From a virus, in IMG/VR virus record IMGVR_UViG_3300028783_000001, positions 62,001 to 126,000 of that record: a stretch of 64,000 nucleotides of DNA; one strand, 5' to 3'. The notes beneath the pieces are model-generated. The model worked only from the letters and a program-made list of their open reading frames with translations. It ran no database searches and was not told the DNA's origin. The position numbers were made by a program, and so were the translations under genes. Each line of letters begins with the position of its first letter. Positions within the stretch are counted from its first letter, which is position 1. This document shows positions 1-64,000 of this stretch, piece by piece.

Positions 1-1
1 T

Positions 2-430
2 ACGTTGGAAGACAAACCTGCAGAGTCCGACTACTTCTTGATCGCACCAGACTCTGGCGCCGCCAAGAAGGTTCAGGCCGTATGGGATATGACCGACTGT
101 GAAAATCCTCCTGTCGTCTTCTTTAAGAAGCGTGGGATTGGTGGTCAGATTGATAGCATTGAAACGTCGTTGCATTCAATGTTTGGTAAGGATGCATGGA
201 TTGTCGACGACATCTGCGATGGTGGACGGACGTTTATTGCGCTTACCAAGAAGCTGAAGGAGATGAACGTAGGTAACGTGTTTCTAATCGTATCGCACGG
301 CATCTTCTCGTATGGTACCAAGTGCTTGGAAGACGCCGGCATCGAACATGTGTGGACTACGGATAGCTTCCCAGAAAAAGCTAGTGACTACGACCTCATT
401 ACTCGCATGTCACTCAGCGACCTTATCTAA
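2..430 (+). CDS. PRPP synthetase-like (or ADP-ribose pyrophosphate synthetase, Adps) C-terminal part, 5' end outside window
   Basis: The reading frame is open to the window edge, so only about 142 C-terminal residues are visible; PRPP synthetases are usually about 300 residues. The fold is a type I phosphoribosyltransferase: KKRGIGGQIDS resembles the flexible-loop region of Prs proteins, and IVDDICDGGRTF matches the PRPP-binding signature (hydrophobic patch, two acidic residues, then GG-T). Known Prs proteins make PRPP from ribose 5-phosphate and ATP; the phage homologue Adps of NARP1 instead pyrophosphorylates ADP-ribose. The next gene, 11 bases downstream, is a nicotinamide phosphoribosyltransferase homologue, so the product is probably passed to it. 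The fold and pairing are seen; the substrate is inference. The TTG at position 5 is not a credible start because the domain is incomplete there. Confidence 0.8.
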   Translation, partial: TLEDKPAESDYFLIAPDSGAAKKVQAVWDMTDCENPPVVFFKKRGIGGQIDSIETSLHSMFGKDAWIVDDICDGGRTFIALTKKLKEMNVGNVFLIVSHGIFSYGTKCLEDAGIEHVWTTDSFPEKASDYDLITRMSLSDLI

Positions 431-441
431 AGGATCATCCA

Positions 442-2127
442 ATGAGATACCTTCCCGTCAAGCAATACGACTTCCAGAATCCTGGCCTCCACGTTGATGG
501 CTACAAGACTGGGCATATCAACCAGTTTCCAGACAACACCACTTTCTGCTATTCAAACTTCACGCCGCGCAGCACGAAGCACCTTGCGACGCTAGACGAC
601 TTCGACGACCGCATCGTCTTCTTCGGGCTCAATGGGCTGATCCAGTGGTACCTCATCAACGAGTGGAACGATAAGTTTTTCAACCGACCAGTTGAGGCCG
701 TCGTTAGCCTCTACCAAAAGACGATGGACGACTACCTCGGACCTGGAATCGTTGGAACGGATCACATCCGCGCGCTACATGAGCTGGGCTACCTACCGAT
801 CCTCATCAAGGCATTGCCGGAAGGCTCGCGCGTAAACGTTCGCGTGGCGATGTGGACGATCCAGAATACGCTACCGGAGTTTTTCTGGCTCACGAATTAC
901 CTGGAGACGCAGCTGTCGGCACAGTTCTGGAAGTCGCCCACGACCGCCACCACGGCGTTTGAGTTTAAGCGGCTGTTCATCCGCTACGCCCACCAAACTG
1001 GCGTACCGGTGGACTCTGTTGACGGACAGCTAGTGTTTAGCGACGTGCAGGGTCACGACTTCGCCATGCGTGGAATGTCCGGATGCACCGACGCCATCAT
1101 GCAGGCGGCGGCGCATCTGACGTCTCACCACGGCACCGATACCGTTCCGGCGATCCTCTACATCAAGGAGCTGTATGGGGACGACTCGTTTGTTGGCTGC
1201 TCGGTTCCTGCAACAGAGCACGCCGTCATGTGCATGGGCGGTAAGGACGATGAGGTCCACACAATCTACCGGCTTATTGCGGAAATCTATCCGAAGGGAA
1301 TCGTCAGCATCGTTTCCGATACCTGGGACTTCTGGAACACGTTGTGCAATACGACTAAGCTGCTCAAGCCAGAGATCATGGCTCGCGATGGCAAGGTTGT
1401 GTTTCGCCCAGACTCCGGCAATCCCGCTGACATAATCTGCGGAACTGCGCGGAGCATGGATTACTGCGGGAGCGTCCGCGACGCCTGCTCGGAAGCAAGG
1501 TATGCAGGAGTTGGCGTCTTCACTTATGGTGGAGCCTACTACGAGGTATGTGAATCACTGGCAGTGGCCCCCCATGGAGCATTTACGGTAGATGGGCTGT
1601 CCTATCTGCGCGTCGAACCAACTCCTGAGATGATGGGTGCTGTGCAGGTTTTGTGGGACAACTTCGGCGGAACCGAGACCGACAAAGGCTTCAAGGTGCT
1701 AGATTCACACGTTGGCCTAATCTACGGTGACTCAATAAACCTCAAGGTCGCAGAGGACATCTTCCAGCGGTTGATCACCAAGGGCTTCGCATCAAACAAC
1801 ATCGTGTTTGGCGTCGGCTCGTTCACCTACCAGTTTGTCACGCGCGATACGATTGGGTCTGCCATCAAAGCCACATACGGATGCGTCAACGGCGAATACC
1901 GTGAGCTGTTCAAAGATCCGAAGACAGACAACGGTGTGAAGAAGAGTGCACGCGGCCTGATCCGAATCGAGGGCAACGACGAAGATGGTTTCACCCAGTT
2001 CGACCAGCAATCTCTTGATGAGGTGACCAAGGGCCTTCTGAGGCCGGTATTTTATGAGGGAAAATACATCGATCACGGCGACACCATATCGGTGATCCGT
2101 GAGCGGTTAAACAAGCAGGTGTATTAA
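442..2127 (+). CDS. Nicotinamide phosphoribosyltransferase family protein (NadV/NAMPT or Namat type)
   Basis: A 561-residue protein starting at ATG after AAGGA. The N-terminus (HVDGYKTGH, FTPRSTKH) is typical of the NAMPT/NadV family, and the central SDVQGHDFAMRGMSG, the SDTWDFWN stretch and VVFRPDSGNPAD (about residues 325-336) match conserved active-site segments of that family. NAMPT joins nicotinamide to PRPP giving NMN; the NARP1 enzyme Namat joins nicotinamide to ADP-ribose pyrophosphate giving NAD+ directly. The protein is longer than typical NAMPT (about 460-490 residues). With the preceding Prs-like gene it forms a two-gene NAD+ rebuilding cassette, plausibly countering host defences that destroy NAD+. 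Family assignment is firm; whether it makes NMN or NAD+ is not decidable from sequence alone. Confidence 0.9.
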   Translation: MRYLPVKQYDFQNPGLHVDGYKTGHINQFPDNTTFCYSNFTPRSTKHLATLDDFDDRIVFFGLNGLIQWYLINEWNDKFFNRPVEAVVSLYQKTMDDYLGPGIVGTDHIRALHELGYLPILIKALPEGSRVNVRVAMWTIQNTLPEFFWLTNYLETQLSAQFWKSPTTATTAFEFKRLFIRYAHQTGVPVDSVDGQLVFSDVQGHDFAMRGMSGCTDAIMQAAAHLTSHHGTDTVPAILYIKELYGDDSFVGCSVPATEHAVMCMGGKDDEVHTIYRLIAEIYPKGIVSIVSDTWDFWNTLCNTTKLLKPEIMARDGKVVFRPDSGNPADIICGTARSMDYCGSVRDACSEARYAGVGVFTYGGAYYEVCESLAVAPHGAFTVDGLSYLRVEPTPEMMGAVQVLWDNFGGTETDKGFKVLDSHVGLIYGDSINLKVAEDIFQRLITKGFASNNIVFGVGSFTYQFVTRDTIGSAIKATYGCVNGEYRELFKDPKTDNGVKKSARGLIRIEGNDEDGFTQFDQQSLDEVTKGLLRPVFYEGKYIDHGDTISVIRERLNKQVY

Positions 2128-2129
2128 AG

Positions 2130-2399
2130 ATGGCGCGCGGAGTAAAGAGGACGATACCAGGTCCCGACGATTATCCAGGAAAGCACTACTTCTGGGTGGA
2201 CGAGAGTGAGGCCCGCATGCTCTATCTCGAACATGAAAGGCGGTCCGCACAATACATCGCGGACCGCCTAAACGCCGAATTTCCTCAGCCGCTAGTTCTG
2301 ACGCGTAGTGCCGTTATTGCGAAGATGTGGAGGATGCGCGGCGGGGCTAAGTATCGCGTAAAAGCACCGTTTTCACCAGCCTCATATAGGGGATTATGA
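2130..2399 (+). CDS. GcrA-like helix-turn-helix protein
   Basis: An 89-residue protein starting 3 bases after the NAMPT-like gene. Residues about 22-72 read as a small HTH: W-x-DESEARMLYLE, then SAQYIADRLN and TRSAVIAKMWRMRG. This closely follows the layout of the N-terminal DNA-binding domain of GcrA (alphaproteobacterial cell-cycle regulator), where TR-x-AVIGK-x-xR-L is the recognition helix. It lacks the C-terminal sigma-70 interaction domain of GcrA, so it may be only a DNA-binding module. A phage transcription modulator is a plausible role. Alternative: a generic resolvase-type HTH. Confidence 0.55.
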   Translation: MARGVKRTIPGPDDYPGKHYFWVDESEARMLYLEHERRSAQYIADRLNAEFPQPLVLTRSAVIAKMWRMRGGAKYRVKAPFSPASYRGL

Positions 2400-2638
2400 T
2401 GCCGAAATATGCACTCAGACTGGATCCTGAATGTGGTGCTAGGAGTAGTGACTATATTACAAAGACTGGAAATTTCGTAAATAGCTTAGAAGATGCTCAC
2501 CACTTCCCTACGCTACGATTAGCAAGTCGAGCGCTAAGAGCGTGGGTTAAGATGGGCTCGGCTGAATCTCCGATGGAGATTGTCTTAGTCCCAAAGAAGG
2601 TTGTCAAGGCAACTGCGGAGAAGAAAACATGCCCCTAA
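2396..2638 (+). CDS. Hypothetical protein, 80 aa
   Basis: The ATGATG start overlaps the stop of the previous gene (TTATGATG), indicating translational coupling. No family recognised. The protein is mixed in charge with a Lys-rich C-terminus (VPKKVVKATAEKK); an amphipathic helix is likely around residues 40-55 (LRLASRALRAWVKMG). Its last 10 bases overlap the next gene. Confidence 0.65.
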   Translation: MMPKYALRLDPECGARSSDYITKTGNFVNSLEDAHHFPTLRLASRALRAWVKMGSAESPMEIVLVPKKVVKATAEKKTCP

Positions 2639-2907
2639 CGCTCGTACAGGCCCAAGCCGCTGCCGTGATAGCTGCGCAGATTGCGCAGGTGCAAGACGCA
2701 ATCCCAAACGTCGAGGAGGCGCTGGCGTCCGATCTATCCGTATCGGGGATCGACGTCCTAGACATCCTTGGTGTGTCCATACCAATCTATGGATTCGTCT
2801 TATCACCGGCCGATAGCGCGGTGATTCTAAATCTAGTGTTGGCTAATCTGCAAGCACAGCTAGTGGACCTAAATGCACAGCTAATCGCAATCGACGTGAG
2901 CGGGTGA
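2629..2907 (+). CDS. Hypothetical helical protein, 92 aa
   Basis: Starts inside the end of the preceding gene, with GGAGAAG just upstream of the ATG. The sequence is rich in Ala, Gln, Val and Leu with heptad-like regions at both ends (VQAQAAAVIAAQIAQVQDAI; NLQAQLVDLNAQLIAI), suggesting a helical hairpin or coiled coil around a hydrophobic centre. No family recognised; small phage proteins of this composition are common. Confidence 0.7.
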   Translation: MPLTLVQAQAAAVIAAQIAQVQDAIPNVEEALASDLSVSGIDVLDILGVSIPIYGFVLSPADSAVILNLVLANLQAQLVDLNAQLIAIDVSG

Positions 2908-2911
2908 TGAC

Positions 2912-3346
2912 ATGATCGACAAGCTACTAAGAATGGTTGGGTTGCAGCGATGGCGGCGCCAGACAAATCTGTTTCAGACAGGGAAGTTTACGCTCGCGTC
3001 TGGACTGAAGAGCGACTTCAAGATTGAATGTGACGCATTGACCGATGAAGATTGGGATACCATCGCATTCCACCTACGAGACTACGCAGAGGAGTTTGGT
3101 GAGGTCATTGGGGTTCCGCGCGGTGGCCTAAAGCTGGCTAGAGCCTTGCAGAAATTCTGCGACTCTGGTAATGTATCCGGTCCTCGACTGGTAGTCGATG
3201 ACGTCATCACGACGGGAGGGTCGATCAGGAAGCTGATGACGCGTCCGACAGACGTTGGCCTAGTACTGTTCGCGCGAGACATAGACCGCTTGCCACCGGG
3301 AGTCTGCGCGCTCTTCACCATGACAAACTGGCGGAGATTTCCATGA
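2912..3346 (+). CDS. Orotate phosphoribosyltransferase-like protein
   Basis: A 144-residue type I phosphoribosyltransferase fold. TGKFTLASGLKSDFKIECD near residue 25 resembles the substrate-side motif of OPRT (PyrE: F-xLxSG-xxSxxYxD), GVPRGGLKLARAL matches the G-x-xxGG-xxLA helix, and LVVDDVITTGGSI is the PRPP-binding signature with the acidic pair and TTGGS. It is shorter than PyrE (about 210 residues) and lacks the usual Lys-rich dimer loop, so the substrate may not be orotate. It is the third phosphoribosyltransferase-type gene within 3.4 kb. Activity on a nucleobase is inference. Confidence 0.75.
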   Translation: MIDKLLRMVGLQRWRRQTNLFQTGKFTLASGLKSDFKIECDALTDEDWDTIAFHLRDYAEEFGEVIGVPRGGLKLARALQKFCDSGNVSGPRLVVDDVITTGGSIRKLMTRPTDVGLVLFARDIDRLPPGVCALFTMTNWRRFP

Positions 3347-3570
3347 AGGTTCAGATAAAGTGTGATGAACATCGAGCCGAGCTACTCGCTCGCGAGTTGG
3401 GTAAGATTCGCATCTGGCTTACTGGATGGCACGCGGTAATGATACTGCTAGTAGGTGGAATCCTCGGAGAGGGGCTAATCTTCGCGGCAATCCTTGGCAT
3501 GCGACGCGACATAGAGAAGCTACGCCTCGAACTGTTAAAGAAAATTAACCTCATCGGTTTAGGAGACTAA
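3343..3570 (+). CDS. Small membrane protein, 75 aa
   Basis: Overlaps the preceding stop by 4 bases (ATGA). One clear membrane helix at about residues 29-50 (WHAVMILLVGGILGEGLIF) is followed by a charged helix (RRDIEKLRLELLKK). Likely an inner-membrane protein with a cytoplasmic amphipathic tail. No family recognised; it lies in a row of three similar membrane microproteins. Confidence 0.65.
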   Translation: MKVQIKCDEHRAELLARELGKIRIWLTGWHAVMILLVGGILGEGLIFAAILGMRRDIEKLRLELLKKINLIGLGD

Positions 3571-3572
3571 AC

Positions 3573-3773
3573 ATGGAAATTTGTATAATGATCCTACTGC
3601 CTGTGCTTATCGGACTCGCCCTTTGGATCGGTGACGCAACCCAGAACATGATTGCGCGCTTGGAGATTGACAGCAAGCAGAGGCACGAAGAGCTACTTGC
3701 TGAAATCCAGTTCCAGCAAAAGAAGCGAGAAGATGAGCGCAACTATCCGTATTCTAGTACGGGGGACTACTGA
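3573..3773 (+). CDS. Small membrane-anchored protein, 66 aa
   Basis: ATG two bases after the previous stop with GGAG upstream. The N-terminal membrane helix covers residues 4-20 (IMILLPVLIGLALWIGD), followed by a charged helical segment (ARLEIDSKQRHEELLAEIQ) with coiled-coil character. The topology resembles i-spanin subunits, but it lies far from the lysis genes and has no partner lipoprotein beside it, so no function is claimed. Confidence 0.6.
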   Translation: MEICIMILLPVLIGLALWIGDATQNMIARLEIDSKQRHEELLAEIQFQQKKREDERNYPYSSTGDY

Positions 3774-3774
3774 A

Positions 3775-3972
3775 ATGTGCTGGATCGCTCTAGTCTTATA
3801 CATACTCGGAACCTTCTGTGCTATGCACGATCTCTCACGCGAGGGTGACTTCGTTGGCGTACAGCTACCGACCATGATTATTCTCGCTGTAATGTGGCCA
3901 ATTTTTGTAGGTTATTTCATAATCGTTAATGCGCCGCGCGTCCTCAAAAGCTGGTTTGACGTGGGAGGCTAA
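3775..3972 (+). CDS. Small two-helix membrane protein, 65 aa
   Basis: The start is the ATG at 3775, right after the TGA of the previous gene (CTGAAATG). Two membrane helices are visible: CWIALVLYILGTFCAM (residues 2-17) and TMIILAVMWPIFVGYFIIV (about 33-51). No homologue recognised. Confidence 0.6.
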   Translation: MCWIALVLYILGTFCAMHDLSREGDFVGVQLPTMIILAVMWPIFVGYFIIVNAPRVLKSWFDVGG

Positions 3973-3975
3973 GTC

Positions 3976-4248
3976 ATGAGTAACAAGATGCTACTGACGT
4001 TCCTCGTGTTTGCTGAGAGCGACGTGTTGATAGCTCAATGCGTCGAGCATGATATCTGTGTACACGGTAAAGACATGGAAATCCTACTAGACCGCATCAA
4101 CCATACATTAGCAGCGGAGCGTAAGATTGGAAACGAGGATCTGTCACATACTGGCGTACCACTAGCCGACGTCATTGCAAGAATCGAGCAACGAGTGAAA
4201 GCTGGTGCTGCCATGCTCGCCTTGACCGGAGTGGAGCGATTCCTATGA
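3976..4248 (+). CDS. HicB-like partial RNase-H-fold protein
   Basis: A 90-residue protein. Residues 6-48 read as a HicB/UPF0150-type sandwich: LTFLVFAESDVLIAQCVEHD, then CVHGKDMEILLDRINHTLAAE. This follows the pattern x-A-x-C-x-E-x-x-x-x-x-x-G-x-x-x-E-x-L-x-x-I of HicB antitoxins. It lacks an obvious C-terminal RHH or HTH, and no HicA-like toxin adjoins it. It may be an orphan antitoxin able to neutralise a host HicA-type toxin; that is inference. Confidence 0.5.
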   Translation: MSNKMLLTFLVFAESDVLIAQCVEHDICVHGKDMEILLDRINHTLAAERKIGNEDLSHTGVPLADVIARIEQRVKAGAAMLALTGVERFL

Positions 4249-4520
4249 GCACGAAGCAAAGTCGCAAGACTAAGCTGCGCAAGGATAGACAGGCAGCAGC
4301 GCGAGCGCGGCGGGCGCTGGAGGCTAGTGCCATCCCCCACGTCTACTCACTACGCGAGGCTATCAGGTACAACAAGCGTCGCCGTGATCCTATAGTTCGA
4401 TCTTACGAGGATAGCCTGGTCGAGCTACTCGCATCGATGCCTGGTTCAGACGAGTGGTCAGACGCTTTAGCTGACCAGATTTGTGAGCTAGAGGACGAGC
4501 GAATCCTTAAGGAGATATGA
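4245..4520 (+). CDS. Basic hypothetical protein, 91 aa
   Basis: ATGA overlap with the upstream gene. The N-terminal third is strongly basic (TKQSRKTKLRKDRQAAARAR), suggesting nucleic-acid binding, while the C-terminus is acidic (DQICELEDERILKEI). No family recognised. Confidence 0.6.
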   Translation: MSTKQSRKTKLRKDRQAAARARRALEASAIPHVYSLREAIRYNKRRRDPIVRSYEDSLVELLASMPGSDEWSDALADQICELEDERILKEI

Positions 4521-4523
4521 GAT

Positions 4524-4772
4524 ATGAGTTATACAAAACAAATGCCGATAGACGGCAATGTATTTTATATGACATCTACGGTCGACTCTCCAGTCGGTCC
4601 GACGTCCAGTATTGACGCGGAGTTTTATGTAACCGACGTTGCAGCGGTAAACGCTGCAGAGGGCGACGTCGAGGACAACGGCACCATGGTTATCTTCGAG
4701 TGCCGTGCAGTGAAGAGCTTCAGCAAATCTAGCAGCATCAAGACTACGCTCATTGGAGAACAACATGACTGA
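4524..4772 (+). CDS. Hypothetical protein, 82 aa, paralogue of next gene
   Basis: Starts after AAGGAGATATGAGAT. The protein contains an extended region ending in MVIFECRAVKSF at about residues 55-66, which recurs as FVVFECRAVNNI in the next protein; both also have an acidic stretch before it. The two genes are a tandem pair of a short alpha/beta domain. Function unknown. Confidence 0.65.
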   Translation: MSYTKQMPIDGNVFYMTSTVDSPVGPTSSIDAEFYVTDVAAVNAAEGDVEDNGTMVIFECRAVKSFSKSSSIKTTLIGEQHD

Positions 4773-5091
4773 TACAAAACGACTAGTGGTGCTTCCTACA
4801 GACGGATTGACCTTCTTCTCACTTGCTTTAGTAGACTGCGATGACGGCACTGTTTCCGAAAACTCAGACTTCTACAACTACGAGAGCCGGGAGCTTGCGG
4901 TCGCGGCTGCAAAGAAGATGAACGATGAGGACGGTGGAAGCTTTGTGGTTTTTGAGTGCCGAGCAGTAAACAACATCATCGAAAAGAAGGGTGTTACCGT
5001 TCAGGCAATCAAGAAGTTGGCGGTAAAGGAAGAGGCAAAGCCTATAGCAACCTCTATTTCCGCAGGAACCTGTGATAAGAAGGGCAACTGA
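4765..5091 (+). CDS. Hypothetical protein, 108 aa, paralogue of previous gene
   Basis: ATG at 4765 preceded by TTGGAG, overlapping the upstream gene by 8 bases; an in-frame TTG at 4753 lies before the ribosome site and is less likely. The core includes YESRELAVAAAKKMNDEDGG followed by FVVFECRAV, the shared motif, then a Lys-rich tail. Unknown function. Confidence 0.65.
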   Translation: MTDTKRLVVLPTDGLTFFSLALVDCDDGTVSENSDFYNYESRELAVAAAKKMNDEDGGSFVVFECRAVNNIIEKKGVTVQAIKKLAVKEEAKPIATSISAGTCDKKGN

Positions 5092-5092
5092 A

Positions 5093-5275
5093 ATGAGTCT
5101 TCTGGATATTCTAATCAGCGTGCTGGCCGCGCTATTCTGGACGGTCGTGCTGGGCTACGGCTGTAACTGGATCTTCGACCAAGCCCCTGGGTTGAGCCAA
5201 GCGGGAGTTGTCTGGATCATGATAGCCGCTTGGCAGTTTGTTCCAATCCTAATAAATATCATGAGGGCACCGTAG
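5093..5275 (+). CDS. Small membrane protein, 60 aa
   Basis: The ATG at 5093 overlaps the end of the previous gene (CTGAAATGAG). Two hydrophobic stretches are present: LLDILISVLAALFWTVVLGY and VVWIMIAAWQFVPILINIM. They probably form a helical hairpin in the inner membrane. No family recognised. Confidence 0.6.
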   Translation: MSLLDILISVLAALFWTVVLGYGCNWIFDQAPGLSQAGVVWIMIAAWQFVPILINIMRAP

Positions 5276-5287
5276 CTTTTGATTGGA

Positions 5288-5473
5288 ATGCTGATGACCG
5301 ACATCTGTAGTTTGTGCCAAGGCACTGGAAACATTCTCTGCGTTCACAACGAACGCAGAGAATTTTGGTCTTGTGTGGCATGTGGTGGAGCCGGCGCGCG
5401 TGTAATGTACGGACCACCTACGATTCATATTCATGTCCCGAAGACTAAGAAACGCACGCAGAGTAAATGCTAG
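5288..5473 (+). CDS. Small zinc-ribbon-like protein
   Basis: Two CxxC pairs (CSLCQGTG and CVACGGAGA) with GTG/GAG spacing like the DnaJ/Tsi Cys-rich motif CxxCxGxG, separated by about 19 residues, suggest one zinc site. The start is uncertain: ATG at 5288 or 5294, with only weak ribosome-site candidates. The C-terminus is basic. Such mini zinc ribbons are frequent in phage accessory regions; role unknown. Confidence 0.6.
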   Translation: MLMTDICSLCQGTGNILCVHNERREFWSCVACGGAGARVMYGPPTIHIHVPKTKKRTQSKC

Positions 5474-5489
5474 ATATAAGGAGACGATC

Positions 5490-6716
5490 ATGGGCAATTT
5501 CACGTGCGAAGTGGTAGAGGGTGGCGGACTGGTCAAGAAGTGGGATCATGGCGTGGTGTTCGAGGAACAGGCGCAGCAGCAGCTTCGCAACCTCGCAACG
5601 CTTCCGTTTGTGCACAAACACATCGCGGCCATGCCCGACACGCACTGGGGGATGGGAGCAACAATCGGATCGGTGATCGCGACGCGCGGCGCAATCGTGC
5701 CAGCCGCCGTGGGAGTTGATATCGGTTGTGGAATGATGGCCTATCGCTTGTCACTTACGGCAAACGATCTTCCTGACAACCTACACGCGATTCGTTCGGC
5801 AATTGAAAACGCTGTGCCTCATGGTCGCACAAACAACGGTGGTCCCGGCGACCGTGGTGCGTGGCACGACGTCACCGATGTTAACAAGGATCGCTGGGAC
5901 CGGCTTAAGGCGCGTCACGATGAGATTGTCGCCAAGCATCCTGGAGCGGATAGCCGCAATAAGGTGAAGCACCTCGGCTCACTCGGCACGGGAAACCACT
6001 TCATTGAGATTTGCCTAGACGAGGACGACCGCGTGTGGGTAATGCTGCACTCTGGGTCGCGCGGTGCCGGCAACCGCATCGGCGTCTACTTCATCAACAA
6101 GGCCAAGGAGGAGATGCAGAAGTATTTCATCGACAAGTATTTGCCGGATCGGGACCTGTCCTACCTCGTCGAGCATACAGACCTGTTCGACGACTACGTG
6201 GAGGCGGTCGAGTGGGCGCAAGACTTCGCTAGCGCCAACCGCGAGGCGATGATGGAAGCTACGTTGACCGTGCTGCGAGCATGGCTGCCACCGTTCACCG
6301 TGGACCCAGAGATGGCTGTAAGCTGTCACCACAACTACATCTCGCGCGAGAACCATTATGGTAAAAATGTAATCGTCACGCGCAAGGGCGCGGTGCGGGC
6401 TCGGACGACCGACCTCGGCATCATCCCCGGCTCGATGGGGACGGGATCGTTTATCGTGCGTGGCAAAGGTAGTCAGGATTCCTTCTGCTCGTGCTCGCAT
6501 GGTGCTGGTAGATCGATGAGTCGTACTCAGGCTCACAATACGATCACGCTTGAGGAACACGCGAAGGCGATGGAAGGGATTGAAGCCCGACTCGACAAGG
6601 ACGTTATCGATGAGTCGCCCGCCGCATACAAGGACATCAACGCGGTCATGAACGCCCAGACAGACCTCGTCGAAATCATCCATACGTTACGCCAGGTACT
6701 GAACGTTAAGGGGTAA
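5490..6716 (+). CDS. rtcB: RtcB-type RNA ligase
   Basis: A 408-residue protein starting at ATG after AAGGAGACG. Family signatures are GVDIGCGM (metal-binding Cys), KHLGSLGTGNHF (with the Asn/His ligands), HSGSRGAGNRIG, HHNYISRENH and GIIPGSMGTGSFIVRGKG, followed by CSHGAGRSMSR, which carries the guanylated His region (SHGAGR). RtcB joins RNA 2',3'-cyclic or 3'-phosphate ends to 5'-OH ends using GTP and Mn2+. In a phage it would repair tRNAs or other RNAs cut by host ribonuclease defences. No archease gene is visible beside it. Length and motifs indicate an intact enzyme. Confidence 0.95.
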   Translation: MGNFTCEVVEGGGLVKKWDHGVVFEEQAQQQLRNLATLPFVHKHIAAMPDTHWGMGATIGSVIATRGAIVPAAVGVDIGCGMMAYRLSLTANDLPDNLHAIRSAIENAVPHGRTNNGGPGDRGAWHDVTDVNKDRWDRLKARHDEIVAKHPGADSRNKVKHLGSLGTGNHFIEICLDEDDRVWVMLHSGSRGAGNRIGVYFINKAKEEMQKYFIDKYLPDRDLSYLVEHTDLFDDYVEAVEWAQDFASANREAMMEATLTVLRAWLPPFTVDPEMAVSCHHNYISRENHYGKNVIVTRKGAVRARTTDLGIIPGSMGTGSFIVRGKGSQDSFCSCSHGAGRSMSRTQAHNTITLEEHAKAMEGIEARLDKDVIDESPAAYKDINAVMNAQTDLVEIIHTLRQVLNVKG

Positions 6717-6721
6717 CGACT

Positions 6722-6871
6722 ATGTTTGGAAACGAATGGGACGACTACCTACAAGCTCTCAATGTTGAGAGACAGCTTAGGTACCAGCTGGATGATTGCT
6801 TCCTCGTCTCGACTAATAACCCGCCTCACGATTCCCATGATCGTCGACGCATATCTGGGGAGGTTTTGTAG
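6722..6871 (+). CDS. Hypothetical small protein, 49 aa
   Basis: ATG at 6722, five bases after the rtcB stop, preceded by AAGGGG. The frame is open to TAG at 6871, which abuts the next ATG. The product is acidic/amphipathic (EWDDYLQALNVERQLRYQLDD). No family recognised; kept because the spacing and coupling fit the operon. Confidence 0.5.
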   Translation: MFGNEWDDYLQALNVERQLRYQLDDCFLVSTNNPPHDSHDRRRISGEVL

Positions 6872-6994
6872 ATGATCCACGACGACTGTGTCTTGACCGT
6901 GCTGTATGAAACCCAGCGTTGTCAGATGGTGGTATTTGTCCTGGTAGCAGCCATTGTATTGATGGCGACAATAAACTTTTTTGGGAGAAGATGA
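6872..6994 (+). CDS. Hypothetical membrane microprotein, 40 aa
   Basis: Starts directly after the previous stop with GGGGAGG upstream. One membrane helix (MVVFVLVAAIVLMATINFF) near the C-terminus; the last bases overlap the start of the next gene. Function unknown. Confidence 0.5.
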   Translation: MIHDDCVLTVLYETQRCQMVVFVLVAAIVLMATINFFGRR

Positions 6995-7905
6995 TGGCTA
7001 CATCAGCCGATGACTTAGAGCAGCAGTTAATCCAGCGGCTGATGTCAGCTCGTGCTACTGGTGCCTCCGTGCGATGCGCCCCGATGCTCGTCCTTAGTAG
7101 CGAGGATATTGAAATAATCATTGATGCGTTTCATGACCGCAACGATTATTTAGCTGCCATGAACCACTATGGCGACCTTGCGTTTGTCGACAACAATTCT
7201 GAGTCGCTAAAGACGTGGCGGGGCGTTGCCGAGGACATGGCGGCTGAGATGGCATCTATGCAATCTCTGATCGACGCTTATGAGGACGCCGATGACGACT
7301 CTTGGTGTGAGACTCAGGAAGTTATCAATGAGGACGACATAATTGGAGACCTCGACTGCGACAATGACGACGAGCTGGAGGAACCATTCAACGACTTGTT
7401 TACGGAGCGTCGCGCGCATATTGAGACTGAGAAAGTATTACGCACGGCAGTGCTCAACATGATGGATGGCGTAGCTAAGGACAAGGCAATTGCATACCTA
7501 GGGTTGTTGGTCCTCAAGCGTGAGGCAGACGGCATTGATGAGAATGCATACCCGCATGAGTTCACCAAGTCGCTTCTTAAGCAGATTGCCGATTTTGATG
7601 AGGCCGAGCGTCGCGGCGAGGTTCGGACGTTTACCACTCTCGATGAATTTTTCGAGGAGATGGATCAGGAGGACTCTGCTCCAGAAGACTTCGTACTTAA
7701 TAAGTTTACGGTATCGTCTGGTACATTTAAAGTCGGTGACGACTTTTTGAAGTTGCCGTCGGATGAACCCGCTATGGAATCCGAACTTACCCCTGAGGAA
7801 GAGGCCGAGCGTGATGCGATGATTGCTGGACTTACCGAAGATGAGCAGCTAGCCTATGGTGTGATGCAATTCTCAATGGCCGCTGACCGTCAGCGGAGGA
7901 GCTGA
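6994..7905 (+). CDS. Acidic hypothetical protein, 303 aa
   Basis: The start is ATG at 6994 (or the adjacent ATG at 6991), with GGGAGAAG upstream. The protein is very acidic, with runs such as EDADDDSW, EEDQ-type clusters and DCDNDDELEE, and appears mainly helical. A conserved-looking N-terminal segment VLSSEDIEIIIDAF is followed by predicted helices. No enzymatic motif seen. The high negative charge could indicate a DNA mimic or a soluble scaffold, but there is no direct support for either. Confidence 0.65.
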   Translation: MATSADDLEQQLIQRLMSARATGASVRCAPMLVLSSEDIEIIIDAFHDRNDYLAAMNHYGDLAFVDNNSESLKTWRGVAEDMAAEMASMQSLIDAYEDADDDSWCETQEVINEDDIIGDLDCDNDDELEEPFNDLFTERRAHIETEKVLRTAVLNMMDGVAKDKAIAYLGLLVLKREADGIDENAYPHEFTKSLLKQIADFDEAERRGEVRTFTTLDEFFEEMDQEDSAPEDFVLNKFTVSSGTFKVGDDFLKLPSDEPAMESELTPEEEAERDAMIAGLTEDEQLAYGVMQFSMAADRQRRS

Positions 7906-7907
7906 TT

Positions 7908-8315
7908 ATGGACGACCTCATAAACCCGGCTATGCAGATACTCGGCTATACCCTATTCACGTTGCTGATGGCCCTAGTGGCAATCGCCTTCTTCAAGACT
8001 GTAGATCAATCCATCGCTACTTTCCGTGAGTGGTGTGGATCGCGAGTGACTCCAGTAGAGCAGGCACCTCTAGCCAAACCACCAGTTTATTCACTAATCT
8101 TCAACACCAACCGCATGGATGCAATCTACGTAATCCCTTCCGGTGATGGAATCGACGAGGGGTTGGAGTGGTCTCTCGATGTTAAGAGTGTCGATATAAT
8201 ACGCTCACTGTTTGACCAGTGGGCCATGCGTAAGAGTATGGAGAAGCACGACGCCAAACTTATTACAGAGCATCCTCAAACTGATGCTCTGGGAATCCTA
8301 GATGGACAAAGCTAA
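7908..8315 (+). CDS. Membrane-anchored hypothetical protein, 135 aa
   Basis: One N-terminal membrane helix (ILGYTLFTLLMALVAIAFF, about residues 11-29) is followed by a soluble domain containing YSLIFNTNRMDAIYVIPSGD and a helix at IIRSLFDQWAMRK. The layout (anchor, short beta region, terminal helix with LxxWL-like residues) resembles the pair at 10638-11242. The stop overlaps the next ATG. Function unknown. Confidence 0.6.
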   Translation: MDDLINPAMQILGYTLFTLLMALVAIAFFKTVDQSIATFREWCGSRVTPVEQAPLAKPPVYSLIFNTNRMDAIYVIPSGDGIDEGLEWSLDVKSVDIIRSLFDQWAMRKSMEKHDAKLITEHPQTDALGILDGQS

Positions 8316-10432
8316 TGGAAATGCTAGATACCGTCGCCCTGCACAGCTTTGCAGCGAACCACCATACAGAGGGACGTCTCGTAGACGCCGAACGAATCTA
8401 CCAGACTCTGCTTCGAATCGATCCATGCGATCACGTGACGCTACACGCGCTAGGCGTTATAGCTTATCAAAACGGCGACAACAAGAGCGCGTCCGACTTC
8501 ATAAATGCAGCGATCATCGTCGACGATTCAATCGTCGTGTATCACTTCCACCACGGTGTGGCTCTACAGCTACTGGGCAACTTCGACGCCGCCAAGGCTC
8601 GTTACGAGCACGCGATTAGGATGCAGCCTGTCTACGCAGACGCCTACAACAACCTTGCCTTCATCCACTTCACCAGTGCTGCCTTCGACAAGGCGGAGGC
8701 CTGCTTCAGGCAGGTGCTAGAGTGGATTCCAAACGCCGCTGAGGTTCACAGCAATCTGGGCAATACGCTCGGTGCTCAATTGAAATACAACGAGGCAGTG
8801 GAGGCGTATGATCGAGCGATTGCCCTGCAGCCGAGATATCCAGACGCATGGTACAACCGTGGCAACGCCCTGGTAGAACTCGACCAGCTATCTGCCGCAG
8901 TGGAGTCGTATAGGTCGGCAATCCGACTTGATCCAAACTACGTCAAGGCCCATAACAACATGGGCAACGTACTCATGTTAATGGGACGCATCGATGAGGC
9001 AAAGACGACGTTTGAAGATGTCCTACGCATTGATCCAACCTACGTTGACGCTCTAAGTAACCTCGCAGGAGCTCATCAAGGTAGTGGCAACAGTGCTGCC
9101 GCAGGCGAGGCAAGGGCTGCCGTTCTAGCAATCGACCCGACGCACATTAGCGCGTTTAGCAACACCATGATGATGCTGCAGTACCAGCCAAATAGCGTCG
9201 ATGAGCGAATTGCATGCGCGCACAGGTTTGGTGAGATGATCGACCGGGAGGATGCAGTCCCACCAATCCCCCACGACCTTTCCCCCAAACGTAAGCTGCG
9301 GATCGGCTACGTCTCCGCAAACCTGTGCCATCACCCGGTTGGGTTCCTGATGACGCGCGTCCTCGCCGCACATGACAAGGACAGGTTTGACATCTACTGC
9401 TACATGAGCGGCTCGCGACGTGATGATACCGCGCGCAGGATATACGATGACTGCACCCAGTGGCGGGTGATATTCCCCTTGTCAGACGATCAAGCTGCCG
9501 CAATGATTCGCTCAGACGACGTGGACATCCTCGTTGACCTAGACGGCCATACCGGAGGCAACCGTCTGGGCGTGTTTACGATGCGTCCGGCACCAATCCA
9601 GGTGAGCTGGCTAGGCTACATGGGAACTACCGGCCTCTCGGCAATGGACTACATCCTGATGGATGAAGCTACCGTTCCTCGCGTCGAACATGAATGGTTC
9701 TCTGAGGAGATTGTTCGCCTCCCATACGGGCGCTTCTGCTACGAGGCAATGTCTGGAACCCCAGACGAAGCGCCTCCGCCCTGCCTGGAAAATGGTTTTA
9801 TAACCTTCGGTTCGTTTAACAACCCCACTAAGTACAACGCCGACGTCATTGCACTGTGGTGTAGAGTTTTGCTGGTGGTGCCAAACTCGCGCATGCTCAT
9901 CAAGTGGCGGTCGCTGCAAGACGCCGGTGGATTGCGCGACAAGCTCATGGGATGGTTTGCAGACGGCGGCGTAGATGGGAGCCGCGTCGAGCTTCGCGGC
10001 TGGTCCAATCACGAAGATACGATGCGCGAGTATGCCGACGTCGACATCGCGCTAGACCCGTTTCCATTTAGCGGCGGTCTGACTAGCATGGAGGCGCTGT
10101 GGATGGGGGTTCCCGTCATCACGCTTCCTGGAGTCCAGCCGGCGTCGCGCCAGACGCTAAGCATGCTACAGGTAATTGGGTTACTAGGAACGATTGCTAC
10201 AAGCGAGGATCACTACGTCTCTATTGCAATAAACCTAGCCGGCGACTTAGATGGGTTGAGGCTGCGTCGCGAGGTACAGCGCGACAAGATGGAAGCGTCT
10301 CCTATGTGCGACGGTGAGTTATTTACCGGAGCGCTAGAAGTTGTCTACCGTGAGATGTGGTGGCACTACGTGGGGAGGGGTTCTAAGTCGATTGCGGGTG
10401 CACGCAGCAAGCCAACGGGACTGAGTAAATAG
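8315..10432 (+). CDS. TPR-containing O-GlcNAc transferase-like glycosyltransferase (GT41/SPINDLY-type)
   Basis: A 705-residue protein. Residues about 5-300 are tetratricopeptide repeats (units such as AEVHSNLGNTLGAQLKYNEA and PDAWYNRGNALVELDQLSAA). Residues about 325-690 match the OGT/SPINDLY catalytic region: LRIGYVSANLCHHPVGFL (with the H-x-x-x-x-H-like motif), DILVDLDGHTGGNRLGVF, PIQVSWLGYMGTTG, ITFGSFNNPTKYN, then DIALDPFPFSGGLTSMEALW and GVPVITLPG. The last three form the UDP-sugar or GDP-sugar binding half. Known relatives add GlcNAc or fucose to Ser/Thr. The target could be a phage or host protein. It is unusual in a phage accessory region and looks intact. Confidence 0.88.
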   Translation: MEMLDTVALHSFAANHHTEGRLVDAERIYQTLLRIDPCDHVTLHALGVIAYQNGDNKSASDFINAAIIVDDSIVVYHFHHGVALQLLGNFDAAKARYEHAIRMQPVYADAYNNLAFIHFTSAAFDKAEACFRQVLEWIPNAAEVHSNLGNTLGAQLKYNEAVEAYDRAIALQPRYPDAWYNRGNALVELDQLSAAVESYRSAIRLDPNYVKAHNNMGNVLMLMGRIDEAKTTFEDVLRIDPTYVDALSNLAGAHQGSGNSAAAGEARAAVLAIDPTHISAFSNTMMMLQYQPNSVDERIACAHRFGEMIDREDAVPPIPHDLSPKRKLRIGYVSANLCHHPVGFLMTRVLAAHDKDRFDIYCYMSGSRRDDTARRIYDDCTQWRVIFPLSDDQAAAMIRSDDVDILVDLDGHTGGNRLGVFTMRPAPIQVSWLGYMGTTGLSAMDYILMDEATVPRVEHEWFSEEIVRLPYGRFCYEAMSGTPDEAPPPCLENGFITFGSFNNPTKYNADVIALWCRVLLVVPNSRMLIKWRSLQDAGGLRDKLMGWFADGGVDGSRVELRGWSNHEDTMREYADVDIALDPFPFSGGLTSMEALWMGVPVITLPGVQPASRQTLSMLQVIGLLGTIATSEDHYVSIAINLAGDLDGLRLRREVQRDKMEASPMCDGELFTGALEVVYREMWWHYVGRGSKSIAGARSKPTGLSK

Positions 10433-10443
10433 GGAGAACGAAC

Positions 10444-10635
10444 ATGATGTTTGAATCCAGGTTTGACATTGGTGCGCGGGTGTGGATCGACGCCGACCGA
10501 ACACTGATTGGGGTGGTGTCCGGGTTCCTATGGAGAGTCGAAAAACCACAAGTTGAGGTGTGTTGGTTCCATAGCGGGACTCACCATAGCGAATGGATTG
10601 CCGAGTGGCGACTGACTCTGGTCAGGGGAGAGTAA
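10444..10635 (+). CDS. Hypothetical protein, 63 aa
   Basis: Starts after GGGAGAACGAAC. The layout F-x-IGARVWID, LIGVVSGF, VEVCWFHSG, EWIAEWRL is that of a small SH3-like barrel found in many short phage proteins. No specific function can be given. Confidence 0.6.
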   Translation: MMFESRFDIGARVWIDADRTLIGVVSGFLWRVEKPQVEVCWFHSGTHHSEWIAEWRLTLVRGE

Positions 10636-10637
10636 GC

Positions 10638-10952
10638 ATGACAACAGGTAATCAATTAGCCGATGTATTGGTGGCGATTCAGACAGTGGGAATTGTAAGC
10701 ATAGTGCTCATACTGGCAAACTTGTTCATCAACCGTCTTGGCAAGCGGACAAAGAGTGCGGAAGTACGGCTTGCAACATCGGACCTCAAGACGCTCTACG
10801 TCCAGATTGGAGGTGGCCTAGGCTCCCCAGAGGACGGTAAGTCTTGTGCGTTTGTATACCTCGATGAGGCTGCGGCGGTACGGCTGCGTGACCAGATTAG
10901 CCTCTGGCTCGATATCAAAAATAATGCTAGAAAAGAAGGACGGGTAGAATGA
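10638..10952 (+). CDS. Membrane-anchored hypothetical protein, 104 aa
   Basis: ATG at 10638 after GGGGAGAG. N-terminal membrane helix (IQTVGIVSIVLILANLFI), then a domain with VRLATSDLKTLYVQIGGG, CAFVYLDEAAAVRLRDQI and SLWLDI. It shares its layout with the next protein: anchor, short beta region, then an LR-x-x-x-xWL helix. The two are a probable tandem duplication. Unknown role. Confidence 0.65.
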   Translation: MTTGNQLADVLVAIQTVGIVSIVLILANLFINRLGKRTKSAEVRLATSDLKTLYVQIGGGLGSPEDGKSCAFVYLDEAAAVRLRDQISLWLDIKNNARKEGRVE

Positions 10953-11242
10953 TCATGTGTCAAGTCCCAGAGTGGCTAACGTTTATCGAGGGCGTGACGG
11001 CCGGTGTGTTCGTCGCCCTCATGTTCCACCTAATCTCTATCACAAGCAAGGCGTTACCAAAGCATATTGTAATGAGCGTAAATGATAGTGATCCAAATGA
11101 GTTTTGTATTGGGTTTGAGAACCGTGAGTCCGGCAAGCCGGTAAATACTCAGGGAATCGCACTATCAGAGAATATTGCCTACATGCTTCGCAATGATCTT
11201 GATGCGTGGCTCTTGAACAAGGCAAAGGCAAGGGTTGACTGA
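10949..11242 (+). CDS. Membrane-anchored hypothetical protein, 97 aa, paralogue of previous
   Basis: ATGA overlap with the upstream gene. N-terminal helix GVTAGVFVALMFHLISI, then IVMSVNDSDPNEFCIGFEN and ALSENIAYMLRNDLDAWLL, which aligns in position with the preceding protein's AAVRLRDQISLWL. Function unknown. Confidence 0.65.
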   Translation: MIMCQVPEWLTFIEGVTAGVFVALMFHLISITSKALPKHIVMSVNDSDPNEFCIGFENRESGKPVNTQGIALSENIAYMLRNDLDAWLLNKAKARVD

Positions 11243-11433
11243 TGAGCACGAGCAAATACATAAATAATACCATGCGCCTGTTGTCCCGCGCGACAACGAT
11301 GTTGCTAGATGTATCCAGTTCAGACTGGAGAGCGTTTCGTCAGAGCCAGATACAGGAAGCAAAGAAGGTTCTTCATGAGGCATTGGAGCAGCTAACCCAT
11401 GCAGAGGTTGCGCTTGGGGAGGAAAAGGAATGA
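11242..11433 (+). CDS. Hypothetical helical protein, 63 aa
   Basis: Starts on the stop of the previous gene (TGATGAG). Almost entirely helical and charged (SRATTMLLDVSSSDW; QEAKKVLHEALEQLTHAEVAL). Possibly a short coiled-coil protein; no family recognised. Confidence 0.6.
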   Translation: MSTSKYINNTMRLLSRATTMLLDVSSSDWRAFRQSQIQEAKKVLHEALEQLTHAEVALGEEKE

Positions 11434-11534
11434 TCAATGGACAGCCTACCGAATATCGCAAGGACGCAATGCCATTCATCAAATGGAAGCACATCGACGG
11501 ACCAGTGCTAGTACTTCGCGACGGTCGTATGTAA
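11430..11534 (+). CDS. Hypothetical microprotein, 34 aa
   Basis: ATGA overlap with the upstream gene and GGAAAAGGA before the start. The product ends LVLRDGRM then TAA at 11532-11534. Directly behind the stop the same frame continues with protein-like sequence (WLTWWDRFQLWLGVLDAESL) to a second stop, which suggests either a second product with a non-standard start or a disrupted longer gene. Confidence 0.4.
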   Translation: MINGQPTEYRKDAMPFIKWKHIDGPVLVLRDGRM

Positions 11535-11610
11535 TGGCTAACGTGGTGGGACCGCTTCCAGCTATGGTTGGGAGTCTTAGATGCGGAGAGCCTAGAAAGA
11601 GAGATCCAGC

Positions 11611-11907
11611 ATGCGAAATGGTTCTGACGGTGTGTGGTCGACCATCAGCTGGATCTTGGTCGCGATGTTCGTCGTCGGCTACATGTGGTTAATAACCACG
11701 CCAGCACACGCAGCGAATAGTGAGCCGGTGTGGCGCGGCGATTACCTGCGCGCCTGCCCTTCGGTAACATACCCAGATGGTATCTTCTGCGTGCCCTATG
11801 ATCAAAACGGTCCCAGGGTCATGCCTATAGGAGCAGACGGATGCTTGCCCAATTTCAAGTTGGACACAGGTTGGTGCGTAGAACGCCTGAATCCTACTAC
11901 TGAGTAA
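11611..11907 (+). CDS. Exported hypothetical protein, 98 aa
   Basis: A Sec-type signal is visible: a short N-region, hydrophobic core ISWILVAMFVVGYMWLI and cleavage-like TPAHA-A around residue 34. The mature part has four cysteines (ACPSV, FCVPY, GCLPN, WCVER), suggesting two disulfides in the periplasm. No family recognised; the pattern is reminiscent of small phage-encoded periplasmic proteins. Confidence 0.6.
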   Translation: MRNGSDGVWSTISWILVAMFVVGYMWLITTPAHAANSEPVWRGDYLRACPSVTYPDGIFCVPYDQNGPRVMPIGADGCLPNFKLDTGWCVERLNPTTE

Positions 11908-11966
11908 ATAAAGGTTGAGGAAACGCTCAGGTGAGGGTACCCAAAACTCAAAAGAGGTATCCCACT

Positions 11967-12152
11967 ATGAACATTGCATGCTTCAAAGACACGGCCATAA
12001 TCACAGTCGTTGCTGGTGTAGTGCTGGTAACGGCTGCTGCTATAACAACCAGGGTTGGAATCATCCCGGAGGGTGCCGCTTTCAAAAGCACCCAGCATTG
12101 GGTAGTTCGCGACGGCTGGACGCCTCCACGGACTGGCAATACCAAGGACTAG
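11967..12152 (+). CDS. Small membrane protein, 61 aa
   Basis: ATG at 11967 preceded by AAAGAGGT. One hydrophobic helix (IITVVAGVVLVTAAAITTRV) followed by a short polar tail containing WVVRDGWTPP. No family recognised. Confidence 0.5.
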   Translation: MNIACFKDTAIITVVAGVVLVTAAAITTRVGIIPEGAAFKSTQHWVVRDGWTPPRTGNTKD

Positions 12153-12180
12153 GGCAACTCAAATCATGTAGGAGACTCCC

Positions 12181-12657
12181 ATGACTATAGATGGTACGCC
12201 GAAGATCATGTTGCTGGCACACACCTACGGTGATATACCCACTGACATATGGATAGGGCTTATCATAGCATTCTTCCTGCTCCTAGTGTCCATCCTGTTC
12301 GCGTGGATAGTTTCGTTTCATAAACCGAAACGGCTACCGAGAACGGTAGCCGAACTTCGCGCTGAGGTCCTGGAACGCCACGATAAGCTTGGTGAGGATA
12401 TCTGTAGTCAGATTCTAGAACGCCGCCGCGCCGGCAACGCGATGATGTTCGACAGCACAGGTAAGCTGACGTATGCGCCGGCTCGGAGCTACAGCGTCGG
12501 TGACGACATCAAGTGGAAGAGCGATTACGCTTGGGGTAACACCAAAAGTGGTGATGACTTTCTTTGGGGAAAGATAATCGCCATTAAGGACGACGTCTTG
12601 TGGGTCACAGGGTATGAACGTGGTGCACTGATTCACAAGTCGCAGATAGTGGAGTAG
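12181..12657 (+). CDS. Membrane-anchored hypothetical protein, 158 aa
   Basis: Membrane helix at about residues 23-48 (IWIGLIIAFFLLLVSILFAW), then a basic/helical linker (LPRTVAELRAEVLERHDKLG) and a C-terminal SH3-like region (YSVGDDIKWKSDYAWG, LWGKIIAIKDDVLWV). The 5' sequence has GGAGACTCCC before the ATG. Likely inner-membrane protein with a cytoplasmic domain; role unknown. Confidence 0.65.
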   Translation: MTIDGTPKIMLLAHTYGDIPTDIWIGLIIAFFLLLVSILFAWIVSFHKPKRLPRTVAELRAEVLERHDKLGEDICSQILERRRAGNAMMFDSTGKLTYAPARSYSVGDDIKWKSDYAWGNTKSGDDFLWGKIIAIKDDVLWVTGYERGALIHKSQIVE

Positions 12658-12661
12658 GACA

Positions 12662-12928
12662 ATGCTCAGAATCCTAGCTACGTTGATAGTCGCGGTAAAC
12701 GCATTCGCACTATCCTTCATGACAGCGCTGACGCCAGAGATAGAGCGTAGCACGTTTACGCGCGGTGGCAGCATCGCTACGTTTGACGGTGCCTATCGCG
12801 CGACTACACTTCTGGTCATGAATCACTATCATCCAGTAGCGATGTGGACCATCGTTGGAGTAGCTGCCGGCGCGGTGCTTGCGATATGGAGCTGGCCAAT
12901 CCTAAACTTCTTGGGAGTGAAGCGATGA
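12662..12928 (+). CDS. Small two-helix membrane protein, 88 aa
   Basis: Two hydrophobic segments: ILATLIVAVNAFALSFMTAL (residues 3-22) and VAMWTIVGVAAGAVLAIWSW (about 57-77), separated by a polar loop. The stop overlaps the next start by 4 bases. Unknown function. Confidence 0.6.
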   Translation: MLRILATLIVAVNAFALSFMTALTPEIERSTFTRGGSIATFDGAYRATTLLVMNHYHPVAMWTIVGVAAGAVLAIWSWPILNFLGVKR

Positions 12929-13143
12929 AAAATACGGTAGGCGAGCTTATCAAGGATCTAGACCAGCAGGCAATTGGTGCAATGGTGCGAGTGTTTGGAA
13001 AGTCGGATACCATTGCGATCATGTTTCACAACGAGCGTGCAGCGGCAGAATACCACTGGCACGACGATACAGTGGCCTTGGTCCTTGCAAGAATCAAAGC
13101 CTCGGTTGAGGATGCTCCTCTGAACGTGGATGGTGGACCATGA
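12925..13143 (+). CDS. Hypothetical protein, 72 aa
   Basis: ATGA overlap with the upstream gene. Compact alpha/beta sequence (LDQQAIGAMVRVFGKSDTIA; ERAAAEYHWHDDTVALVLARI) without recognisable motif. The next gene starts four bases before its stop. Confidence 0.6.
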   Translation: MKNTVGELIKDLDQQAIGAMVRVFGKSDTIAIMFHNERAAAEYHWHDDTVALVLARIKASVEDAPLNVDGGP

Positions 13144-13373
13144 GTTATGCAAGATCATATCGTTGGCTGGCGGTAGACGGTCGGATGCACACGGCGACCG
13201 TCAGTAGCTACATGCGGAAGTCGGACTGCTGTGAAGACGTCGACCAGGCCGCATTGAACCTGGCAAGAGCAAACGGGTACCGTGGTGAGCCGCAGCCCAA
13301 GACGTGGATCGGCGTATGGTGGCTACAGATGCGTGGTCTGTGGAATGCATTGAGGGAGAAGAAGCATGCTTGA
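13140..13373 (+). CDS. Hypothetical protein, 77 aa
   Basis: ATGA overlap with the upstream gene. Contains SDCCEDVDQAALNLARANGY and a Trp-rich amphipathic C-terminus (WIGVWWLQMRGLWNAL), possibly membrane-associated. No family recognised. Confidence 0.55.
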   Translation: MSYARSYRWLAVDGRMHTATVSSYMRKSDCCEDVDQAALNLARANGYRGEPQPKTWIGVWWLQMRGLWNALREKKHA

Positions 13374-13737
13374 TCTTACCAAACCAGTTCAGACGCGGGG
13401 TGGATTACCCGCACGAATCGTGTGCACCGATATCAAGGGTAACTATCCGATAATGGCGCTGGTCCTTCGCGATGGAGCAGAGTTTCCAACTACACATCTT
13501 CCTGATGGACGATGGCATGTAACTTATGAGCATAGTGATAAGGATCTCATAAACGTTCCAGAGAAGCGAGTCGCCTACGCAAACGTCTACAAGACCTATA
13601 TTGGCGATACCCACGAAACGCTCGACCTGGCGCAAGTTGTGGCTAGATGTGCTTTCGATGATGGGCACTTAGGCACAATCAAACTCACTTTTGAGGGAGC
13701 CCAACTCAAAGACGTCTGCGTAGTGAGCAAGCCATGA
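13366..13737 (+). CDS. Hypothetical protein, 123 aa
   Basis: Overlaps the previous gene by 8 bases, with GGGAGAAGAAGC before the ATG. The N-terminus LDLTKPVQTRGGLPARIVCTD followed by LVLRDGAEFPTTHLPDGRW resembles a small phage protein type seen in many genomes (a beta-rich domain starting with DLTKPVQTRDG), whose function is unknown. The same vocabulary (LVLRDG) occurs in the 34-residue product at 11430. Confidence 0.6.
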   Translation: MLDLTKPVQTRGGLPARIVCTDIKGNYPIMALVLRDGAEFPTTHLPDGRWHVTYEHSDKDLINVPEKRVAYANVYKTYIGDTHETLDLAQVVARCAFDDGHLGTIKLTFEGAQLKDVCVVSKP

Positions 13738-13946
13738 AGGTTAAAGAGATTCGCTTCGACGTGAGGGCTACCATAAATATGGGGTCGTATGAATCACTCG
13801 TATTCGAGTATGGGGAGGTGCTCGACGTGTCCGACGAACCAGGTGTCTCAGAGATTCGGCGTAGACTACGTCATCGCTGCAAGGCTGTGGTTGAGCAGGA
13901 AATCGCAGCGGCACGGGCCGACGTCAAGAAGGTTGATAAGCGATGA
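13734..13946 (+). CDS. Hypothetical protein, 70 aa
   Basis: ATGA overlap with the upstream gene. Short beta-hairpin-like N-terminus (IRFDVRATINMGSYESLVFEYG) and a helical C-terminus (LRHRCKAVVEQEIAAARADV). No family recognised. Confidence 0.55.
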   Translation: MKVKEIRFDVRATINMGSYESLVFEYGEVLDVSDEPGVSEIRRRLRHRCKAVVEQEIAAARADVKKVDKR

Positions 13947-14221
13947 CTGACGTCAAGTGGGACCCCTTGGGAGATGAGGATGTAATCCCAGTCGCGGTGG
14001 TTCTCCTGAAGTTTGATCAGCAAAGCTCGTTTGGGTGGGCAGACGGATATATAAGAAGTCAGTATCAGACTGAGCATTCTGGAGATTGTACCCATCATCC
14101 GTGGACCTGCTCACGCTGCGCGTGCGATAAATTTATGGGAAAGGCTCGAAAACTGTTAGCCGAGATGGAAGCCTCAGAGCTTGGTGGGGACCTAACGTTT
14201 GTCGCTATGGTAGATGATTGA
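13943..14221 (+). CDS. Hypothetical protein with Cys/His cluster, 92 aa
   Basis: ATGA overlap with the upstream gene. Residues about 46-62 carry GDCTHHPWTCSRCACDKF, a Cys/His-rich cluster that could bind one zinc. The rest is alpha/beta (VIPVAVVLLKFDQQSS; ARKLLAEMEASELG). Function unknown. Confidence 0.55.
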   Translation: MTDVKWDPLGDEDVIPVAVVLLKFDQQSSFGWADGYIRSQYQTEHSGDCTHHPWTCSRCACDKFMGKARKLLAEMEASELGGDLTFVAMVDD

Positions 14222-14228
14222 GGACGCA

Positions 14229-14306
14229 ATGGACAAGAAGCAATACGACATCAATACCGAGGAACTGGACGTAACCGTGAGAAGCGTGAGACGAGTTGTT
14301 TATTGA
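14229..14306 (+). CDS. Possible microprotein, 25 aa
   Basis: ATG at 14229 after GAGGACG, stop TGA at 14304-14306; charged peptide (MDKKQYDINTEELDVTVRSV). Fills the gap between two genes and has a plausible ribosome site, but is too short for independent support. Confidence 0.3.
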   Translation: MDKKQYDINTEELDVTVRSVRRVVY

Positions 14307-14319
14307 GGGAGACAAGGCG

Positions 14320-14790
14320 ATGCAGCATGAACGGGAGGCAGGTGCTCCTGTTGTTCACAAGCCATACCACGTGGACACATTAGGAGCGCCGTTTAAAGTC
14401 ATCCTTAAAAATGGGGTGAAGTTTGGCGTGGACAAAGAAACTGGCGAAGAGACCGTGTCCATTCCCGACACGATAGGTCTTATCAACGCTGTCGTGCGGG
14501 CCAGAGTTTGCCATGCTAGAAAGCTGAACGGAGAAGAAATCAAATTCCTGCGGAAGGCCGTGGGTGTCCGCGCAAAAGTGCTCGCGGAATTTTTGGATAT
14601 GACCCCAGAGCATTTTTCACGCTGCGAAAATGGTATGAAGACCATGTCCGTCCAGAGTGAAAAGCAGTTCCGTATTTCTGCCTATTTGGCGTCGATGTTG
14701 GAAACTCCTGAGGACATGTTCAATCGCAATATTCCCAAGCCAAAACTGCCAAGCAATGTGGCAAAAAAGATTGCCGCGATGATGGCATAG
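14320..14790 (+). CDS. XRE/MqsA-type helix-turn-helix regulator
   Basis: The ATG at 14320 follows GAGGGAGACAAGGCG; 156 residues. Residues about 68-115 form an HTH: GEEIKFLRKAVGVRAKVLAE then FLDMTPEHFSRCENGMKTMS, matching GxEIRFLRKxxGLSQxxLAxxLGVxxxxxSRxENG of the MqsA/HigA-like regulators. The N-terminal part (residues 18-60) has no zinc-binding cysteines, unlike MqsA. A DNA-binding repressor or activator is expected; its target is unknown. It is near the end of the + strand operon. Confidence 0.7.
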   Translation: MQHEREAGAPVVHKPYHVDTLGAPFKVILKNGVKFGVDKETGEETVSIPDTIGLINAVVRARVCHARKLNGEEIKFLRKAVGVRAKVLAEFLDMTPEHFSRCENGMKTMSVQSEKQFRISAYLASMLETPEDMFNRNIPKPKLPSNVAKKIAAMMA

Positions 14791-14840
14791 GGCCGCTTAT
14801 TAGTCGAGTATATAGTCGCGTAATTTAACGGGAGGTCGTA

Positions 14841-15059
14841 GTGGTCAAGGCGGGATCAGCTGAAGAGGCGGCACTTTATTACTTCGAAGATTGGAAGATA
14901 AACGACATAACAGGAGTCGGCAACGTTCAGTATGTTCACATGACGCGCACGGCTTATGGCCTGCACATGGAACAGACGTTGCAAGCCACACACCTAGGAT
15001 CTGGAAACTGGCAGGTGCTCGTGAGCCACGTTCCAGAGACGCGAAAGATAATCAGTTAA
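14841..15059 (+). CDS. Hypothetical protein, 72 aa
   Basis: GTG start at 14841 chosen because GGGAGG lies 6 bases upstream and no ATG is suitably placed. Contains AEEAALYYFEDWKI and alternating beta segments (VQYVHMTRTAYGLHMEQTL; GNWQVLVSHVPE). No family recognised. Last gene before the terminator. Confidence 0.5.
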   Translation: MVKAGSAEEAALYYFEDWKINDITGVGNVQYVHMTRTAYGLHMEQTLQATHLGSGNWQVLVSHVPETRKIIS

Positions 15060-15069
15060 TGTCGACGAC

Positions 15070-15101
15070 AAAACCCCGCTGGATTGCTCCAGCGGGGTTT
15101 T
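15070..15101. terminator. Bidirectional hairpin terminator between convergent arms
   Basis: Perfect 14-bp stem AAAACCCCGCTGGA / TCCAGCGGGGTTTT with a TTGC loop, followed by CTTTT on the + strand and by TTTTG on the - strand. It lies exactly between the last + gene (ends 15059) and the last - gene (ends 15117), so it can stop transcription from both directions. Confidence 0.92.
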
Positions 15102-15116
15102 CTTTTGCCTAGAATA

Positions 15117-15425
15117 TTATCCTGCGCCTAATGGAAGCCCGACCGTCTGGCGTTTGGTGCGCCCACCCAATGTGGTGATTGTGCATTGGAGAAGTGCCAT
15201 TGGCTGCGACTGCACATTATAACCACCTGAGATCCAGACGATCACCTTCTTTCCGTCTGGTGAAATTGAGTCATTGAAGGCTCGCAATCCAACAGGGGCG
15301 TCCCAGTGAACTGATATGATGGTATCCCCTGGATCGAGCCACGACGCGAAGTTTAGGCAGTAGTCAAGCGTATCACGTATGTCATGCAAAGGCCAATGCG
15401 GATAATTAGATAGCAAGTCGGACAT
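15117..15425 (-). CDS. Fibre-tail adaptor-like protein, 102 aa
   Basis: Starts with AGGAG 7 bases before the ATG. The pattern YPHWPLHDIRDTLDYCLNFASWL, GDTIISVHWDAP, then KKVIVWISGGYNVQSQ and IGxxGR-like TTLGGRTKRQ follows the small phage family annotated as fibre-tail adaptor (D-PxxxLDYxxDxxxWL, then VWLSGG). In that family it is a small beta-sandwich that links fibres to the tail. Its place at the end of the giant fibre genes agrees. Confidence 0.55.
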   Translation of the reverse strand: MSDLLSNYPHWPLHDIRDTLDYCLNFASWLDPGDTIISVHWDAPVGLRAFNDSISPDGKKVIVWISGGYNVQSQPMALLQCTITTLGGRTKRQTVGLPLGAG

Positions 15426-15448
15426 GGCAAAACTCCTAGGGTTTCACT

Positions 15449-15458
15449 AAAAATTGGT
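15449..15458 (-). promoter_or_regulatory. Post-stop ACCAATTTT element, copy 1
   Basis: ACCAATTTTT on the - strand, directly after the giant fibre TAA and before the adaptor-like gene. Part of a recurrent set of five such sites; role unknown. Confidence 0.45.
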
Positions 15459-15459
15459 A

Positions 15460-18400
15460 TTACCGAATGTTGATCGTGCGTGACTGGTAGCGGATAGCAA
15501 CCGTATTGAATGGTAGCTGTTCCCTAGCGTTTATGGTGATAGTCTCCACCCTACCAAGCTCCACGATAGCTTGTGCTAGTGGTATGGTAAACATATTAAT
15601 GGTGCTAGATAGTGATCTAGTTGTAGCTGTTGCATCTGCTGATATAGCATCACCACCTGGATCAGCAACTGCACCTTGAGTTGCTGCAACTGACCTAGCT
15701 GACGGTAGTGGTATGGCTTCAGTTACATACAACGGAGCTATATTCACAACTACGCCAGCTCTAGGTAGCAGCGCAAAGAGCCAAGGAGCAGTTAGCGGAG
15801 CTGATAATGCTCTACTACTAACGGCAACCCCTTTTGATGCTACGTCGGAATATGAAGCAGCAACTGCCGTTGCAACTGCAATAGTATTAGATTGGATTAT
15901 AAAGAATATTTGCGGAGCAAATACGCCAAGAATTTCTGCTGCGGATGTTCCTACCAACGCAGTTAGTATTACATCGGAGAAGTTTCCTGCTGATGCGGCT
16001 ACCAACGTGGATGCTACGGTAAACAACTTAATAGGCGTAAACAGGCCGCATGCCGACGTAGATACAGCTCCCATAGCTAGCAACCCTGTCTGGATTGCAT
16101 AAGTTGCCGCAGCAGTTGCTACGTTCGCTCCAGTAGGTGTAGAGCTTGTATTATGCAGCAACAACCCAGCAGAAGGGGTAGCTGCAACACCAATTAGAGC
16201 GATTGCACTAGTTGGTAACGGAGCTTGTGCCGTCGATGAAACTAATGCTCCTGTTAGAGTTTGTTGTGGAACAAATATTTTAGCTACCGAAGTAGCTTGC
16301 GCTCCTGATAGAGTCGGTTGCGTTACAAACCAACTGGCATTAGATGAAACTTGCAACCCGATTAAGGTAGGTGATGCATAAAACTGATTTGCTGTAGTGG
16401 TTACAAAGGTACCTACTACAGCAACCAAGGGGGTGAATCGGTTTGCCGTAGAGGTGGTTTGAGCACCGTTGATGGTTAGTGTAGTAGCTGTCTGTAATGA
16501 CTGACCAGCAGTAACAACCGCAGCACTATAGACGGTGAGATTCGGCCAAAATGAATTGCAACCAACCATTACTTGTGCACCGCTCAACACATCTTGCGGA
16601 GAGAAGATGCTGGCGATTGCAGATAATTGCGTTCCAAATAAGGTAGGTTCGGGCACAAACACCTGAGCTGACGTAACAATCTGTCCACCAGAGGTGGAAG
16701 GCGAGGACCAAAATCTTTGGGCTGCTGATAATACCGACGCGCCTGTTGTGGTTGGCGTCAATGTGGTTGATAGAACTTGTGCAGTAGTTACAGACTGACT
16801 ACCAACTGCTGTAGGTTTATTCCATAATGGACCTGCAGTAGCTGCTACGCTAATACCTGCAAGGACAGTCTGGAGAGTTATGCCGTTTAATGGTTGCCCG
16901 CTTACAGAGACGAATACTCCAATTAAGGTAGGTTTATTCCAGAATATATTAACCGACGACACTACCAACGTGCTTAGCACAATAGGAGCAAACCAGAAAG
17001 AGTTTGCAGCTTCAACTGCTTGTGCACCAACTACAGTTGGTTGTGGTATGAAAACGTTTGCTGTTGTGGTTACAGTAGAACCAAACAGCAATGCGCTAGT
17101 TGCATACGCCAAAGATCCAGCAGACGAACCGACTTGTACTCCAGTCGCTATCGGTTTAGGAAAGAATGTGTTTGCAGCACTTACCGCACCAACACTCAAC
17201 CAGATGCCCAATTGAATCGAGCCAGCAGACGCAATTGCGGCCACTCCTGGAAGTGTTGGTTTCTCCTGGAAATAATATGCACTCGTAGTGGCCTGCACAC
17301 CTGTTAATAATGGTGCCAACCAAAACAGATTGCACGAAGATACAACTGCTGTGCCAAGTATGGTGGGTTGATTATAAAATGATTGTCCGCTGGAAGCTAC
17401 CTGTGCTCCGGCTACTGCTACACCAACTTGTACCCACAGCGCATTTGCCGTAGTAGATACCGCAGCGCCGGTAAACGACGGTGCTACCTGCTGACCAAAT
17501 ATATTTGATGAGGTTATTACCGACGCACCGGTAACTGGTATGTTTTGACTGAATATGCTGGCGATGGCAACTGTCGCCGCGCCGACCAATACAGGCTTAG
17601 GCATAAACGCCGATGAACTAGCAACACTACTTACACCAACTAGGGTTGGCGACGTCCAAAACGGGTTTGCATAAGAAGTCGTGGTAGTTCCAATTATCGG
17701 TATTATCATCCACAGAGCATTAGCGGTTGAAACCGTGAGAGCACCAACTAACACTGGTTGTCTAATAAACATCACAGCATTAGTTGTGCTGCTAGTTCCA
17801 ATCAACGTTGGCTGAAGCCAAAATGCGTTTGCCGATGCTGTGGCTTGTGTTCCAGGTATGTAGGGGTTTGGTGAGAATGCGCTAGTTTGTGTAGCTACCT
17901 GACATCCAACAAAGCGAGGAGCTGAGTTGAATACATTTGCAGTAGAGTTTACCAGACCTCCGGTTAGTGTTGGAGAAGAGGCAAATGGACCAGCTGATGC
18001 AGTTGTCTGATTACCTGCCGCTGTTGGTTGTGGAACAAATATGCCGGCGGTTGATGAAGCCTGTGCACCGGTTGAAGTTGGTGCAGGGTTGAATACATTT
18101 GCAGTAGAGTTTACCAGACCTCCGGTTAATGTTGGAGAAGAGGCAAATATCCCAGCTATAGCCGACGACTGAACACCAGACAACGTTGGTTGTGGAACAA
18201 ATATATTTGCAGTAGAGCTAGCCTGCGCTCCAGCTGGAGTAGGTGCAGGGTTGAATATGTTTGCAGTAGTTGTTCCTAGTGCACTACCAAATATATGCTG
18301 AACAATTACAGGCACAAAAGATTGTGCTGCGGATGTAATCTGCGGTCCGATTAAGGTCGGTGATAGGACAAACGCATTCGCTATGGTAACAACTGGTGCA

Positions 18401-21078
18401 CCAATCAGCGTAGGTGATAAGAAGAAATTACCGGCTATTGCTGCTACTTGATAGCCAGTAGTTGTTGGAGATGGGCTAAACGCCCACGCAGTGGTTGAAA
18501 CTTGAGGTCCGGTTAGAGTGGGTCCAATCAATACAGGAACAAACGACTGTGATGAGGTTGCTACTTGAGATCCAGTTAGTAGAATCCTGGGCCACAGAGC
18601 ATTAGCAGTAGCAGTTACCTGCGCACCTGTTGCAGTCGGGTTTGGTATAAAGATTCCTGCATAAGAAGTAGTAGCTGCGCCGTTTGTCACAAGCGAGATT
18701 GTGACTCCGTTGTAGCTCATTGTAATTGACTGAACGGCCTCAGAAGTATTAACCGAACTGGTATATCCTGAAGTAGTTGTTACACCGCTTTCATCAGTAG
18801 CACTGCTATACAGCTGCCAGTCAGTACATCCTGCAGTTGGTGTATTGAAGAAGTTTGTCGTTCCATACGAGCCCCGGGTGGTGCAATAAAACGAAACAAT
18901 CAAGTCGCGCGTATAATCATAGACGAAGGGAACCGCATCTGATGTAAATGCACCAGGTCCAGGTATTATATATGAGGTATTTCCTCCAAAGGTAAGCTGG
19001 ACTTGATTCCCATCAAAGTCTGGAACTAAGGCGCTTGCAACAGGTGAATGACCAATCCACGCTGATGTAAATGCACCAGCCGAAGTTCCAGACGCAGCAT
19101 TAAACGTGACTAATATTACACCGGTAGCCGATGCCGGCCCCAACAGGTTCGCATTAAACTGCGACCGATCCGTCCAGCCAGACCAGTTTGGGGATGATCC
19201 TGATAGAGTTTGCGAGAATATCGTAGTGGTAATCGCTACAAATCCTGATGCGGAAGTTGTAGCTACAGTACCAGATAAAGTAGGTGATTCTGATATAACA
19301 AATGTTGGTCCTTGCGCCGCCGTAGATACACTAGCACCAAGTAGGTTGTCTGATATTGCTGATCCATACGTAACAATGATAAGACCTGGAGCACCAGCAC
19401 CATTTATAACGCCGTTACCACCAGCACCGCCGTATAGACCGCCTGCTCCACCTGAACCTCCACTAGAAGATCCACCTAGAGGCTCAGCACCAAGTGCGAC
19501 TCCTGCTGTTCCACTCGCTGGCGCAGATCCACCACCGCCGCCGCCGGAGCCGGCACTCGGCGTTGTTCCTGTATAAGTCGTCCCGTTCCAGGTATTAGTG
19601 GAAGTCCATTCTGTTCCGGTAGATCCAGCAGCTCCGCCGTTGGTGTTACCAATACCACCAACTCCACCATTACCATTGTCACCAACACCACCCGGACCGT
19701 TGTAGCCTCCGCTACTTCCACCAGCGCCATAACGTCCAGCCGCCCCACCACCACCGGCGTAGCCTCCGCTATTTCCCGCTCCACCAGCATATACTGTAGT
19801 GCCAACACAGTTTGTCGTCGCATTACTATCACCAGCTGCTAATACAGTAGCCGTGCTATAAAACCACGTATTAGCGGTTGCCGATCCCGCACCAGTAGTT
19901 CCACCACCAACACCCAGTTGATAGGAGATTGACCCACTACCAGACCAGTTTGTAATCTTAGAATAACAGCCACCATTACCATCGGTAGTTCCACCAGCTC
20001 CAATACATTCAATCGTATTGTCCGACGTATTCCAGTCTGCTGGAATCGTCCAATTACTCCCCCCTGTAAGGAAGATTACGTTTCTCGAAGTACCAGCGAC
20101 ACTAGTAAATAAACCTGCTGATGAAGTGGATCCAGCACCTGTAAATGGTGGTTGGACTTTAACCGGAATAAGCGTTTGAGCGGACGTCGTAACAGATGTT
20201 CCACCACCATAAGGGTTAGGCCAAAAGTTGTTTGCTAATGCTGTTATTGATGCTCCAGGTAGGGTAGTTGCGCTAACCGTATAGGTGATGATAATAACAC
20301 CACCGGCACCCGCGCCACCAGCTCCGGCTGATGTTCCATAAGATCCAGAACCACCACCTGCACCATATAGGCCACCAGCACCACCAGTATTCTGAACGCT
20401 CGACGATCCGTAGGAACCACCACCGCCACCACCTGAACCCGCTGCGCCAGCACCAAGCTCAGATCCATTTCCACCTACTCCACCAACTGTTGATCCAGAA
20501 GTGCCTGCTGCACCAGCAGATCCACCTGATGTTCCATCACCATTACCACCAGCACCAGCTGCGGAAGCAGTTGCGTTTGCACCAACTGCACCAACTCCGT
20601 TTGGTCCGCCAGCACCACCACCTCCTGAGCCGCTATAACCCGATGATCCAAAGTAGCCACCATTACCACCATTGTTTCTAGTGAGGTAGCCTGATGATGG
20701 AATGCAATTCGTTGCCAAACCACCAAGCGAGGCGGCGTTTGTTATTCCACCACCTGCGCCGCCTGGTGCACCAACGCTCGATCCTACAAGTGTAGTTCCA
20801 TTGAAGAAGGTGCTTCCACCAGCTACACCTGGATTTGCGGTGGTGCTGCTAGCAGCACCACCGGCTCCACCATTACCAACAGTAAACTGAATGTTTGCAC
20901 CAGGAGATACAGCAAGGGTAGCGATACTTACATAAGCACCACCTGCGCCGGCTACTGGGTAGTTGTAATAGTTTGCACCACCACCACCTGCGCCGATACA
21001 TTCAACTTTAAGTGACGTAACATTAGAGGGGACAGTCCACGGAGAGGTGGAGGCTGTCGTTAAGACAACAACAGTCAT
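15460..21078 (-). CDS. Giant repetitive tail fibre / receptor-binding protein, 1872 aa
   Basis: ATG at 21078 after AGGGAGGTGACCT. Residues 1-270 are a Gly-rich fibre domain (WTVPSNVTSLKVECIGAGG, then Gly-rich loops, ending GVIIITY), like the polyglycine domains of phage receptor-binding tips. Residues about 330-590 repeat that plan (WTIPADWN, TIECIGAGG, GLIIVTYG). A beta-rich domain follows (about 620-800). The remainder to about residue 1720 is roughly 49 tandem units of about 18 residues, consensus A(N/G)xFxxxPTLxGAxVxTT. The C-terminus has GRVETITIN and RTINIR, shared with the next protein. Unusual in carrying Gly-rich tip-like domains at the N-terminus. Surface adhesion or receptor binding is inferred. 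Confidence 0.8.
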   Translation of the reverse strand: MTVVVLTTASTSPWTVPSNVTSLKVECIGAGGGGANYYNYPVAGAGGAYVSIATLAVSPGANIQFTVGNGGAGGAASSTTANPGVAGGSTFFNGTTLVGSSVGAPGGAGGGITNAASLGGLATNCIPSSGYLTRNNGGNGGYFGSSGYSGSGGGGAGGPNGVGAVGANATASAAGAGGNGDGTSGGSAGAAGTSGSTVGGVGGNGSELGAGAAGSGGGGGGSYGSSSVQNTGGAGGLYGAGGGSGSYGTSAGAGGAGAGGVIIITYTVSATTLPGASITALANNFWPNPYGGGTSVTTSAQTLIPVKVQPPFTGAGSTSSAGLFTSVAGTSRNVIFLTGGSNWTIPADWNTSDNTIECIGAGGTTDGNGGCYSKITNWSGSGSISYQLGVGGGTTGAGSATANTWFYSTATVLAAGDSNATTNCVGTTVYAGGAGNSGGYAGGGGAAGRYGAGGSSGGYNGPGGVGDNGNGGVGGIGNTNGGAAGSTGTEWTSTNTWNGTTYTGTTPSAGSGGGGGGSAPASGTAGVALGAEPLGGSSSGGSGGAGGLYGGAGGNGVINGAGAPGLIIVTYGSAISDNLLGASVSTAAQGPTFVISESPTLSGTVATTSASGFVAITTTIFSQTLSGSSPNWSGWTDRSQFNANLLGPASATGVILVTFNAASGTSAGAFTSAWIGHSPVASALVPDFDGNQVQLTFGGNTSYIIPGPGAFTSDAVPFVYDYTRDLIVSFYCTTRGSYGTTNFFNTPTAGCTDWQLYSSATDESGVTTTSGYTSSVNTSEAVQSITMSYNGVTISLVTNGAATTSYAGIFIPNPTATGAQVTATANALWPRILLTGSQVATSSQSFVPVLIGPTLTGPQVSTTAWAFSPSPTTTGYQVAAIAGNFFLSPTLIGAPVVTIANAFVLSPTLIGPQITSAAQSFVPVIVQHIFGSALGTTTANIFNPAPTPAGAQASSTANIFVPQPTLSGVQSSAIAGIFASSPTLTGGLVNSTANVFNPAPTSTGAQASSTAGIFVPQPTAAGNQTTASAGPFASSPTLTGGLVNSTANVFNSAPRFVGCQVATQTSAFSPNPYIPGTQATASANAFWLQPTLIGTSSTTNAVMFIRQPVLVGALTVSTANALWMIIPIIGTTTTSYANPFWTSPTLVGVSSVASSSAFMPKPVLVGAATVAIASIFSQNIPVTGASVITSSNIFGQQVAPSFTGAAVSTTANALWVQVGVAVAGAQVASSGQSFYNQPTILGTAVVSSCNLFWLAPLLTGVQATTSAYYFQEKPTLPGVAAIASAGSIQLGIWLSVGAVSAANTFFPKPIATGVQVGSSAGSLAYATSALLFGSTVTTTANVFIPQPTVVGAQAVEAANSFWFAPIVLSTLVVSSVNIFWNKPTLIGVFVSVSGQPLNGITLQTVLAGISVAATAGPLWNKPTAVGSQSVTTAQVLSTTLTPTTTGASVLSAAQRFWSSPSTSGGQIVTSAQVFVPEPTLFGTQLSAIASIFSPQDVLSGAQVMVGCNSFWPNLTVYSAAVVTAGQSLQTATTLTINGAQTTSTANRFTPLVAVVGTFVTTTANQFYASPTLIGLQVSSNASWFVTQPTLSGAQATSVAKIFVPQQTLTGALVSSTAQAPLPTSAIALIGVAATPSAGLLLHNTSSTPTGANVATAAATYAIQTGLLAMGAVSTSACGLFTPIKLFTVASTLVAASAGNFSDVILTALVGTSAAEILGVFAPQIFFIIQSNTIAVATAVAASYSDVASKGVAVSSRALSAPLTAPWLFALLPRAGVVVNIAPLYVTEAIPLPSARSVAATQGAVADPGGDAISADATATTRSLSSTINMFTIPLAQAIVELGRVETITINAREQLPFNTVAIRYQSRTINIR

Positions 21079-21112
21079 AGGTCACCTCCCTGTATTTTAG
21101 CTATATGGAGAG

Positions 21113-23701
21113 TTACCATGTGGACCCTCCTGTTGCGCGCGTAGATCGGTCACGTTGGATGTTTAGGGTACGACTCTGCCTGCCTCTGGTAGCGTACACC
21201 GTTCGTTTTGAAGGCGGCAGCACGACCGGGTTAATACAAATAGTTTCGACGCGTCCGCAGATTGCAATAGACGTAGCCGAAGGTAGCTGTTGCGAGAAGG
21301 ATTGGTGTGACAACGCACCTATGGTAGCAGTAGCACCACATGAATGTAGTTGTATGGTTGTAGTAAATGCACACGAAGCAGCGATTCCAGATGCCGTGGC
21401 ATGAAGCTCATCCTGCGGCATTGGATCGGGAACACCAACAGCCGTGGTTACTACCGCTGCAGACACACTTATTAGCAATGCCACTGCGAGCGACTGGGCC
21501 GACGCTAAGGCGGCAGACGCGCTACTGGCTGCTACCTGTGCGACGGTCGTTCCCGCCGACGTCGAGCATTCTGCACCAGATGCTACTGAGGCTATTGCAG
21601 GTTGGAACAGACCAGCCGAGGCCGTCGCCGGCGTTCCAGTTACGTAGACCTTTGGCCAGAATACGTTTGCTGAGGTAGTTGCCTGCGCACCATTGATAGT
21701 GGGTATTGATACGACAGTCCCGGCTGTAGCACTGACTGCTAAACCAGATAGCCCCGACGTGTGGGTAGTCGTTAGAGTCGCGCCGGTCGTCCCGACGGTA
21801 GCTCCCACGAGCAGCGGCTGCATTATTAGTGCCACTGGCTGTGCCGTCGACGCTACCGACGATCCAAGCAGTATTACCTGAGACCAGAATGAGTTTGCAC
21901 CTCCGGTCGCCTGGGCACCAAGTATGGTTGGCTTCATCCAAAACGGGTTTGCCGCTGGGGATACCGCCACACCAATCAGTGTGGGGCTAGACCAGAACCT
22001 ACTCGCCGATGATAAAACCTGCGCACCGACAGCAAACGGAGCAAACTGGTTGGCTGAGGCTACGACTTGTGCACCAACCAGCGAGGTGAATATAACGGCG
22101 ACCGTAACGATTACCTGTGCGGACGAAGTTGCCTGCGCACCATTGATAGTGGGTATTGATACGACAGTCCCGGCTGTGGATGCAGCCTGCGCTCCGATTA
22201 GGGTCAACTGCACTATTGGGGCCAGTGCCTGCGCCGACGACGTAACCGCCGTACCGCTTATCGCATACTGGATCTGTGGAGTGAGCGGTTGTGCAGATGA
22301 TGTTGACGCAACCCCAGGAAGTGCTTGGGTTTGTGTTGGGGCCAGCGCTTGTGCCGACGTCGTGGTCGACGCCCCAACGATTACCGGCGTGATAACCGGC
22401 GCTATGGATTGTGCAGATGTGGTAACAGATACACCCGGCAATGACTGCAGATGCTGAGTTGTGAGTGTCTGCGCCGAGGTGGTGGATGATGAACCAACAA
22501 GGCCAAACGAATTGACCGTTGCAGTTGACTGCGCTGCTGATACAACCGACGCCCCAATAACTAGCACCTGCGGCCAGAATGCACTTGCACTCGACGTCGC
22601 CGGCGCTCCTACGAGGACCGATTGTGCCGTTACTGTTACACCCTGTGCGGCGGTAGTTACAGACGCGCCAGTTACAACGGGGCTTGGCCAGAACTGATTA
22701 GCTACAGATATTGACTGCGCACCAGGCAGCGTAACTGGCGCTACAGCAGGTAGCGACTGCGCGGCTGTAGTGCACGAAGCACCAACGGCTACAGCTGCAA
22801 CGATTAATGATAGCGCCTGCGATGCCGTAGTTGCTACGGCACCTACGCCAGCGGTCTGTGCAATCGTGGAAAAGGTATTTGCTGCTACAGCCGACTGCGC
22901 CCCTGGGAGGGTAAGTTGCAACTGTGTCGATAGGCTTTGCGCGGTATTAGTTGCGGCCGCTCCAGTAAACGTCGACTGCACCTGTGTTGGTGCTAGTGTC
23001 TGTGCCGACGTTGTTGCAGCCGTTCCGATTAGGGTCGACTGCACCAGCGCAGATGAAAGGGTTTGTGCAGACGTCGTTGTTGACGCACCATTTAGCGTCG
23101 ACTGCACAGTTACAGGGGTAAGGCTCTGCGCCGATACAGATACAGACGCACCTGGTAGTGTAGGTTGTGACCATAACTGATTGGCAGTTGATGCGACTTG
23201 TGCACCAGCTGGTAATGCAGCGACCGTTGGTGAGAATGTGCTAGCCGAGGTGACGGTGGATGCACCGGCGACCATCGCCAGCATCAAGAAGATGTTTGGT
23301 GTCGAGGTAACCTGAGCGCCGGTGAAGGCCAGCTGCACGCTGGTCGGCCAAGGCTGTGCTGATGTTGAGACGCTAGAGTCCTGCAGCGTCCCAGAGTAGG
23401 ACGTTCCAGATTGAGGTGATAAGGCTCCAGCAGTGGTGGTTACTGACGTACCCGTCAGATTGATAGATTCAGAAATTACCCCAGCGTAAGCCCAGCTACA
23501 TGCGCCGATCAGCGCGTTGTTGAATGCGGAGAGGGCAAAGAGCGTCGTGGGCTGCGCTACGTAGCTAGTGCCGTAGTTTGTCAGATCGAGAATAAGCGGA
23601 GCCGTAGCACCCACTAAATTAGTGGGTGCTACGGCTCCAGTTGTTAGGAGAAGGTTTATATAACCAGGTTGGTTTTTGGCCAGTAGGGTCGTTGACGACA
23701 T
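21113..23701 (-). CDS. Repetitive tail fibre protein, 862 aa, related to the giant fibre
   Basis: The N-terminus has a distinct domain (residues 1-95; KNQPGYINLLLTTGAVAPTN). The bulk is about 35 degenerate 18-20 residue units with the same layout as the giant fibre (ANQLWSQPTLPGASVSVS; AQTLAPTQVQSTFTGAAATN). The C-terminal 60 residues contain GRVETICIN and RQSRTLNIQ, equivalent to GRVETITIN...RTINI in the neighbouring protein. No catalytic motif. Probably a fibre or decoration protein; its coding sequence contains a perfect inverted repeat near the 5' end. Confidence 0.75.
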   Translation of the reverse strand: MSSTTLLAKNQPGYINLLLTTGAVAPTNLVGATAPLILDLTNYGTSYVAQPTTLFALSAFNNALIGACSWAYAGVISESINLTGTSVTTTAGALSPQSGTSYSGTLQDSSVSTSAQPWPTSVQLAFTGAQVTSTPNIFLMLAMVAGASTVTSASTFSPTVAALPAGAQVASTANQLWSQPTLPGASVSVSAQSLTPVTVQSTLNGASTTTSAQTLSSALVQSTLIGTAATTSAQTLAPTQVQSTFTGAAATNTAQSLSTQLQLTLPGAQSAVAANTFSTIAQTAGVGAVATTASQALSLIVAAVAVGASCTTAAQSLPAVAPVTLPGAQSISVANQFWPSPVVTGASVTTAAQGVTVTAQSVLVGAPATSSASAFWPQVLVIGASVVSAAQSTATVNSFGLVGSSSTTSAQTLTTQHLQSLPGVSVTTSAQSIAPVITPVIVGASTTTSAQALAPTQTQALPGVASTSSAQPLTPQIQYAISGTAVTSSAQALAPIVQLTLIGAQAASTAGTVVSIPTINGAQATSSAQVIVTVAVIFTSLVGAQVVASANQFAPFAVGAQVLSSASRFWSSPTLIGVAVSPAANPFWMKPTILGAQATGGANSFWSQVILLGSSVASTAQPVALIMQPLLVGATVGTTGATLTTTHTSGLSGLAVSATAGTVVSIPTINGAQATTSANVFWPKVYVTGTPATASAGLFQPAIASVASGAECSTSAGTTVAQVAASSASAALASAQSLAVALLISVSAAVVTTAVGVPDPMPQDELHATASGIAASCAFTTTIQLHSCGATATIGALSHQSFSQQLPSATSIAICGRVETICINPVVLPPSKRTVYATRGRQSRTLNIQRDRSTRATGGSTW
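23598..23638. repeat. Perfect 19-bp inverted repeat inside fibre gene
   Basis: Arms GGAGCCGTAGCACCCACTA (23598-23616) and its exact complement (23620-23638) with a 3-base AAT loop. It lies at codons 22-35 of the 862-residue fibre gene, where both arms are translated (GAVAPTN / VGATAPL). No U-run follows, so it is not a simple terminator. Confidence 0.9.
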
Positions 23702-23726
23702 GGTCTAAACCTTCTACTAGCAGTGA

Positions 23727-24512
23727 TCAGCGCTCGTAGTGACCTTCTTCTAGGTAGTTGAAAGCCGCGAAGCCAGTCGAGGATGGGAACCACAGGTACA
23801 CTAGCAAAAACTCCTGTGGGTTTAGAACAACCGGTGGGACTTGAGCAATAATGCGAGACGCAGCGTTTGCAGCTGCAGTCATAAGTGATCCACCAGCAAG
23901 GCCATCCACCGATCCAAACTGGATTACGTATTCATCCAATGCAATCGGAATCTGAGCTCGCAAAGGCTGGTTGCGCACAACGATACGAGCAGCGGCGGTG
24001 GCTGCCGGTAGCGTCATGTTGGCACCAGATGTAGGAATGTACAGGTTGCTAATCGACTGTGAACCAACACCAGAGTTGTGGTTCACAGCATTCTGTACCT
24101 GCGTAAAGTTTGCAGACGGAGTGCGGTACTGATCTACTACCATAGTTAGAAACGCGGTAACTGCGGAAGCGGGAGCAGTCGTCATCTGAAAGCGGATGTA
24201 GTCTGGAACCAAGTTTACACCGACACCATTGTCGTTGTTCATGATTACCGCTATTGGATACGATGTAGCATAGGTGGTATAAGCAGTTGTCACTCCGTAT
24301 GTAACCGCTGCCGAGTTTGGAGCCATACCGTTTGAGTAGTAGGAACCCTCTTCGGCTAGAGCAGCTTTGTTATGGAGAATGGGGATAATCGCCTGCTCAC
24401 CATAAGGTCCGGTGCGAAGTCCTGCTGGGGTTGATGGCTGACCGTCTTGCTGCTTCTGCGCGTAGCGCAGAAGGCGACCGACGATGCCACGCTGTACGAT
24501 TTCGTTTGCCAT
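23727..24512 (-). CDS. Virion structural protein, 261 aa (tandem copy 2)
   Basis: Same length as the upstream copy and nearly identical over the first 40 residues (MANEIVQRGIVGRLLRYAQK) and much of the rest (VDQYRTPSANFTQVQNAVNH; LDEYVIQFGSVDGLAGGS; ending EEGHYER). Variable patches occur around residues 85-120 and 235-250. Ala/Thr/Ser-rich, beta-strand-like; probably an exposed capsid or tail decoration subunit. No enzyme motif. Confidence 0.75.
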   Translation of the reverse strand: MANEIVQRGIVGRLLRYAQKQQDGQPSTPAGLRTGPYGEQAIIPILHNKAALAEEGSYYSNGMAPNSAAVTYGVTTAYTTYATSYPIAVIMNNDNGVGVNLVPDYIRFQMTTAPASAVTAFLTMVVDQYRTPSANFTQVQNAVNHNSGVGSQSISNLYIPTSGANMTLPAATAAARIVVRNQPLRAQIPIALDEYVIQFGSVDGLAGGSLMTAAANAASRIIAQVPPVVLNPQEFLLVYLWFPSSTGFAAFNYLEEGHYER

Positions 24513-24533
24513 TGTTTTATTTCCTCGTTTTGG

Positions 24534-25319
24534 TTAGCGCTCGTAGTGACCTTCTTCGATGCAGGTAAAGGTTGGGAATGCAGCCTGTGATGGTCCCCAT
24601 AGATATACCAGCAAAAACTCCTGTGGGTTTAGAACAACCGGTGGAACCTGGGCTACAATACGTGAAGCGCCGGCTGCAGCGGCGGTCATTGGCGACCCAC
24701 CAGCAAGACCATCAACTGATCCAAACTGGATTACATATTCGTCTAGAGTCACAGGAACCTGCGCCCGAAGCGGGATGTTACGAGCAATGATACGGGCAGC
24801 GGCGGTAGCTACTGGTAGCGTCATGTTAGTGCCGGTCGACGGAACATACATGTTTGAAATGCTCTGTGAGCCAACACCGGTATTATGGTTCACAGCATTC
24901 TGTACCTGCGTAAAGTTTGCTGATGGTGTGCGGTACTGATCTACCACGAGCGTGAGGTAGTAGGCAGTAGCCGATGTTGGCACACCAACCATCTGGAAGC
25001 GAATGAAATCTGGAACCAGGTTGACGCCAACACCGTTGTCGTTGTTCATCAACACAACTAGTGGGTAGGATGTAGCGTAGGTGGTATACTGCGTGGTCAC
25101 GCCGTAGGTGATTGCAGCTGTATTAGGAGCAAGCCCATTTGAGTAGTAGGCTCCCTCTTCGGCTAGAGCGGCTTTGTTGTGAAGGATTGGATATGCAAAC
25201 TGCTCACCATAAGGTCCGGTGCGAAGTCCTGCTGGGGTTGATGGCTGACCGTCTTGCTGCTTCTGCGCGTAGCGCAGAAGGCGACCGACGATGCCACGCT
25301 GTACGATTTCGTTTGCCAT
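24534..25319 (-). CDS. Virion structural protein, 261 aa (tandem copy 1)
   Basis: Paralogue of the next gene with the same start, same end and conserved centre; differs in surface-like patches (AFPTFTCIEEGHYER versus GFAAFNYLEEGHYER). The two genes are 21 bases apart. Likely structural; a duplicated and diverged decoration or fibre-associated subunit. Specific role unknown. Confidence 0.75.
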   Translation of the reverse strand: MANEIVQRGIVGRLLRYAQKQQDGQPSTPAGLRTGPYGEQFAYPILHNKAALAEEGAYYSNGLAPNTAAITYGVTTQYTTYATSYPLVVLMNNDNGVGVNLVPDFIRFQMVGVPTSATAYYLTLVVDQYRTPSANFTQVQNAVNHNTGVGSQSISNMYVPSTGTNMTLPVATAAARIIARNIPLRAQVPVTLDEYVIQFGSVDGLAGGSPMTAAAAGASRIVAQVPPVVLNPQEFLLVYLWGPSQAAFPTFTCIEEGHYER

Positions 25320-25324
25320 GATGT

Positions 25325-25651
25325 TTATCCAATCTCTTTCGTGGTTACGGGCATACCGCCCTGAATCGTTGCCAAGTTTTGAAGCTCTGCTAGAATCTGC
25401 ATTAGCAGATCGCTTTGCTCTTTCATCTGCCTAGAGTAGGCTATACTCGTCACCAGCGCGGCCTCCCACCCTTGGGGCTCGTCGGGTACGACGCTGGCGA
25501 TGTTCAGGCCGGATATCGGATCGCCTATGGTCATTACCTGACGCATGACGGTAGTGGTGACGTTTGCGATTATAGCCTGTAGCGTAACTAGGTCGATGTT
25601 GCTGGTAGACGAGCCGGTGGCTATTACAGCGTCTGTTTTTAAGTTTGCCAT
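25325..25651 (-). CDS. Hypothetical structural protein, 108 aa
   Basis: Begins one base after the LamG protein's stop. The N-terminus VIATGSSTSNIDLVTLQAII is followed by a helical C-terminus (SRQMKEQSDLLMQILAELQNL), suggesting an oligomerising helix. It lies between the LamG protein and the tandem 261-residue proteins, so is probably a virion component. Confidence 0.6.
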   Translation of the reverse strand: MANLKTDAVIATGSSTSNIDLVTLQAIIANVTTTVMRQVMTIGDPISGLNIASVVPDEPQGWEAALVTSIAYSRQMKEQSDLLMQILAELQNLATIQGGMPVTTKEIG

Positions 25652-25652
25652 G

Positions 25653-27032
25653 TTATACTCCAGGGACCGTATAAACGAATGCCAGGATAGCGAGTGGGGT
25701 CCCTGCCACGAACACTAGGTTTTGGAAGTTTAGGTCAGCACCACCCGTTCCGATGGTACCGTCGAATACCACCGTAAGATGATCCGACTGCGTCACCCTG
25801 AACCAGCTAGCATAGCCGCTATTCGTCACAGTGGTTGACGGTATCGGGTTTGCCGTTATCATCCCACCGGATATGGATGCTGCAAAGGGTACGCCGATGT
25901 TAAACGTAGCCAATGGTGCTGATATTGTAATATTCTCGGGGGTACCAACATATGATGGGTCCCCATAGATGTCGATGAATCCACCGTCTATGTACGGAGA
26001 TAGCGCTATGGCCTGAACGTTTGCGGCTCCCAGGGATAGGAACATTTGTTCACCTATGAGTGGTATTGGAATCGTCGGCGGTATGACAAACTGCCCAGCA
26101 CCAGATGCAGAGGTCGTGCCAAGGAGTGGTATCAGCGTCCAGAAGAGGTTGCCTTGGGCACCTACGTACGCTCCGGTTATCGTAGTCGGCTGCGCTAGAT
26201 AGGTAGCCGTAGTGGTTACCGATGCTCCGGTTATCGTAGTCGGCTGCGCTAGATAGGTAGCCGTAGTGGTTACCGATGCTCCGGTTATCGTAGTCGGTGC
26301 TTGCAGAAACAGAGCACCCATCTCGCCTTCTGGCGAGCCTTGTTGGTAGGACAAAGCCTGATGGTAAATCGCGTCTATCTCGCCGGGAGAAAGGACGCGG
26401 GCGTAAACCCTAGCGTCGTTTATCAGGCCACCAAATTCACGTCCCGCTGATGACGGGTCGTTGCCTATAAAGTTGTTGGCCCCGCTAGCTGCAACAAGCT
26501 GCACTCCGACACCGCCTGCGGTGGCGGACTGCACACCATTAACATACCCGATCAACCCAGCAGACGAAACCACGTATGCTACGTGATACCAAATACCAGT
26601 CTCTAGGACGGCTCCAGTGTTTTGATAAGCAGAGTTCGACCCTAAATAATTAACATAACAAGCCAGTTGCCCGCTGCTGGTTATGTAGCAGTTCCAATAA
26701 AAGTTTCCTCCTAATACATCGCTACAAAATATTCCTGAATATGCAGGCGTGAGTGAGTTTATGTACACCCAGCCTGTGAAGGTGACGGGCGAGACGTAGT
26801 TCAAATCAGCGAGGGAGCCAACATTTACATACTGAGTGCTGCCATTTAATAAAAGTCCTTGCCCAACAATTCCCGGCCCCGTGGTTGGCCCACCGATCAA
26901 AGTTCCATTGCGTTGGTTGCCGCTCCAGTCATACCCAGTGCCATCGACGCACCAGCGCCCCACGAGGCCGCTCTCATTTTCGAGAGGGCTTGTCGCTAGG
27001 ACGTTGAACTTACTGGGGGACCAGGGTGCCAT
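25653..27032 (-). CDS. LamG-domain tail protein with 18-residue repeats, 459 aa
   Basis: Residues about 15-230 form a concanavalin A/LamG-like domain: SGLVGRWCVDGTGYDWSGN, GLLLNGSTQYVNVGSL, FTGWVYINS, WYHVAYVVSS, INDARVYARVLSPGEI. These are the hallmarks of laminin G-3 domains in phage tail and adhesin proteins, which bind glycans. Residues about 240-300 hold three copies of an 18-residue unit (TTITGASVTTTATYLAQP), the same unit type as in the giant fibres. The C-terminal 100 residues resemble an Ig-like or beta-sandwich region. Probable receptor-binding or decoration protein. Confidence 0.8.
   Translation of the reverse strand: MAPWSPSKFNVLATSPLENESGLVGRWCVDGTGYDWSGNQRNGTLIGGPTTGPGIVGQGLLLNGSTQYVNVGSLADLNYVSPVTFTGWVYINSLTPAYSGIFCSDVLGGNFYWNCYITSSGQLACYVNYLGSNSAYQNTGAVLETGIWYHVAYVVSSAGLIGYVNGVQSATAGGVGVQLVAASGANNFIGNDPSSAGREFGGLINDARVYARVLSPGEIDAIYHQALSYQQGSPEGEMGALFLQAPTTITGASVTTTATYLAQPTTITGASVTTTATYLAQPTTITGAYVGAQGNLFWTLIPLLGTTSASGAGQFVIPPTIPIPLIGEQMFLSLGAANVQAIALSPYIDGGFIDIYGDPSYVGTPENITISAPLATFNIGVPFAASISGGMITANPIPSTTVTNSGYASWFRVTQSDHLTVVFDGTIGTGGADLNFQNLVFVAGTPLAILAFVYTVPGV
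26170..26297 (-). repeat. 54-base tandem direct repeat, nearly three copies
   Basis: Copies start at 26170, 26224 and 26278 (the third is partial, diverging near 26297). The first two are identical along the whole 54 bases, encoding TTITGASVTTTATYLAQP. Very recent duplication within the LamG gene, in frame. Confidence 0.9.
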
Positions 27033-27035
27033 GCG

Positions 27036-27521
27036 TTAGGCAATCGAACGGTTGTACGTTCGATATTTGCAGACATTGGAAGTCGTCGCCAGCGTCGCCC
27101 CCGTCTGGTTGTAGAAAGCGAAGCAGAATGATCCAGGCGGCAAAACGATGCGCGACAGCATCCCAGTACACACCTGGGTACCTACTGGGAGGATGATATT
27201 GCCAACCCAAAACTCAGCGGCAGGAGCGCCAACAGAGAGCGTGGTAGACAGTAGGTTATTGCCGTAAGTCGTGCCGTCCTGGTTCAGCGGGTAGATGTAG
27301 ATCCCCACGAAGTTCGGAGCCGCCGTCGTTATTGAGGCGAGCGAGATGGACACGTCCGCGAATACGTCCAACGCCGTGCCGTTCGCGATCACGACGCTAC
27401 TCAAGACAGCATCGCCGTTGATGAAGCTGGACTGATTTATTTCCGTGCTGCCGCCCGTGGCGAACGCATTGCCCCAGGTAAGGCTCTGGCCTGCGCCGGC
27501 TATCCATTTTTCAACTGCCAT
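27036..27521 (-). CDS. Hypothetical virion protein, 161 aa
   Basis: Beta-rich sequence (MAVEKWIAGAGQSLTWGNAF; LDVFADVSISLASI; AEFWVGNIILPVGTQ; GSFCFAFYNQTGATL) typical of jelly-roll tail or fibre-associated proteins. Adjacent to the LamG protein gene (3-base spacing). No specific family recognised. Confidence 0.65.
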   Translation of the reverse strand: MAVEKWIAGAGQSLTWGNAFATGGSTEINQSSFINGDAVLSSVVIANGTALDVFADVSISLASITTAAPNFVGIYIYPLNQDGTTYGNNLLSTTLSVGAPAAEFWVGNIILPVGTQVCTGMLSRIVLPPGSFCFAFYNQTGATLATTSNVCKYRTYNRSIA

Positions 27522-27561
27522 TGTATTCTCCTGTATTTATCGGATGCGCCGTCTTGAGCGA

Positions 27562-28062
27562 CTAACTAAGATTACCAGCGCTTTCTAGATCGGGGTCACC
27601 TACGGGTGACGTAAGGCCACCACCACCCTGCGCTACGGTAGCCGCCCACCACGGAAGAGAGGTTTGCGCCAACCCCATTATGTTTGATACGTCGGTAGAG
27701 GTAATTCCTGTGTTTGTATCCGATGCCATCGCCTCTAGCATCGTGTTCACCGCTGAGTAGGTCACAACGTTTGAGGTCTCAAAAGTATCAAATGCGGGGT
27801 AGGTGAAAGTGACAAGTAGTTCTCTGACCAGCGCTATAATATTGGCGCTGGACCCATTCGGGGGTGTGGTGGCGTATGCCTGTAAGACTCCCAGTTTCAT
27901 GTTGAGCATCATATATCCCAAAACAGTGCTAGCCTGCACATCGATAGTCGGCCCAGGCACAGTTAGAGCATTGATCGCTGCAAGCTTCTGCGCCGTGGTA
28001 TAGGTTGGATTTGCGGTTGTGATGGTTGCCCATTCGGCAACGAGGCTAGCGTAGTAGGCCAT
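27562..28062 (-). CDS. Hypothetical phage protein, 166 aa
   Basis: Helical N-terminal part (LVAEWATITTANPTYTTAQK, then LAAINALTV) followed by VQASTVLGYMMLNMKLGVL. This opening (residues spaced E-W, TTAQKLAAINAL) resembles short proteins often seen next to tail fibre genes in large myophages. Function unknown. Its 5' end is overlapped by the preceding reading frame. Confidence 0.65.
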   Translation of the reverse strand: MAYYASLVAEWATITTANPTYTTAQKLAAINALTVPGPTIDVQASTVLGYMMLNMKLGVLQAYATTPPNGSSANIIALVRELLVTFTYPAFDTFETSNVVTYSAVNTMLEAMASDTNTGITSTDVSNIMGLAQTSLPWWAATVAQGGGGLTSPVGDPDLESAGNLS

Positions 28063-28430
28063 GAGTGGAATCCTATCTGTGTTTTTAGGCGCAGAAAAAC
28101 CGGCAGACGTCGACTACGACGCACCGGTTGTGGCAATCTGTATGGTAAAACGTTTAATGCGATATTAGGCGTGCGATTAGCTGCATCACAAGTGGACTCG
28201 ATGCCGGCCATGCCGCCTAATACCGTATAATAGACAAACTTTTGCCTAACCGAGATGATCTTAATCCGCCCAATGATACGCGCAGATGCAGCCGCTGTCG
28301 ATACTAGCGCACCGGACTCACGTCGGCGTGGAGTAATGATACCAGCAGCAGAACGCACGCAATCGCAGACAACCCCTGTTGGCTTAGCCACAAGGGTTGA
28401 AGCTGCTGTTGATGCGACTGCTGCCGGCAT
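27963..28430 (-). CDS. Short fibre-repeat protein or fibre fragment
   Basis: The first 60 residues read as fibre-type repeats (VASTAASTLVAKPTGV; GALVSTAAASARIIG), and the following GRIKIISV and RTPNIALNV correspond to the GRVETITIN and RTINI signature at the C-termini of the two long fibres. The frame then runs about 100 bases into the next gene with unconvincing sequence. It may therefore be a truncated fibre remnant, or a real small gene whose end is misread by a frameshift. AAAGGG lies 8 bases before the ATG. Confidence 0.4.
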   Translation of the reverse strand: MPAAVASTAASTLVAKPTGVVCDCVRSAAGIITPRRRESGALVSTAAASARIIGRIKIISVRQKFVYYTVLGGMAGIESTCDAANRTPNIALNVLPYRLPQPVRRSRRLPVFLRLKTQIGFHSWPTTLASLPNGQPSQPQIQPIPRRRSLQRSML

Positions 28431-28472
28431 GTAGTTTGCCCTTTCATATACTCGGCAATGGAATCGCGAAAA

Positions 28473-29228
28473 TCAAGCGATTCTGAGGAGTCCTGTGCTG
28501 CTATTTGCGGTAGGTACGACCAGCGTAAATGTTCCGGCCGACACCGTCTGAACACCACCGAAGTCGTGGACGGACACCGTATGGTTGACGGCGATTGTCG
28601 AGGTCGTTCCGGCAGATCCGACACCGGGGGTAATTCCACCAGATGCTCCACCGAGGCGAGCAGATTTGTTGTAGATCACGCCGCAGTACACGGAGAATGA
28701 TGCGGAGGTCCACTGGATCGTGGTCGAGAAGGAGCCGACCGCAGTCTGAGACGACAGCACTGCCAAAACGTTTGCGAGTGCTAGGCCACCAGCGGTATAG
28801 GCGGAACCGGAGGTGTTGGTGCACTCGTCGGTGCCGATGTTGGTGACCGACGGGGTGCCGGTTCCAGGAGTTCCTGCATTGACGAGCAGGTTATTGTACT
28901 GCTGGGCGCTAGCGTTGTTGATCAGCGAGATGTACATGACGTCACCGGTAAACGTCGGGTTGGTTAGCGCGCCGGTTGAGGCGTTACTAAGCGTCAGGGT
29001 AGACTGGCCCGTAAGCTGAGCGACGACTGTGTTCGCGGCGGTGTTGGTTCCAGTAACGGCCATGCCGACTGCGATACCGCTGATGCCGGAACCACCCATG
29101 GCGGTCATTGCCGTGGTGGACGAGCAGGTGCAGGTCAGAGTAGTAACGGTGGCGAGGCACATTCCGCCGTTGAAGAAGTCGGTTTTCGCTTGACATGTGA
29201 TGGCTGTCGTGGCGCTTGCATAAGTCAT
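28473..29228 (-). CDS. Virion structural protein A, 251 aa
   Basis: Starts with CAAGATATG after AGGAATC. Paralogue of 29885-30598: shared CTCSST, GIAVGMAVTGTN, SNASTGALT-type TFTGDV, GTPGTG, SARLGGA-type and VSVHDFGGVQTVSAGTFTLV segments. Ser/Thr/Gly-rich beta protein. Together with the following 195-residue gene it forms a two-gene module present twice in tandem. Likely a virion surface protein; function unknown. Confidence 0.7.
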   Translation of the reverse strand: MTYASATTAITCQAKTDFFNGGMCLATVTTLTCTCSSTTAMTAMGGSGISGIAVGMAVTGTNTAANTVVAQLTGQSTLTLSNASTGALTNPTFTGDVMYISLINNASAQQYNNLLVNAGTPGTGTPSVTNIGTDECTNTSGSAYTAGGLALANVLAVLSSQTAVGSFSTTIQWTSASFSVYCGVIYNKSARLGGASGGITPGVGSAGTTSTIAVNHTVSVHDFGGVQTVSAGTFTLVVPTANSSTGLLRIA

Positions 29229-29263
29229 ATCTTGATTCCTTTATGTTGTGAGCTGCTCGCTAG

Positions 29264-29851
29264 TTATTCGGCAACCTTTGCAAGGTCGGTGCGGAGGTGC
29301 TCAGGAAGATGTTGCTGCATGAAGATGTGACCAACGTTTGCACCATGATGCTGAACGCCCTTCTTCCACGCGACGACGTGCGTGTCGGTTGGGTTCAGGT
29401 CGCAGTGACCAAGGCGGTTTGCATGGATCGCACAGGTGAAGTCGGGTGCTAGCATATCATTGCGGATGTGCTTCTGGACCTCTGGTTGTGCGAAATAGGA
29501 GGCAAACGCTGGGTTGATGTCTGCTTGAGCAACGATTTCTGCAACGCACTTGTCGAGTAGGTCGGGACACACGTCGTGGGATTCCATGGATTCGTGGAGA
29601 CGAAGGCCGGCCTTGTCAGTCAAAGCAGCCTGCTCACGATCGTGCACTTCCTGGTGATAGTTTGTGACGATGTCGAGCAGGTTTGCTTCGAAGAAGCGCT
29701 TATCCCGGCGAGCCTTCTTAGCCTCTGGGGTTCCAGTGGCTTCGTCGGCAATGTCGAAGACGGCCATGATGCGACCAACGGTAACGTCGGCCCACTTGTC
29801 GGCAGGATGGTTGCCAACGATGTTGTTAGTGATGAGGATTCCGAGTTGCAT
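29264..29851 (-). CDS. Hypothetical protein B, 195 aa
   Basis: N-terminus GILITNNIVGNHPADKWADV parallels GILRTNNGPHSSVDWAYATA of the protein at 30652-31182, and both continue with a charged helical centre and a C-terminal region rich in His/Asp. The protein is mostly helical, unlike its structural neighbours, suggesting a chaperone or assembly role for the adjacent beta-rich protein. That is inference. Confidence 0.65.
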   Translation of the reverse strand: MQLGILITNNIVGNHPADKWADVTVGRIMAVFDIADEATGTPEAKKARRDKRFFEANLLDIVTNYHQEVHDREQAALTDKAGLRLHESMESHDVCPDLLDKCVAEIVAQADINPAFASYFAQPEVQKHIRNDMLAPDFTCAIHANRLGHCDLNPTDTHVVAWKKGVQHHGANVGHIFMQQHLPEHLRTDLAKVAE

Positions 29852-29884
29852 GGAAGTGTTCCTTGTCCTAGAGAGATGCTATGA

Positions 29885-30598
29885 TCACGAGATCTGGAGA
29901 ATACTCGTGCCTTGTGCGTTTGTAGGTAACACGACCGTGAAGGTGCCGGAAGTCACCGTCTGTGTGCCGCCGAAGTCGTGAATGGAGATGGCGCGGTTTA
30001 TTGCAGATCCTGAGGCGTTGGCGGTTACGCCGTTTGCAGCTGCTCCGAGGCGTACGCTAGTATTATAGATTATACCGGCTGTGGTGGAAAACGATGCCGA
30101 AGTCCACGACGGGTTTGTCGTAAACGACCAGTAACCGGCTGTGGTTCCAACCGCAGGGGATATGTTTGTGAGAGCGAAGCCGCCAGTGGTATATCCTGAT
30201 CCTGACGTCTCATCGGTTCCGACGTTTGTTACCGATGACGCACCGGTTCCTGGCGTGCCGACATTTGTCTGCGTTCCAGAGAAGGTGGATACCGGAGACG
30301 CCTTAATGAGCAGCATGTTGAACACGTCGCCTGTGAAGGTCGCTGCCGTTAGTGCTCCCGTGGAGGCGACGCTTAGATCGACCGCCGTCTGGGAGACGAT
30401 CTTCGACACGACTCCGCCGGCTCCAGCGTTTGTGCCGGTAACGGCCATACCAACGGCGATGCCGGCAGTAGTCGAAAGGCCAGTCATATGTACTGTTGAC
30501 GAGCAGGTGCACGCCAATGTTGGGAGGGTTGCAAGAAAGCAGTGAGCTGCTTGGGCTAGCTCACTCTTCGCAGAATAGGTGAATGCGGTGGTAGCGAT
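29885..30598 (-). CDS. Virion structural protein A', 237 aa, apparent ATC start
   Basis: Paralogue of the protein at 28473-29228, with conserved ending (ISIHDFGGTQTVTSGTFTVV). Homology extends upstream of the only canonical start (TTG at 30517): ATTAFTYSAKSE and CFLATLPTLACTCSS match ATTAITCQAKTD and CLATVTTLTCTCSS in the paralogue. The matching region begins at an ATC codon (30598-30596) with AGGAG 8 bases before it. No ATG, GTG or TTG lies upstream in frame before a stop. Either a near-cognate start or a mutated start codon. Function unknown. Confidence 0.6.
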   Translation of the reverse strand: MATTAFTYSAKSELAQAAHCFLATLPTLACTCSSTVHMTGLSTTAGIAVGMAVTGTNAGAGGVVSKIVSQTAVDLSVASTGALTAATFTGDVFNMLLIKASPVSTFSGTQTNVGTPGTGASSVTNVGTDETSGSGYTTGGFALTNISPAVGTTAGYWSFTTNPSWTSASFSTTAGIIYNTSVRLGAAANGVTANASGSAINRAISIHDFGGTQTVTSGTFTVVLPTNAQGTSILQIS

Positions 30599-30651
30599 GG
30601 CCGTTACTCCTGAGTCTGTGTTGTGGCAACGGCAGGCGTCGCCTTAGCGTG

Positions 30652-31182
30652 TTACGCGGCGTAGGGCACGTTTGCCTTAAACGCAATGGAGTAGGGATTT
30701 TCTGGATTCCGGTCTGCGTGCCACGACCGTTCTACTTGCATTGTAGACGTGATGTCCATCGAGACTCGCTGGCGAATCACAAGATCGAGTTGATCTGCAA
30801 ACGACACATGCTCAATGGTTCCGGCGTTTACTGGAACTACCTCAGCGGTTGTGACGAGGGCGAGTAGCGGCTTTACCGCCTCATGGATGTCGGCAACAGC
30901 CTTCTCAATCTCGGTATGCTCAGCGGCGTCGATGCTCTGGTCAAGACGGTCATGATTACCATCGAGCAAGAGTTGACGCTCTGAGCTCTGAGCAGCCTCA
31001 TGATGCTTCATCATAATCTTGGTAACGGCGGCGCGGAATGCATCCTTCTCCATTTCAATCTCAACATAACGTGGCGACTCTGGCTTGACCTCAAAGGCTA
31101 GCGCGAGCATCGAGGCCGTAGCATAGGCCCAATCGACGCTGCTATGCGGCCCATTGTTCGTGCGTAAAATGCCGGTGAACAT
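30652..31182 (-). CDS. Hypothetical protein B', 176 aa
   Basis: Starts MFTGILRTNN, similar to the 195-residue protein B. Helical and charged (KDAFRAAVTKIMMKHHEAAQ; AVADIHEAVKPLLALV). It forms the second half of the duplicated A-B gene module. Possibly an assembly factor for the structural protein that follows. Confidence 0.65.
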   Translation of the reverse strand: MFTGILRTNNGPHSSVDWAYATASMLALAFEVKPESPRYVEIEMEKDAFRAAVTKIMMKHHEAAQSSERQLLLDGNHDRLDQSIDAAEHTEIEKAVADIHEAVKPLLALVTTAEVVPVNAGTIEHVSFADQLDLVIRQRVSMDITSTMQVERSWHADRNPENPYSIAFKANVPYAA

Positions 31183-31248
31183 GATTACATCCTTCTATCT
31201 GTATTCTAGCGTGATTGGTGACCAAACAGCTCGGCCGAGGTGTCTGAA

Positions 31249-31258
31249 CAAAATTGGT
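31249..31258 (-). promoter_or_regulatory. Post-stop ACCAATTTTG element, copy 2
   Basis: ACCAATTTTG then TTCAG, 13 bases after the lipoprotein TAG. One of five recurrent sites on the - strand. Confidence 0.5.
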
Positions 31259-31271
31259 TTACGACGTCTGC

Positions 31272-31463
31272 CTAGTGTTTCCACACAGGGACTCCGTAGT
31301 TTTTGAGAGGGGCCTCGTGGGTGTTGCTGCGGTGTTGATGAACCTGACGCTGTAGTGCCAGATATGGAATCGACATGTTGTCAGCAGGCATGGGTCCGAA
31401 GCCACCACTTGAGGCACATCCAGATAGGGCTACTAGTATGGTTGTGATTGCTAGGTATTTCAT
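31272..31463 (-). CDS. Outer-membrane lipoprotein, candidate o-spanin (Rz1-like)
   Basis: A 63-residue lipoprotein precursor: MKYLAITTILVAL then the lipobox LSGC (Cys at about residue 16). The mature part is short and includes PMPADN and PLKNYGVPVWKH. Its start overlaps the endolysin stop by 4 bases. A small lipoprotein directly downstream of an endolysin is the usual place for Rz1, which spans the periplasm with an i-spanin. No i-spanin partner is visible next to it, so it could be a u-spanin-like or incomplete pair. Confidence 0.6.
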   Translation of the reverse strand: MKYLAITTILVALSGCASSGGFGPMPADNMSIPYLALQRQVHQHRSNTHEAPLKNYGVPVWKH

Positions 31464-32080
31464 TTTCCACCCTTAAGCGAGTTTGCTAGCGCGAATAGCC
31501 TAGACCACTGTAGGTGCCCAGGGTCCCAGTGCACATCTGGGTCAGGCATGTCACCATGACCATACCACCCAGCTACATGACCAAACTTCCCAGCACTGCG
31601 GTTTGGATTATGTCCTGCGTGGGGCCAGTCGTCGTCTGTAAATGGACGCGACAGCGGAACCCCATACTCTCGCTCAATCTCAATCATGAGGTGAGCTAGG
31701 GCGATGTCGGTGTCACCGTAATCAACAATGTTCCCATCGGAGCGACCCAACCTTCCGTGGGGATACCACGGAGTCGTTTGGGCGAAACCAACCATCTCAA
31801 TCTGAACTATGGCTTCGTCGTTGTGAGCCCTACATGAAGATCCAATGAAGCCAACCTTCACCAGCTGGTTGATGCGAGGCTTACCTTGATATAACCCAAC
31901 CTCGAAGTGTGGAGCGTAGTGTCGCTCGAACACTTCTAGTGCACCGTCGAAGAAGCCTTCGGTCGTGTGTAGGATTCCAGTACGTGGGAGGTTTAGCTGG
32001 ACAGGATCATGAGAGAATGGGCAGGGTACCCAGTTTACGGCATAAGGTCCTGCCTGTGTGAGGATCGGCTTTAGAGACAT
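31460..32080 (-). CDS. Endolysin, N-acetylmuramoyl-L-alanine amidase (Amidase_2)
   Basis: A 206-residue protein with no signal peptide. Amidase_2/PGRP motifs: TGILHTTEGFFDG (first zinc His and catalytic region), NDEAIVQIEMVGFAQ, and YGHGDMPDPDVHWDPGHLQW carrying the C-terminal zinc ligands. It cleaves the amide between MurNAc and L-Ala in peptidoglycan for host lysis. No cell-wall-binding domain. It overlaps the lipoprotein gene, forming a lysis pair set among fibre genes; no holin is recognisable next to it. Confidence 0.88.
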   Translation of the reverse strand: MSLKPILTQAGPYAVNWVPCPFSHDPVQLNLPRTGILHTTEGFFDGALEVFERHYAPHFEVGLYQGKPRINQLVKVGFIGSSCRAHNDEAIVQIEMVGFAQTTPWYPHGRLGRSDGNIVDYGDTDIALAHLMIEIEREYGVPLSRPFTDDDWPHAGHNPNRSAGKFGHVAGWYGHGDMPDPDVHWDPGHLQWSRLFALANSLKGGK

Positions 32081-32094
32081 GATGTTTCTCGCGT

Positions 32095-32757
32095 TTATCG
32101 AACTATATAGGAGACGACAATAAGGCCAGGAGTACCACTACCACCAGCACCACCATAAAGCCCGCCTTGCCCACCACCACTTCCACCACCACCACCTGAA
32201 CCGCCTGTTGGTGTAGTATTAGTGTAAGCGGTCCCATTCCAGGTATTTGTTGCAGTGTATTCTGCTCCAGCTGCTCCAGCTATTCCGCTACCAGACCCGC
32301 CAACACCCCCATTACCATTATCCCCAGCACCACCAGCAGACCCGCTACCGGATTTTCCAGCGCCGCTAGGCCCAGCTGCACCACCAGCAGACCCGCTTCC
32401 ACCACCACCTGCGTAGATAAGTGATCCTACACAATTTGAGGTTGATGTTGCCGCGCCGGCTGCCAACACTGTAGAGATGCTTTTGAACCAGGTGTTAGCT
32501 GACGATGATCCTGAGCCAATACTTCCACCACCAACTCCGATTTGATATGAAACAGAGTTGCCAGCGGTTAAACTGAGATTGGTGATATTAGCATAACATC
32601 CACCATTATGATTACTAGGATCGCCGCAACCAATGCACTCAATGGTGTTTGATAAGCTATTCCAGTCAGCTGGTACTGTCCACGATGTTCCAGCAGTAAT
32701 GAAGATCACTTTAGTGATAAGGGGGCATGACCCCATAATTCCAATTCTGTTGAGCAT
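32095..32757 (-). CDS. Gly-rich tail fibre tip-like protein, about 220 aa
   Basis: The start is taken as ATG 32757 (AATAGGG upstream); an in-frame ATG at 32802 overlaps the upstream gene. Layout: ITAGTSWTVPADWN, TIECIGCG, then Gly-rich loops (GGGGSGSAGGAAG) and a final GLIVVSYIVR strand. This aligns with the second Gly-rich domain of the giant fibre (VGGxGDNGNGGVGG, NTWNGTxYTxTTP are shared). Such domains form receptor-binding tips in phage fibres. Probably an exchangeable adhesin tip. Confidence 0.75.
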   Translation of the reverse strand: MLNRIGIMGSCPLITKVIFITAGTSWTVPADWNSLSNTIECIGCGDPSNHNGGCYANITNLSLTAGNSVSYQIGVGGGSIGSGSSSANTWFKSISTVLAAGAATSTSNCVGSLIYAGGGGSGSAGGAAGPSGAGKSGSGSAGGAGDNGNGGVGGSGSGIAGAAGAEYTATNTWNGTAYTNTTPTGGSGGGGGSGGGQGGLYGGAGGSGTPGLIVVSYIVR

Positions 32758-32771
32758 CGCTACAATCCCTA

Positions 32772-33482
32772 TTAGATCATTAGATCGCCGAAGAGCAGCC
32801 AAGTATCTGGGAGAGCATACTTGATTAGCGTAGCGCCACTATACTGAACGCGCAGTACAAGCCCAATCGCTGTTAGGATTGTAACACCAGCCGTCGCTGC
32901 CACCGTTGTTTGTCCTGTACCATACTGCACTATATCAATGCTCTTACCAACAGGTACAGCTACTGAAGCATTTAGTGGTACGGTTAATGTGTTGGCTGTC
33001 GTCTTGTTCATAGCAACTAGCTTTCCGATATCAGAAAGCACTAGAGTATAGCTAGACGTCTGAGTATTGATGGCCTCAGTAAGCTGACTAGGTGCCATAT
33101 TGATTAGTTGCGAACCATCTACAGCGGGAATCTGTGCGGTTCCATTTAGCGCGATTAGCTGACCGGCAGCCGTTCCAGGTGTAAGGTCGCTCGCTAGCGC
33201 GGCAATGTATACAATGGATAATGAGTCGCACGTAATAGCTGCATTGGCATTGCTTGATGCGATAATAGTTGTTCGTGTAAGCGTTGTCCCAGAAGTTGTA
33301 TAGGTTCCCTGACCTACTTCCCAGTTTGTCCCATCCTCGATCACGTATGATACTACTGCTCCGTTTGTGATTCCGCCGGCGGCAAATGATTGGAATCCAG
33401 ATACAGCTGATCCGAGGGTTATCACACCAACCCCAGGCGTTCCACTAACTGTCATCTTTACACGATTAGCGAGTACACCCAT
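32772..33482 (-). CDS. Tail fibre / collar-type protein, 236 aa
   Basis: N-terminal half starts MGVLANRVKMTVSGTPGVG and includes SYVIEDGTNWEVGQGTYT, TTSGTTLTRTTI and a region common in phage tail proteins that sit before fibre tips. The C-terminal half (NTLTVPLNASVAVPVGKSID) is also typical of distal tail-fibre subunits. Immediately upstream of the Gly-rich tip gene. Role: fibre component. Confidence 0.7.
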   Translation of the reverse strand: MGVLANRVKMTVSGTPGVGVITLGSAVSGFQSFAAGGITNGAVVSYVIEDGTNWEVGQGTYTTSGTTLTRTTIIASSNANAAITCDSLSIVYIAALASDLTPGTAAGQLIALNGTAQIPAVDGSQLINMAPSQLTEAINTQTSSYTLVLSDIGKLVAMNKTTANTLTVPLNASVAVPVGKSIDIVQYGTGQTTVAATAGVTILTAIGLVLRVQYSGATLIKYALPDTWLLFGDLMI

Positions 33483-33515
33483 TATAAAGCTCCTATTGTT
33501 TATTTAGCGTGTAAG

Positions 33516-34952
33516 TTATGCAATATAGCAACCAACTAGTATCTTCATCTCCCAATTGGCTGCTGTGATTGCTGTTAATACGCCGGTATTCTTACAGTAC
33601 ACCGACATAGCAGCGGTACTACTTACACTATAACCGACCGTATATGCGGTAAAAAACATAGATACGTTTTCTGGGTTGGTTCTATCCCCTATAGAATAAC
33701 CTAATTCAGCAGTCAAACATTGTAGAGTCAATTGTACATCTTGCGCGTGAGGCGCAATACCCAGGTTGCTAGTTGATGAATAATTTCCACCAGCTGCAAC
33801 TATGACAGGTGTTACCCATCCGCTGTTATACCTACGATTATATGCATAAGCGATAGCGCTGGTAACAGTCGTACCATTGGTGACACATTCGCCAAACGGA
33901 ACAGCAGTAACAATCTGCGCTAATGTGCCATTACCCATGTAGGCAATCTTATGCGTCATATCATATGTGAATTGACCCGCAGTGACGCTGGGTGTTCCAC
34001 CCCAGGAATAGATTGGTGGGAGTGTTGAAGAGAGCCCTCCTAGTAACATATTTTGATATATATTCACAAATAGATAGTTTGTCAGATTTGCAGATAATCC
34101 TCCCCACAACAGATTCAATCCTGTATAACCAAATATGGATACTGGGCCAGATGCATTATAACCACCACAGGCGCTAACGCACAGTGGAGTGGTGGCAGTT
34201 ATGTTTTGCGTCAAGATACTCAGAGTTGGGCTTGTAGATGGCAACGTGGTCGGATTACCATTTGCATCAGAAGGTCCTGACAAGATAGTCTGGAGTGATG
34301 GTGCAGCGTTAATAGGTAATGCTTGAAATGTTGCATCAGCTCCAAGGAACATTCTTGCGGCACTGGAACCAGCAGGTGGAGCAGGAACCAATCCTGCTGC
34401 ACCACCACCGCCTGCATCACCTATAGCTATAGGCACAGTTGTCCATCTACCACTAGCACCGAGCATTGCATTTGACACTGAGGAACCAGCAGGTGGAGCA
34501 GGAACCAATCCCGCTGCACCACCAGCGCCTGCATCACCTATAAAATCTGTTAGTAGGGCCATCACCTCAGGCATAGTGAGATCAGCCACATTAGCTATTG
34601 AACCAGTATCGTTACCCTTTAGTGTATTCGGCGGAGCTAGCGCAAGGCTTGCATTGGTTACCACATTCTCTTGTATTGTAGTTATGTTAGACCCAACGGC
34701 GAGCGCCACATCCCCAACCAGTTCAGGCATTACCAAGATTGGGATATTTGTAGATAAATCACTAGCTAGTGATTCTTTTAGAAACTGAATGGTTTGCACG
34801 TCCGCATCACATGCAAGCCGATCCGTATGTACATTGGCTGTCTCCGCAGCGGCAGCTAGAACCTGTGCCAGAATTACTCCAAGGCTAGCGGGTACATACC
34901 CGACAACTACGGCAGTATTGCTATTGGTGTTGACGATTGATGTTACTGTCAT
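33516..34952 (-). CDS. Tail fibre protein, 478 aa
   Basis: N-terminal helical region with AAAETANVHTDRLACDADVQ. A centre with two copies of IGDAGxGGAAGLVPAPPAGS (near residues 140 and 178), each followed by a FLGADATFQ/MLGASGRWT-type segment. This GLVPAPPAG linker is widespread in phage tail fibres. C-terminal beta-rich receptor-side domain (GLNLLWGGLSAN; YNRRYNSGWVTP). No enzyme motif. Confidence 0.75.
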   Translation of the reverse strand: MTVTSIVNTNSNTAVVVGYVPASLGVILAQVLAAAAETANVHTDRLACDADVQTIQFLKESLASDLSTNIPILVMPELVGDVALAVGSNITTIQENVVTNASLALAPPNTLKGNDTGSIANVADLTMPEVMALLTDFIGDAGAGGAAGLVPAPPAGSSVSNAMLGASGRWTTVPIAIGDAGGGGAAGLVPAPPAGSSAARMFLGADATFQALPINAAPSLQTILSGPSDANGNPTTLPSTSPTLSILTQNITATTPLCVSACGGYNASGPVSIFGYTGLNLLWGGLSANLTNYLFVNIYQNMLLGGLSSTLPPIYSWGGTPSVTAGQFTYDMTHKIAYMGNGTLAQIVTAVPFGECVTNGTTVTSAIAYAYNRRYNSGWVTPVIVAAGGNYSSTSNLGIAPHAQDVQLTLQCLTAELGYSIGDRTNPENVSMFFTAYTVGYSVSSTAAMSVYCKNTGVLTAITAANWEMKILVGCYIA

Positions 34953-34964
34953 ATTTGTAATTCC

Positions 34965-35351
34965 TTATGTCAGTGACATGGTTCCGATCATGCACGTCTT
35001 CGTTATTCCATCACCAGCAGCGACGCAGCGAAAGTCTAATGAAGCTGGAGCATTGGCCAACTTTGCCATCATATAGGATGGCACAGCCCATCCTAACACA
35101 GAGTTTGTTCCTGACGTTGGATTGCCAACCAGGTTGGGTCCAATACTAGCATAATCAGCTGTAGAAAACGTTTGTACCGGCATAGCTCCTTCAGAATATT
35201 TTATATATAATTTAAACGTGAATATAATTCCATCAAGGGCAATCTCAGTAACCCCATCACTGTAGAAGTACTGAAACCCCTCCACCCAGGTATCACCTCT
35301 AGGATTTATCATTGTTATAGTGATATCGGGAAGGACAAGTATTGAAGTCAT
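34965..35351 (-). CDS. Hypothetical tail-associated protein, 128 aa
   Basis: Begins MTSILVLPDITITMINPRGD; beta-rich with ITFTFKLYIKYSEGA and SVLGWAVPSYMMAKL. The start of the protein (ITMxNPRGDTWxEGFQYFY) resembles small N-terminal adaptor domains near fibre genes (BppU-like). Function unknown. Confidence 0.6.
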   Translation of the reverse strand: MTSILVLPDITITMINPRGDTWVEGFQYFYSDGVTEIALDGIIFTFKLYIKYSEGAMPVQTFSTADYASIGPNLVGNPTSGTNSVLGWAVPSYMMAKLANAPASLDFRCVAAGDGITKTCMIGTMSLT

Positions 35352-35417
35352 TAGACACCACCTCTGTCTTGACCGAATCTACGTTAGCATTAATGCAGGC
35401 CGTTATTATACTGATAA

Positions 35418-35969
35418 TCAAGTTTCTGGACTACCTCGGCCGAGAGTTGGCATATGTGGCCATGGTAGTGAGTTGATTTGTGCCTCTGTAGTGATAGTGC
35501 CGTTATCAGCGCCCATGAGCGCATCCGCGTGCGCGGCATAGACCGCGCCAGAATGCTCCTCGTGTGCTATCTTTAGAATATCGACCTCATGCTTGTTCAG
35601 AATTTCTCGGAAGCCAAATCCAGTAATTAGGGTCACATTACGATCTGGATGGGTTGCAAGAAAATTCCAAGCGAGCGTTACACGGGAATAGCAAGCGATG
35701 TCCGAACACATACGGACGAAGCGCGGGGCTTCCTTAGTCCCGACGTTGACGCGGATTCCCGCGTTTTCGTAGGTGTCGAGAAGAACGTTTGCATAATGCT
35801 TCAGCGTCTCTCTATTGGACGAGTACAGAGGGAATCGCTTTTCAAGATGCTCGACGCTTGCCGGCTCTGGCGACGATATATGCTCGTCTTCCTGAGCGAC
35901 ATAATCTGGGTGAACGGTTCGCCACGAAAGCCCTGTCGTCGCGTGGTGCGTGTAGCAATAAGTTGGCAT
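35418..35969 (-). CDS. Hypothetical protein, 183 aa
   Basis: Charged, mostly helical protein beginning MPTYCYTHHATTGLSWRT, with FLATHPDRNVTLITGFGFR in the centre and a His/Asp-rich C-terminal half. The opening is reminiscent of short zinc-binding or chaperone proteins but shows no classical motif. Lies between fibre genes, so may assist fibre assembly. Confidence 0.6.
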   Translation of the reverse strand: MPTYCYTHHATTGLSWRTVHPDYVAQEDEHISSPEPASVEHLEKRFPLYSSNRETLKHYANVLLDTYENAGIRVNVGTKEAPRFVRMCSDIACYSRVTLAWNFLATHPDRNVTLITGFGFREILNKHEVDILKIAHEEHSGAVYAAHADALMGADNGTITTEAQINSLPWPHMPTLGRGSPET

Positions 35970-35983
35970 AGCAAAACCTCTCC

Positions 35984-38422
35984 TCAGATGTTAATCTGTC
36001 CACCTTCGACGCCTACATAACTAGAACCGGCTTGCAGGGCGACAAACACTGTCTGAACCTGTTCGAGAATTACTCTACCACGCCCAGGAGCACCGCTGTT
36101 AGGGCCAGCCAATGCCATATAAGGTAACCAGTTACTATTTGGCGACAACGAACAGACCGCCGCCGAACCAGAGAAAGTGTAGAGGTAGAAGTCTACAGCG
36201 ACAGACTTAACTGGGACGACGCCAGCAAGAGAGACGGTTGCTGGTAACCAAGCGTTCCAGTTTGACTCAGAGCCAATCGGACCAGATGCCACGACGGGAA
36301 ACGCAATCGTGTTTCCAGACGATTGTAAGAAATGCTGCCACTGATCGTTGACCTGCCTAATATTGTAGAGATTCTTAGACGAGTCGGTACGCCGCCAGCC
36401 ACAGCGCATATAAATGCTGTAGCCGCTCGGCACGGTCGGTGCGTTACCCTCGATTGTCAACCACGCGGTCTGCATCGATGTCGCCGAATTATATCCGACA
36501 TAAATATCATATGTGGCTGATGCTGATATAGTTCCAGTATCAATTCCACCAGCACCAACTGACGCGGTATTGATCGTTGCTGAAAATCCAGTGACCCCCA
36601 TGATTGAATCAGCAGTTATGTTAATTACGCTATTTGGCACACCAGACGAATTAACAATGAGTAGGTTGCTATATCGTGAAGCAGCACCGAGTGGAAGGGT
36701 TGGTACGGCTTTTAGTGGATTACTAGGAAGCCCATTACCAGTTATAGTAGTTCCATCCGAAACAATAGCAGGTTTCCACTGCGCTAGCGACGCGGGTGTT
36801 ACCCATGGAAACAGAAAAGATGTCTGACTAACACCAAGATTGACCTCAGCATTGGTCGCAGCCCTACCGTCACCTAGAGCTATAGAGGTAGCGTTTGAAA
36901 TTCCATAATCGACGCCGTTAAAAGTTATTGGTGCTATTGCACCTGGGATAGCATTTGCGATAGGCAAGCCGCCGATTGCGGCAGCAATCATCGTTGCCAC
37001 ACCTGCTGGCGTCGCGGCCTTTACGTGCGTGTAAGGTGGTGTGAGATAATCAGCGTCGCCGGCCAGCTCAAACATATCAACGAGCAAGGTATTAGAGTTC
37101 ATTGCAGTACCAACAACCCAGCGCGTGGATGACCCGACCGGTGTAATTTTTCCGGCATTTGTTCCAGTGTTGGCAAAATAGAGCGAACCTGATGTAAGAG
37201 GTATCGGCCAAGCAGTTGTCGACGGAATAGTTAGGATTCCGAAAAAGACGACATGGGTCATCGTGCTGTCAAGCACGCCTGTAGGTCGATGAGCAAGGTA
37301 TGTGTTCTGGTCTGCTATGAGCATAGGATCAGCAGCACGCCATACACGCCCTACGCTCATATCGAGGTAGACGACGTCACCTGGAACCAAACCTGGTGCA
37401 ATTCCATCACTACCTATTAGCCAACCGATATTCTCTTGTGTATAGCCTACGTTGATATTGAGACCACCAGCCATTGATATGAATATATCAGTAGTATTAG
37501 TAGCGAATCCAGCAGGGTTACCATTGTTTACAGTGGTAAGATTTCCAACATTGGGTCCGGTACCTACATAATAAACAGTTCCTGGAACTAATGGTGTTGA
37601 CAGTCCGCATGCTGCAGCTGATACCATCCCAGACATAGTAATCTCGTATGGGCTAGTACGTACACCTATACCTTGTGTAAGCGTGGACCCGCCGTCTGCT
37701 GGAAAGAATGTATTGGTGTTAGTATTGAGATAGCATGCATAGCCGACTAGCGCAGTTGAATCAAACATATCTAGCTGACACGCAATAACGTTTATTCCCT
37801 GATTTGGCCATACGTGATGGGGTGCAAACATCCACGCACCATTGTTACGAACCGCAATGACAGGCTCGCCTATATGCGTGTGGTTGTCAACCAAGTAGGT
37901 GTTGAAGGGGGTAGTGCTTGCATTTGGTAAATCATTTTCAGTAGCAACTTCCGGTAAACTAGCAGAAAGGCTTTCGATAATCGTCAGGTTTATTAGTCCT
38001 GCTGCGTTTGCAAGGTGCATGACGATGTTATAAAATGTAGTATTACCCACGACGGTCGGTGGGTTTGATGCATACTTGGCTGACTGGCCAGGCAGTACAG
38101 TCTTGCAGAATAACGTCCCACCCTCAAGCACGATACCGATATTACCAACTTCGAAGTTTCCGATGCTAGGATCTAACCGAATACGCCAGATGATTGTATC
38201 CTGATCGACCTGACTATAGGTCATCATCGATGTATCGTTTGAATAAATGTAACCATCGACATCGGTATCCGTCTCTAATGCTACACTACCTTCAGCAGCA
38301 CTCTGGGTTCCTATACGGAACCCAGCAACATTTATCTGAGGTCCGGTAATTCCTGCCTCGATTGCCGCTGACATTCCTGCCAGGGTTATAACTCCTGATA
38401 CGGAGTAGGTAATGTTAGCCAT
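35984..38422 (-). CDS. Large tail fibre protein, 812 aa
   Basis: The N-terminal 150 residues resemble phage tail-collar fibre N-terminal domains: GFRIGTQSAAEGS, DTIIWRIRLDPSIGNFEVGN, IGIVLEGGTLFCKTVLPG. This follows the DUF3751-like pattern (IGEIGLFLxDGTLFA). The centre holds repeated beta domains with LVPGTVYYVG and APGLVPGDVVYLD units; the C-terminal part ends GRGRVILEQVQTVFV. Probable long fibre attached to the baseplate. Confidence 0.75.
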   Translation of the reverse strand: MANITYSVSGVITLAGMSAAIEAGITGPQINVAGFRIGTQSAAEGSVALETDTDVDGYIYSNDTSMMTYSQVDQDTIIWRIRLDPSIGNFEVGNIGIVLEGGTLFCKTVLPGQSAKYASNPPTVVGNTTFYNIVMHLANAAGLINLTIIESLSASLPEVATENDLPNASTTPFNTYLVDNHTHIGEPVIAVRNNGAWMFAPHHVWPNQGINVIACQLDMFDSTALVGYACYLNTNTNTFFPADGGSTLTQGIGVRTSPYEITMSGMVSAAACGLSTPLVPGTVYYVGTGPNVGNLTTVNNGNPAGFATNTTDIFISMAGGLNINVGYTQENIGWLIGSDGIAPGLVPGDVVYLDMSVGRVWRAADPMLIADQNTYLAHRPTGVLDSTMTHVVFFGILTIPSTTAWPIPLTSGSLYFANTGTNAGKITPVGSSTRWVVGTAMNSNTLLVDMFELAGDADYLTPPYTHVKAATPAGVATMIAAAIGGLPIANAIPGAIAPITFNGVDYGISNATSIALGDGRAATNAEVNLGVSQTSFLFPWVTPASLAQWKPAIVSDGTTITGNGLPSNPLKAVPTLPLGAASRYSNLLIVNSSGVPNSVINITADSIMGVTGFSATINTASVGAGGIDTGTISASATYDIYVGYNSATSMQTAWLTIEGNAPTVPSGYSIYMRCGWRRTDSSKNLYNIRQVNDQWQHFLQSSGNTIAFPVVASGPIGSESNWNAWLPATVSLAGVVPVKSVAVDFYLYTFSGSAAVCSLSPNSNWLPYMALAGPNSGAPGRGRVILEQVQTVFVALQAGSSYVGVEGGQINI

Positions 38423-38442
38423 AAGGATTTCCTCTACATATA

Positions 38443-39711
38443 CTAGGCTACTGGGCTAGAGCCAATTGGATTAGATGCCATCGTTCCACCAGAACTTACT
38501 GCAACAATGGAAACCGTACCGACAGAAGCTACGCAGGCTGCGCTACCAGCTGCGACGAAGAAAGATACGGAACTGTTCACAGATGCATTGATGTTGATAC
38601 CTTGGATTACATTAGATTTAAGGTTAGCACCAACTCCAACTACCGACGCTGCAGCTACACTAATTGTAGGTAGTATGAAATCTGAAGCATTAGGCGAACC
38701 TATTGTAGCCAGCGCTGATATCTGAACTATTCCGATTACAGGTCCAGCGGATAAAATAGCAGCCACAGTAGCTGCTGTAGCGTTTGGTATTCCAAATCCC
38801 CACGTAAAGGAAAGATAAGATGCTACGGTTGCTGTCGCATTGACGATATTTAATGCGGATGTTCCAGGAACGAATAATTCAGGCTCTCCTACAGTTGCCG
38901 TAGTAACTGCAGTTAGCGGGGATAATAAAAGTTCCCACGTAGTTGTGCCAACCAACGCCGTTACAGTAGTGGGTGCAATAGTTGTATAGGAAATTAATGG
39001 TAGTAAACCAATTGCTGCATTAACAGCGATAGATAGTGGGGAAGCATAATTTATAGTCGATAGCGGCTTTGCTAATGCAGATGAAAATACGGGCGGATTT
39101 ACATATATTGTGGTATTACCCCCACTTGATATGATGATAAGTTGCCCAGATATAATTGCAAATAGAGAGCCTAGTGTTGCAGTGGCAGTGGCTCCATGAG
39201 TGAGGTGTGCATTTCCCGAAATAAATTGTGAACAAAATCTTGCACTAGCATATGATAGCGCTGGAGGAGCTATTAGCTGCACATTCTTTTCATAGAGCGA
39301 GGCATCTAGTGCTGGGAATATTGGTGACTGTACTTGGTAGACCCTATCAAACGGTCCTAGCGGAACTGTGGTCCAGTATTGTATTAGGACAGGTGTGACA
39401 ACGATATAGTTTAAGATAGTGGTGGAGTATGGGGCTAATACAAACTGGTTAGCACCGATCAAATCCCATGACGTACCAAGGTTAACCTGATGGTTGCCTT
39501 CCTGGTCCTGTTGGAAGCGCATATAACCACGCTTACCAACAGTGGCTATGTTGGCTTGTGGGTTTGCAAGAGTAGTGGGCCCCGCCAATAATATGGGCCC
39601 CCAATTAAATCCATCTGATCTAAGATCTATGGTAATGGGTGACGATAGTGGAACAGACCACTCCACAATCTCATCTTCCCATGGATGGCCCAAATAAGGA
39701 TTAACAGCCAT
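38443..39711 (-). CDS. Hypothetical tail/fibre protein, 422 aa
   Basis: N-terminus MAVNPYLGHPWEDEIVEWSV, TTLANPQANIATVGKRGYMR and later NQFVLAPYSTTILNYI. The C-terminal half is low-complexity beta sequence rich in Ala/Thr/Val/Ile with repeating ATATVASxL and VSIVAV segments, similar in flavour to the fibre repeats. Structural role likely; no family recognised. Confidence 0.65.
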   Translation of the reverse strand: MAVNPYLGHPWEDEIVEWSVPLSSPITIDLRSDGFNWGPILLAGPTTLANPQANIATVGKRGYMRFQQDQEGNHQVNLGTSWDLIGANQFVLAPYSTTILNYIVVTPVLIQYWTTVPLGPFDRVYQVQSPIFPALDASLYEKNVQLIAPPALSYASARFCSQFISGNAHLTHGATATATLGSLFAIISGQLIIISSGGNTTIYVNPPVFSSALAKPLSTINYASPLSIAVNAAIGLLPLISYTTIAPTTVTALVGTTTWELLLSPLTAVTTATVGEPELFVPGTSALNIVNATATVASYLSFTWGFGIPNATAATVAAILSAGPVIGIVQISALATIGSPNASDFILPTISVAAASVVGVGANLKSNVIQGININASVNSSVSFFVAAGSAACVASVGTVSIVAVSSGGTMASNPIGSSPVA

Positions 39712-39716
39712 CGTGG

Positions 39717-40319
39717 CTAATCCACATGAACTGAGACGAAGGCAGATGATGATAACGCATATAATTGCACCCGCCCTTTAAATGTAGTTGACGTCCATAT
39801 AGTTCCTGAGCTCCCAGATCCAGAGCCAAATCCTAATGAAATTATTGAAGGATTTACCGGCGGTGCACCAGGCAGCGCAGTACCATCATCAAGTAGGGCG
39901 ATGACAAGCGCACCAGATGTGTTTTGGATCGTTATACTAGCACGAGACATATTCTTTGGAATAGTATTGAGCAGAAGGAAATTGCCGTATGGAGCGGACG
40001 AGTTGAATCCTGATCCGACGTTTGGAAGTGTCGGAGCATTTATACTAAAATCTACACCAACTGAGCTAGTGGGGAAATCATATATTGCAATAAGTACGTC
40101 AGCAGCGCTCTGCGATGACGTATCATACTGTAGCGTTACCAACGAGCCTGCTACACTAGAGGCACCTAGATTTGGTGTTACTGGATCGTAGATCATAGCA
40201 CGAGATGTAGCGTTTATGATTGCTAGGAGACGGTTAATTATAAAGTTGTCGACGCTCGCAAAACTTACAGCCCCTGTTGCCGGATTGAACGAGTTTGGAA
40301 TTACTATTTGTTTTGTCAT
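39717..40319 (-). CDS. Hypothetical tail protein, 200 aa
   Basis: Helical start (IVIPNSFNPATGAVSFASVD, then NFIINRLLAIINAT) followed by beta-rich sequence (LVTLQYDTSSQSAADVLIAI; SSGTIWTSTTFKGRVQLYAL). Located between two collar/fibre genes. Probably a minor fibre or adaptor component. Confidence 0.65.
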   Translation of the reverse strand: MTKQIVIPNSFNPATGAVSFASVDNFIINRLLAIINATSRAMIYDPVTPNLGASSVAGSLVTLQYDTSSQSAADVLIAIYDFPTSSVGVDFSINAPTLPNVGSGFNSSAPYGNFLLLNTIPKNMSRASITIQNTSGALVIALLDDGTALPGAPPVNPSIISLGFGSGSGSSGTIWTSTTFKGRVQLYALSSSAFVSVHVD

Positions 40320-40324
40320 TGTTG

Positions 40325-40795
40325 TTATCCGTAGATCAAGGCACTAACTAGTGCGTTTACAGATGGAGCCACAGTAATGGTAAGTGGGTTTACAGTCGCT
40401 GAGATATCATCATACCCAATATCGATGTAGAATGTACGGATATTTCCTAATGTATTTGGTAGTGAATTTGCAATCTTAGATCCAGCACCAGGAAAAGATG
40501 CGAGAGCGATCAGATTTGAGTTTGAATCAAACAAACCAATCGTGCCAATCGTAAATGTACCAATCGTCGCATCCATCGGAAGCGCAAAGCGCAGCACGTT
40601 TGGACCGGGAGAGTAGATCAGTAACTGCGGCGTGGTCATCCGAAATACGTTTGTGGGGAGGCTCGTCTCGTCGCCGCTACACGCAAGGACCTGATCAGTA
40701 ATAATTGCCGTTGTAATATTCACAGTTGTACCAGCCGTCATTGCGGCAAGCAATACATTGCGTCCCGTCTTTGTTAATACAGCAGCCTGTGCCAT
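40325..40795 (-). CDS. Tail-collar fibre N-terminal-domain protein, 156 aa
   Basis: Contains TKTGRNVLLAAMTAG, LRFALPMDATIGTFTIGTIG, LFDSNSNLIALASFPG, matching the N-terminal domain of phage tail-collar fibres (DUF3751 type), which anchors fibres to the baseplate. Same domain type as the N-terminus of the 812-residue fibre. Stand-alone version, probably a fibre connector. Confidence 0.65.
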   Translation of the reverse strand: MAQAAVLTKTGRNVLLAAMTAGTTVNITTAIITDQVLACSGDETSLPTNVFRMTTPQLLIYSPGPNVLRFALPMDATIGTFTIGTIGLFDSNSNLIALASFPGAGSKIANSLPNTLGNIRTFYIDIGYDDISATVNPLTITVAPSVNALVSALIYG

Positions 40796-40817
40796 CTAGT
40801 GTCCTTTATATCTGAAA

Positions 40818-40827
40818 CAAAATTGGT
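40818..40827 (-). promoter_or_regulatory. Post-stop ACCAATTTTG element, copy 3
   Basis: ACCAATTTTG then TTTCAGATATAAAGG, 7 bases after the TAG of the gpI-like gene and upstream of the 156-residue collar protein. The A/T-rich ATATAAAG following it looks promoter-like. Confidence 0.5.
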
Positions 40828-40834
40828 CGCGTAG

Positions 40835-42889
40835 CTACGCTGGTGGATTAAAGAGCCACGTCATCACAGCATCTGTCGGAAGTTCGGTATTCTGATTGAA
40901 TCCGTTTACGATGACGCGCTGCAACGTCCATTGACTAGTTACCGGTGCGTTATGAGGGTGTAAGATATTGCAGAAGGCGAAACCCGTGGGTATAGGCACC
41001 AAGAGGTCTTCATACCACCAATCAACATAGAGGCGTATTGTCTGAGTTGTTGAGTTTAATCTAAATCCAAAACACAGAGATGACGCTGCGTAGGCTATTA
41101 CTGGTGAAATAACTGTTGTAGTAACCCCAGAACCAACTACCTGGAAGCGAACAAGGTTGTCGCTGCTAATCCAGGCGATGATACGATCACCTAGCCGGTT
41201 ACGGAAGTCGAATAAAGTCTGATCTGATAATGACCACTCGGCAAACGATGGCATCGCTTGTATAAGCGCAAAACTAAATGGATAATTTAACTGAGTACCG
41301 TTACCAAGATCGAATGTGCTTTGGGCGTGAAGTATCGGAACGGTTGCTCCAGATAGAAAAGGTACGCTCGGAAATACAGAGTTTTCTACCTGTAAATTAT
41401 ACCACCATATAGTGTTGGTAGCGGTGCTGGTTCCGATCAGATCGTTGCCCCATGATGGGTAGATGGTAATATCACCACCAGTCATGACGGCCCAGATGGT
41501 TACAAATCCATCACCCATCATTTCAACGCCACACGCTACACCATTACTAGGATGAGCAACCCCAGAAACTAAATCGACGATTACCGAATCTACCCCCCGC
41601 TGTAGAGCAACATATTCTGACCCAGAACCAACCACGAGAGCTAGTGTCCAGGTAACCACATTTGTTCCAGTGATTACACCGGTCGTGTATATGGGTGCTT
41701 GATTAGTTGTGGTAAGAGTATACAAAAACTCTCCTGCCCACGAGGCCGCTCCAATTACTGTATTATTCGTCTTCGTCCATGATAGCGCTAGGGGATTGCT
41801 ACTGTTTGGCACATAGCCGTAGCGCGCAGGATTTATCAAGGCGCCATACTGACCTGGTAACCACCCAATGTAGTCTGAACAAGGCTCAGTAACAAAAGCG
41901 ACGTTGTTGTTTAGTGTGCTACCAACGATTGTCTGGTTTGATCCTACTGAAACCAACCCACCATCTGGTGCAGACACGAGCGGGCTCCAATCGACGTAGG
42001 GGCGTGCTGTAAATGCAAACTCCTCATCCACCTCACAACCAGCTACCATCATATTGACGGGCAACTCGCGCTGCGGGGCGTCGGGGAATAACAGTAACAC
42101 GTCCTCACTACGCTCGTATGGAAGCGGGCACAGCAGCAGCGTCATGACCTTGTCAGACGTCTGTATCGTGTCCTCGCTAGTCTCAAAGAACTGTAGGGAC
42201 ATGTAGAGTGGCCCTACGCGCAGCGTAACCTCTGTGGCGATCCACTCAAGCACGAGGTTGATTGGGGCCAGCTTGTAGAACACGTCGCGCAGTTCATTAA
42301 GGTCTACCGCCGCAACGTTTTTGGCAAACTCCTCGTAGAGCAGGCCGACGTGCGACGTGGGATAGTATGGACCAGGCGGCGAATCCCATAGCGACTTATT
42401 CTTGTTTGGAATCCAGTCCTGCGGATCAAACTCCTCATAGTCTTTTGTCCATAGTGGGATCATCTCCATCGGGACGCCGAGCGCGTAGCCGATGAAGCGC
42501 ACGAAGTCTTGAGGCCCATGGTTCTGCTCATAGAGCGAGATTGAGTAGAGTAGACGGTTGTAGTCGTCGTCAGTTAGATTTGTCGACCTCCAGTCGAGTC
42601 CCATCATCTTAAGTGTGATGACCTTCAAGACGGTGGAGATGTTTTCAGGTGAACGCGATAGCTCAAATGCGATTCGGTACTGCTCGAAGTAGTTGTAGAG
42701 GACTTGGCTTGTTACCGTAGCCATGTCATTCCAGGCCGGCCTGCTAGCCATGGATTCGGACAGCAGGTCGACTAGATTGAACCCCGCAGGGACGCCCTCT
42801 GGAACAACCACATCGATCCCATCGATAGGCAGCAACCCCTCCAAGTTTATGTCTGCACTAAATGGTGGATTAAAAGGGGAGCTGGTCAT
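40835..42889 (-). CDS. Baseplate wedge protein (gpI/gp7-like N-terminus), 684 aa
   Basis: ATG at 42889 after GTGAGGATAACATC. Residues about 35-215 are the helical part: ISTVLKVITLKMMGLDWRST, DDDYNRLLYSISLYEQNHGP, FVRFIGYALGVPMEMIPLW, consistent with phage tail protein I-type baseplate wedge proteins. The C-terminal 400 residues are beta-rich with a concanavalin-like look (WSLSDQTLFDFRNRLGDRII; LCFGFRLNSTTQTIRLYVDWW). Two genes downstream of gpJ-like, the usual position for gpI. Probably links the wedge to fibres. Confidence 0.7.
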   Translation of the reverse strand: MTSSPFNPPFSADINLEGLLPIDGIDVVVPEGVPAGFNLVDLLSESMASRPAWNDMATVTSQVLYNYFEQYRIAFELSRSPENISTVLKVITLKMMGLDWRSTNLTDDDYNRLLYSISLYEQNHGPQDFVRFIGYALGVPMEMIPLWTKDYEEFDPQDWIPNKNKSLWDSPPGPYYPTSHVGLLYEEFAKNVAAVDLNELRDVFYKLAPINLVLEWIATEVTLRVGPLYMSLQFFETSEDTIQTSDKVMTLLLCPLPYERSEDVLLLFPDAPQRELPVNMMVAGCEVDEEFAFTARPYVDWSPLVSAPDGGLVSVGSNQTIVGSTLNNNVAFVTEPCSDYIGWLPGQYGALINPARYGYVPNSSNPLALSWTKTNNTVIGAASWAGEFLYTLTTTNQAPIYTTGVITGTNVVTWTLALVVGSGSEYVALQRGVDSVIVDLVSGVAHPSNGVACGVEMMGDGFVTIWAVMTGGDITIYPSWGNDLIGTSTATNTIWWYNLQVENSVFPSVPFLSGATVPILHAQSTFDLGNGTQLNYPFSFALIQAMPSFAEWSLSDQTLFDFRNRLGDRIIAWISSDNLVRFQVVGSGVTTTVISPVIAYAASSLCFGFRLNSTTQTIRLYVDWWYEDLLVPIPTGFAFCNILHPHNAPVTSQWTLQRVIVNGFNQNTELPTDAVMTWLFNPPA

Positions 42890-42899
42890 GATGTTATCC

Positions 42900-44783
42900 T
42901 CACGCCTTAATGCTGCCACCTAGTGCGGCAAATTCGGCTTCCATTTTGGACCAGTTGAGACCATAAGTTTCCTCAGCTAGTCCGCTGGCAATGGCGTCTT
43001 TTGAGATGCACGTCCACAGCTCTCCACCTACGGAGTTTGCACAATACTCCTCGACGGCTGCCCACGTGATGGTGCCAATAATGCCCCACGTGTCGATGAT
43101 GATTCCGACGTCGTTGTATCCGAGCCCTACGAAGCAGTTATGAACAAATACTCCTGCTGATAAAGCGAAGTTGTGATGTCCTATTACAGTCATATCATAA
43201 ACATCTTGCTTACCTGCTGGTACTACTGATAAAACTTTATGGTTTCGATATTCTTTGGCCGCTCGTGCTAATTTAATGTTATTTCGTCTAGCTTTTCGTT
43301 GCTCTTCTGTTACAGGTAGTTTTGCAGCAGCTATTGATCCTTTTTTAGCGTTTGCTACTAGAGTTGCACGATATTCTGGATCAGAGTCAATCTTGCGTCT
43401 TAACCCATCTGCAGCTTTGTATTTATTCGCTTCTATAAAAGCTGGGTCCTTACATAGTTTGGCCAACTTCTTACCATTTTTTCGCTGCATCTTTTTCAAC
43501 TTGTCAGGATCCATTCCTGGGAAGCCACCACCATTTTCAATATTCCTCTTACCACGTGCGCTAGCGGTGGACCTCAGCCGGGCGGTTTGTACCGCGCGCC
43601 ACTCTGGATCAGCCCATAGATTCTTCATCAATTCGCTGCTCTTTTTTCTGCCTTTGTCGCTTTTGGCGTAAGACTTGAGAACTCCAGCTGTCTGCTGATG
43701 TAAAATAGAGTGCTCCTCACGAGACATGATTACTAGATTGCTGGGATCATTGTTGTTCTTGTCAAAATCCCAGTGGTGGATGTCCATACCCTTCGGAGGA
43801 TTATAGACTTTCTTGGCCACTCTAATGTAGGTCTTACCCCACTTACCGTTTGCCGGATTGTAGAACCTTTCATAACCTCTCTCATTGTACTCGCGATACA
43901 GCGGCATCAGACTAGTACCTGGTGTCATCTCAGAGGCTTTGATATAAGTCTTGTCGCGTAGCATGAACAAGTGATCTGGTGTACATTTAATCACCTCACC
44001 ATTGTCTAGCGTTACCTTTACGATATCAGCACGACTGCGCGTCTTTCTTACACTATGTGCTAGACCAGGTACCACGTTGCCTTTGTCGTCACAGCTATAT
44101 ACCCAGAATTTGTCACCATATTTTCCTGTTGCGAGTTCTTTGAACGACACCTCATTACCATTCAGTAGCGAGACCTTCGTATCTGATGTAAAACAGTGAC
44201 CGTTATTTTCGTCTGCATTGCCGGCTACGTCCCACGTAAACCCATCAGCTTCTGGGAATGGCTTGATCCACTCGTCTGGCATCTCAACACCAAAATAGAC
44301 GTTGCCGAATAGAGCGATTGCCTGCTTAATCTCCACGATATTTCTAGAGTTTACAGCCATAAACCCGGCGATCTTATGCGACGCATCCGCGAGCAAGCCA
44401 TTATTCTTCCAGAAGTTTAATACCTCCTGCTCATCCCCACCCTGATCGGTACTAGCGTCGCCAGGAACATAGCCAGTCGATGCAGAGTAGAATGGTATGT
44501 ACTGGGCGTCGGTCCAGAGGATTGTTCCGCCCGCATTCATGATCAGTGATCCAGCTATGTGAAATGCGCCGGCGGTGGTACAATCACTCAAAACGTCGTT
44601 GCCCAGCACCTGTGCGAGCATTGTCTTGCAACACTTCGTATAGTCTACAGCGGCCGGTGGTGGTGGCAAAATTTCAGCAGGCTCAGATAGGAAGTTGTAT
44701 AGGTGAAGGCGAGGCTTCTTGACCAATGGGCGAACGCGACCCATCTTGAAAGTTTGTCCTGTGGAATTTGTGATGATCTTCAT
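42900..44783 (-). CDS. Papain-like cysteine peptidase fold protein interrupted by an intein, 627 aa
   Basis: Extein residues 1-196 plus 550-627 (274 aa after splicing). LGNDVLSDCTTAGAFHIAGS carries the presumed nucleophile Cys68. The spliced junction ENNGH-CFVGLGYNDVGIII plus DTWG gives the His and Asn/Asp-type region of C1-like folds (GH-xxxxxGY...xxWG). Residues 197-549 are an HNH intein. The gene sits between the gpJ- and gpI-like baseplate genes. A role in processing a tail protein or in cell entry is inferred; catalysis is plausible because Cys and His are both kept. Confidence 0.8.
   Translation of the reverse strand: MKIITNSTGQTFKMGRVRPLVKKPRLHLYNFLSEPAEILPPPPAAVDYTKCCKTMLAQVLGNDVLSDCTTAGAFHIAGSLIMNAGGTILWTDAQYIPFYSASTGYVPGDASTDQGGDEQEVLNFWKNNGLLADASHKIAGFMAVNSRNIVEIKQAIALFGNVYFGVEMPDEWIKPFPEADGFTWDVAGNADENNGHCFTSDTKVSLLNGNEVSFKELATGKYGDKFWVYSCDDKGNVVPGLAHSVRKTRSRADIVKVTLDNGEVIKCTPDHLFMLRDKTYIKASEMTPGTSLMPLYREYNERGYERFYNPANGKWGKTYIRVAKKVYNPPKGMDIHHWDFDKNNNDPSNLVIMSREEHSILHQQTAGVLKSYAKSDKGRKKSSELMKNLWADPEWRAVQTARLRSTASARGKRNIENGGGFPGMDPDKLKKMQRKNGKKLAKLCKDPAFIEANKYKAADGLRRKIDSDPEYRATLVANAKKGSIAAAKLPVTEEQRKARRNNIKLARAAKEYRNHKVLSVVPAGKQDVYDMTVIGHHNFALSAGVFVHNCFVGLGYNDVGIIIDTWGIIGTITWAAVEEYCANSVGGELWTCISKDAIASGLAEETYGLNWSKMEAEFAALGGSIKA
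43137..44195 (-). mobile_element. HNH-containing intein, 353 aa
   Basis: Starts with Cys197 (block A CFTSDTKVSLLNG), block B CTPDHLFML (T..H), and ends DVYDMTVIGHHNFALSAGVF-VHN (blocks F and G), then Cys550 as the +1 nucleophile. An HNH domain occupies about residues 334-363 (DIHHWDFDKNNNDPSNL, EEHSILH). It is followed by repeats like NUMOD3 DNA-binding motifs (KGRKKSSELMKNLWADPEWR). All splicing residues are intact, so it should splice and could home. Confidence 0.93.
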
Positions 44784-44793
44784 GGTGTGCTCC

Positions 44794-46314
44794 TTAGCTA
44801 CGTGGATTTGATGGGGAGATTATAGGTTGACCAACTATTACATCCAGCGACGCGGCGCTACTCTTCCTCGTAGTGTAGGCGGCGGTAATTGGGCATGAAT
44901 CTAGCACGAAGTATTGCGTGGGCGCGAGGGTGATTGCATCAGCGGGGCAGCTAACCGTATCGAGCAGCGGTCCCGTTTCATTTGGCGCTGCCTGGTAGGT
45001 GCATGCCTCCATCACAGCGACGATTATATCCGAGTATGCATAGCTACCGCCTAGCGACCCAGCCTGTACCGCGAAGAATGCCGTTACCGCTGCCTGCGTC
45101 AGACTGGTTACCGAGTTTAGGTCGGCAATGGACAGCGCAGCAATGGAGACCGGCAGGGTTATGTGCACCGGCGTCGGATCGAGCCTGACGAGCCAGAACC
45201 CAGCGCACGTGCGTTCCGACTCCATGAAGTTTTTGAAGTTTAGCCACTGCAAGGGAGACCACGGCGTAGTCGTTATCAGCGTAACGGTGAGCACGTTCAT
45301 CCACCGCAGATCGCTCGGGTTAATCTCTGCCTGTCCCTGAAACAGAGCGTCGACCACGCCGGGATACTGAAGGGCCTCGGCACGACAGTCATCGCGCGTC
45401 ACCGCACGCTGGTTGTTGGCTGCACCTCCTGGACCGATGGCCTTATAAAATGATGGCGGCGGAGCATCTTGGTTTGCCGTGGGAAATGATGAACTCGTTA
45501 CCGTCGCCACGACGGCATAGCCAGCTGCAGTGGCGGTGGAACCGACTGGGGGTGGCGTAGACGTCTTCTGCGCTGTATCAAGAACCGTATAACCAAACGT
45601 GAGCGTCCCTGCGGCTGGGAGCCCAGCATAGTTGCCGTCACCAAACTTACACTCCACTCGTCCGTCTGGAATTGTACTGGCAAAGAAGGTAGTGGATCCA
45701 GACGGCTCGCGCCAGAGCCCTGTAGTTATTGGGGTCCACGTTACTCCGCTGGAGTCGACCATCCACAAATCGTCGTTGCTTATGTTCCACAATCCAGATG
45801 ATCCGAGGATGAACGACTGGAATGCGGAGCCATCGCTAGTATGCGTCTCGGTGGTAACAAGCCCACGATTTAGCGTTGTGGATACCGCCGCGCCTGATGC
45901 CGATAGGGTAAACGCCACACGGTTTACAAATGGCTGACCGTTGATGTTCCACTGAGTGTAGGCGGGAATGGCGAGCGAATTTAGCGACGAGTCGGTTCGC
46001 GTTACCGATAGCTGAATCTGACCAGCCCGCGCGCGAATTGGGTTGATTCCCTGTAACCGTGCTGCACGAAGGATTGCACTGGGCGACCTCGCCGTGTCTG
46101 GGTAGTTTTCCTGCAGTGAACGTGCCAGCGCACCCTGGTTCATGGAACCTACGCTGGCAATCCATCGTATGATTGCTGACCCGGTTCCTGCGGGAGCGAG
46201 GTTCGTCCAGCTACCAGACGGTGCAGCGATTAGATCAGACTCTAATGCGGCTTGAATGCCGTAGTAGTCGGTTACGATTGGACTCAAGACTAGTGGTGGA
46301 GGTGTGCTTGCCAT
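44794..46314 (-). CDS. Baseplate J/gp6-like wedge protein, 506 aa
   Basis: Matches the Baseplate_J family: helical N-terminus (IIRWIASVGSMNQGALARSL), RLQGINPIRARAGQIQL, WNINGQPFVNRVAFTLSASG, GRVECKFGDGNYAGLPAAG, and NNQRAVTRDDCRAEALQYPG in the core, then a C-terminal domain with TPVHITLPVSIAAL. It forms the wedge that connects the central hub to the fibres. Directly follows the gp25-like gene, as in other contractile phages. Confidence 0.9.
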   Translation of the reverse strand: MASTPPPLVLSPIVTDYYGIQAALESDLIAAPSGSWTNLAPAGTGSAIIRWIASVGSMNQGALARSLQENYPDTARSPSAILRAARLQGINPIRARAGQIQLSVTRTDSSLNSLAIPAYTQWNINGQPFVNRVAFTLSASGAAVSTTLNRGLVTTETHTSDGSAFQSFILGSSGLWNISNDDLWMVDSSGVTWTPITTGLWREPSGSTTFFASTIPDGRVECKFGDGNYAGLPAAGTLTFGYTVLDTAQKTSTPPPVGSTATAAGYAVVATVTSSSFPTANQDAPPPSFYKAIGPGGAANNQRAVTRDDCRAEALQYPGVVDALFQGQAEINPSDLRWMNVLTVTLITTTPWSPLQWLNFKNFMESERTCAGFWLVRLDPTPVHITLPVSIAALSIADLNSVTSLTQAAVTAFFAVQAGSLGGSYAYSDIIVAVMEACTYQAAPNETGPLLDTVSCPADAITLAPTQYFVLDSCPITAAYTTRKSSAASLDVIVGQPIISPSNPRS

Positions 46315-46326
46315 GTGAGATACCTC

Positions 46327-46731
46327 TTATGAAAAATTGATCTCCACGGGAATCACGCGCCCGTTGATTATCACGCCAACAGAGATGCCTATTATGCGGT
46401 TAGCTGATGACACGAACACGTGGGAGTTTGGAAGAGACATCTGGAACTGTGGTATGTTGGCCTTAAACGCGTTGAACACGTCTAGGAGACATAGCTGCTC
46501 GACGGCCTCAGTGAATAGCGAAAATACATACTTCTGCAGGTTCGATCCATAGGTGGGGTTTCCAGGCTCATCCCCAATAAACGTTGTCAAAACATTATAG
46601 ACGTCACCGATGATAACCGCCTCAGCCTCTGATATGATTATGTCCGACGATCCAAACGAGTAGCTGTAGTTGATGTCGGTAAGTCGATTTAGTGACGGGA
46701 TTAGAGGTAGTGCGCCGAGGTCAGCTGCCAT
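46327..46731 (-). CDS. Baseplate wedge gp25/GPW-like protein, 134 aa
   Basis: Hallmark EPGNPTYGSNLQKYVF (the EPR-type core motif of gp25 lysozyme-fold proteins) follows VIIGDVYNVLTTFIGD; the C-terminus has RIIGISVGVIINGRVIPVEI. Gp25 proteins join the sheath to the baseplate wedge and nucleate sheath assembly. Between the spike and gpJ genes, the normal position. Confidence 0.92.
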   Translation of the reverse strand: MAADLGALPLIPSLNRLTDINYSYSFGSSDIIISEAEAVIIGDVYNVLTTFIGDEPGNPTYGSNLQKYVFSLFTEAVEQLCLLDVFNAFKANIPQFQMSLPNSHVFVSSANRIIGISVGVIINGRVIPVEINFS

Positions 46732-46750
46732 GATAATCTCCTACGTTTTG

Positions 46751-47950
46751 TTATCCTGAAGATCCACCACTAGAGCCGCCACTTGCCCCACTACCGGAAC
46801 CGCTGGATCCATCCTCAGTCTCTGGTGGATCTTTCGCCTGAGATAGCGTTGGACGAGTCCCCTGCTCAGGTGCCTTCTGCGACTTGAAATCGGCTGATGC
46901 CTTGCTAGGCTGTCCACCACCACCGAGCACTATCGCAACGCTGGATGTAATATTTGGCGCGGCAATCTTGACGGCTGATCCGCCGATAAGGTTCAGCGTT
47001 CCCTTCGCTGATACCGTCACATCTGAACCGCCGACGACACTTAGCTTGTCCTTGCTCTGCACCGTCATTGCACCACCCGACGCGACGTTGGCCTTACCTT
47101 TGGCAACTACTGATAGATCACCACCAACACTTGCAGTGAAGTTGCCGTCGACGTAGAGCGTATGGTCACCAAACACAACCATGGTGAAGCCCTTTGGCCA
47201 CTTAGACTTTGCGTCCTGACTACCCTGCGTCTTGGTTCCACCGTTAACGAGGAAGTAGACGTTGCCTTCGCCGTCAATCTGGTATGTGCCGCGCCCGCAG
47301 TGAGTGCGCTCTATACAGTCAGTCTTGTTGTCGACGCCCCAGAAGTTTCCAGATGGATCGACCTTACCCCACGCCTGCGGATACGACTTCTCATATGCTC
47401 CACCGCTACTGCCAGTTTTGCATGAGCTACCAAAGGCCCAACCAGGAAGCTGCTGGTTGCTACCAGACCCCGAACTTGAGCTGGAACTAGAGGAATCGCT
47501 ACTGGAAGATCCTGATGTAGAGGAGCTACCTGAGCCTGATCCACCACCAGAACTCGTCATATCTCCGCTGCTCGTATTCTTACTGTCCCACTTGGTAAAG
47601 TCGGGCATCTTGGTATTTTGGTTTTGCACACCACCAATATAGCGTCCGTGGTATCGTGAGTCATCCTCGAAGTGAACCCATACCTTGGTGCCTACTGGAG
47701 GGATAGCGCCGTGGAAGCCGACATTGTTGGTGCCGCCGTACTGCGGTAAGTTTCCCGGTTCATACCAGGGGAGGTCATTATCGCTCTCTATATCATCATC
47801 CAGGTCAGGGATGCGAACCTTGATGCGCTGCTGCTCCTGATTGACCTTTTCCTGATCCTGCGAGTCGTCATTGTTGACTACGAATCCCTGTAGACGCGTG
47901 CCGGCGAGGTTACGACCGGAGAGTAGACGTGTTGGGTTTGCGAAGCTCAT
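46751..47950 (-). CDS. Baseplate spike, gp5/VgrG-type OB-fold protein, 399 aa
   Basis: Residues about 45-120 form the OB-fold: VKVRIPDLDDDIESDNDLPW, FHGAIPPVGTKVWVHFED, GRYIGGVQNQN. A Ser/Gly linker (GSGSSSTSGSSSSDSSS) leads to a beta-helix-like domain (HTLYVDGNFTASVGGDLSVV; KGKANVASGGAMTVQSKDKL) as in gp5 and VgrG spikes. No lysozyme domain is inserted, unlike T4 gp5. The C-terminus is again Ser/Gly-rich (DGSSGSGSGASGG) without an obvious PAAR tip. Forms the membrane-piercing spike on the gpD-like hub. Confidence 0.88.
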   Translation of the reverse strand: MSFANPTRLLSGRNLAGTRLQGFVVNNDDSQDQEKVNQEQQRIKVRIPDLDDDIESDNDLPWYEPGNLPQYGGTNNVGFHGAIPPVGTKVWVHFEDDSRYHGRYIGGVQNQNTKMPDFTKWDSKNTSSGDMTSSGGGSGSGSSSTSGSSSSDSSSSSSSSGSGSNQQLPGWAFGSSCKTGSSGGAYEKSYPQAWGKVDPSGNFWGVDNKTDCIERTHCGRGTYQIDGEGNVYFLVNGGTKTQGSQDAKSKWPKGFTMVVFGDHTLYVDGNFTASVGGDLSVVAKGKANVASGGAMTVQSKDKLSVVGGSDVTVSAKGTLNLIGGSAVKIAAPNITSSVAIVLGGGGQPSKASADFKSQKAPEQGTRPTLSQAKDPPETEDGSSGSGSGASGGSSGGSSG

Positions 47951-47951
47951 T

Positions 47952-49085
47952 CTATGCTCCCGTAAACTGAGCGTTTATGCCCTGGCTGATTAGCACAAAC
48001 TTCTCCCGATAGCTGCCCTTAGACATGTGCCTCGATATTGAGCTGACCTTATACATACCGCTATAGGCGGTGTTAATCGTTCCATCGCTCTGCGCAAGAG
48101 TTACCTTCACGTCATCCAACAACTTGTAAGTCGTTTGCTGACCCGTCATAGCATGTACCGTGGTCGTAAACGCCGCCTGCGCCTTGAGGTTGTTGTGAGC
48201 GGCCTGCGCGTAGTTTGCGTGCGTATTACCCACGTTTGGCGGATGATAGAGCGAGCGGACTAGACCTACGGCCGAAGATGCAGCTGAGCTAATTCCGATA
48301 TTGGATGTCTGGGATGTAATGTTCATTCCGAGAAATCTGTTGAGCGTCCCGTCTAGCTGTTCCTGCATTACCTTGTAGCCGTAGTTGACCCACGTGTTGA
48401 AGAACATCGCATCGGAGTGAGCACGATAGTCGTAGATTAGTATGTCACCTGTCGCAGCGAATGGTAGCGAGGCCATCGGTGTTCCACTACTTCCCTGCTT
48501 TAGAATATCCTTCATGCGCAGCTGCCACTGGCCATTTTGACTAGTGACAGCTAGCATTGGAGAGGCCCCTGAACCCATCCATGAGTGGTCTTGAAGGTCG
48601 CGCGCGAACTGATGCAGCGTCTTGCTGTTTGGCAACCACGTCATCTTATCCTGGGTTGCGTCGATGTCAGTAAGATTGATTCCACCGGCCTGGGCTAGCT
48701 GAGGCAGCACGTCGGATACGTTGCCGATAAAACGCTTGGTGTTAATCTTGGAGATCCACGGAAGCACGTCTGCCACGCCCGATATGGTAGCTGTCTCTCC
48801 AGCGACGTTTGCGGCGGAGTCTGCAAGCGACCACTGTAGGAAGTTGTAGGTCACGGGGGCGTTATGACCATCGCCCATGATCACCTGTATCTTCGAGCCG
48901 TCGGTAAACGCCCCAGCGGCGACCGCCTTGCGTCGCGCGTCTAAAAACGTCATTGATACGGTTGGCGCGGCGGACGTGGTATTGTCGATGATCGTGCACG
49001 ACTTTAGACCGTCTGATCCCAGCAACATATCCATGCCATTGATGAGCAGTCCAAATTCCCCCGTGTCGACGTTGCGAAAAGTCAT
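47952..49085 (-). CDS. Baseplate hub, gpD/gp27-like protein, 377 aa
   Basis: Starts MTFRNVDTGEFGLLINGMDM, continues with TVSMTFLDARRKAVAAGAFT and GVADVLPWISKINTKRFIGN, with ARDLQDHSWMGSG and the C-terminal HMSKGSYREKFVLISQGINA. Size, order (directly before the spike) and the layout of domains match late control protein D/gp27, which is the trimeric hub between tube and spike. The assignment rests mainly on position and general pattern. Confidence 0.8.
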   Translation of the reverse strand: MTFRNVDTGEFGLLINGMDMLLGSDGLKSCTIIDNTTSAAPTVSMTFLDARRKAVAAGAFTDGSKIQVIMGDGHNAPVTYNFLQWSLADSAANVAGETATISGVADVLPWISKINTKRFIGNVSDVLPQLAQAGGINLTDIDATQDKMTWLPNSKTLHQFARDLQDHSWMGSGASPMLAVTSQNGQWQLRMKDILKQGSSGTPMASLPFAATGDILIYDYRAHSDAMFFNTWVNYGYKVMQEQLDGTLNRFLGMNITSQTSNIGISSAASSAVGLVRSLYHPPNVGNTHANYAQAAHNNLKAQAAFTTTVHAMTGQQTTYKLLDDVKVTLAQSDGTINTAYSGMYKVSSISRHMSKGSYREKFVLISQGINAQFTGA

Positions 49086-49095
49086 TTGTAGCGCC

Positions 49096-49500
49096 TCATA
49101 TCGTGATCACGGTACCGATCTGAACACCGGCGGGCGGAACCAGCGTCTTCAGATAGGCATCGATTGCGGTCTTCTGCGGTAGGCGCAAAAACATCCCTGG
49201 ACGTAGCTGCATCGGCGACGATAGCCCGTTGTAGGCAAGCAGGATCAGCCACATGTTCTGCACCCCATAGTGGGTGTAGCAAAACGTCGTAATCTTTCCG
49301 CCGCGCCACACCACAGGAGTCCATGAGGTGAGGCTCTGCAGCAGGTCGAGGAAGCGCTGGTCCAACGCGTCTACTAGCCAGTTGGTGGTTCCGGGGCGAA
49401 TCAGTTCATCCATTGGGGTTGTCGCATCTACAGTCGCGACTATCGACGATAGCTCGTAGGTGGGATCATAGCCCGGTGGAAGGGGAGTCTTATATGCCAT
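49096..49500 (-). CDS. LysM-domain tail protein (gp53/gpX-like), 134 aa
   Basis: N-terminal part includes RPGTTNWLVDALDQRFLDLL. The C-terminal half has GKITTFCYTHYGVQNMWLIL, then LAYNGLSSPMQLRPGMFLRL, which is a LysM-like domain (xxYGxxxxWxxIxxxNxLxxPxxLxPGxxLxIP) as in tail protein X and T4 gp53. In contractile tails this subunit ties the hub to the wedge. Placed immediately upstream of the gpD-like gene. Confidence 0.8.
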   Translation of the reverse strand: MAYKTPLPPGYDPTYELSSIVATVDATTPMDELIRPGTTNWLVDALDQRFLDLLQSLTSWTPVVWRGGKITTFCYTHYGVQNMWLILLAYNGLSSPMQLRPGMFLRLPQKTAIDAYLKTLVPPAGVQIGTVITI

Positions 49501-49512
49501 CGTGAGCCTCCC

Positions 49513-50202
49513 TTACGTTGCGCCAGCTGACGGCTGAACACCAGCCGCTAGCTTGAAGTAGGATAGAATTTCTGTTTGGTCAGGGATCGTATAGCTCATC
49601 AGTCCGACGTTTACGTTTGCCGCAACAGGATAACCACTCGTCTCAAACCTATTCTCAAACTCCCAGTCAAGCGTCGTCGGCACTAGACCGGTGATTATCA
49701 TTAGCTTTCCTACCGCTATGGTAATCATACCGCGAGCACTGTTTCCAGAGTTCCAGTATTCTAGCGGAGTAGGTCCTGGAGGCATCATGAATAGCGATCC
49801 GATAATGCTGGTGCCGATACTGTCACCAGTTCCCCGCATCGGTGAGTACATCTGTATCAAATTCTCTACTGGTGCTAGGACGTCGTTGGCCGGATTGTCC
49901 CATGCATCGAATCGCAGGCTCAAGTTTATGTCCAGCCCATTTGATCCACGCCACACGTGCGACGTGAGGAAGTTTGGTAGGAAGTTGTTACCTGAGAATA
50001 TCTGGCCTAAGTTGGCGGCGTTTGCGAGTGCGGAACCAACGACTCCACTATCACCTGATATTCCAATGGCCTCTAGGATGTTGACCCAGCGGTTGTCAAT
50101 CTTCAGCGTCAGCTTCGCCTGCGCGTTTGCCTGAACTGTGAGCCCAGATCCATTCTGCTGGATAGTGATTAAATATGAAGCATTCTGTCCTAATGCGGCC
50201 AT
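49513..50202 (-). CDS. Baseplate/tail-tube initiator-like structural protein, 229 aa
   Basis: Mixed beta protein: ASYLITIQQNGSGLTVQANA, LSLRFDAWDNPANDVLAPVE, MMPPGPTPLEYWNSGNSAR, MITIAVGKLMIITGLVPTTL, FETSGYPVAANVNVGLMSYT. Located between the tape-measure/tail-lysin proteins and the LysM protein, where contractile phages place gp48/gp54-like tube-baseplate connectors. Not a certain match; the role is inferred from synteny. Confidence 0.6.
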   Translation of the reverse strand: MAALGQNASYLITIQQNGSGLTVQANAQAKLTLKIDNRWVNILEAIGISGDSGVVGSALANAANLGQIFSGNNFLPNFLTSHVWRGSNGLDINLSLRFDAWDNPANDVLAPVENLIQMYSPMRGTGDSIGTSIIGSLFMMPPGPTPLEYWNSGNSARGMITIAVGKLMIITGLVPTTLDWEFENRFETSGYPVAANVNVGLMSYTIPDQTEILSYFKLAAGVQPSAGAT

Positions 50203-50220
50203 GTGATGAGTATCCTGTTA

Positions 50221-52668
50221 TCATCTCTCAAACTGAGAGCCCATGCAGATAAGGCCAGCGGTGTTGCCGTTATTACGGTTGTTGCTATTCACGAAGAAAT
50301 CTGATGATCCCTGACCACTACCACCGTCATTGCTTGGGAACGCGGACCCACCACCATCATTCCCATTACCCTGGCTCGGAGAGCCACTAGGGGTAGTTGC
50401 AGGCAGCGGCCGGTCGGCAGCCACGACCGGAGGTTCTGATACGGCCTGCGCGCTAGCACCATCGCTCTGCTGTATCGGCTGGGGCGACGTAAGTGGTTGG
50501 GCGGCAGGTGATGTGGTAGCTGTTGGGATTGCTGGGAAGTTGCGCTCATCAGCACGCATGTCAATACTGCCGTGACTAGGCTGGGTCCCCATTTGCTTGT
50601 GCATAAAAGGATAGTTCTCGGTGGAAACCGATCCTGGAGTTGCTCCTTTCGCATTTGGACTAGAGTAGACACCGGCAGTGGTTGGTGCGGGCTGTTGTCC
50701 TATTGGGGTAGTGAAGATGTTGGTATTGGAGTATCCTGGACGCTGAGCACTACCAGAAGATCCCTGTATGTTTCGAACATAACCACCGACCGTGCTTGTC
50801 GCCGCCGCGTCGTTTGCACGAACGGCCTTGGGATTGTCGGCTGGTGGCTTCGGCGAGCGCGAAGAAAACTCAACGCTCTTACCGCTACCAATTGCTGGAT
50901 CGGGCTTTGCACCATACGACGTGATAGGTGGGGATATAAACGGCATTGCTGAATTTGATGCAACTGCCGACCCTGATGGGGCAGCTGGTGTAGGAGCCGA
51001 AGGTGTGGGTGGTATAGTAACAGGTGTGATGGTTGTAGTTGGGCTCGCCCTACTCGCCGTCGCCTGCTCAGCCTTCATCTCTTTGAAGCCCTTGCGAGCC
51101 TCTGGCATGTATTCGGGATTGTCCTTGAGACCTTCCCAGCGACCGAGCTTCGGTCCAGTAGTTGCAGCTTTGGCTCCTAGAGCATCCTGCGTAGCCTTAT
51201 CCATCTTCGTCTTGTCTGGATCCATACCAAGTTTTTGTGCCATCTCTGCAGTAGTCGTACCAGTCATCTGATAACGACCAGTAGCTGAAGACGTTTTGTT
51301 CCACGAAACGTGCCCACCCTGCTTGTTGGAAGCCATTGCTTGGGCCTTACGGCGCTCTACACCGTCAGCGATAGCCTCATTAATCGTCATCTGCGTTATT
51401 GGTGTATCCGACTTTCCATACTTTCCATTGCCAAATACAGAGTCGTACTCGTGGCCACCACCTCCAGCAGCGGTTCCCTCCGACTTGGATATAGCATCTA
51501 ACATGCGAGCGCTACCGTGCGGAGTCTCAGAGCCAGAGGCACCATGGGGAACGACAGTTCCTGATTTCGGTGGAACGAATACCGCTGGACCACTAGAGTT
51601 TATGCCCTGTGCTGAACTACTGCCAGCTGGCTTAAACTTTTCGCCGCCACGCTCGTTTACGACGTAGGGTTGGCCCTTGTTAACAGGACCTCCACCAGCA
51701 CGCGCCGGCATCGAGCCAGGTGTGGTTCCAACCACACCTGTGGCTGGGGTTGTGGGTACTGGTTTTGCCGCTGGTGTAGAAGACGGTTCAGCAGAACCAG
51801 TGGTTGCAGTTGGTGTGGCGACGGAATCATACCCGATACCAAACAGCGTCCACAACCAGTCCTTAATTGCACGCTTAGCACTCTCCCAGAAGGAGCATAC
51901 GGCATCCCTGACGCCATCAATTATGCTGGCCTTAATCTTGGAGTCGTCTGGCTTGATGTCCATGTCGGAGGACGACGGCTTAGAGTCCGACTCAAACTTC
52001 GCGGCTTGGGTAATCTCCCACTTGCCCTCTGCTTCAGCAATACCAGCGATTAGTCCGTATCCAGATTTTATGAGGCTCCACCCAGTCTTGGCAGCACCCT
52101 TGACAAAGCTTGTTACGGAATCGACGGTTACGTGAGATAATGCATCAGCTACGAGGTCATACCCATACTTGACCAGCTTCCAGGTTACTGATGCGATGCC
52201 CTCAAGCAGCTCGGTTCCCTTATTCGCTGCCCAGTCAACAATCTCCTTGGTCCTCTCACCGCCGTCGCCCTCACCATGCTCTGGTCGCTGACCAGGAATC
52301 GCGCCGTTCTTGTGCTGGTTATTATGCTGGATTGCAGCTACAGCTAGTCCAATACCAGCGCCAATGAGCGCACCAACAATGTCGCCCTTGCCGTGTAGCT
52401 TAGATCCGACCTTAGCGCGCTTTACAGCTGCGGTCTTGACCTTCTTCTGCTTGGCGACTTTTGCAGTCTTTGCCGGCGCGGCGGCGCTGCCCTTTGCTAT
52501 CGCGGCAAACGCCTTATCGAGCCTGTCAAATAGCCGACTCGACTGCAAGCGCGTGTTCGACAGGCTCGTGGTATTGTCAACAGGGATTAGTAGCGCCTCC
52601 TTTGCAGAGGGCGCGGCATTGCCACCGCTGAGGATGTCTCGGAGAAGGCGTGTAAGCGATGCCTGCAT
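50221..52668 (-). CDS. Tail lysin / tape-measure-like protein with lysozyme-like domain, 815 aa
   Basis: Basic N-terminus (KTAKVAKQKKVKTAAVKRAK), a Gly-zipper-like hydrophobic segment (IVGALIGAGIGLAVAAI, about residues 97-113), amphipathic helices (residues 140-210), then Pro/Thr/Ser linkers. Residues about 388-510 form a lysozyme-like domain: LDAISKSEGTA (presumed catalytic Glu), TQMTINEAIADGVERRK, SSATGRYQMTGTT, KTKMDKATQDALGAKAA. This resembles lambda-type transglycosylase/GH104 proteins (EG...GRYQ...D..TQD). The last 300 residues are low complexity. It lies 11 bases from the larger tail protein; role: local peptidoglycan digestion during entry. Confidence 0.75.
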   Translation of the reverse strand: MQASLTRLLRDILSGGNAAPSAKEALLIPVDNTTSLSNTRLQSSRLFDRLDKAFAAIAKGSAAAPAKTAKVAKQKKVKTAAVKRAKVGSKLHGKGDIVGALIGAGIGLAVAAIQHNNQHKNGAIPGQRPEHGEGDGGERTKEIVDWAANKGTELLEGIASVTWKLVKYGYDLVADALSHVTVDSVTSFVKGAAKTGWSLIKSGYGLIAGIAEAEGKWEITQAAKFESDSKPSSSDMDIKPDDSKIKASIIDGVRDAVCSFWESAKRAIKDWLWTLFGIGYDSVATPTATTGSAEPSSTPAAKPVPTTPATGVVGTTPGSMPARAGGGPVNKGQPYVVNERGGEKFKPAGSSSAQGINSSGPAVFVPPKSGTVVPHGASGSETPHGSARMLDAISKSEGTAAGGGGHEYDSVFGNGKYGKSDTPITQMTINEAIADGVERRKAQAMASNKQGGHVSWNKTSSATGRYQMTGTTTAEMAQKLGMDPDKTKMDKATQDALGAKAATTGPKLGRWEGLKDNPEYMPEARKGFKEMKAEQATASRASPTTTITPVTIPPTPSAPTPAAPSGSAVASNSAMPFISPPITSYGAKPDPAIGSGKSVEFSSRSPKPPADNPKAVRANDAAATSTVGGYVRNIQGSSGSAQRPGYSNTNIFTTPIGQQPAPTTAGVYSSPNAKGATPGSVSTENYPFMHKQMGTQPSHGSIDMRADERNFPAIPTATTSPAAQPLTSPQPIQQSDGASAQAVSEPPVVAADRPLPATTPSGSPSQGNGNDGGGSAFPSNDGGSGQGSSDFFVNSNNRNNGNTAGLICMGSQFER

Positions 52669-52678
52669 CAGTTCCTCC

Positions 52679-55600
52679 TCACGATAGGATTGTTAGGGCG
52701 AGCGACGTTGCACCAGCCTGTAGGCACGACGCGATGTCTGCTATACTAATGTCACCAACACCAACACCGCGTGAGGAATCAGCACTACTCGCCTTACCCT
52801 CCGACTCATTGTTTGGTGCAGGCGGTGATTGATTTGATTCCGCGAGCGACGACGGCTCGGTATCTCCCCCACCACCGCCCGACGCCGATGCTGAAGCTGT
52901 AGGAGTTGTTGTTGTAGTCGGAGTGGGCGTAGGTGCAGACGATGCGCTGGATGTAGGTGTAGCTGCCGCGCTCGGAGTGTTTGAGTTCCCCGCCGTAGCA
53001 TCTGATGGTGTAGTTGCCGACGGTGCAGAGGTCGTGCTAGAGGCCGTAGCTGTTGCGGCCGCAGGCGCAGGTGTAGCTGTAGCAGGCTCTGCACTAGCAG
53101 CTGGTGTAGTTGTGTTAGATACGTTTGCTTGCGTAGGCGTATCTGAAGAGGCAACGTCCTTAGTTGCGGGCGTAGCTGAATTTCCCCCAGCTGCCATGTT
53201 TGCTGGTGTGCCGCCCCACGTGGGATCAGCAGGGTCCGCCGCGCTCGCCTTGTTCACCGACTTAGTTGTTGCATTTGGTGCGGCCGGCTGCGCTGGTGTA
53301 GCCTGGCCCTGCTGTCCGTTGGTTGGTGTAGAACCATCCGACTTCCCAGATTTTGCTGGTGCAGCTGGATTCTGAGATGGGTCTGCATTCTTATTTCCAG
53401 AGGAGAATGCTGGGTCGAGACTGGCATTTCCGGTATCGTTTAAGCGGTGCAGGGTGTAGTTGTCGTAACCCGGTAGAATTTTGGACTGCTTTCCATCGGA
53501 TACCCAAGTTCCATTTCCGATGTAAGTCTGGATATGACCCTTTCCACTAGCATGCCCACCAGATGCAGAGACGACGTCACCAACCTTCCACTGTGACTGG
53601 TCGTGCATGTAATCCTTACCGATTGGCTGTGCATCTGCATACTTACCGCTCTTTTGCAACACACCATTGTTTGCATAGGCGTCGGCGTCACCACTGTGAG
53701 AAAACTTGGTTCCACCTGTCATGGCGGAGGCCGCACTCAGTGCTCCCTGAACGCAACCGCCGCGCATGCTCTTAGTTCCCTCCGCACCGTAGCTTGGACG
53801 CTTGGTTCCCTCAGCCCAGTCACGCTTTGCGATGTCCTTAGCGTTTGCGAGCATGGCCTCCTGGGCCTTGGGATCAATCTTTCCCTGCGGCGTCGACGCC
53901 GCTGGTTGCGCCGGCGCACCAGTCTTAGGGTCCCACGATGAGGATGCACCAGCACCACCGGCTGATCCTCCACCAGGCTTTACACCAACCCCATGTGGTG
54001 AGGATGAAACAGCCTTTGATCCATCAGGATTGTCTGCTAGCTTGCTGTAATAGTCGCCATACTTTCCTGCTAGTGCGCCGCGCTCGCGACTATTTTGACC
54101 ACCTGGCATGCGGTCTCGCGCACGCTCCCAGTGCTGAAGCCACCAGTCTGATTTCTGTTGCGACGTTCCCTTACCGTTTTTAAACTCCTCCATCTCCTTG
54201 GGAGATACCTTCGATAGGCTAGATGGCTCGTGGTTTAGGGCATAGTCGACCTGGACCTTGTGGTCATATGGATTCAGCTTGTTCTGTGCAGCGTAGTTTT
54301 TAAACGCATCCTGGCGGTCACCGTTTAACTGGAACAGGCCAAAACTACGCTCACCATGATTATTCTCAGCACTACTCTTGAACCCTTGGCTCTCGACATT
54401 AGCGTTGCCGGCAAGAGCGGCAGCAGCCGCGTGGTTGGCCCCAGACGACCGAGCAGCGTTCATTACCATTGCGGCGCGCTGGTAGTTTTCTGCAGAATAA
54501 TTGGATGTGCCTCTTGCCCAGTTAATCTTGGTAGGGTCTCCTGGAACCTGCTTTCCCCCACCCTGGTCTGGGGCGGCGGTCGACCCTGCTGGTGTAAGTG
54601 TTCCTTCCTGACGTGGGAGGTCAAGTGCACCACCTTGCTGCATGAATGCTGGCGATTGCGGCGTACCACTATAACCACCCTTTGGTGTCGGTGTCTGCGT
54701 CGCGTTGTTTTGCTGCGCACCAAACATGTCGGTGGCAGTAGTGTTCGTTCCAGCCGGACCAAAGCCAAACTGCGCTGGACCTGTTCCAATCGCCGGTTGA
54801 CCAGGAGTGGGTTTTGTAGGATCGGCTTGTGGGCCTGGGCCTACATACGCATTGGGTAGCGGAACGGTCGTCAGATCAGGTGGAAGGTTTGGCGACTTTC
54901 CCGATGGCGTGTTGGTGTATCCACCAACGCTTGGATGATGACGCTGCCCATTAAACCCCTGGGTATTCATCTTTGGTGCCGATGCACCTTCGTTACCACC
55001 AGCACCACTCTTGGCGGGCGTCTTCGAGGTAGACTCCTCACCACCAGTCCCGCCGGCCCACGTTGGCAGCTTAGACAGCACCCACTTCTTCAGCTCGCCT
55101 AACCACTCAAGTGCCAGTGACGATAGGTTATGAACGCTGATCGCTGCACGTAAATTTGTAGATACGGTATCCAGCCACGCGTTTAGGTTTGTCCCTTGCC
55201 TCGACATCCATTCGCCAATGATGGTCTTGTATTTGCTGACCGACGTCTTGATTCCTTCCCACGTCTCCTGGATCATATGACCAGCGATGGATAGTGCCTT
55301 GCCGCTGGTCACGCTCTCCCACGCCGACTTAGCACCGTCTATTACAGACTTCCCAGTATCCGCGATAAAGGATCGTGTCGACTCCCACGAACTGCTAATC
55401 TTATCTGTGGCACGGTCCCACACGCGCGTCCAGCCGCTAACAATCTTAGCACCGACGCGGCCCCAGCTAGTCTTACCGTGCTCCCATATGTCTTGCGTGG
55501 TATTTAGTAGCCAGGCCGTTCCCGCACCAGCCGCAGCACCAACTACGGCACCTGGAATACCAGCAACCATAAAACCAAACCCACCACCCATCTCTGCGGC

Positions 55601-56107
55601 GGACAACAGGCTTGTGCGACCAGTCTTACGGTGGCTGCTGTAGACTCCGTAGGCACCGTGCGCGGTAGCTAGTGGGGCGGCTATCATGCCAAGGAGCCTA
55701 CCAGCCTTGCTCAGCAACGGCTTGGCATACTTAGCAAAGAGCGCACCCTCAGCGAAGTCTAGGATGCTGCTTCCTCCTCCACCTCCACCACCACCACCGG
55801 TTGATGCGGTTGCACCATTATCACTAGTTGGGCTACTAGCGTTTGCCGCAGCGACAGCCTTGGCACGCTCGGAAGGTGCAGCTGGATCCCTGGCTGTTAT
55901 GGCGGCAGCGGTAGCGGCAGCCTTCTGCCCAGCAAGCACCTTCTCGACCGACTTGGTAAGCCGCGTCAGTCGCTGAATAACAGTTCCCACAATCAGCGTT
56001 GCACCTACGCTCTTGTTGCTTAGAACAAGAGTCGCCTCAGTGACCGGGTGCCCCTTGGCCCCCCGGTCTTTCTGCATAAAGGATGCTGCTTGTGATACTG
56101 ATATCAT
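52679..56107 (-). CDS. Tape-measure/tail-lysin protein with tail-lysozyme and CHAP-like domains, 1142 aa
   Basis: Residues 1-60 are helical, then a Gly-rich stretch. A hydrophobic Gly/Ala region (FMVAGIPGAVVGAAAGAGTA, near 180-200) and helices to about 360 follow. About residues 535-690 match phage tail lysozyme: NYQRAAMVMNAARSSGANHA, AGNANVESQGFKS (Glu), RSFGLFQLNGDR, WWLQHWERARD. About 780-890 look like a CHAP/NlpC fold: GGCVQGALSAASAM (Cys), WKVGDVVSASGGH, GKGHIQTYIGNGTWVSDG (His). The C-terminal 250 residues are Ala/Thr/Pro-rich. Directly after the frameshifted chaperone, the standard tape-measure position, though short for a very long tail. Confidence 0.8.
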   Translation of the reverse strand: MISVSQAASFMQKDRGAKGHPVTEATLVLSNKSVGATLIVGTVIQRLTRLTKSVEKVLAGQKAAATAAAITARDPAAPSERAKAVAAANASSPTSDNGATASTGGGGGGGGGSSILDFAEGALFAKYAKPLLSKAGRLLGMIAAPLATAHGAYGVYSSHRKTGRTSLLSAAEMGGGFGFMVAGIPGAVVGAAAGAGTAWLLNTTQDIWEHGKTSWGRVGAKIVSGWTRVWDRATDKISSSWESTRSFIADTGKSVIDGAKSAWESVTSGKALSIAGHMIQETWEGIKTSVSKYKTIIGEWMSRQGTNLNAWLDTVSTNLRAAISVHNLSSLALEWLGELKKWVLSKLPTWAGGTGGEESTSKTPAKSGAGGNEGASAPKMNTQGFNGQRHHPSVGGYTNTPSGKSPNLPPDLTTVPLPNAYVGPGPQADPTKPTPGQPAIGTGPAQFGFGPAGTNTTATDMFGAQQNNATQTPTPKGGYSGTPQSPAFMQQGGALDLPRQEGTLTPAGSTAAPDQGGGKQVPGDPTKINWARGTSNYSAENYQRAAMVMNAARSSGANHAAAAALAGNANVESQGFKSSAENNHGERSFGLFQLNGDRQDAFKNYAAQNKLNPYDHKVQVDYALNHEPSSLSKVSPKEMEEFKNGKGTSQQKSDWWLQHWERARDRMPGGQNSRERGALAGKYGDYYSKLADNPDGSKAVSSSPHGVGVKPGGGSAGGAGASSSWDPKTGAPAQPAASTPQGKIDPKAQEAMLANAKDIAKRDWAEGTKRPSYGAEGTKSMRGGCVQGALSAASAMTGGTKFSHSGDADAYANNGVLQKSGKYADAQPIGKDYMHDQSQWKVGDVVSASGGHASGKGHIQTYIGNGTWVSDGKQSKILPGYDNYTLHRLNDTGNASLDPAFSSGNKNADPSQNPAAPAKSGKSDGSTPTNGQQGQATPAQPAAPNATTKSVNKASAADPADPTWGGTPANMAAGGNSATPATKDVASSDTPTQANVSNTTTPAASAEPATATPAPAAATATASSTTSAPSATTPSDATAGNSNTPSAAATPTSSASSAPTPTPTTTTTPTASASASGGGGGDTEPSSLAESNQSPPAPNNESEGKASSADSSRGVGVGDISIADIASCLQAGATSLALTILS

Positions 56108-56111
56108 GCCG

Positions 56112-57327
56112 TTAGCGCCTCTTGGGCTTGTTCTTGTTTGTCAATGCAACGAGCCTCGCCTGTGATAGGTCCGTCTCTAGGATGTTGCTCCAATGCATGA
56201 ACCACGAGAACGGTATGCCGGTCACTGGTAGCTTCGTGTGCATCGCCACATTGTACATGCGGTTCAGCACATCCTCAAGGCTAGATATAGGGAAACATGC
56301 TAAAGAGGTTGAAGGCCAGTGGCACCTCCTCGGCCTTAGCTTTTGGAGTTTGTCCTGCATCAATCAAGTCTTGGATGCGCTTGGCCTCTGCCAGCGATGC
56401 CTCAGAGTCTGAGTTGCGCAGAAATTCCAACGCAGCTACCGGCTCAAACTGGGTATCGATAATGGAGGCAATCTCCTGAAGGCCGAAGTTTTGATACGTC
56501 TCAGCAAACTTGTCGATGTCCTCGAAGATTTGAAACTTGGTACCCCTTCCGATTTCCTGCAGGCGGTTTATACGTGCAGTTACGGTTGGGATGCGATCAC
56601 CCTTCGACTTCAGCGCTTCAATCTCAGCAGACAGCGGAGCCGGGTCGATGAACTGCGCCCGGTCAAATAGGTACATCGTGTCCTCTTCGATGGCGTTAAT
56701 CTCGACGGTTTCTAGGTCACGTGCTGTGGGAACCGCAAACCCCTTGCTGATATCAGCCAGGTAGTCGGCACGGTTCTTGTCGAGTCGCGTCTCCTTGATG
56801 TTCGTGCTGTTGACGTTTACGTCGATTCTGTTTCCATACCAGGAGAGCCATTGCACCTTGACGCTCGTATTTGCGTAGCTGTTGCGGCGGTGCCACAGGC
56901 ACAGGGCACGGAAGTCGCCAATGGATAGCTCACGCGAGTCACGGTTGCAGGTGCTGGCGATGACGTCGAGAATCAGTGAGATGTTCTTGTGCCGCACGGC
57001 GCGAGCCAGCTTCGCCTGATCCATCGGTTCAAAACGACGGACGCTGATGCTAGACCAGTCGTAGAAGATGAAGCTCGATGGCAGGTCTACCTGTTCCCAC
57101 GACGAGTCTAGCACTACGCCCGATGCATCAAGTGGCGTAGACTCCTCAGTCGGGTTTGGGTTCTTATCTGGAACCAGCTCGACGTATGCCTGCTGTGGCG
57201 GCTGAGCGGCCTTGACAGCTAAGTGCTTACGAAACTCGGCGTTTGCCTTGTCGCGCTCTGCCTGGATCTCCGCTGCCAACTTGGCATTTGCCGGGCGACC
57301 TGGCCTGGGCGTAAATTTTGACGACAT
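56112..57327 (-). CDS. Tail assembly chaperone, frameshifted long form (probable)
   Basis: The main frame (56281-57327) ends after FSMFPYI. A second open frame, +1 relative to it, continues to 56112 as ISSLEDVLNRMYNVAMHTKL, then PVTGIPFSWFMHWSNIL and a basic end (NKNKPKRR); it has no plausible own start. Fusion at TTT CCC TAT (56295-56287) would give about 405 residues. This is the arrangement of gpG/gpGT-type chaperones, located right before the tape-measure gene. The long form binds the tape measure; the ratio is set by the frameshift. Confidence 0.7.
56281..57327 (-). CDS. Tail assembly chaperone, short form, 348 aa
   Basis: N-terminal 50 residues are helical and basic (PGRPANAKLAAEIQAERDKA). 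A globular part from about residue 80 (SFIFYDWSSISVRRFEPMDQ; LARAVRHKNISLILDVIAST; IGDFRALCLWHRRNSYANTS) looks like tail chaperone/baseplate-assembly proteins of large myophages. The C-terminus is helical (ALEFLRNSDSEASLAEAKRI). Follows the tube genes and precedes the tape-measure-type gene. The frameshift site is in the last 10 codons. Confidence 0.75.
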   Translation of the reverse strand: MSSKFTPRPGRPANAKLAAEIQAERDKANAEFRKHLAVKAAQPPQQAYVELVPDKNPNPTEESTPLDASGVVLDSSWEQVDLPSSFIFYDWSSISVRRFEPMDQAKLARAVRHKNISLILDVIASTCNRDSRELSIGDFRALCLWHRRNSYANTSVKVQWLSWYGNRIDVNVNSTNIKETRLDKNRADYLADISKGFAVPTARDLETVEINAIEEDTMYLFDRAQFIDPAPLSAEIEALKSKGDRIPTVTARINRLQEIGRGTKFQIFEDIDKFAETYQNFGLQEIASIIDTQFEPVAALEFLRNSDSEASLAEAKRIQDLIDAGQTPKAKAEEVPLAFNLFSMFPYI

Positions 57328-57352
57328 GTTGTATTCCTCTTACAGGTTTAAA

Positions 57353-57913
57353 TTATCCAGTAACGGTGGTGAAGGTTGGTGTTGCCGTATTACCTAGAGT
57401 TAGTACGCCGATTGAATCTACTGCAAACGACACTGTTGGCATGATATGCTGGGTAGCAGTACCATCGAAGTCGTAACCATCAATTTTCGCAGGCATGCAG
57501 TCGGTCCAGGTAAACGTGCAATCTACCGCTCCTGTATAGTCGATTGCCTGCAGCGATATCTGCTGCTTATAACCATTGGTTCCACCGGGGAGACCAAATA
57601 CCCCATTATCAGAGACGACGATGTCAATCCACGAACGGAACGCAGACGCGACATCGTAGCTGATATCCTCCGCAAACGTCAGTGATATGTTATCGACCGA
57701 CCAGCCGGTGGGAAAGTGGCGTACACCTGCCTGAAATACGATTGGCTCGACGTCTAGATTCTTCTGAGATGCGGTTATGCGCTGCACCATAAACGATAGC
57801 TGTTGCGCCGTTACCTTACTACCAGGTATGGTAGGAAACTGCACGATAAAGCGCCACGACGGTGCTGGTGTTACACTCGTATTGATGTTTGTGTAAGATA
57901 TTCCAGCCATCAT
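57353..57913 (-). CDS. Tail tube-like protein 2, 186 aa
   Basis: Two consecutive ATGs (57913, 57910) follow GAGG. Pattern WRFIVQFPTIPGSKV, VEPIVFQAGVRHFPTGWSVD, ISLTFAEDISYDVASAFRSW, then FTWTDCMPAKIDGYDFDGTA fits T4 gp19/tail tube proteins and their paralogues: F-L-FxEDxxYxxxxxFxxW, then WPxxI. It is related in layout to the upstream tube-like gene. One of the two may form the bulk tube, the other a completion or initiator ring. Confidence 0.7.
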   Translation of the reverse strand: MMAGISYTNINTSVTPAPSWRFIVQFPTIPGSKVTAQQLSFMVQRITASQKNLDVEPIVFQAGVRHFPTGWSVDNISLTFAEDISYDVASAFRSWIDIVVSDNGVFGLPGGTNGYKQQISLQAIDYTGAVDCTFTWTDCMPAKIDGYDFDGTATQHIMPTVSFAVDSIGVLTLGNTATPTFTTVTG

Positions 57914-57999
57914 ATGACCTCATAGACGCGCAAAACCGAGCAAGCTGCGCAATGGCAGACTAGCTCGGTCCATACGTGTGTGGTGGTGATTCTGCTCAT
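57910..57999 (-). CDS. Possible microprotein, 29 aa
   Basis: ATG at 57999 with AAGGG upstream; 29 codons with stop overlapping the next gene's start (ATATGATGG). Contains VCHCAACSV, a small Cys cluster. Coupled start suggests that it may be a leader for the tube-like gene. Very short, so low confidence. Confidence 0.3.
   Translation of the reverse strand: MSRITTTHVWTELVCHCAACSVLRVYEVI
57932..57969 (-). terminator. Hairpin with short U-run between tube-like genes
   Basis: On the - strand ACCGAGC ... GCTCGGT forms a 7-bp outer stem, with an inner CTGC/GCAG pairing, followed by TTTTGCG. It could attenuate transcription between the two tube-like genes. It lies inside the possible 29-residue frame, so the assignment is uncertain. 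Another hairpin (GACGCA-GTAAC / GTTAC-TGCGTC) lies upstream at 58041-58082. Confidence 0.4.
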
Positions 58000-58132
58000 G
58001 ACGGTGCGTCCCTTCTATGGCTGATGCCGATAGTTTTTCCGACGCAACGTAACTTACAGGTTCACAAGAGGGTTACTGCGTCGAGGTAGTGGATGCATTA
58101 CTGAATATAGCTGCAAATATGTTTGTAATGGA

Positions 58133-58657
58133 TCATATCACTGTGACGCCGTTTAGGCGCATGCGGTCAAACGTAAACGTTACCTGAACGATGAAGGGGT
58201 TGGCAGAGGAGCCGTCCAGCTGCGTCTGTGGCTTCTGGCTGGGCCACAGGTTATCAAACTGGTAGGCGAGGGCAGTCGCGCCTGTGTTGTCGAGCACGTT
58301 TAGCGTTCCGACCGTGACGTAACCAGCCTTGGCGGTCGCGCTGTCCTCAGACTCGGCACCGACGATGTTTTCCATCCACGTGGCGATGGTGCTGCTGACG
58401 ATCATGTCTGACGTCTCTACAAACGAAACTCCAAGAGCCTTGTCGTAGACGCGCCGGCCGCGATAGCTAAATTCCATACCGTGGATCTGAAGCAGCATCG
58501 GCTCAATGCTCTCTTCAGGAACTACTACCTGTTGGCAGCGCAACATGAGGTCAGCGTTGGTTCCAGTGCCGCCGATAGGGACGATCAGCAGTTGGAATCG
58601 ATCTGTCGGGATGATGTCGGGCAGTGCGTTGAATGCCGAATATGCGATGCCGGCCAT
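58133..58657 (-). CDS. Tail tube protein (gp19-like), 174 aa
   Basis: Starts after CAGGAGAACAACC. TDRFQLLIVPIGGTGTNADL, MLRCQQVVVPEESIEPML, then GRRVYDKALGVSFVETSDMI and ATWMENIVG are the pattern of T4 gp19-type tubes (xFxxxIP..., C/Q..P, Y...LxxxFxET.D, xxxW). C-terminus FDNLWPSQKPQTQLDGSSAN and VQVTFTFDRMR. Location between the hydrolase and the second tube-like gene is normal for the sheath-tube cluster. Confidence 0.82.
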   Translation of the reverse strand: MAGIAYSAFNALPDIIPTDRFQLLIVPIGGTGTNADLMLRCQQVVVPEESIEPMLLQIHGMEFSYRGRRVYDKALGVSFVETSDMIVSSTIATWMENIVGAESEDSATAKAGYVTVGTLNVLDNTGATALAYQFDNLWPSQKPQTQLDGSSANPFIVQVTFTFDRMRLNGVTVI

Positions 58658-58709
58658 GGTTGTTCTCCTGGTATGGTAGTGGGCTTGGTAGCAAGCCGGA
58701 TGGCATGAT

Positions 58710-58719
58710 CAAAATTGGT
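58710..58719 (-). promoter_or_regulatory. Post-stop ACCAATTTTG element, copy 4
   Basis: TACCAATTTTGATCA directly after the TAG of the permuted papain-like gene and upstream of the tail tube gene. Confidence 0.5.
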
Positions 58720-58720
58720 A

Positions 58721-59245
58721 CTATGGATTGCTCTCGGATTCCGGTGGGTGAACGATGCACCGCTTGTCGGCCTTCAACATCCATAGGAGTTGTGTGGGTG
58801 TAGTGATCTGATCGGCGTCTAGCATGCGGCACCACTTGACCTTGGGATTGACCAGGGAGCTGATTACCACCATGGAGCATATAAACTCCTTGGCGCAGTG
58901 GAGCGGCAACCCAAATAGTATGCCGATGGCAGCCTCGTCGTCAAATTTGGAACCTACGATACTGAATAGGTAGTTGACCCAGTTGGCGTATTGATCAGCC
59001 GTCATGGGCAGGTCAATGAATTGCTGATCGGTGGTTCCGCTGTTGTACCACTCGTTGTTTGGGTAGTGTTGCACGCCAATGTTTATGATTGACGCAACTA
59101 TCGTTCCGTCGGAAAGGACTGCCTCGGCGTGGGCGAACTGCGCACCCTGCTCCAGGACGATAAACTCTGAAAGCAGATTCTTACGACCTAGTGTAAAGCG
59201 AATCCGCGCCGTGTTCTTGGGTGGGATCTTTGCAAAAAGTGTCAT
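58721..59245 (-). CDS. Permuted papain-like (NlpC/P60, YiiX-type) hydrolase, 174 aa
   Basis: ATG at 59245 preceded by TGAGGATTGTGCA. FAHAEAVLSDGTIVASI supplies the leading His; MTADQYANWVNYLFSIVGSK, FDDEAAIGILFGLPLHCAKE and FICSMVVISSLVN give the later Cys (F-ICS-x-VV). This is the H-first, C-late order of permuted NlpC/P60 folds (YiiX/YaeF), where W-FCSELV is typical. Possible peptidase or amidase acting on peptidoglycan or lipids. Found between sheath and tube genes. Function inferred. Confidence 0.6.
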   Translation of the reverse strand: MTLFAKIPPKNTARIRFTLGRKNLLSEFIVLEQGAQFAHAEAVLSDGTIVASIINIGVQHYPNNEWYNSGTTDQQFIDLPMTADQYANWVNYLFSIVGSKFDDEAAIGILFGLPLHCAKEFICSMVVISSLVNPKVKWCRMLDADQITTPTQLLWMLKADKRCIVHPPESESNP

Positions 59246-59264
59246 TGCACAATCCTCAGGTAGG

Positions 59265-59288
59265 AGGGGCGGCTTTCTAGCCACCCCT
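59265..59288 (-). other. Hairpin just downstream of the sheath stop
   Basis: AGGGGTGGC / GCCGCCCCT stem (9 bp with one G-U) and TAGAAA loop, 11 bases after the sheath TAG. No U-run follows, so it is more likely an RNA-stabilising or processing structure than a terminator. Confidence 0.5.
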
Positions 59289-59298
59289 TGTGGTCGTA

Positions 59299-61548
59299 CT
59301 AGTACATACCATTCGCGGCAGCCATTTCGATGGTGAAGGTGGCGGACTGACGCGTAACAACCACGTCTAGCTGGATGTACAAGATGCTGAGGGTCGGCTT
59401 GATCCACAACGCTACCTTACACACACGCTGGTCGATCACTTGAGGCGTGTTGTTCGTCGCGTCGCACTGGACGTAGAAGTCGGTTATCCCCATCGCGTCT
59501 TCAATTGGCTGCAGGATCGCATTCTCGACGGTCTGGATCGTGTGCCAGGTGAATGGATTGTTGGGCTCAAACACCGAGTAGGCGCAGACGTTTACGGACT
59601 CCGTAACTACGATGATGATGAGCCGAACCACCGGCACCGACTGAAGCGCACTCATCTCCTGCTGAAGCGTATACTCGCCCCAGATGGTGAAGGCTGCACC
59701 AAACTTACGGATACAGTTTACCTGCGCCGCCGACATCAGGTCGCGATCACCCTCGACGTATGTCACGCGAAGGGCTAGTGCTGTATTGATGAGACCGCGC
59801 GTGAGACCGGCTGGGGCCCACCAAGCGGCGGCGACCTTATCCGTGTAGGCGTATTGACATGCAACCAGTCCACTTGGTGGAACATAGCGGCGCGCGCCCA
59901 TTTGGGAATCGTAGATCAGGATATCTGGAGAGTAGATTGCGCCCCAGAAGCTTGATATGTTCATCACGTTTTGGCGGTAGTTTACAGCCGCTGCTGGAGT
60001 CTGCTGATCGGACGGCATGTCCAGAACAGAGATGCAATCCATGCGTGCAGCCGCGAGGTTTAGCATACACTGATGCACTTCTGGAGTGGCATAGCCGCCG
60101 TTGATCAGGATACGAACTGTGACTTGGTCGGTATTTGCAAAGTCGGCCCAGCCATTTACGACCTGTGCCGTCGATGGTAGGGAGCCGTCCGATCCACCAC
60201 CAAGGTAGCATGCGGTGTTTAGCGCGCATACTGGCTGCGTCGCGGCGTTTACCGTTCCAGAGAATAGTGGATTCACATTCACCTTCACGCGCGGCGAGGC
60301 GTTTGCACTGGTATTGATTACATACTCAAACCCAGTAGGATTGCCGAGACCGTCGATGCCGTTGGCAAAGGTGCAGGAATAGAGTTCTGTCGGCTGAGCA
60401 AACGTGAAGCTCTCATAGACCACGAAGTTGAAGCCGTTGGTGCTCGGCGTGTTGTTTAGTGTTACCGTATAGGTGATGGTAGCTTGTGTCACTCCGAGCG
60501 TAACAGCTAGAGCGGAGATGGAGAGTATTGTAGCGGAGTCTGGGGCAATGAGCGTGACGATGCGGTTACCAGACGTTCCGTTGTTGGCATTTGTTACGGC
60601 GGCAGTAGCACCAGGGAACGCTGTGGTGTAGGCTGCGCAGAGGGCAGTCAGCGTATCATTGTTGGTAGCGTTTGTAGTTCCGTCAAACGTCGCGGAGAAT
60701 GTGGTGCCATTGATCGTAGCGGTGACCACGTTGTTTATTAGCAGAGCACCAGAGAAGCTTAGCTGCACGCGCTGCGGAGTTCCAACGTCGACGTTTGTGA
60801 TTCCACATGCGATACCAGCTTGGCCGTAGGAATTTCCCTTGGCCGACCATGATCCTGGATTCTCCGCAACGACAAACGCGAGCCAGTCGGCTTCGTAAAT
60901 GTTCGAGGTTGGAGCACCCGCGCCGGTAATGACAGCTGAGATTGTCATTACAATGGCCTCAGGAGAGATTACGCGGATGATGGGATAATTTGTTCCGAGC
61001 GGAACTACATAAGCGAGCCCGCCACCGGCGAGACCGTCGAGCACGGTCTGGATCGACTGGGCTACTGCATTGATGGTCGTGTTGTGATCTGTGGCGAAGT
61101 TTACCACCGTACCAGATACGCTGTTGATCGTGATGGTGCAGACGCTACCGGAGACGAATAGGCCGGTAAACTCGATGTCCTGGACGTCGCGATTGACCTG
61201 CGTGTAGTCGTATTGCGACCCCGCTGGCATCGTAGTGAAGTTTGTGCCGGCTGCATTACCACCAATAGTGTTGTTGCTTAGCAGACCGAGACCGTAGGTA
61301 ACATCGGCAGATACCACGCGGTCCATCCAAAGGCTAGTGCTCTCCAACAGGAAGGCGTAGGCCGAGTCTAACATGTAGCCGATCTGTGGGTTTGGCAGAC
61401 CATACGTCTGAACGCCCTGATTGTAGCTCGATACGAAGTTTGGACCGATTGGCCCACGCATTGCTGCACCAACGATGGCTCCGATGCTATCATTGACGTA
61501 GGATGGCTGTAGGCTGTCGTCGATGATGCGTGGATAGCAAATGTTCAA
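59299..61548 (-). CDS. Tail sheath protein, exon 2 (main body, about 749 aa)
   Basis: Begins inside the intron 3' region; the only in-frame start is a TTG at 61548, but the true N-terminus is supplied by exon 1 (61807-61833). Ligation gives MTFRVSPGV-(L)NICYPRIIDDSLQPSYV, the usual start of sheath proteins (xxPGVxxxxIDxS). Residues about 100-430 are inserted beta domains (Ig-like, TTINAVAQSIQTVLDGLAGG). The conserved C-terminal part has AAAVNYRQNVMNISSFWGAI, YSPDILIYDSQMGARRYVPP, AAAWWAPAGLTRGLINTALA, ending with TLSILYIQLDVVVTRQSATF. It forms the contractile sheath. Confidence 0.92.
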   Translation of the reverse strand: MNICYPRIIDDSLQPSYVNDSIGAIVGAAMRGPIGPNFVSSYNQGVQTYGLPNPQIGYMLDSAYAFLLESTSLWMDRVVSADVTYGLGLLSNNTIGGNAAGTNFTTMPAGSQYDYTQVNRDVQDIEFTGLFVSGSVCTITINSVSGTVVNFATDHNTTINAVAQSIQTVLDGLAGGGLAYVVPLGTNYPIIRVISPEAIVMTISAVITGAGAPTSNIYEADWLAFVVAENPGSWSAKGNSYGQAGIACGITNVDVGTPQRVQLSFSGALLINNVVTATINGTTFSATFDGTTNATNNDTLTALCAAYTTAFPGATAAVTNANNGTSGNRIVTLIAPDSATILSISALAVTLGVTQATITYTVTLNNTPSTNGFNFVVYESFTFAQPTELYSCTFANGIDGLGNPTGFEYVINTSANASPRVKVNVNPLFSGTVNAATQPVCALNTACYLGGGSDGSLPSTAQVVNGWADFANTDQVTVRILINGGYATPEVHQCMLNLAAARMDCISVLDMPSDQQTPAAAVNYRQNVMNISSFWGAIYSPDILIYDSQMGARRYVPPSGLVACQYAYTDKVAAAWWAPAGLTRGLINTALALRVTYVEGDRDLMSAAQVNCIRKFGAAFTIWGEYTLQQEMSALQSVPVVRLIIIVVTESVNVCAYSVFEPNNPFTWHTIQTVENAILQPIEDAMGITDFYVQCDATNNTPQVIDQRVCKVALWIKPTLSILYIQLDVVVTRQSATFTIEMAAANGMY

Positions 61549-61806
61549 CGGGGTTCACTACGCCCCACCCGCTCTTTCGAGCTGCTGCATGTTGCCATGC
61601 AGATCAGACTATATCACGGTCCTGTAAGGACCCTCTTCGTTTCGAGCACCAATCGTTTGTGCTCTACTCCCTTGCGGGATAGTCGTTAGAGGTTTTCCGC
61701 TTTCCAGACTAGCTGGTAGGCTTCTTTCCTACGGGATTGGGTCAGTGACCGTTCCCCGTTTAGAAGAGTTTGCTGAGGTAGTTACCTACTTCAGGCGCCG
61801 ATCCTT
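61549..61806 (-). ncRNA. Group I intron, ORF-less, about 258-261 nt
   Basis: 5' splice site after GGCGUU (exon 1 end, U-G pair): the internal guide GGCGCC (61794-61799) pairs with GGCGUU, giving P1. P2-like GUAG-GUAA-CUAC hairpin follows. P7 is formed by GACUAU (61679-61684) and AUAGUC (61607-61612), in the phage-type contexts ACGACTATCCC and GATATAGTC. P8 is GAGCAC/GUGCUC (61644-61664), and P3 is CGGG/CCCG. The 3' site is a G at 61549 or 61546; both keep the sheath frame. Confidence 0.88.
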
Positions 61807-61833
61807 AACGCCGGGTGACACTCTGAAAGTCAT
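61807..61833 (-). CDS. Tail sheath protein, exon 1 (9 codons)
   Basis: ATG ACT TTC AGA GTG TCA CCC GGC GTT, encoding MTFRVSPGV, with GGAG (inside the 3' end of the HNH gene) 8 bases before the ATG. The ATG overlaps the HNH TGA (ATGA). Exon ends exactly at the group I 5' splice site, in phase 0. SPGV is the canonical opening of sheath proteins. Confidence 0.85.
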
Positions 61834-62870
61834 GAGGTTGCTCCTTGCTTGGTTAAGCCCATCGCGGAGTATTTCATCCTGACGGATTCGAGAGATGTGG
61901 TGTCTATTGGAATGAGAACTGTTCCATGCCTCTTACTAAATTGGCGGATAGCTACCTCCAACTTAGCTGGCGACATCTCACTACCACCACCTTTATAGTT
62001 GTTATCGGCAGAAGAAAGGACCTGAAGGTTTGCTGGGTGGCATAGCATGCTCCACGGAGTCTGCTTTCCATCATGTGAGTAGCCGTCGGCAACACTAATA
62101 ATATGATCGACGACGTAACCCTTCGAGTTTAAATCTTTTGCGTTGCGTATTAGATTGCCGTACTTTGATATCATGACATTAGTATAGTGTCGAACCCTCA
62201 TGCGATAGGTCGACTTGTCTAACGGCTGGTCCACAACAAGTCGGTTTGGATGAATCCACTCAACTCGTACAGGATTTGCGTGTAGCTTACGTCCGTTAGC
62301 ATAGCTTCGACTCTGCTTAGCCCGCTTGTTATTCCACATTCCATACGCAGTTAGAAGCGACTTGGCCCGTGGACATCCGGCTAGACGTTGAATCTGAATC
62401 GAGCTAAGGTCTTTTATCTGGCGTAGGTAGATCATGTAGTAGATGTTGTACCTATTTGCGCTACGCGACTGCGTCCTAATACCAACTAAGCAATCTGGTG
62501 GTATCCATAAACCATCAATTATCCGGTTTAGACGGGCCGTATTTAGGATTGGCAACTTGCGCGAGGGCCTTACCACTAAGTTGTTACTGACTAGTACATT
62601 CTGGATCTTATAAGCAACCTCGCGAGCACCGAATCCACAGGGAACACCGACCCTAGTTAGTGCAATATGTGGTGGGTCTCCTAGAACCATTCGTCGCGTA
62701 ATATAGGCAAGCTCGTCATAGGACATAAGCTGAGAGGTAGATTGTTGTGGCAATTCCGTCTGTACCGTATTTGCCCACTCAAGTACCATGTCTATTGACA
62801 CTCCCTTCAATGCGAGGGAATGTCTACACCAACGATCTGGATGCTTGATTGGATCGACCCTGAACTTCAT
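61830..62870 (-). CDS. HNH homing endonuclease, 346 aa
   Basis: C-terminal HNH domain at about residues 250-295: GYVVDHIISVADGYSHDGKQ (Asp-His pair), then LCHPANLQVLSSADNNYKGG (His, Asn, Asn). Residues 50-250 are basic and probably bind the target DNA (RQIKDLSSIQIQRLAGCPRA; YANGRKLHANPVRVEWIHPN). The gene starts on the stop of an 11-codon leader (ATGA) and ends on the sheath ATG (ATGA). It is inserted exactly at sheath codon 9, which is also the intron site. A mobile endonuclease acting on the sheath gene. Confidence 0.88.
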   Translation of the reverse strand: MKFRVDPIKHPDRWCRHSLALKGVSIDMVLEWANTVQTELPQQSTSQLMSYDELAYITRRMVLGDPPHIALTRVGVPCGFGAREVAYKIQNVLVSNNLVVRPSRKLPILNTARLNRIIDGLWIPPDCLVGIRTQSRSANRYNIYYMIYLRQIKDLSSIQIQRLAGCPRAKSLLTAYGMWNNKRAKQSRSYANGRKLHANPVRVEWIHPNRLVVDQPLDKSTYRMRVRHYTNVMISKYGNLIRNAKDLNSKGYVVDHIISVADGYSHDGKQTPWSMLCHPANLQVLSSADNNYKGGGSEMSPAKLEVAIRQFSKRHGTVLIPIDTTSLESVRMKYSAMGLTKQGATS

Positions 62871-62902
62871 CTACACACGCCGGGAGAAACTCTGAAAGTC
62901 AT
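62867..62902 (-). CDS. 11-residue leader: stranded first copy of sheath start
   Basis: ATG ACT TTC AGA GTT TCT CCC GGC GTG TGT AGA TGA encodes MTFRVSPGVCR. The first nine residues are identical to sheath exon 1, differing only at synonymous third positions. CAGGAGCAATACC precedes it, as CAAGGAGCAACCTC does in the other copy. Its TGA overlaps the HNH ATG, so sheath-type initiation feeds HNH translation. Confidence 0.8.
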   Translation of the reverse strand: MTFRVSPGVCR

Positions 62903-62965
62903 GGTATTGCTCCTGTATTACGTGTGGCTTGGTCTACACCAAGGCTCTCATAAGTTTTAACACCG

Positions 62966-63247
62966 TCAGCGCATGGCACCGATCTCATTGCGGAGCCTTA
63001 CCGCTTCCTCTGCACTCTTCGGCGGACGGATAGACGGCTCTGGGATTGGGCGGCTAGGTACGATGGTCGTTGGATCGATCAGCTCTGGCTTGGCATTCTT
63101 GTCGACGTGGACGCGCACGTGGTTTGGAACGTGCCAGCCAAACTTATCAGCTACCCTGACTCGCATGGCCTTAGCTGGAACGTGTACGCTATCGCCGTCA
63201 AACGACTTCAGGACAATGGCGTGGTCTTTGGGGTTTGATATGATCAT
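62966..63247 (-). CDS. Hypothetical protein, 93 aa
   Basis: Begins MIISNPKDHAIVLKSFDGDS with VHVPAKAMRVRVADKFGWHV (beta-rich), then a Pro-rich segment (PSRPIPEPSIRPPKSAEEAV) and ends RLRNEIGAMR. Located directly before the sheath locus, among tail completion genes. A minor head-tail protein is possible but not shown. Confidence 0.6.
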   Translation of the reverse strand: MIISNPKDHAIVLKSFDGDSVHVPAKAMRVRVADKFGWHVPNHVRVHVDKNAKPELIDPTTIVPSRPIPEPSIRPPKSAEEAVRLRNEIGAMR

Positions 63248-63262
63248 GGTGGGTTCCTTGTT

Positions 63263-63622
63263 TCAGGATAGTGTAATTATGCGCGCGAGGGCGCTTGGGG
63301 TTCCGGTGGAGGCAGCGTTGCGGATGTATGGTGCCGCAAGAGCACTCGATACTACTGCTAGCTGGTTAACTGGAATCTCAACAGTGGCTGCAACTGGCAG
63401 GGTCTGCGTCCACCCAAGAATGAGTGATAATTTGGCGTCGCAGTCAACTACCACGGCAATACCATCTGTAGGAAGGTAGGTGATAGCACCTGGAGCAAGA
63501 CTCAATACCTGGTCCGAATAGGTCGTGCATGCCCAGTAAGCCGCGACATTACCGATTAGACGGCGCGCAAGACGCTCGGCAATCTCAATCGTGGAGCGCA
63601 TGGTAAACGTCGGTCCAGACAA
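63263..63622 (-). CDS. Tail-completion-like protein, 119 aa
   Basis: TTG at 63622 with GAGGAG 7 bases upstream is preferred; ATG at 63601 has no ribosome site. Helical start (IEIAERLARRLIGNVAAYWA) followed by beta-rich sequence (LAPGAITYLPTDGIAVVVDC; ILGWTQTLPVAATVEIPVNQ). Position just upstream of the sheath suggests a neck or tail-terminator role; that is inference. Confidence 0.5.
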   Translation of the reverse strand: MSGPTFTMRSTIEIAERLARRLIGNVAAYWACTTYSDQVLSLAPGAITYLPTDGIAVVVDCDAKLSLILGWTQTLPVAATVEIPVNQLAVVSSALAAPYIRNAASTGTPSALARIITLS

Positions 63623-63654
63623 GTGCAGTCTCCTCAGTAGTTGGGCTCGTACTT

Positions 63655-63663
63655 CAAATTGGT
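63655..63663 (-). promoter_or_regulatory. Post-stop ACCAATTTG element, copy 5
   Basis: ACCAATTTG, one T shorter than the others, 8 bases after the TAG of the partial gene at the window end and upstream of the TTG-start gene. Confidence 0.4.
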
Positions 63664-63671
63664 CGGAACTG

Positions 63672-64000
63672 CTAATACTCTGGTTCGTTGACGACCTTGG
63701 TAAAGTTTTGCTCAGCAACCACGATGCCATTCTCTGGATTCGCGATGACTTCGAGGAAGTTTTGCTCGGTGACCTTGATATTGGGCTTGAGAATATTGAC
63801 CGTATGTTCGATGACGCGGATAGATGGACAGCGCCATAGGAAGCCTGAGTATGCTTCAACCTTGAGATTGGTCGTAAGTTTGAACTGATCTGAGCCTCCA
63901 GCGCCAGGTGCTGGTGTAGGAACGGTGACAGTCTTGTCCATGGTGAGCTTAATCTTGAAACTCAGCTTCGTTGACTCAGTGGCCAGGGTAAACGCTAAAT
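63672..64000 (-). CDS. Hypothetical virion protein, 5' end outside window
   Basis: The frame stays open beyond the ATG at 63941 to the window edge (LAFTLATESTKLSFKIKL), and that ATG has no ribosome site, so the gene probably starts upstream. Visible portion is beta-rich (FKLTTNLKVEAYSGFLWRCP) with two internal repeats near the end (TEQNFLEVIANPE; AEQNFTKVVNEPE). Function unknown. Confidence 0.6.
   Translation of the reverse strand, partial: LAFTLATESTKLSFKIKLTMDKTVTVPTPAPGAGGSDQFKLTTNLKVEAYSGFLWRCPSIRVIEHTVNILKPNIKVTEQNFLEVIANPENGIVVAEQNFTKVVNEPEY

Follow-up and report, generated by a model that had tools for sequence, protein, structure and literature searches.

The question raised by this locus is what a phage does with a gene for a TPR-containing protein glycosyltransferase of family GT41, and which protein the enzyme would modify. 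Enzymes of the OGT/SPINDLY family put single sugars on Ser and Thr residues of proteins. The window, that is the whole stretch of 64,000 nucleotides analysed here, corresponds to bases 62001-126000 of a record of 168,737 bases (G000), which is a myovirus: its structural genes encode the portal, major head protein, tail sheath, tape measure and baseplate hub, and its replication and metabolism genes a DNA polymerase, helicase, NAD-dependent ligase, Thy1, RNA ligase, PRPP synthetase and NAPRTase. An earlier note on this DNA had described the glycosyltransferase as phage-encoded, and this gene content confirms it. Contamination of the contig was considered as the source of the gene and excluded, with phage genes on either side: it is situated between the replication genes and the tail genes. 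The relatives found in deposited phages were the RHph_N46 (Rhizobium), PaBG, Lu11 and BcepSauron groups (31-39% in portal and head proteins), and an IMG/VR search with the major head protein found no kin. Also present are a TerC-family membrane protein and ThiF-like, dimethylargininase-like and macro domain proteins in the early half of the record, and a protein with a Tad2-like (Thoeris anti-defence) domain, one bearing an intein/Hint, and HNH and TnsA-like endonuclease domains in the late half.

The reading frame runs through 705 aa without internal stops, exactly where the earlier note had called an intact ORF (Table 1), and its ATG overlaps the stop of the preceding gene (TAATG, 8313-8317). 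The protein matches Pfam Glyco_transf_41 (PF13844; E 9e-54, 183 bits against a cut-off of 25) as well as TPR families (E down to 2e-39), and the best phmmer match in the PDB was Arabidopsis SPINDLY (1.9e-120), followed by human OGT (7e-115) and Thermobaculum OGT (2.6e-88), in agreement with the GT41/SPINDLY-like assignment made before. By its sequence, the gene is predicted to encode a complete SPINDLY-like GT41 enzyme. The novelty is the carrier, a phage, and not the enzyme, which is an ordinary member of its family in an unusual place.

Table 1. Features of the GT41 locus and its surroundings (positions in the window)
Feature	Position	Strand	Basis or remark
Intrinsic terminator-like hairpin, 13 pairs, before rtcB	5333..5363	+	consensus scan
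RtcB RNA ligase, first gene of putative transcription unit	5433..6716	+	PF01139, 8.5e-126
328-aa acidic protein, start codon uncertain, directly upstream	6919..7905	+	no Pfam match
135-aa protein, one apparent membrane segment	7908..8315	+	no Pfam match
TPR-GT41 protein O-glycosyltransferase gene, predicted	8315..10432	+	705 aa; Pfam, phmmer, AlphaFold, Foldseek
Eight 34-residue TPRs, aa 6-277	8330..9145	+	repeat table; model helices
GT41 GT-B catalytic domain, ~aa 321-690	9275..10384	+	Pfam, alignment, model
Codon of H340 (= SPY H495, OGT H558)	9332..9334	+	His in 112/114 homologues
Codon of K506 (= SPY K665, OGT K842)	9830..9832	+	Lys in 112/114, gap in 2/114
Codon of K530 (= SPY K689; Leu866 in human OGT)	9902..9904	+	alignment
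Codon of F585 (= SPY Y744; Cys917 in human OGT)	10067..10069	+	alignment
Intrinsic terminator-like hairpin, 14 pairs, unit end, convergent with tail genes	15070..15101	+	consensus scan
1872-aa protein, S+T 24.6%, candidate acceptor	15460..21078	-	N-terminus resembles glycine-rich/tail-fibre families
862-aa protein, S+T 28.3%, candidate acceptor	21113..23701	-	no family match

The repeats, previously counted as seven or eight, are eight exact 34-residue units, and all their helix pairs are present in the predicted structure (16 helices, from H6-18 to H260-273). The Asn ladder of OGT and SPINDLY TPRs binds the acceptor, and ladder-like NN or SN positions occur here in TPR4-8 and just beyond (N112-113, N147, N181, N214-215, N249 and N283). 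The AlphaFold model, built with 38 homologues as input, comprises the TPR helices and the GT-B domain (pLDDT 93, pTM 0.87). In Foldseek searches with this model SPINDLY chains ranked first, with a TMt of 0.83 for the SPINDLY-GDP-fucose complex 8dti, and the tightest overlay was obtained with Thermobaculum OGT 5djs (TMt 0.91, rmsd 2.6). The Met of 5djs at the catalytic Lys had been considered as a natural loss in a bacterial relative; it is instead the engineered mutation K341M.

We then compared the active site across 114 bacterial and viral homologues together with SPINDLY (SPY), Thermobaculum OGT and human OGT. The earlier note had set absence of the catalytic His or Lys as grounds for refutation; H340 and K506, whose counterparts are essential in plant SPINDLY and human OGT, are both present, the latter at the position of K665, which is essential for SPY (PMC9715652). 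With K530, F585 and E593 also at SPY/OGT key positions, the catalytic region is as full as had been proposed. N503 (= SPY N662), T590 and E593 (= SPY E752) are likewise retained, and the protein keeps every column that is invariant in a 39-sequence alignment. Phe for Tyr at SPY Y744 is a conservative swap common to 30 of the 114 homologues, and Leu, found at the SPY T748 position as L589, occurs there in 18/114. Asn at the position of SPY D491 (D554), here N336, is rare (3 homologues); the SPY D491A mutant is still active (PMC9715652). On these residues, the protein is probably catalytically active.

As regards the donor, K689 of SPY recognises guanine and Y744 contacts fucose (PMC10027727), and of the SPINDLY-like features described there the phage protein has K530, the aromatic F585, and E572 with no Arg at the OGT R904 position, E572 lying in a loosely aligned loop. 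SPY S496, T747, T748 and H728 are not matched (P341, G588, L589 and T569 in the phage protein), and as the bacterial homologues are variable there as well, this weakens the case for fucose but not that for GT41 membership. Lys at the guanine-reading position makes the enzyme SPINDLY-like rather than human-OGT-like, suggesting that its donor is probably a GDP-sugar. The phage's own nucleotide-sugar genes, encoding a glucose-1-phosphate cytidylyltransferase, two NDP-sugar epimerase-like proteins and a UDP-sulfoquinovose synthase (SQD1), would yield CDP- and UDP-sugars, and they lie beside TET-associated glycosyltransferases (DNA hypermodification). K530, by contrast, suggests GDP, and most simply the sugar would come from the host GDP-sugar pool.

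Within the phage genome, GT41 belongs to a plus-strand run of small genes behind rtcB, convergent with the minus-strand tail genes; this unit is non-structural and includes small membrane-protein genes. The overlap with the stop of the 135-aa gene makes translational coupling likely. The two hairpins listed in Table 1 have the longest stems of the region, terminator-like sites overall being not above chance. The 328-aa protein has no relative among phage records. At the start of the window lies an NAD+ salvage pair, PRPP synthetase followed by nicotinamide/nicotinate phosphoribosyltransferase (window 5-430 and 442-2127 (+); G000:61546-64127).

Where the gene came from was addressed with bacterial relatives. 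Among the best 80 bacterial matches the closest was from Methylocapsa sp. S129 (L043/L133; 52% in the catalytic domain, 43% over the full length), in which a flagellin gene directly adjoins GT41 and the surrounding 18 kb contain, by Pfam, MotB, FliF, flagellin, FliL, FlgI, FlgG and FlhB. This neighbourhood points to a flagellin-glycosyltransferase-like (FlmG-type) ancestry. Flagellin was found within ~3 kb at 3 of these 80 best-matching loci, and neither the second Methylocapsa copy (L134) nor a Caulobacterales relative (L045/L135) lies in a flagellar cluster; the sister position of the phage protein and L043 in the tree is not strongly supported. Matches at <=1e-90 occurred in only 4 of 297 genomes of the same order. 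To judge from these comparisons, the gene was seemingly acquired from bacteria, its nearest relatives being proteobacterial.

Among viruses, tblastn against 50,697 phage records returned TPR matches only, none of them full length, and a viral fold library gave no full-length phage match, the nearest named GT41 being a partial match in the giant virus Hyperionvirus. Patterns drawn from the single protein landed on variable parts of the sequence and retrieved no relatives from IMG/VR or GTDB contigs, which a three-sequence alignment (A1) remedied: the motif scan of IMG/VR with A1 recovered GT41 at 34 loci in 33 records, 7 of which carry Terminase_6N and others portal or HK97 capsid. In L013 the gene directly follows tail-fibre/spike-like genes and precedes the large terminase (TerL), and in L011, read from its sequence, the order is GT41, DHH phosphoesterase, terminase, portal and capsid. 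Its presence in many contigs of uncultivated phages, of more than one origin, but in none of the deposited records suggests that GT41 in phages has escaped notice for lack of cultured carriers. The literature, searched with limited coverage of subscription journals, yielded no publication on a GT41 enzyme from a phage, the sole mention being GT41 in a CAZy table of vinegar viromes (PMC9602057).

In the tree, 29 of these loci, mostly of ~490-650 aa, form one viral clade (98% SH-aLRT; 100/99 in a careful subset), which may not be purely viral since the bacterial sample consists of the best 80 matches. The query was placed among bacterial sequences, as were L009, L010 and L011, of which L009 may be an integrated element, given a transposase-like gene read from the sequence nearby. 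The AU test rejected one common origin for the viral GT41s sampled (p 3e-67), so phages acquired the enzyme more than once; grouping of the query with the main viral clade was not clearly rejected (p 0.057). Across the IMG/VR loci (L009-L042), the viral TPR-GT41 clade (~29) is apparently without cultured members and several loci lie near terminase or tail genes; one 46.9-kb contig (L017/L025) has two GT41 copies, and a terminase-like ORF at L011:2372-4549 apparently contains an intein.

We next considered which proteins could be modified. Besides the two large candidates in Table 1, two small late proteins (window 28473-29228 and 29885-30517 (-)) are the phage's richest, with 29.5% and 31.4% S+T. 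The earlier note had pointed to extremely Ser/Thr/Ala-rich fibre proteins as attractive substrates; the Ser/Thr richness stands (24.6-31.4% S+T), but the 862-aa protein lacks a fibre-family match. Mean S+T in the structural block is 16.2% in this phage against 13.8% (maximum 18.4%) in the GT41-free RHph_N46, a comparison with one relative and only the genes in its bases 50001-100000. Ser/Thr-rich neighbours occur at 13 of 31 viral and 4 of 72 bacterial GT41 loci (Fisher p 2e-5). Permutation within loci, however, placed GT41 no nearer to such genes than random genes (P 0.42-0.48 with a threshold of 20% S+T; 0.14-0.19 with one of 23%), so the viral-bacterial difference reflects only position in viral genomes. 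Ser/Thr-rich neighbours were accordingly dropped as a marker of substrates, and the use of Ser/Thr-rich fibres as an argument for a virion target proved weak for want of any specific adjacency.

Our best explanation, held tentatively and with a little short of an even chance, is an active, soluble SPINDLY-like GT41 captured from bacteria that modifies the phage's own surface proteins, a reading that starts from the fold, repeats and catalytic residues and from them infers activity, donor and acceptor. The TPR superhelix would hold an extended Ser/Thr-containing stretch of the acceptor along the Asn ladder, and the GT-B domain would move one sugar onto it from a nucleotide sugar, probably GDP-linked and drawn from the host pool. 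The most likely acceptors would be the phage's own Ser/Thr-rich fibre or tail proteins, made later in infection, which would give a sugar-decorated virion. Virion fibres are narrowly favoured over flagellin or another host surface protein by the late-block position of GT41 in other phages (L013, L011), by the candidate Ser/Thr-rich acceptors with S+T above that of RHph_N46, and by the precedent of glycosylated phage capsids and tail tubes (Freeman et al. 2023, as cited in PMC12619734 and PMC10877033). Against a virion target, GT41 of this phage lies outside the late block, in the non-structural unit, with no specific adjacency to Ser/Thr-rich genes, and its nearest bacterial relative points to flagellin; L589 and N336 also count against the explanation as a whole.

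The same active enzyme might instead act on a protein of the host surface, with flagellin as the likeliest, in the manner of FlmG, which we consider rather unlikely though better placed than the remaining alternatives. In Caulobacter, FlmG is a cytosolic flagellin O-glycosyltransferase with TPR and GT-B parts that binds flagellin through the former (PMC7591256); Pfam GT41 was detected in the Caulobacter control genome, the Methylocapsa relative sits beside flagellin among flagellar genes, and the phage gene adjoins a predicted membrane protein in its non-structural unit. The scarcity of flagellin at the other bacterial loci, the non-flagellar settings of L134 and L045/L135 and the lack of strong support for the sister position argue the other way. 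No flagellin gene was recognised among the phage genes scanned. A changed flagellin or exported protein could alter motility or block superinfection by flagellum- or surface-binding phages, an outcome that we regard as equally doubtful.

Modification of an intracellular host protein of the transcription, translation or defence machinery, for host takeover, is distinctly improbable: eukaryotic GT41 enzymes modify many cytosolic proteins, and the unit contains RtcB and lies near NAD-salvage genes, but several other phages have GT41 in the late region and positive evidence for takeover is nil. Least probable of all is that the product is no working protein glycosyltransferase, being a TPR protein in decay or put to another use, or an enzyme acting on a non-protein acceptor such as DNA or a glycan, as L589, N336 and the separate module with two TET-associated glycosyltransferases might suggest, since the frame is unbroken at a full-length identity of 43% with the closest relative, all invariant family residues are retained, the fold is predicted with high confidence and no GT41 member is known to act on DNA.

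A wider reading is one that we hold with more reserve than the explanation for this phage itself: phages would repeatedly have captured bacterial TPR-GT41s, some derived from flagellin glycosyltransferases, and re-aimed the TPR part at fibre or tail proteins, giving general O-glycosylation of virions. Such a cytosolic system for the O-glycosylation of virion proteins would be new to phages. Few examples of glycosylated phage particles are known, namely capsids and tail tubes of mycobacteriophages. With an intact active site and an acceptor-binding TPR part, a phage GT41 would open virion or flagellin glycosylation by phages to direct testing; it could also explain protection or re-targeting of fibres and would serve glyco-engineering as a compact enzyme.

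Among known systems, the best match in sequence and fold is SPINDLY, the plant nucleocytoplasmic O-fucosyltransferase (7y4i, 8dti), which shares the TPR + GT41 layout, the catalytic His and Lys, the guanine-recognising Lys (K530) and an aromatic residue at the fucose position (F585). It differs in having 11 TPRs against 8, in S496 and T748, where the phage enzyme has P341 and Leu, and in being plant-encoded rather than phage-encoded; the phage donor is putative. FlmG, compared by description and not by sequence, likewise has a TPR N-terminus and a GT-B C-terminus (PMC7591256), and the flagellin neighbour of the nearest bacterial relative would fit such an enzyme, whereas the sugar of FlmG is pseudaminic acid. 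Human, Thermobaculum and Xanthomonas OGT share the superfamily fold and the catalytic Lys and His, but the intervening domain of human OGT and its UDP-selective L866, R904 and C917 are all absent from the phage enzyme. The mycobacteriophage systems (Freeman et al. 2023) serve as a precedent for phage-encoded glycosyltransferases in general, rather than for GT41 in particular, acting on capsid and tail tube.

Outside the window, the record encodes two TET-associated glycosyltransferases, a glycosylation module separate from GT41. One belongs to a group at G000:21234-27131 (+) (= L003:1234-7131) with a DNA methylase, the cytidylyltransferase (PDB 1tzf, 1.8e-110), two epimerase-like proteins and a Pfam-less protein; this glycosyltransferase is 47-49% identical to Aeromonas, Vibrio and Tenacibaculum phage proteins, and the module is probably one of DNA hypermodification with a CDP-derived sugar. 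The UDP-sulfoquinovose synthase gene (G000:166992-168203 (-) = L008:2992-4203) has plant SQD1 as its best PDB match over the whole length (3e-94), contains the YHMTK motif and has no full-length relative in the 50,697 phage records. It adjoins the other TET-associated glycosyltransferase (G000:166216-166995), which makes sulfoquinovose-modified DNA in this phage a testable idea.
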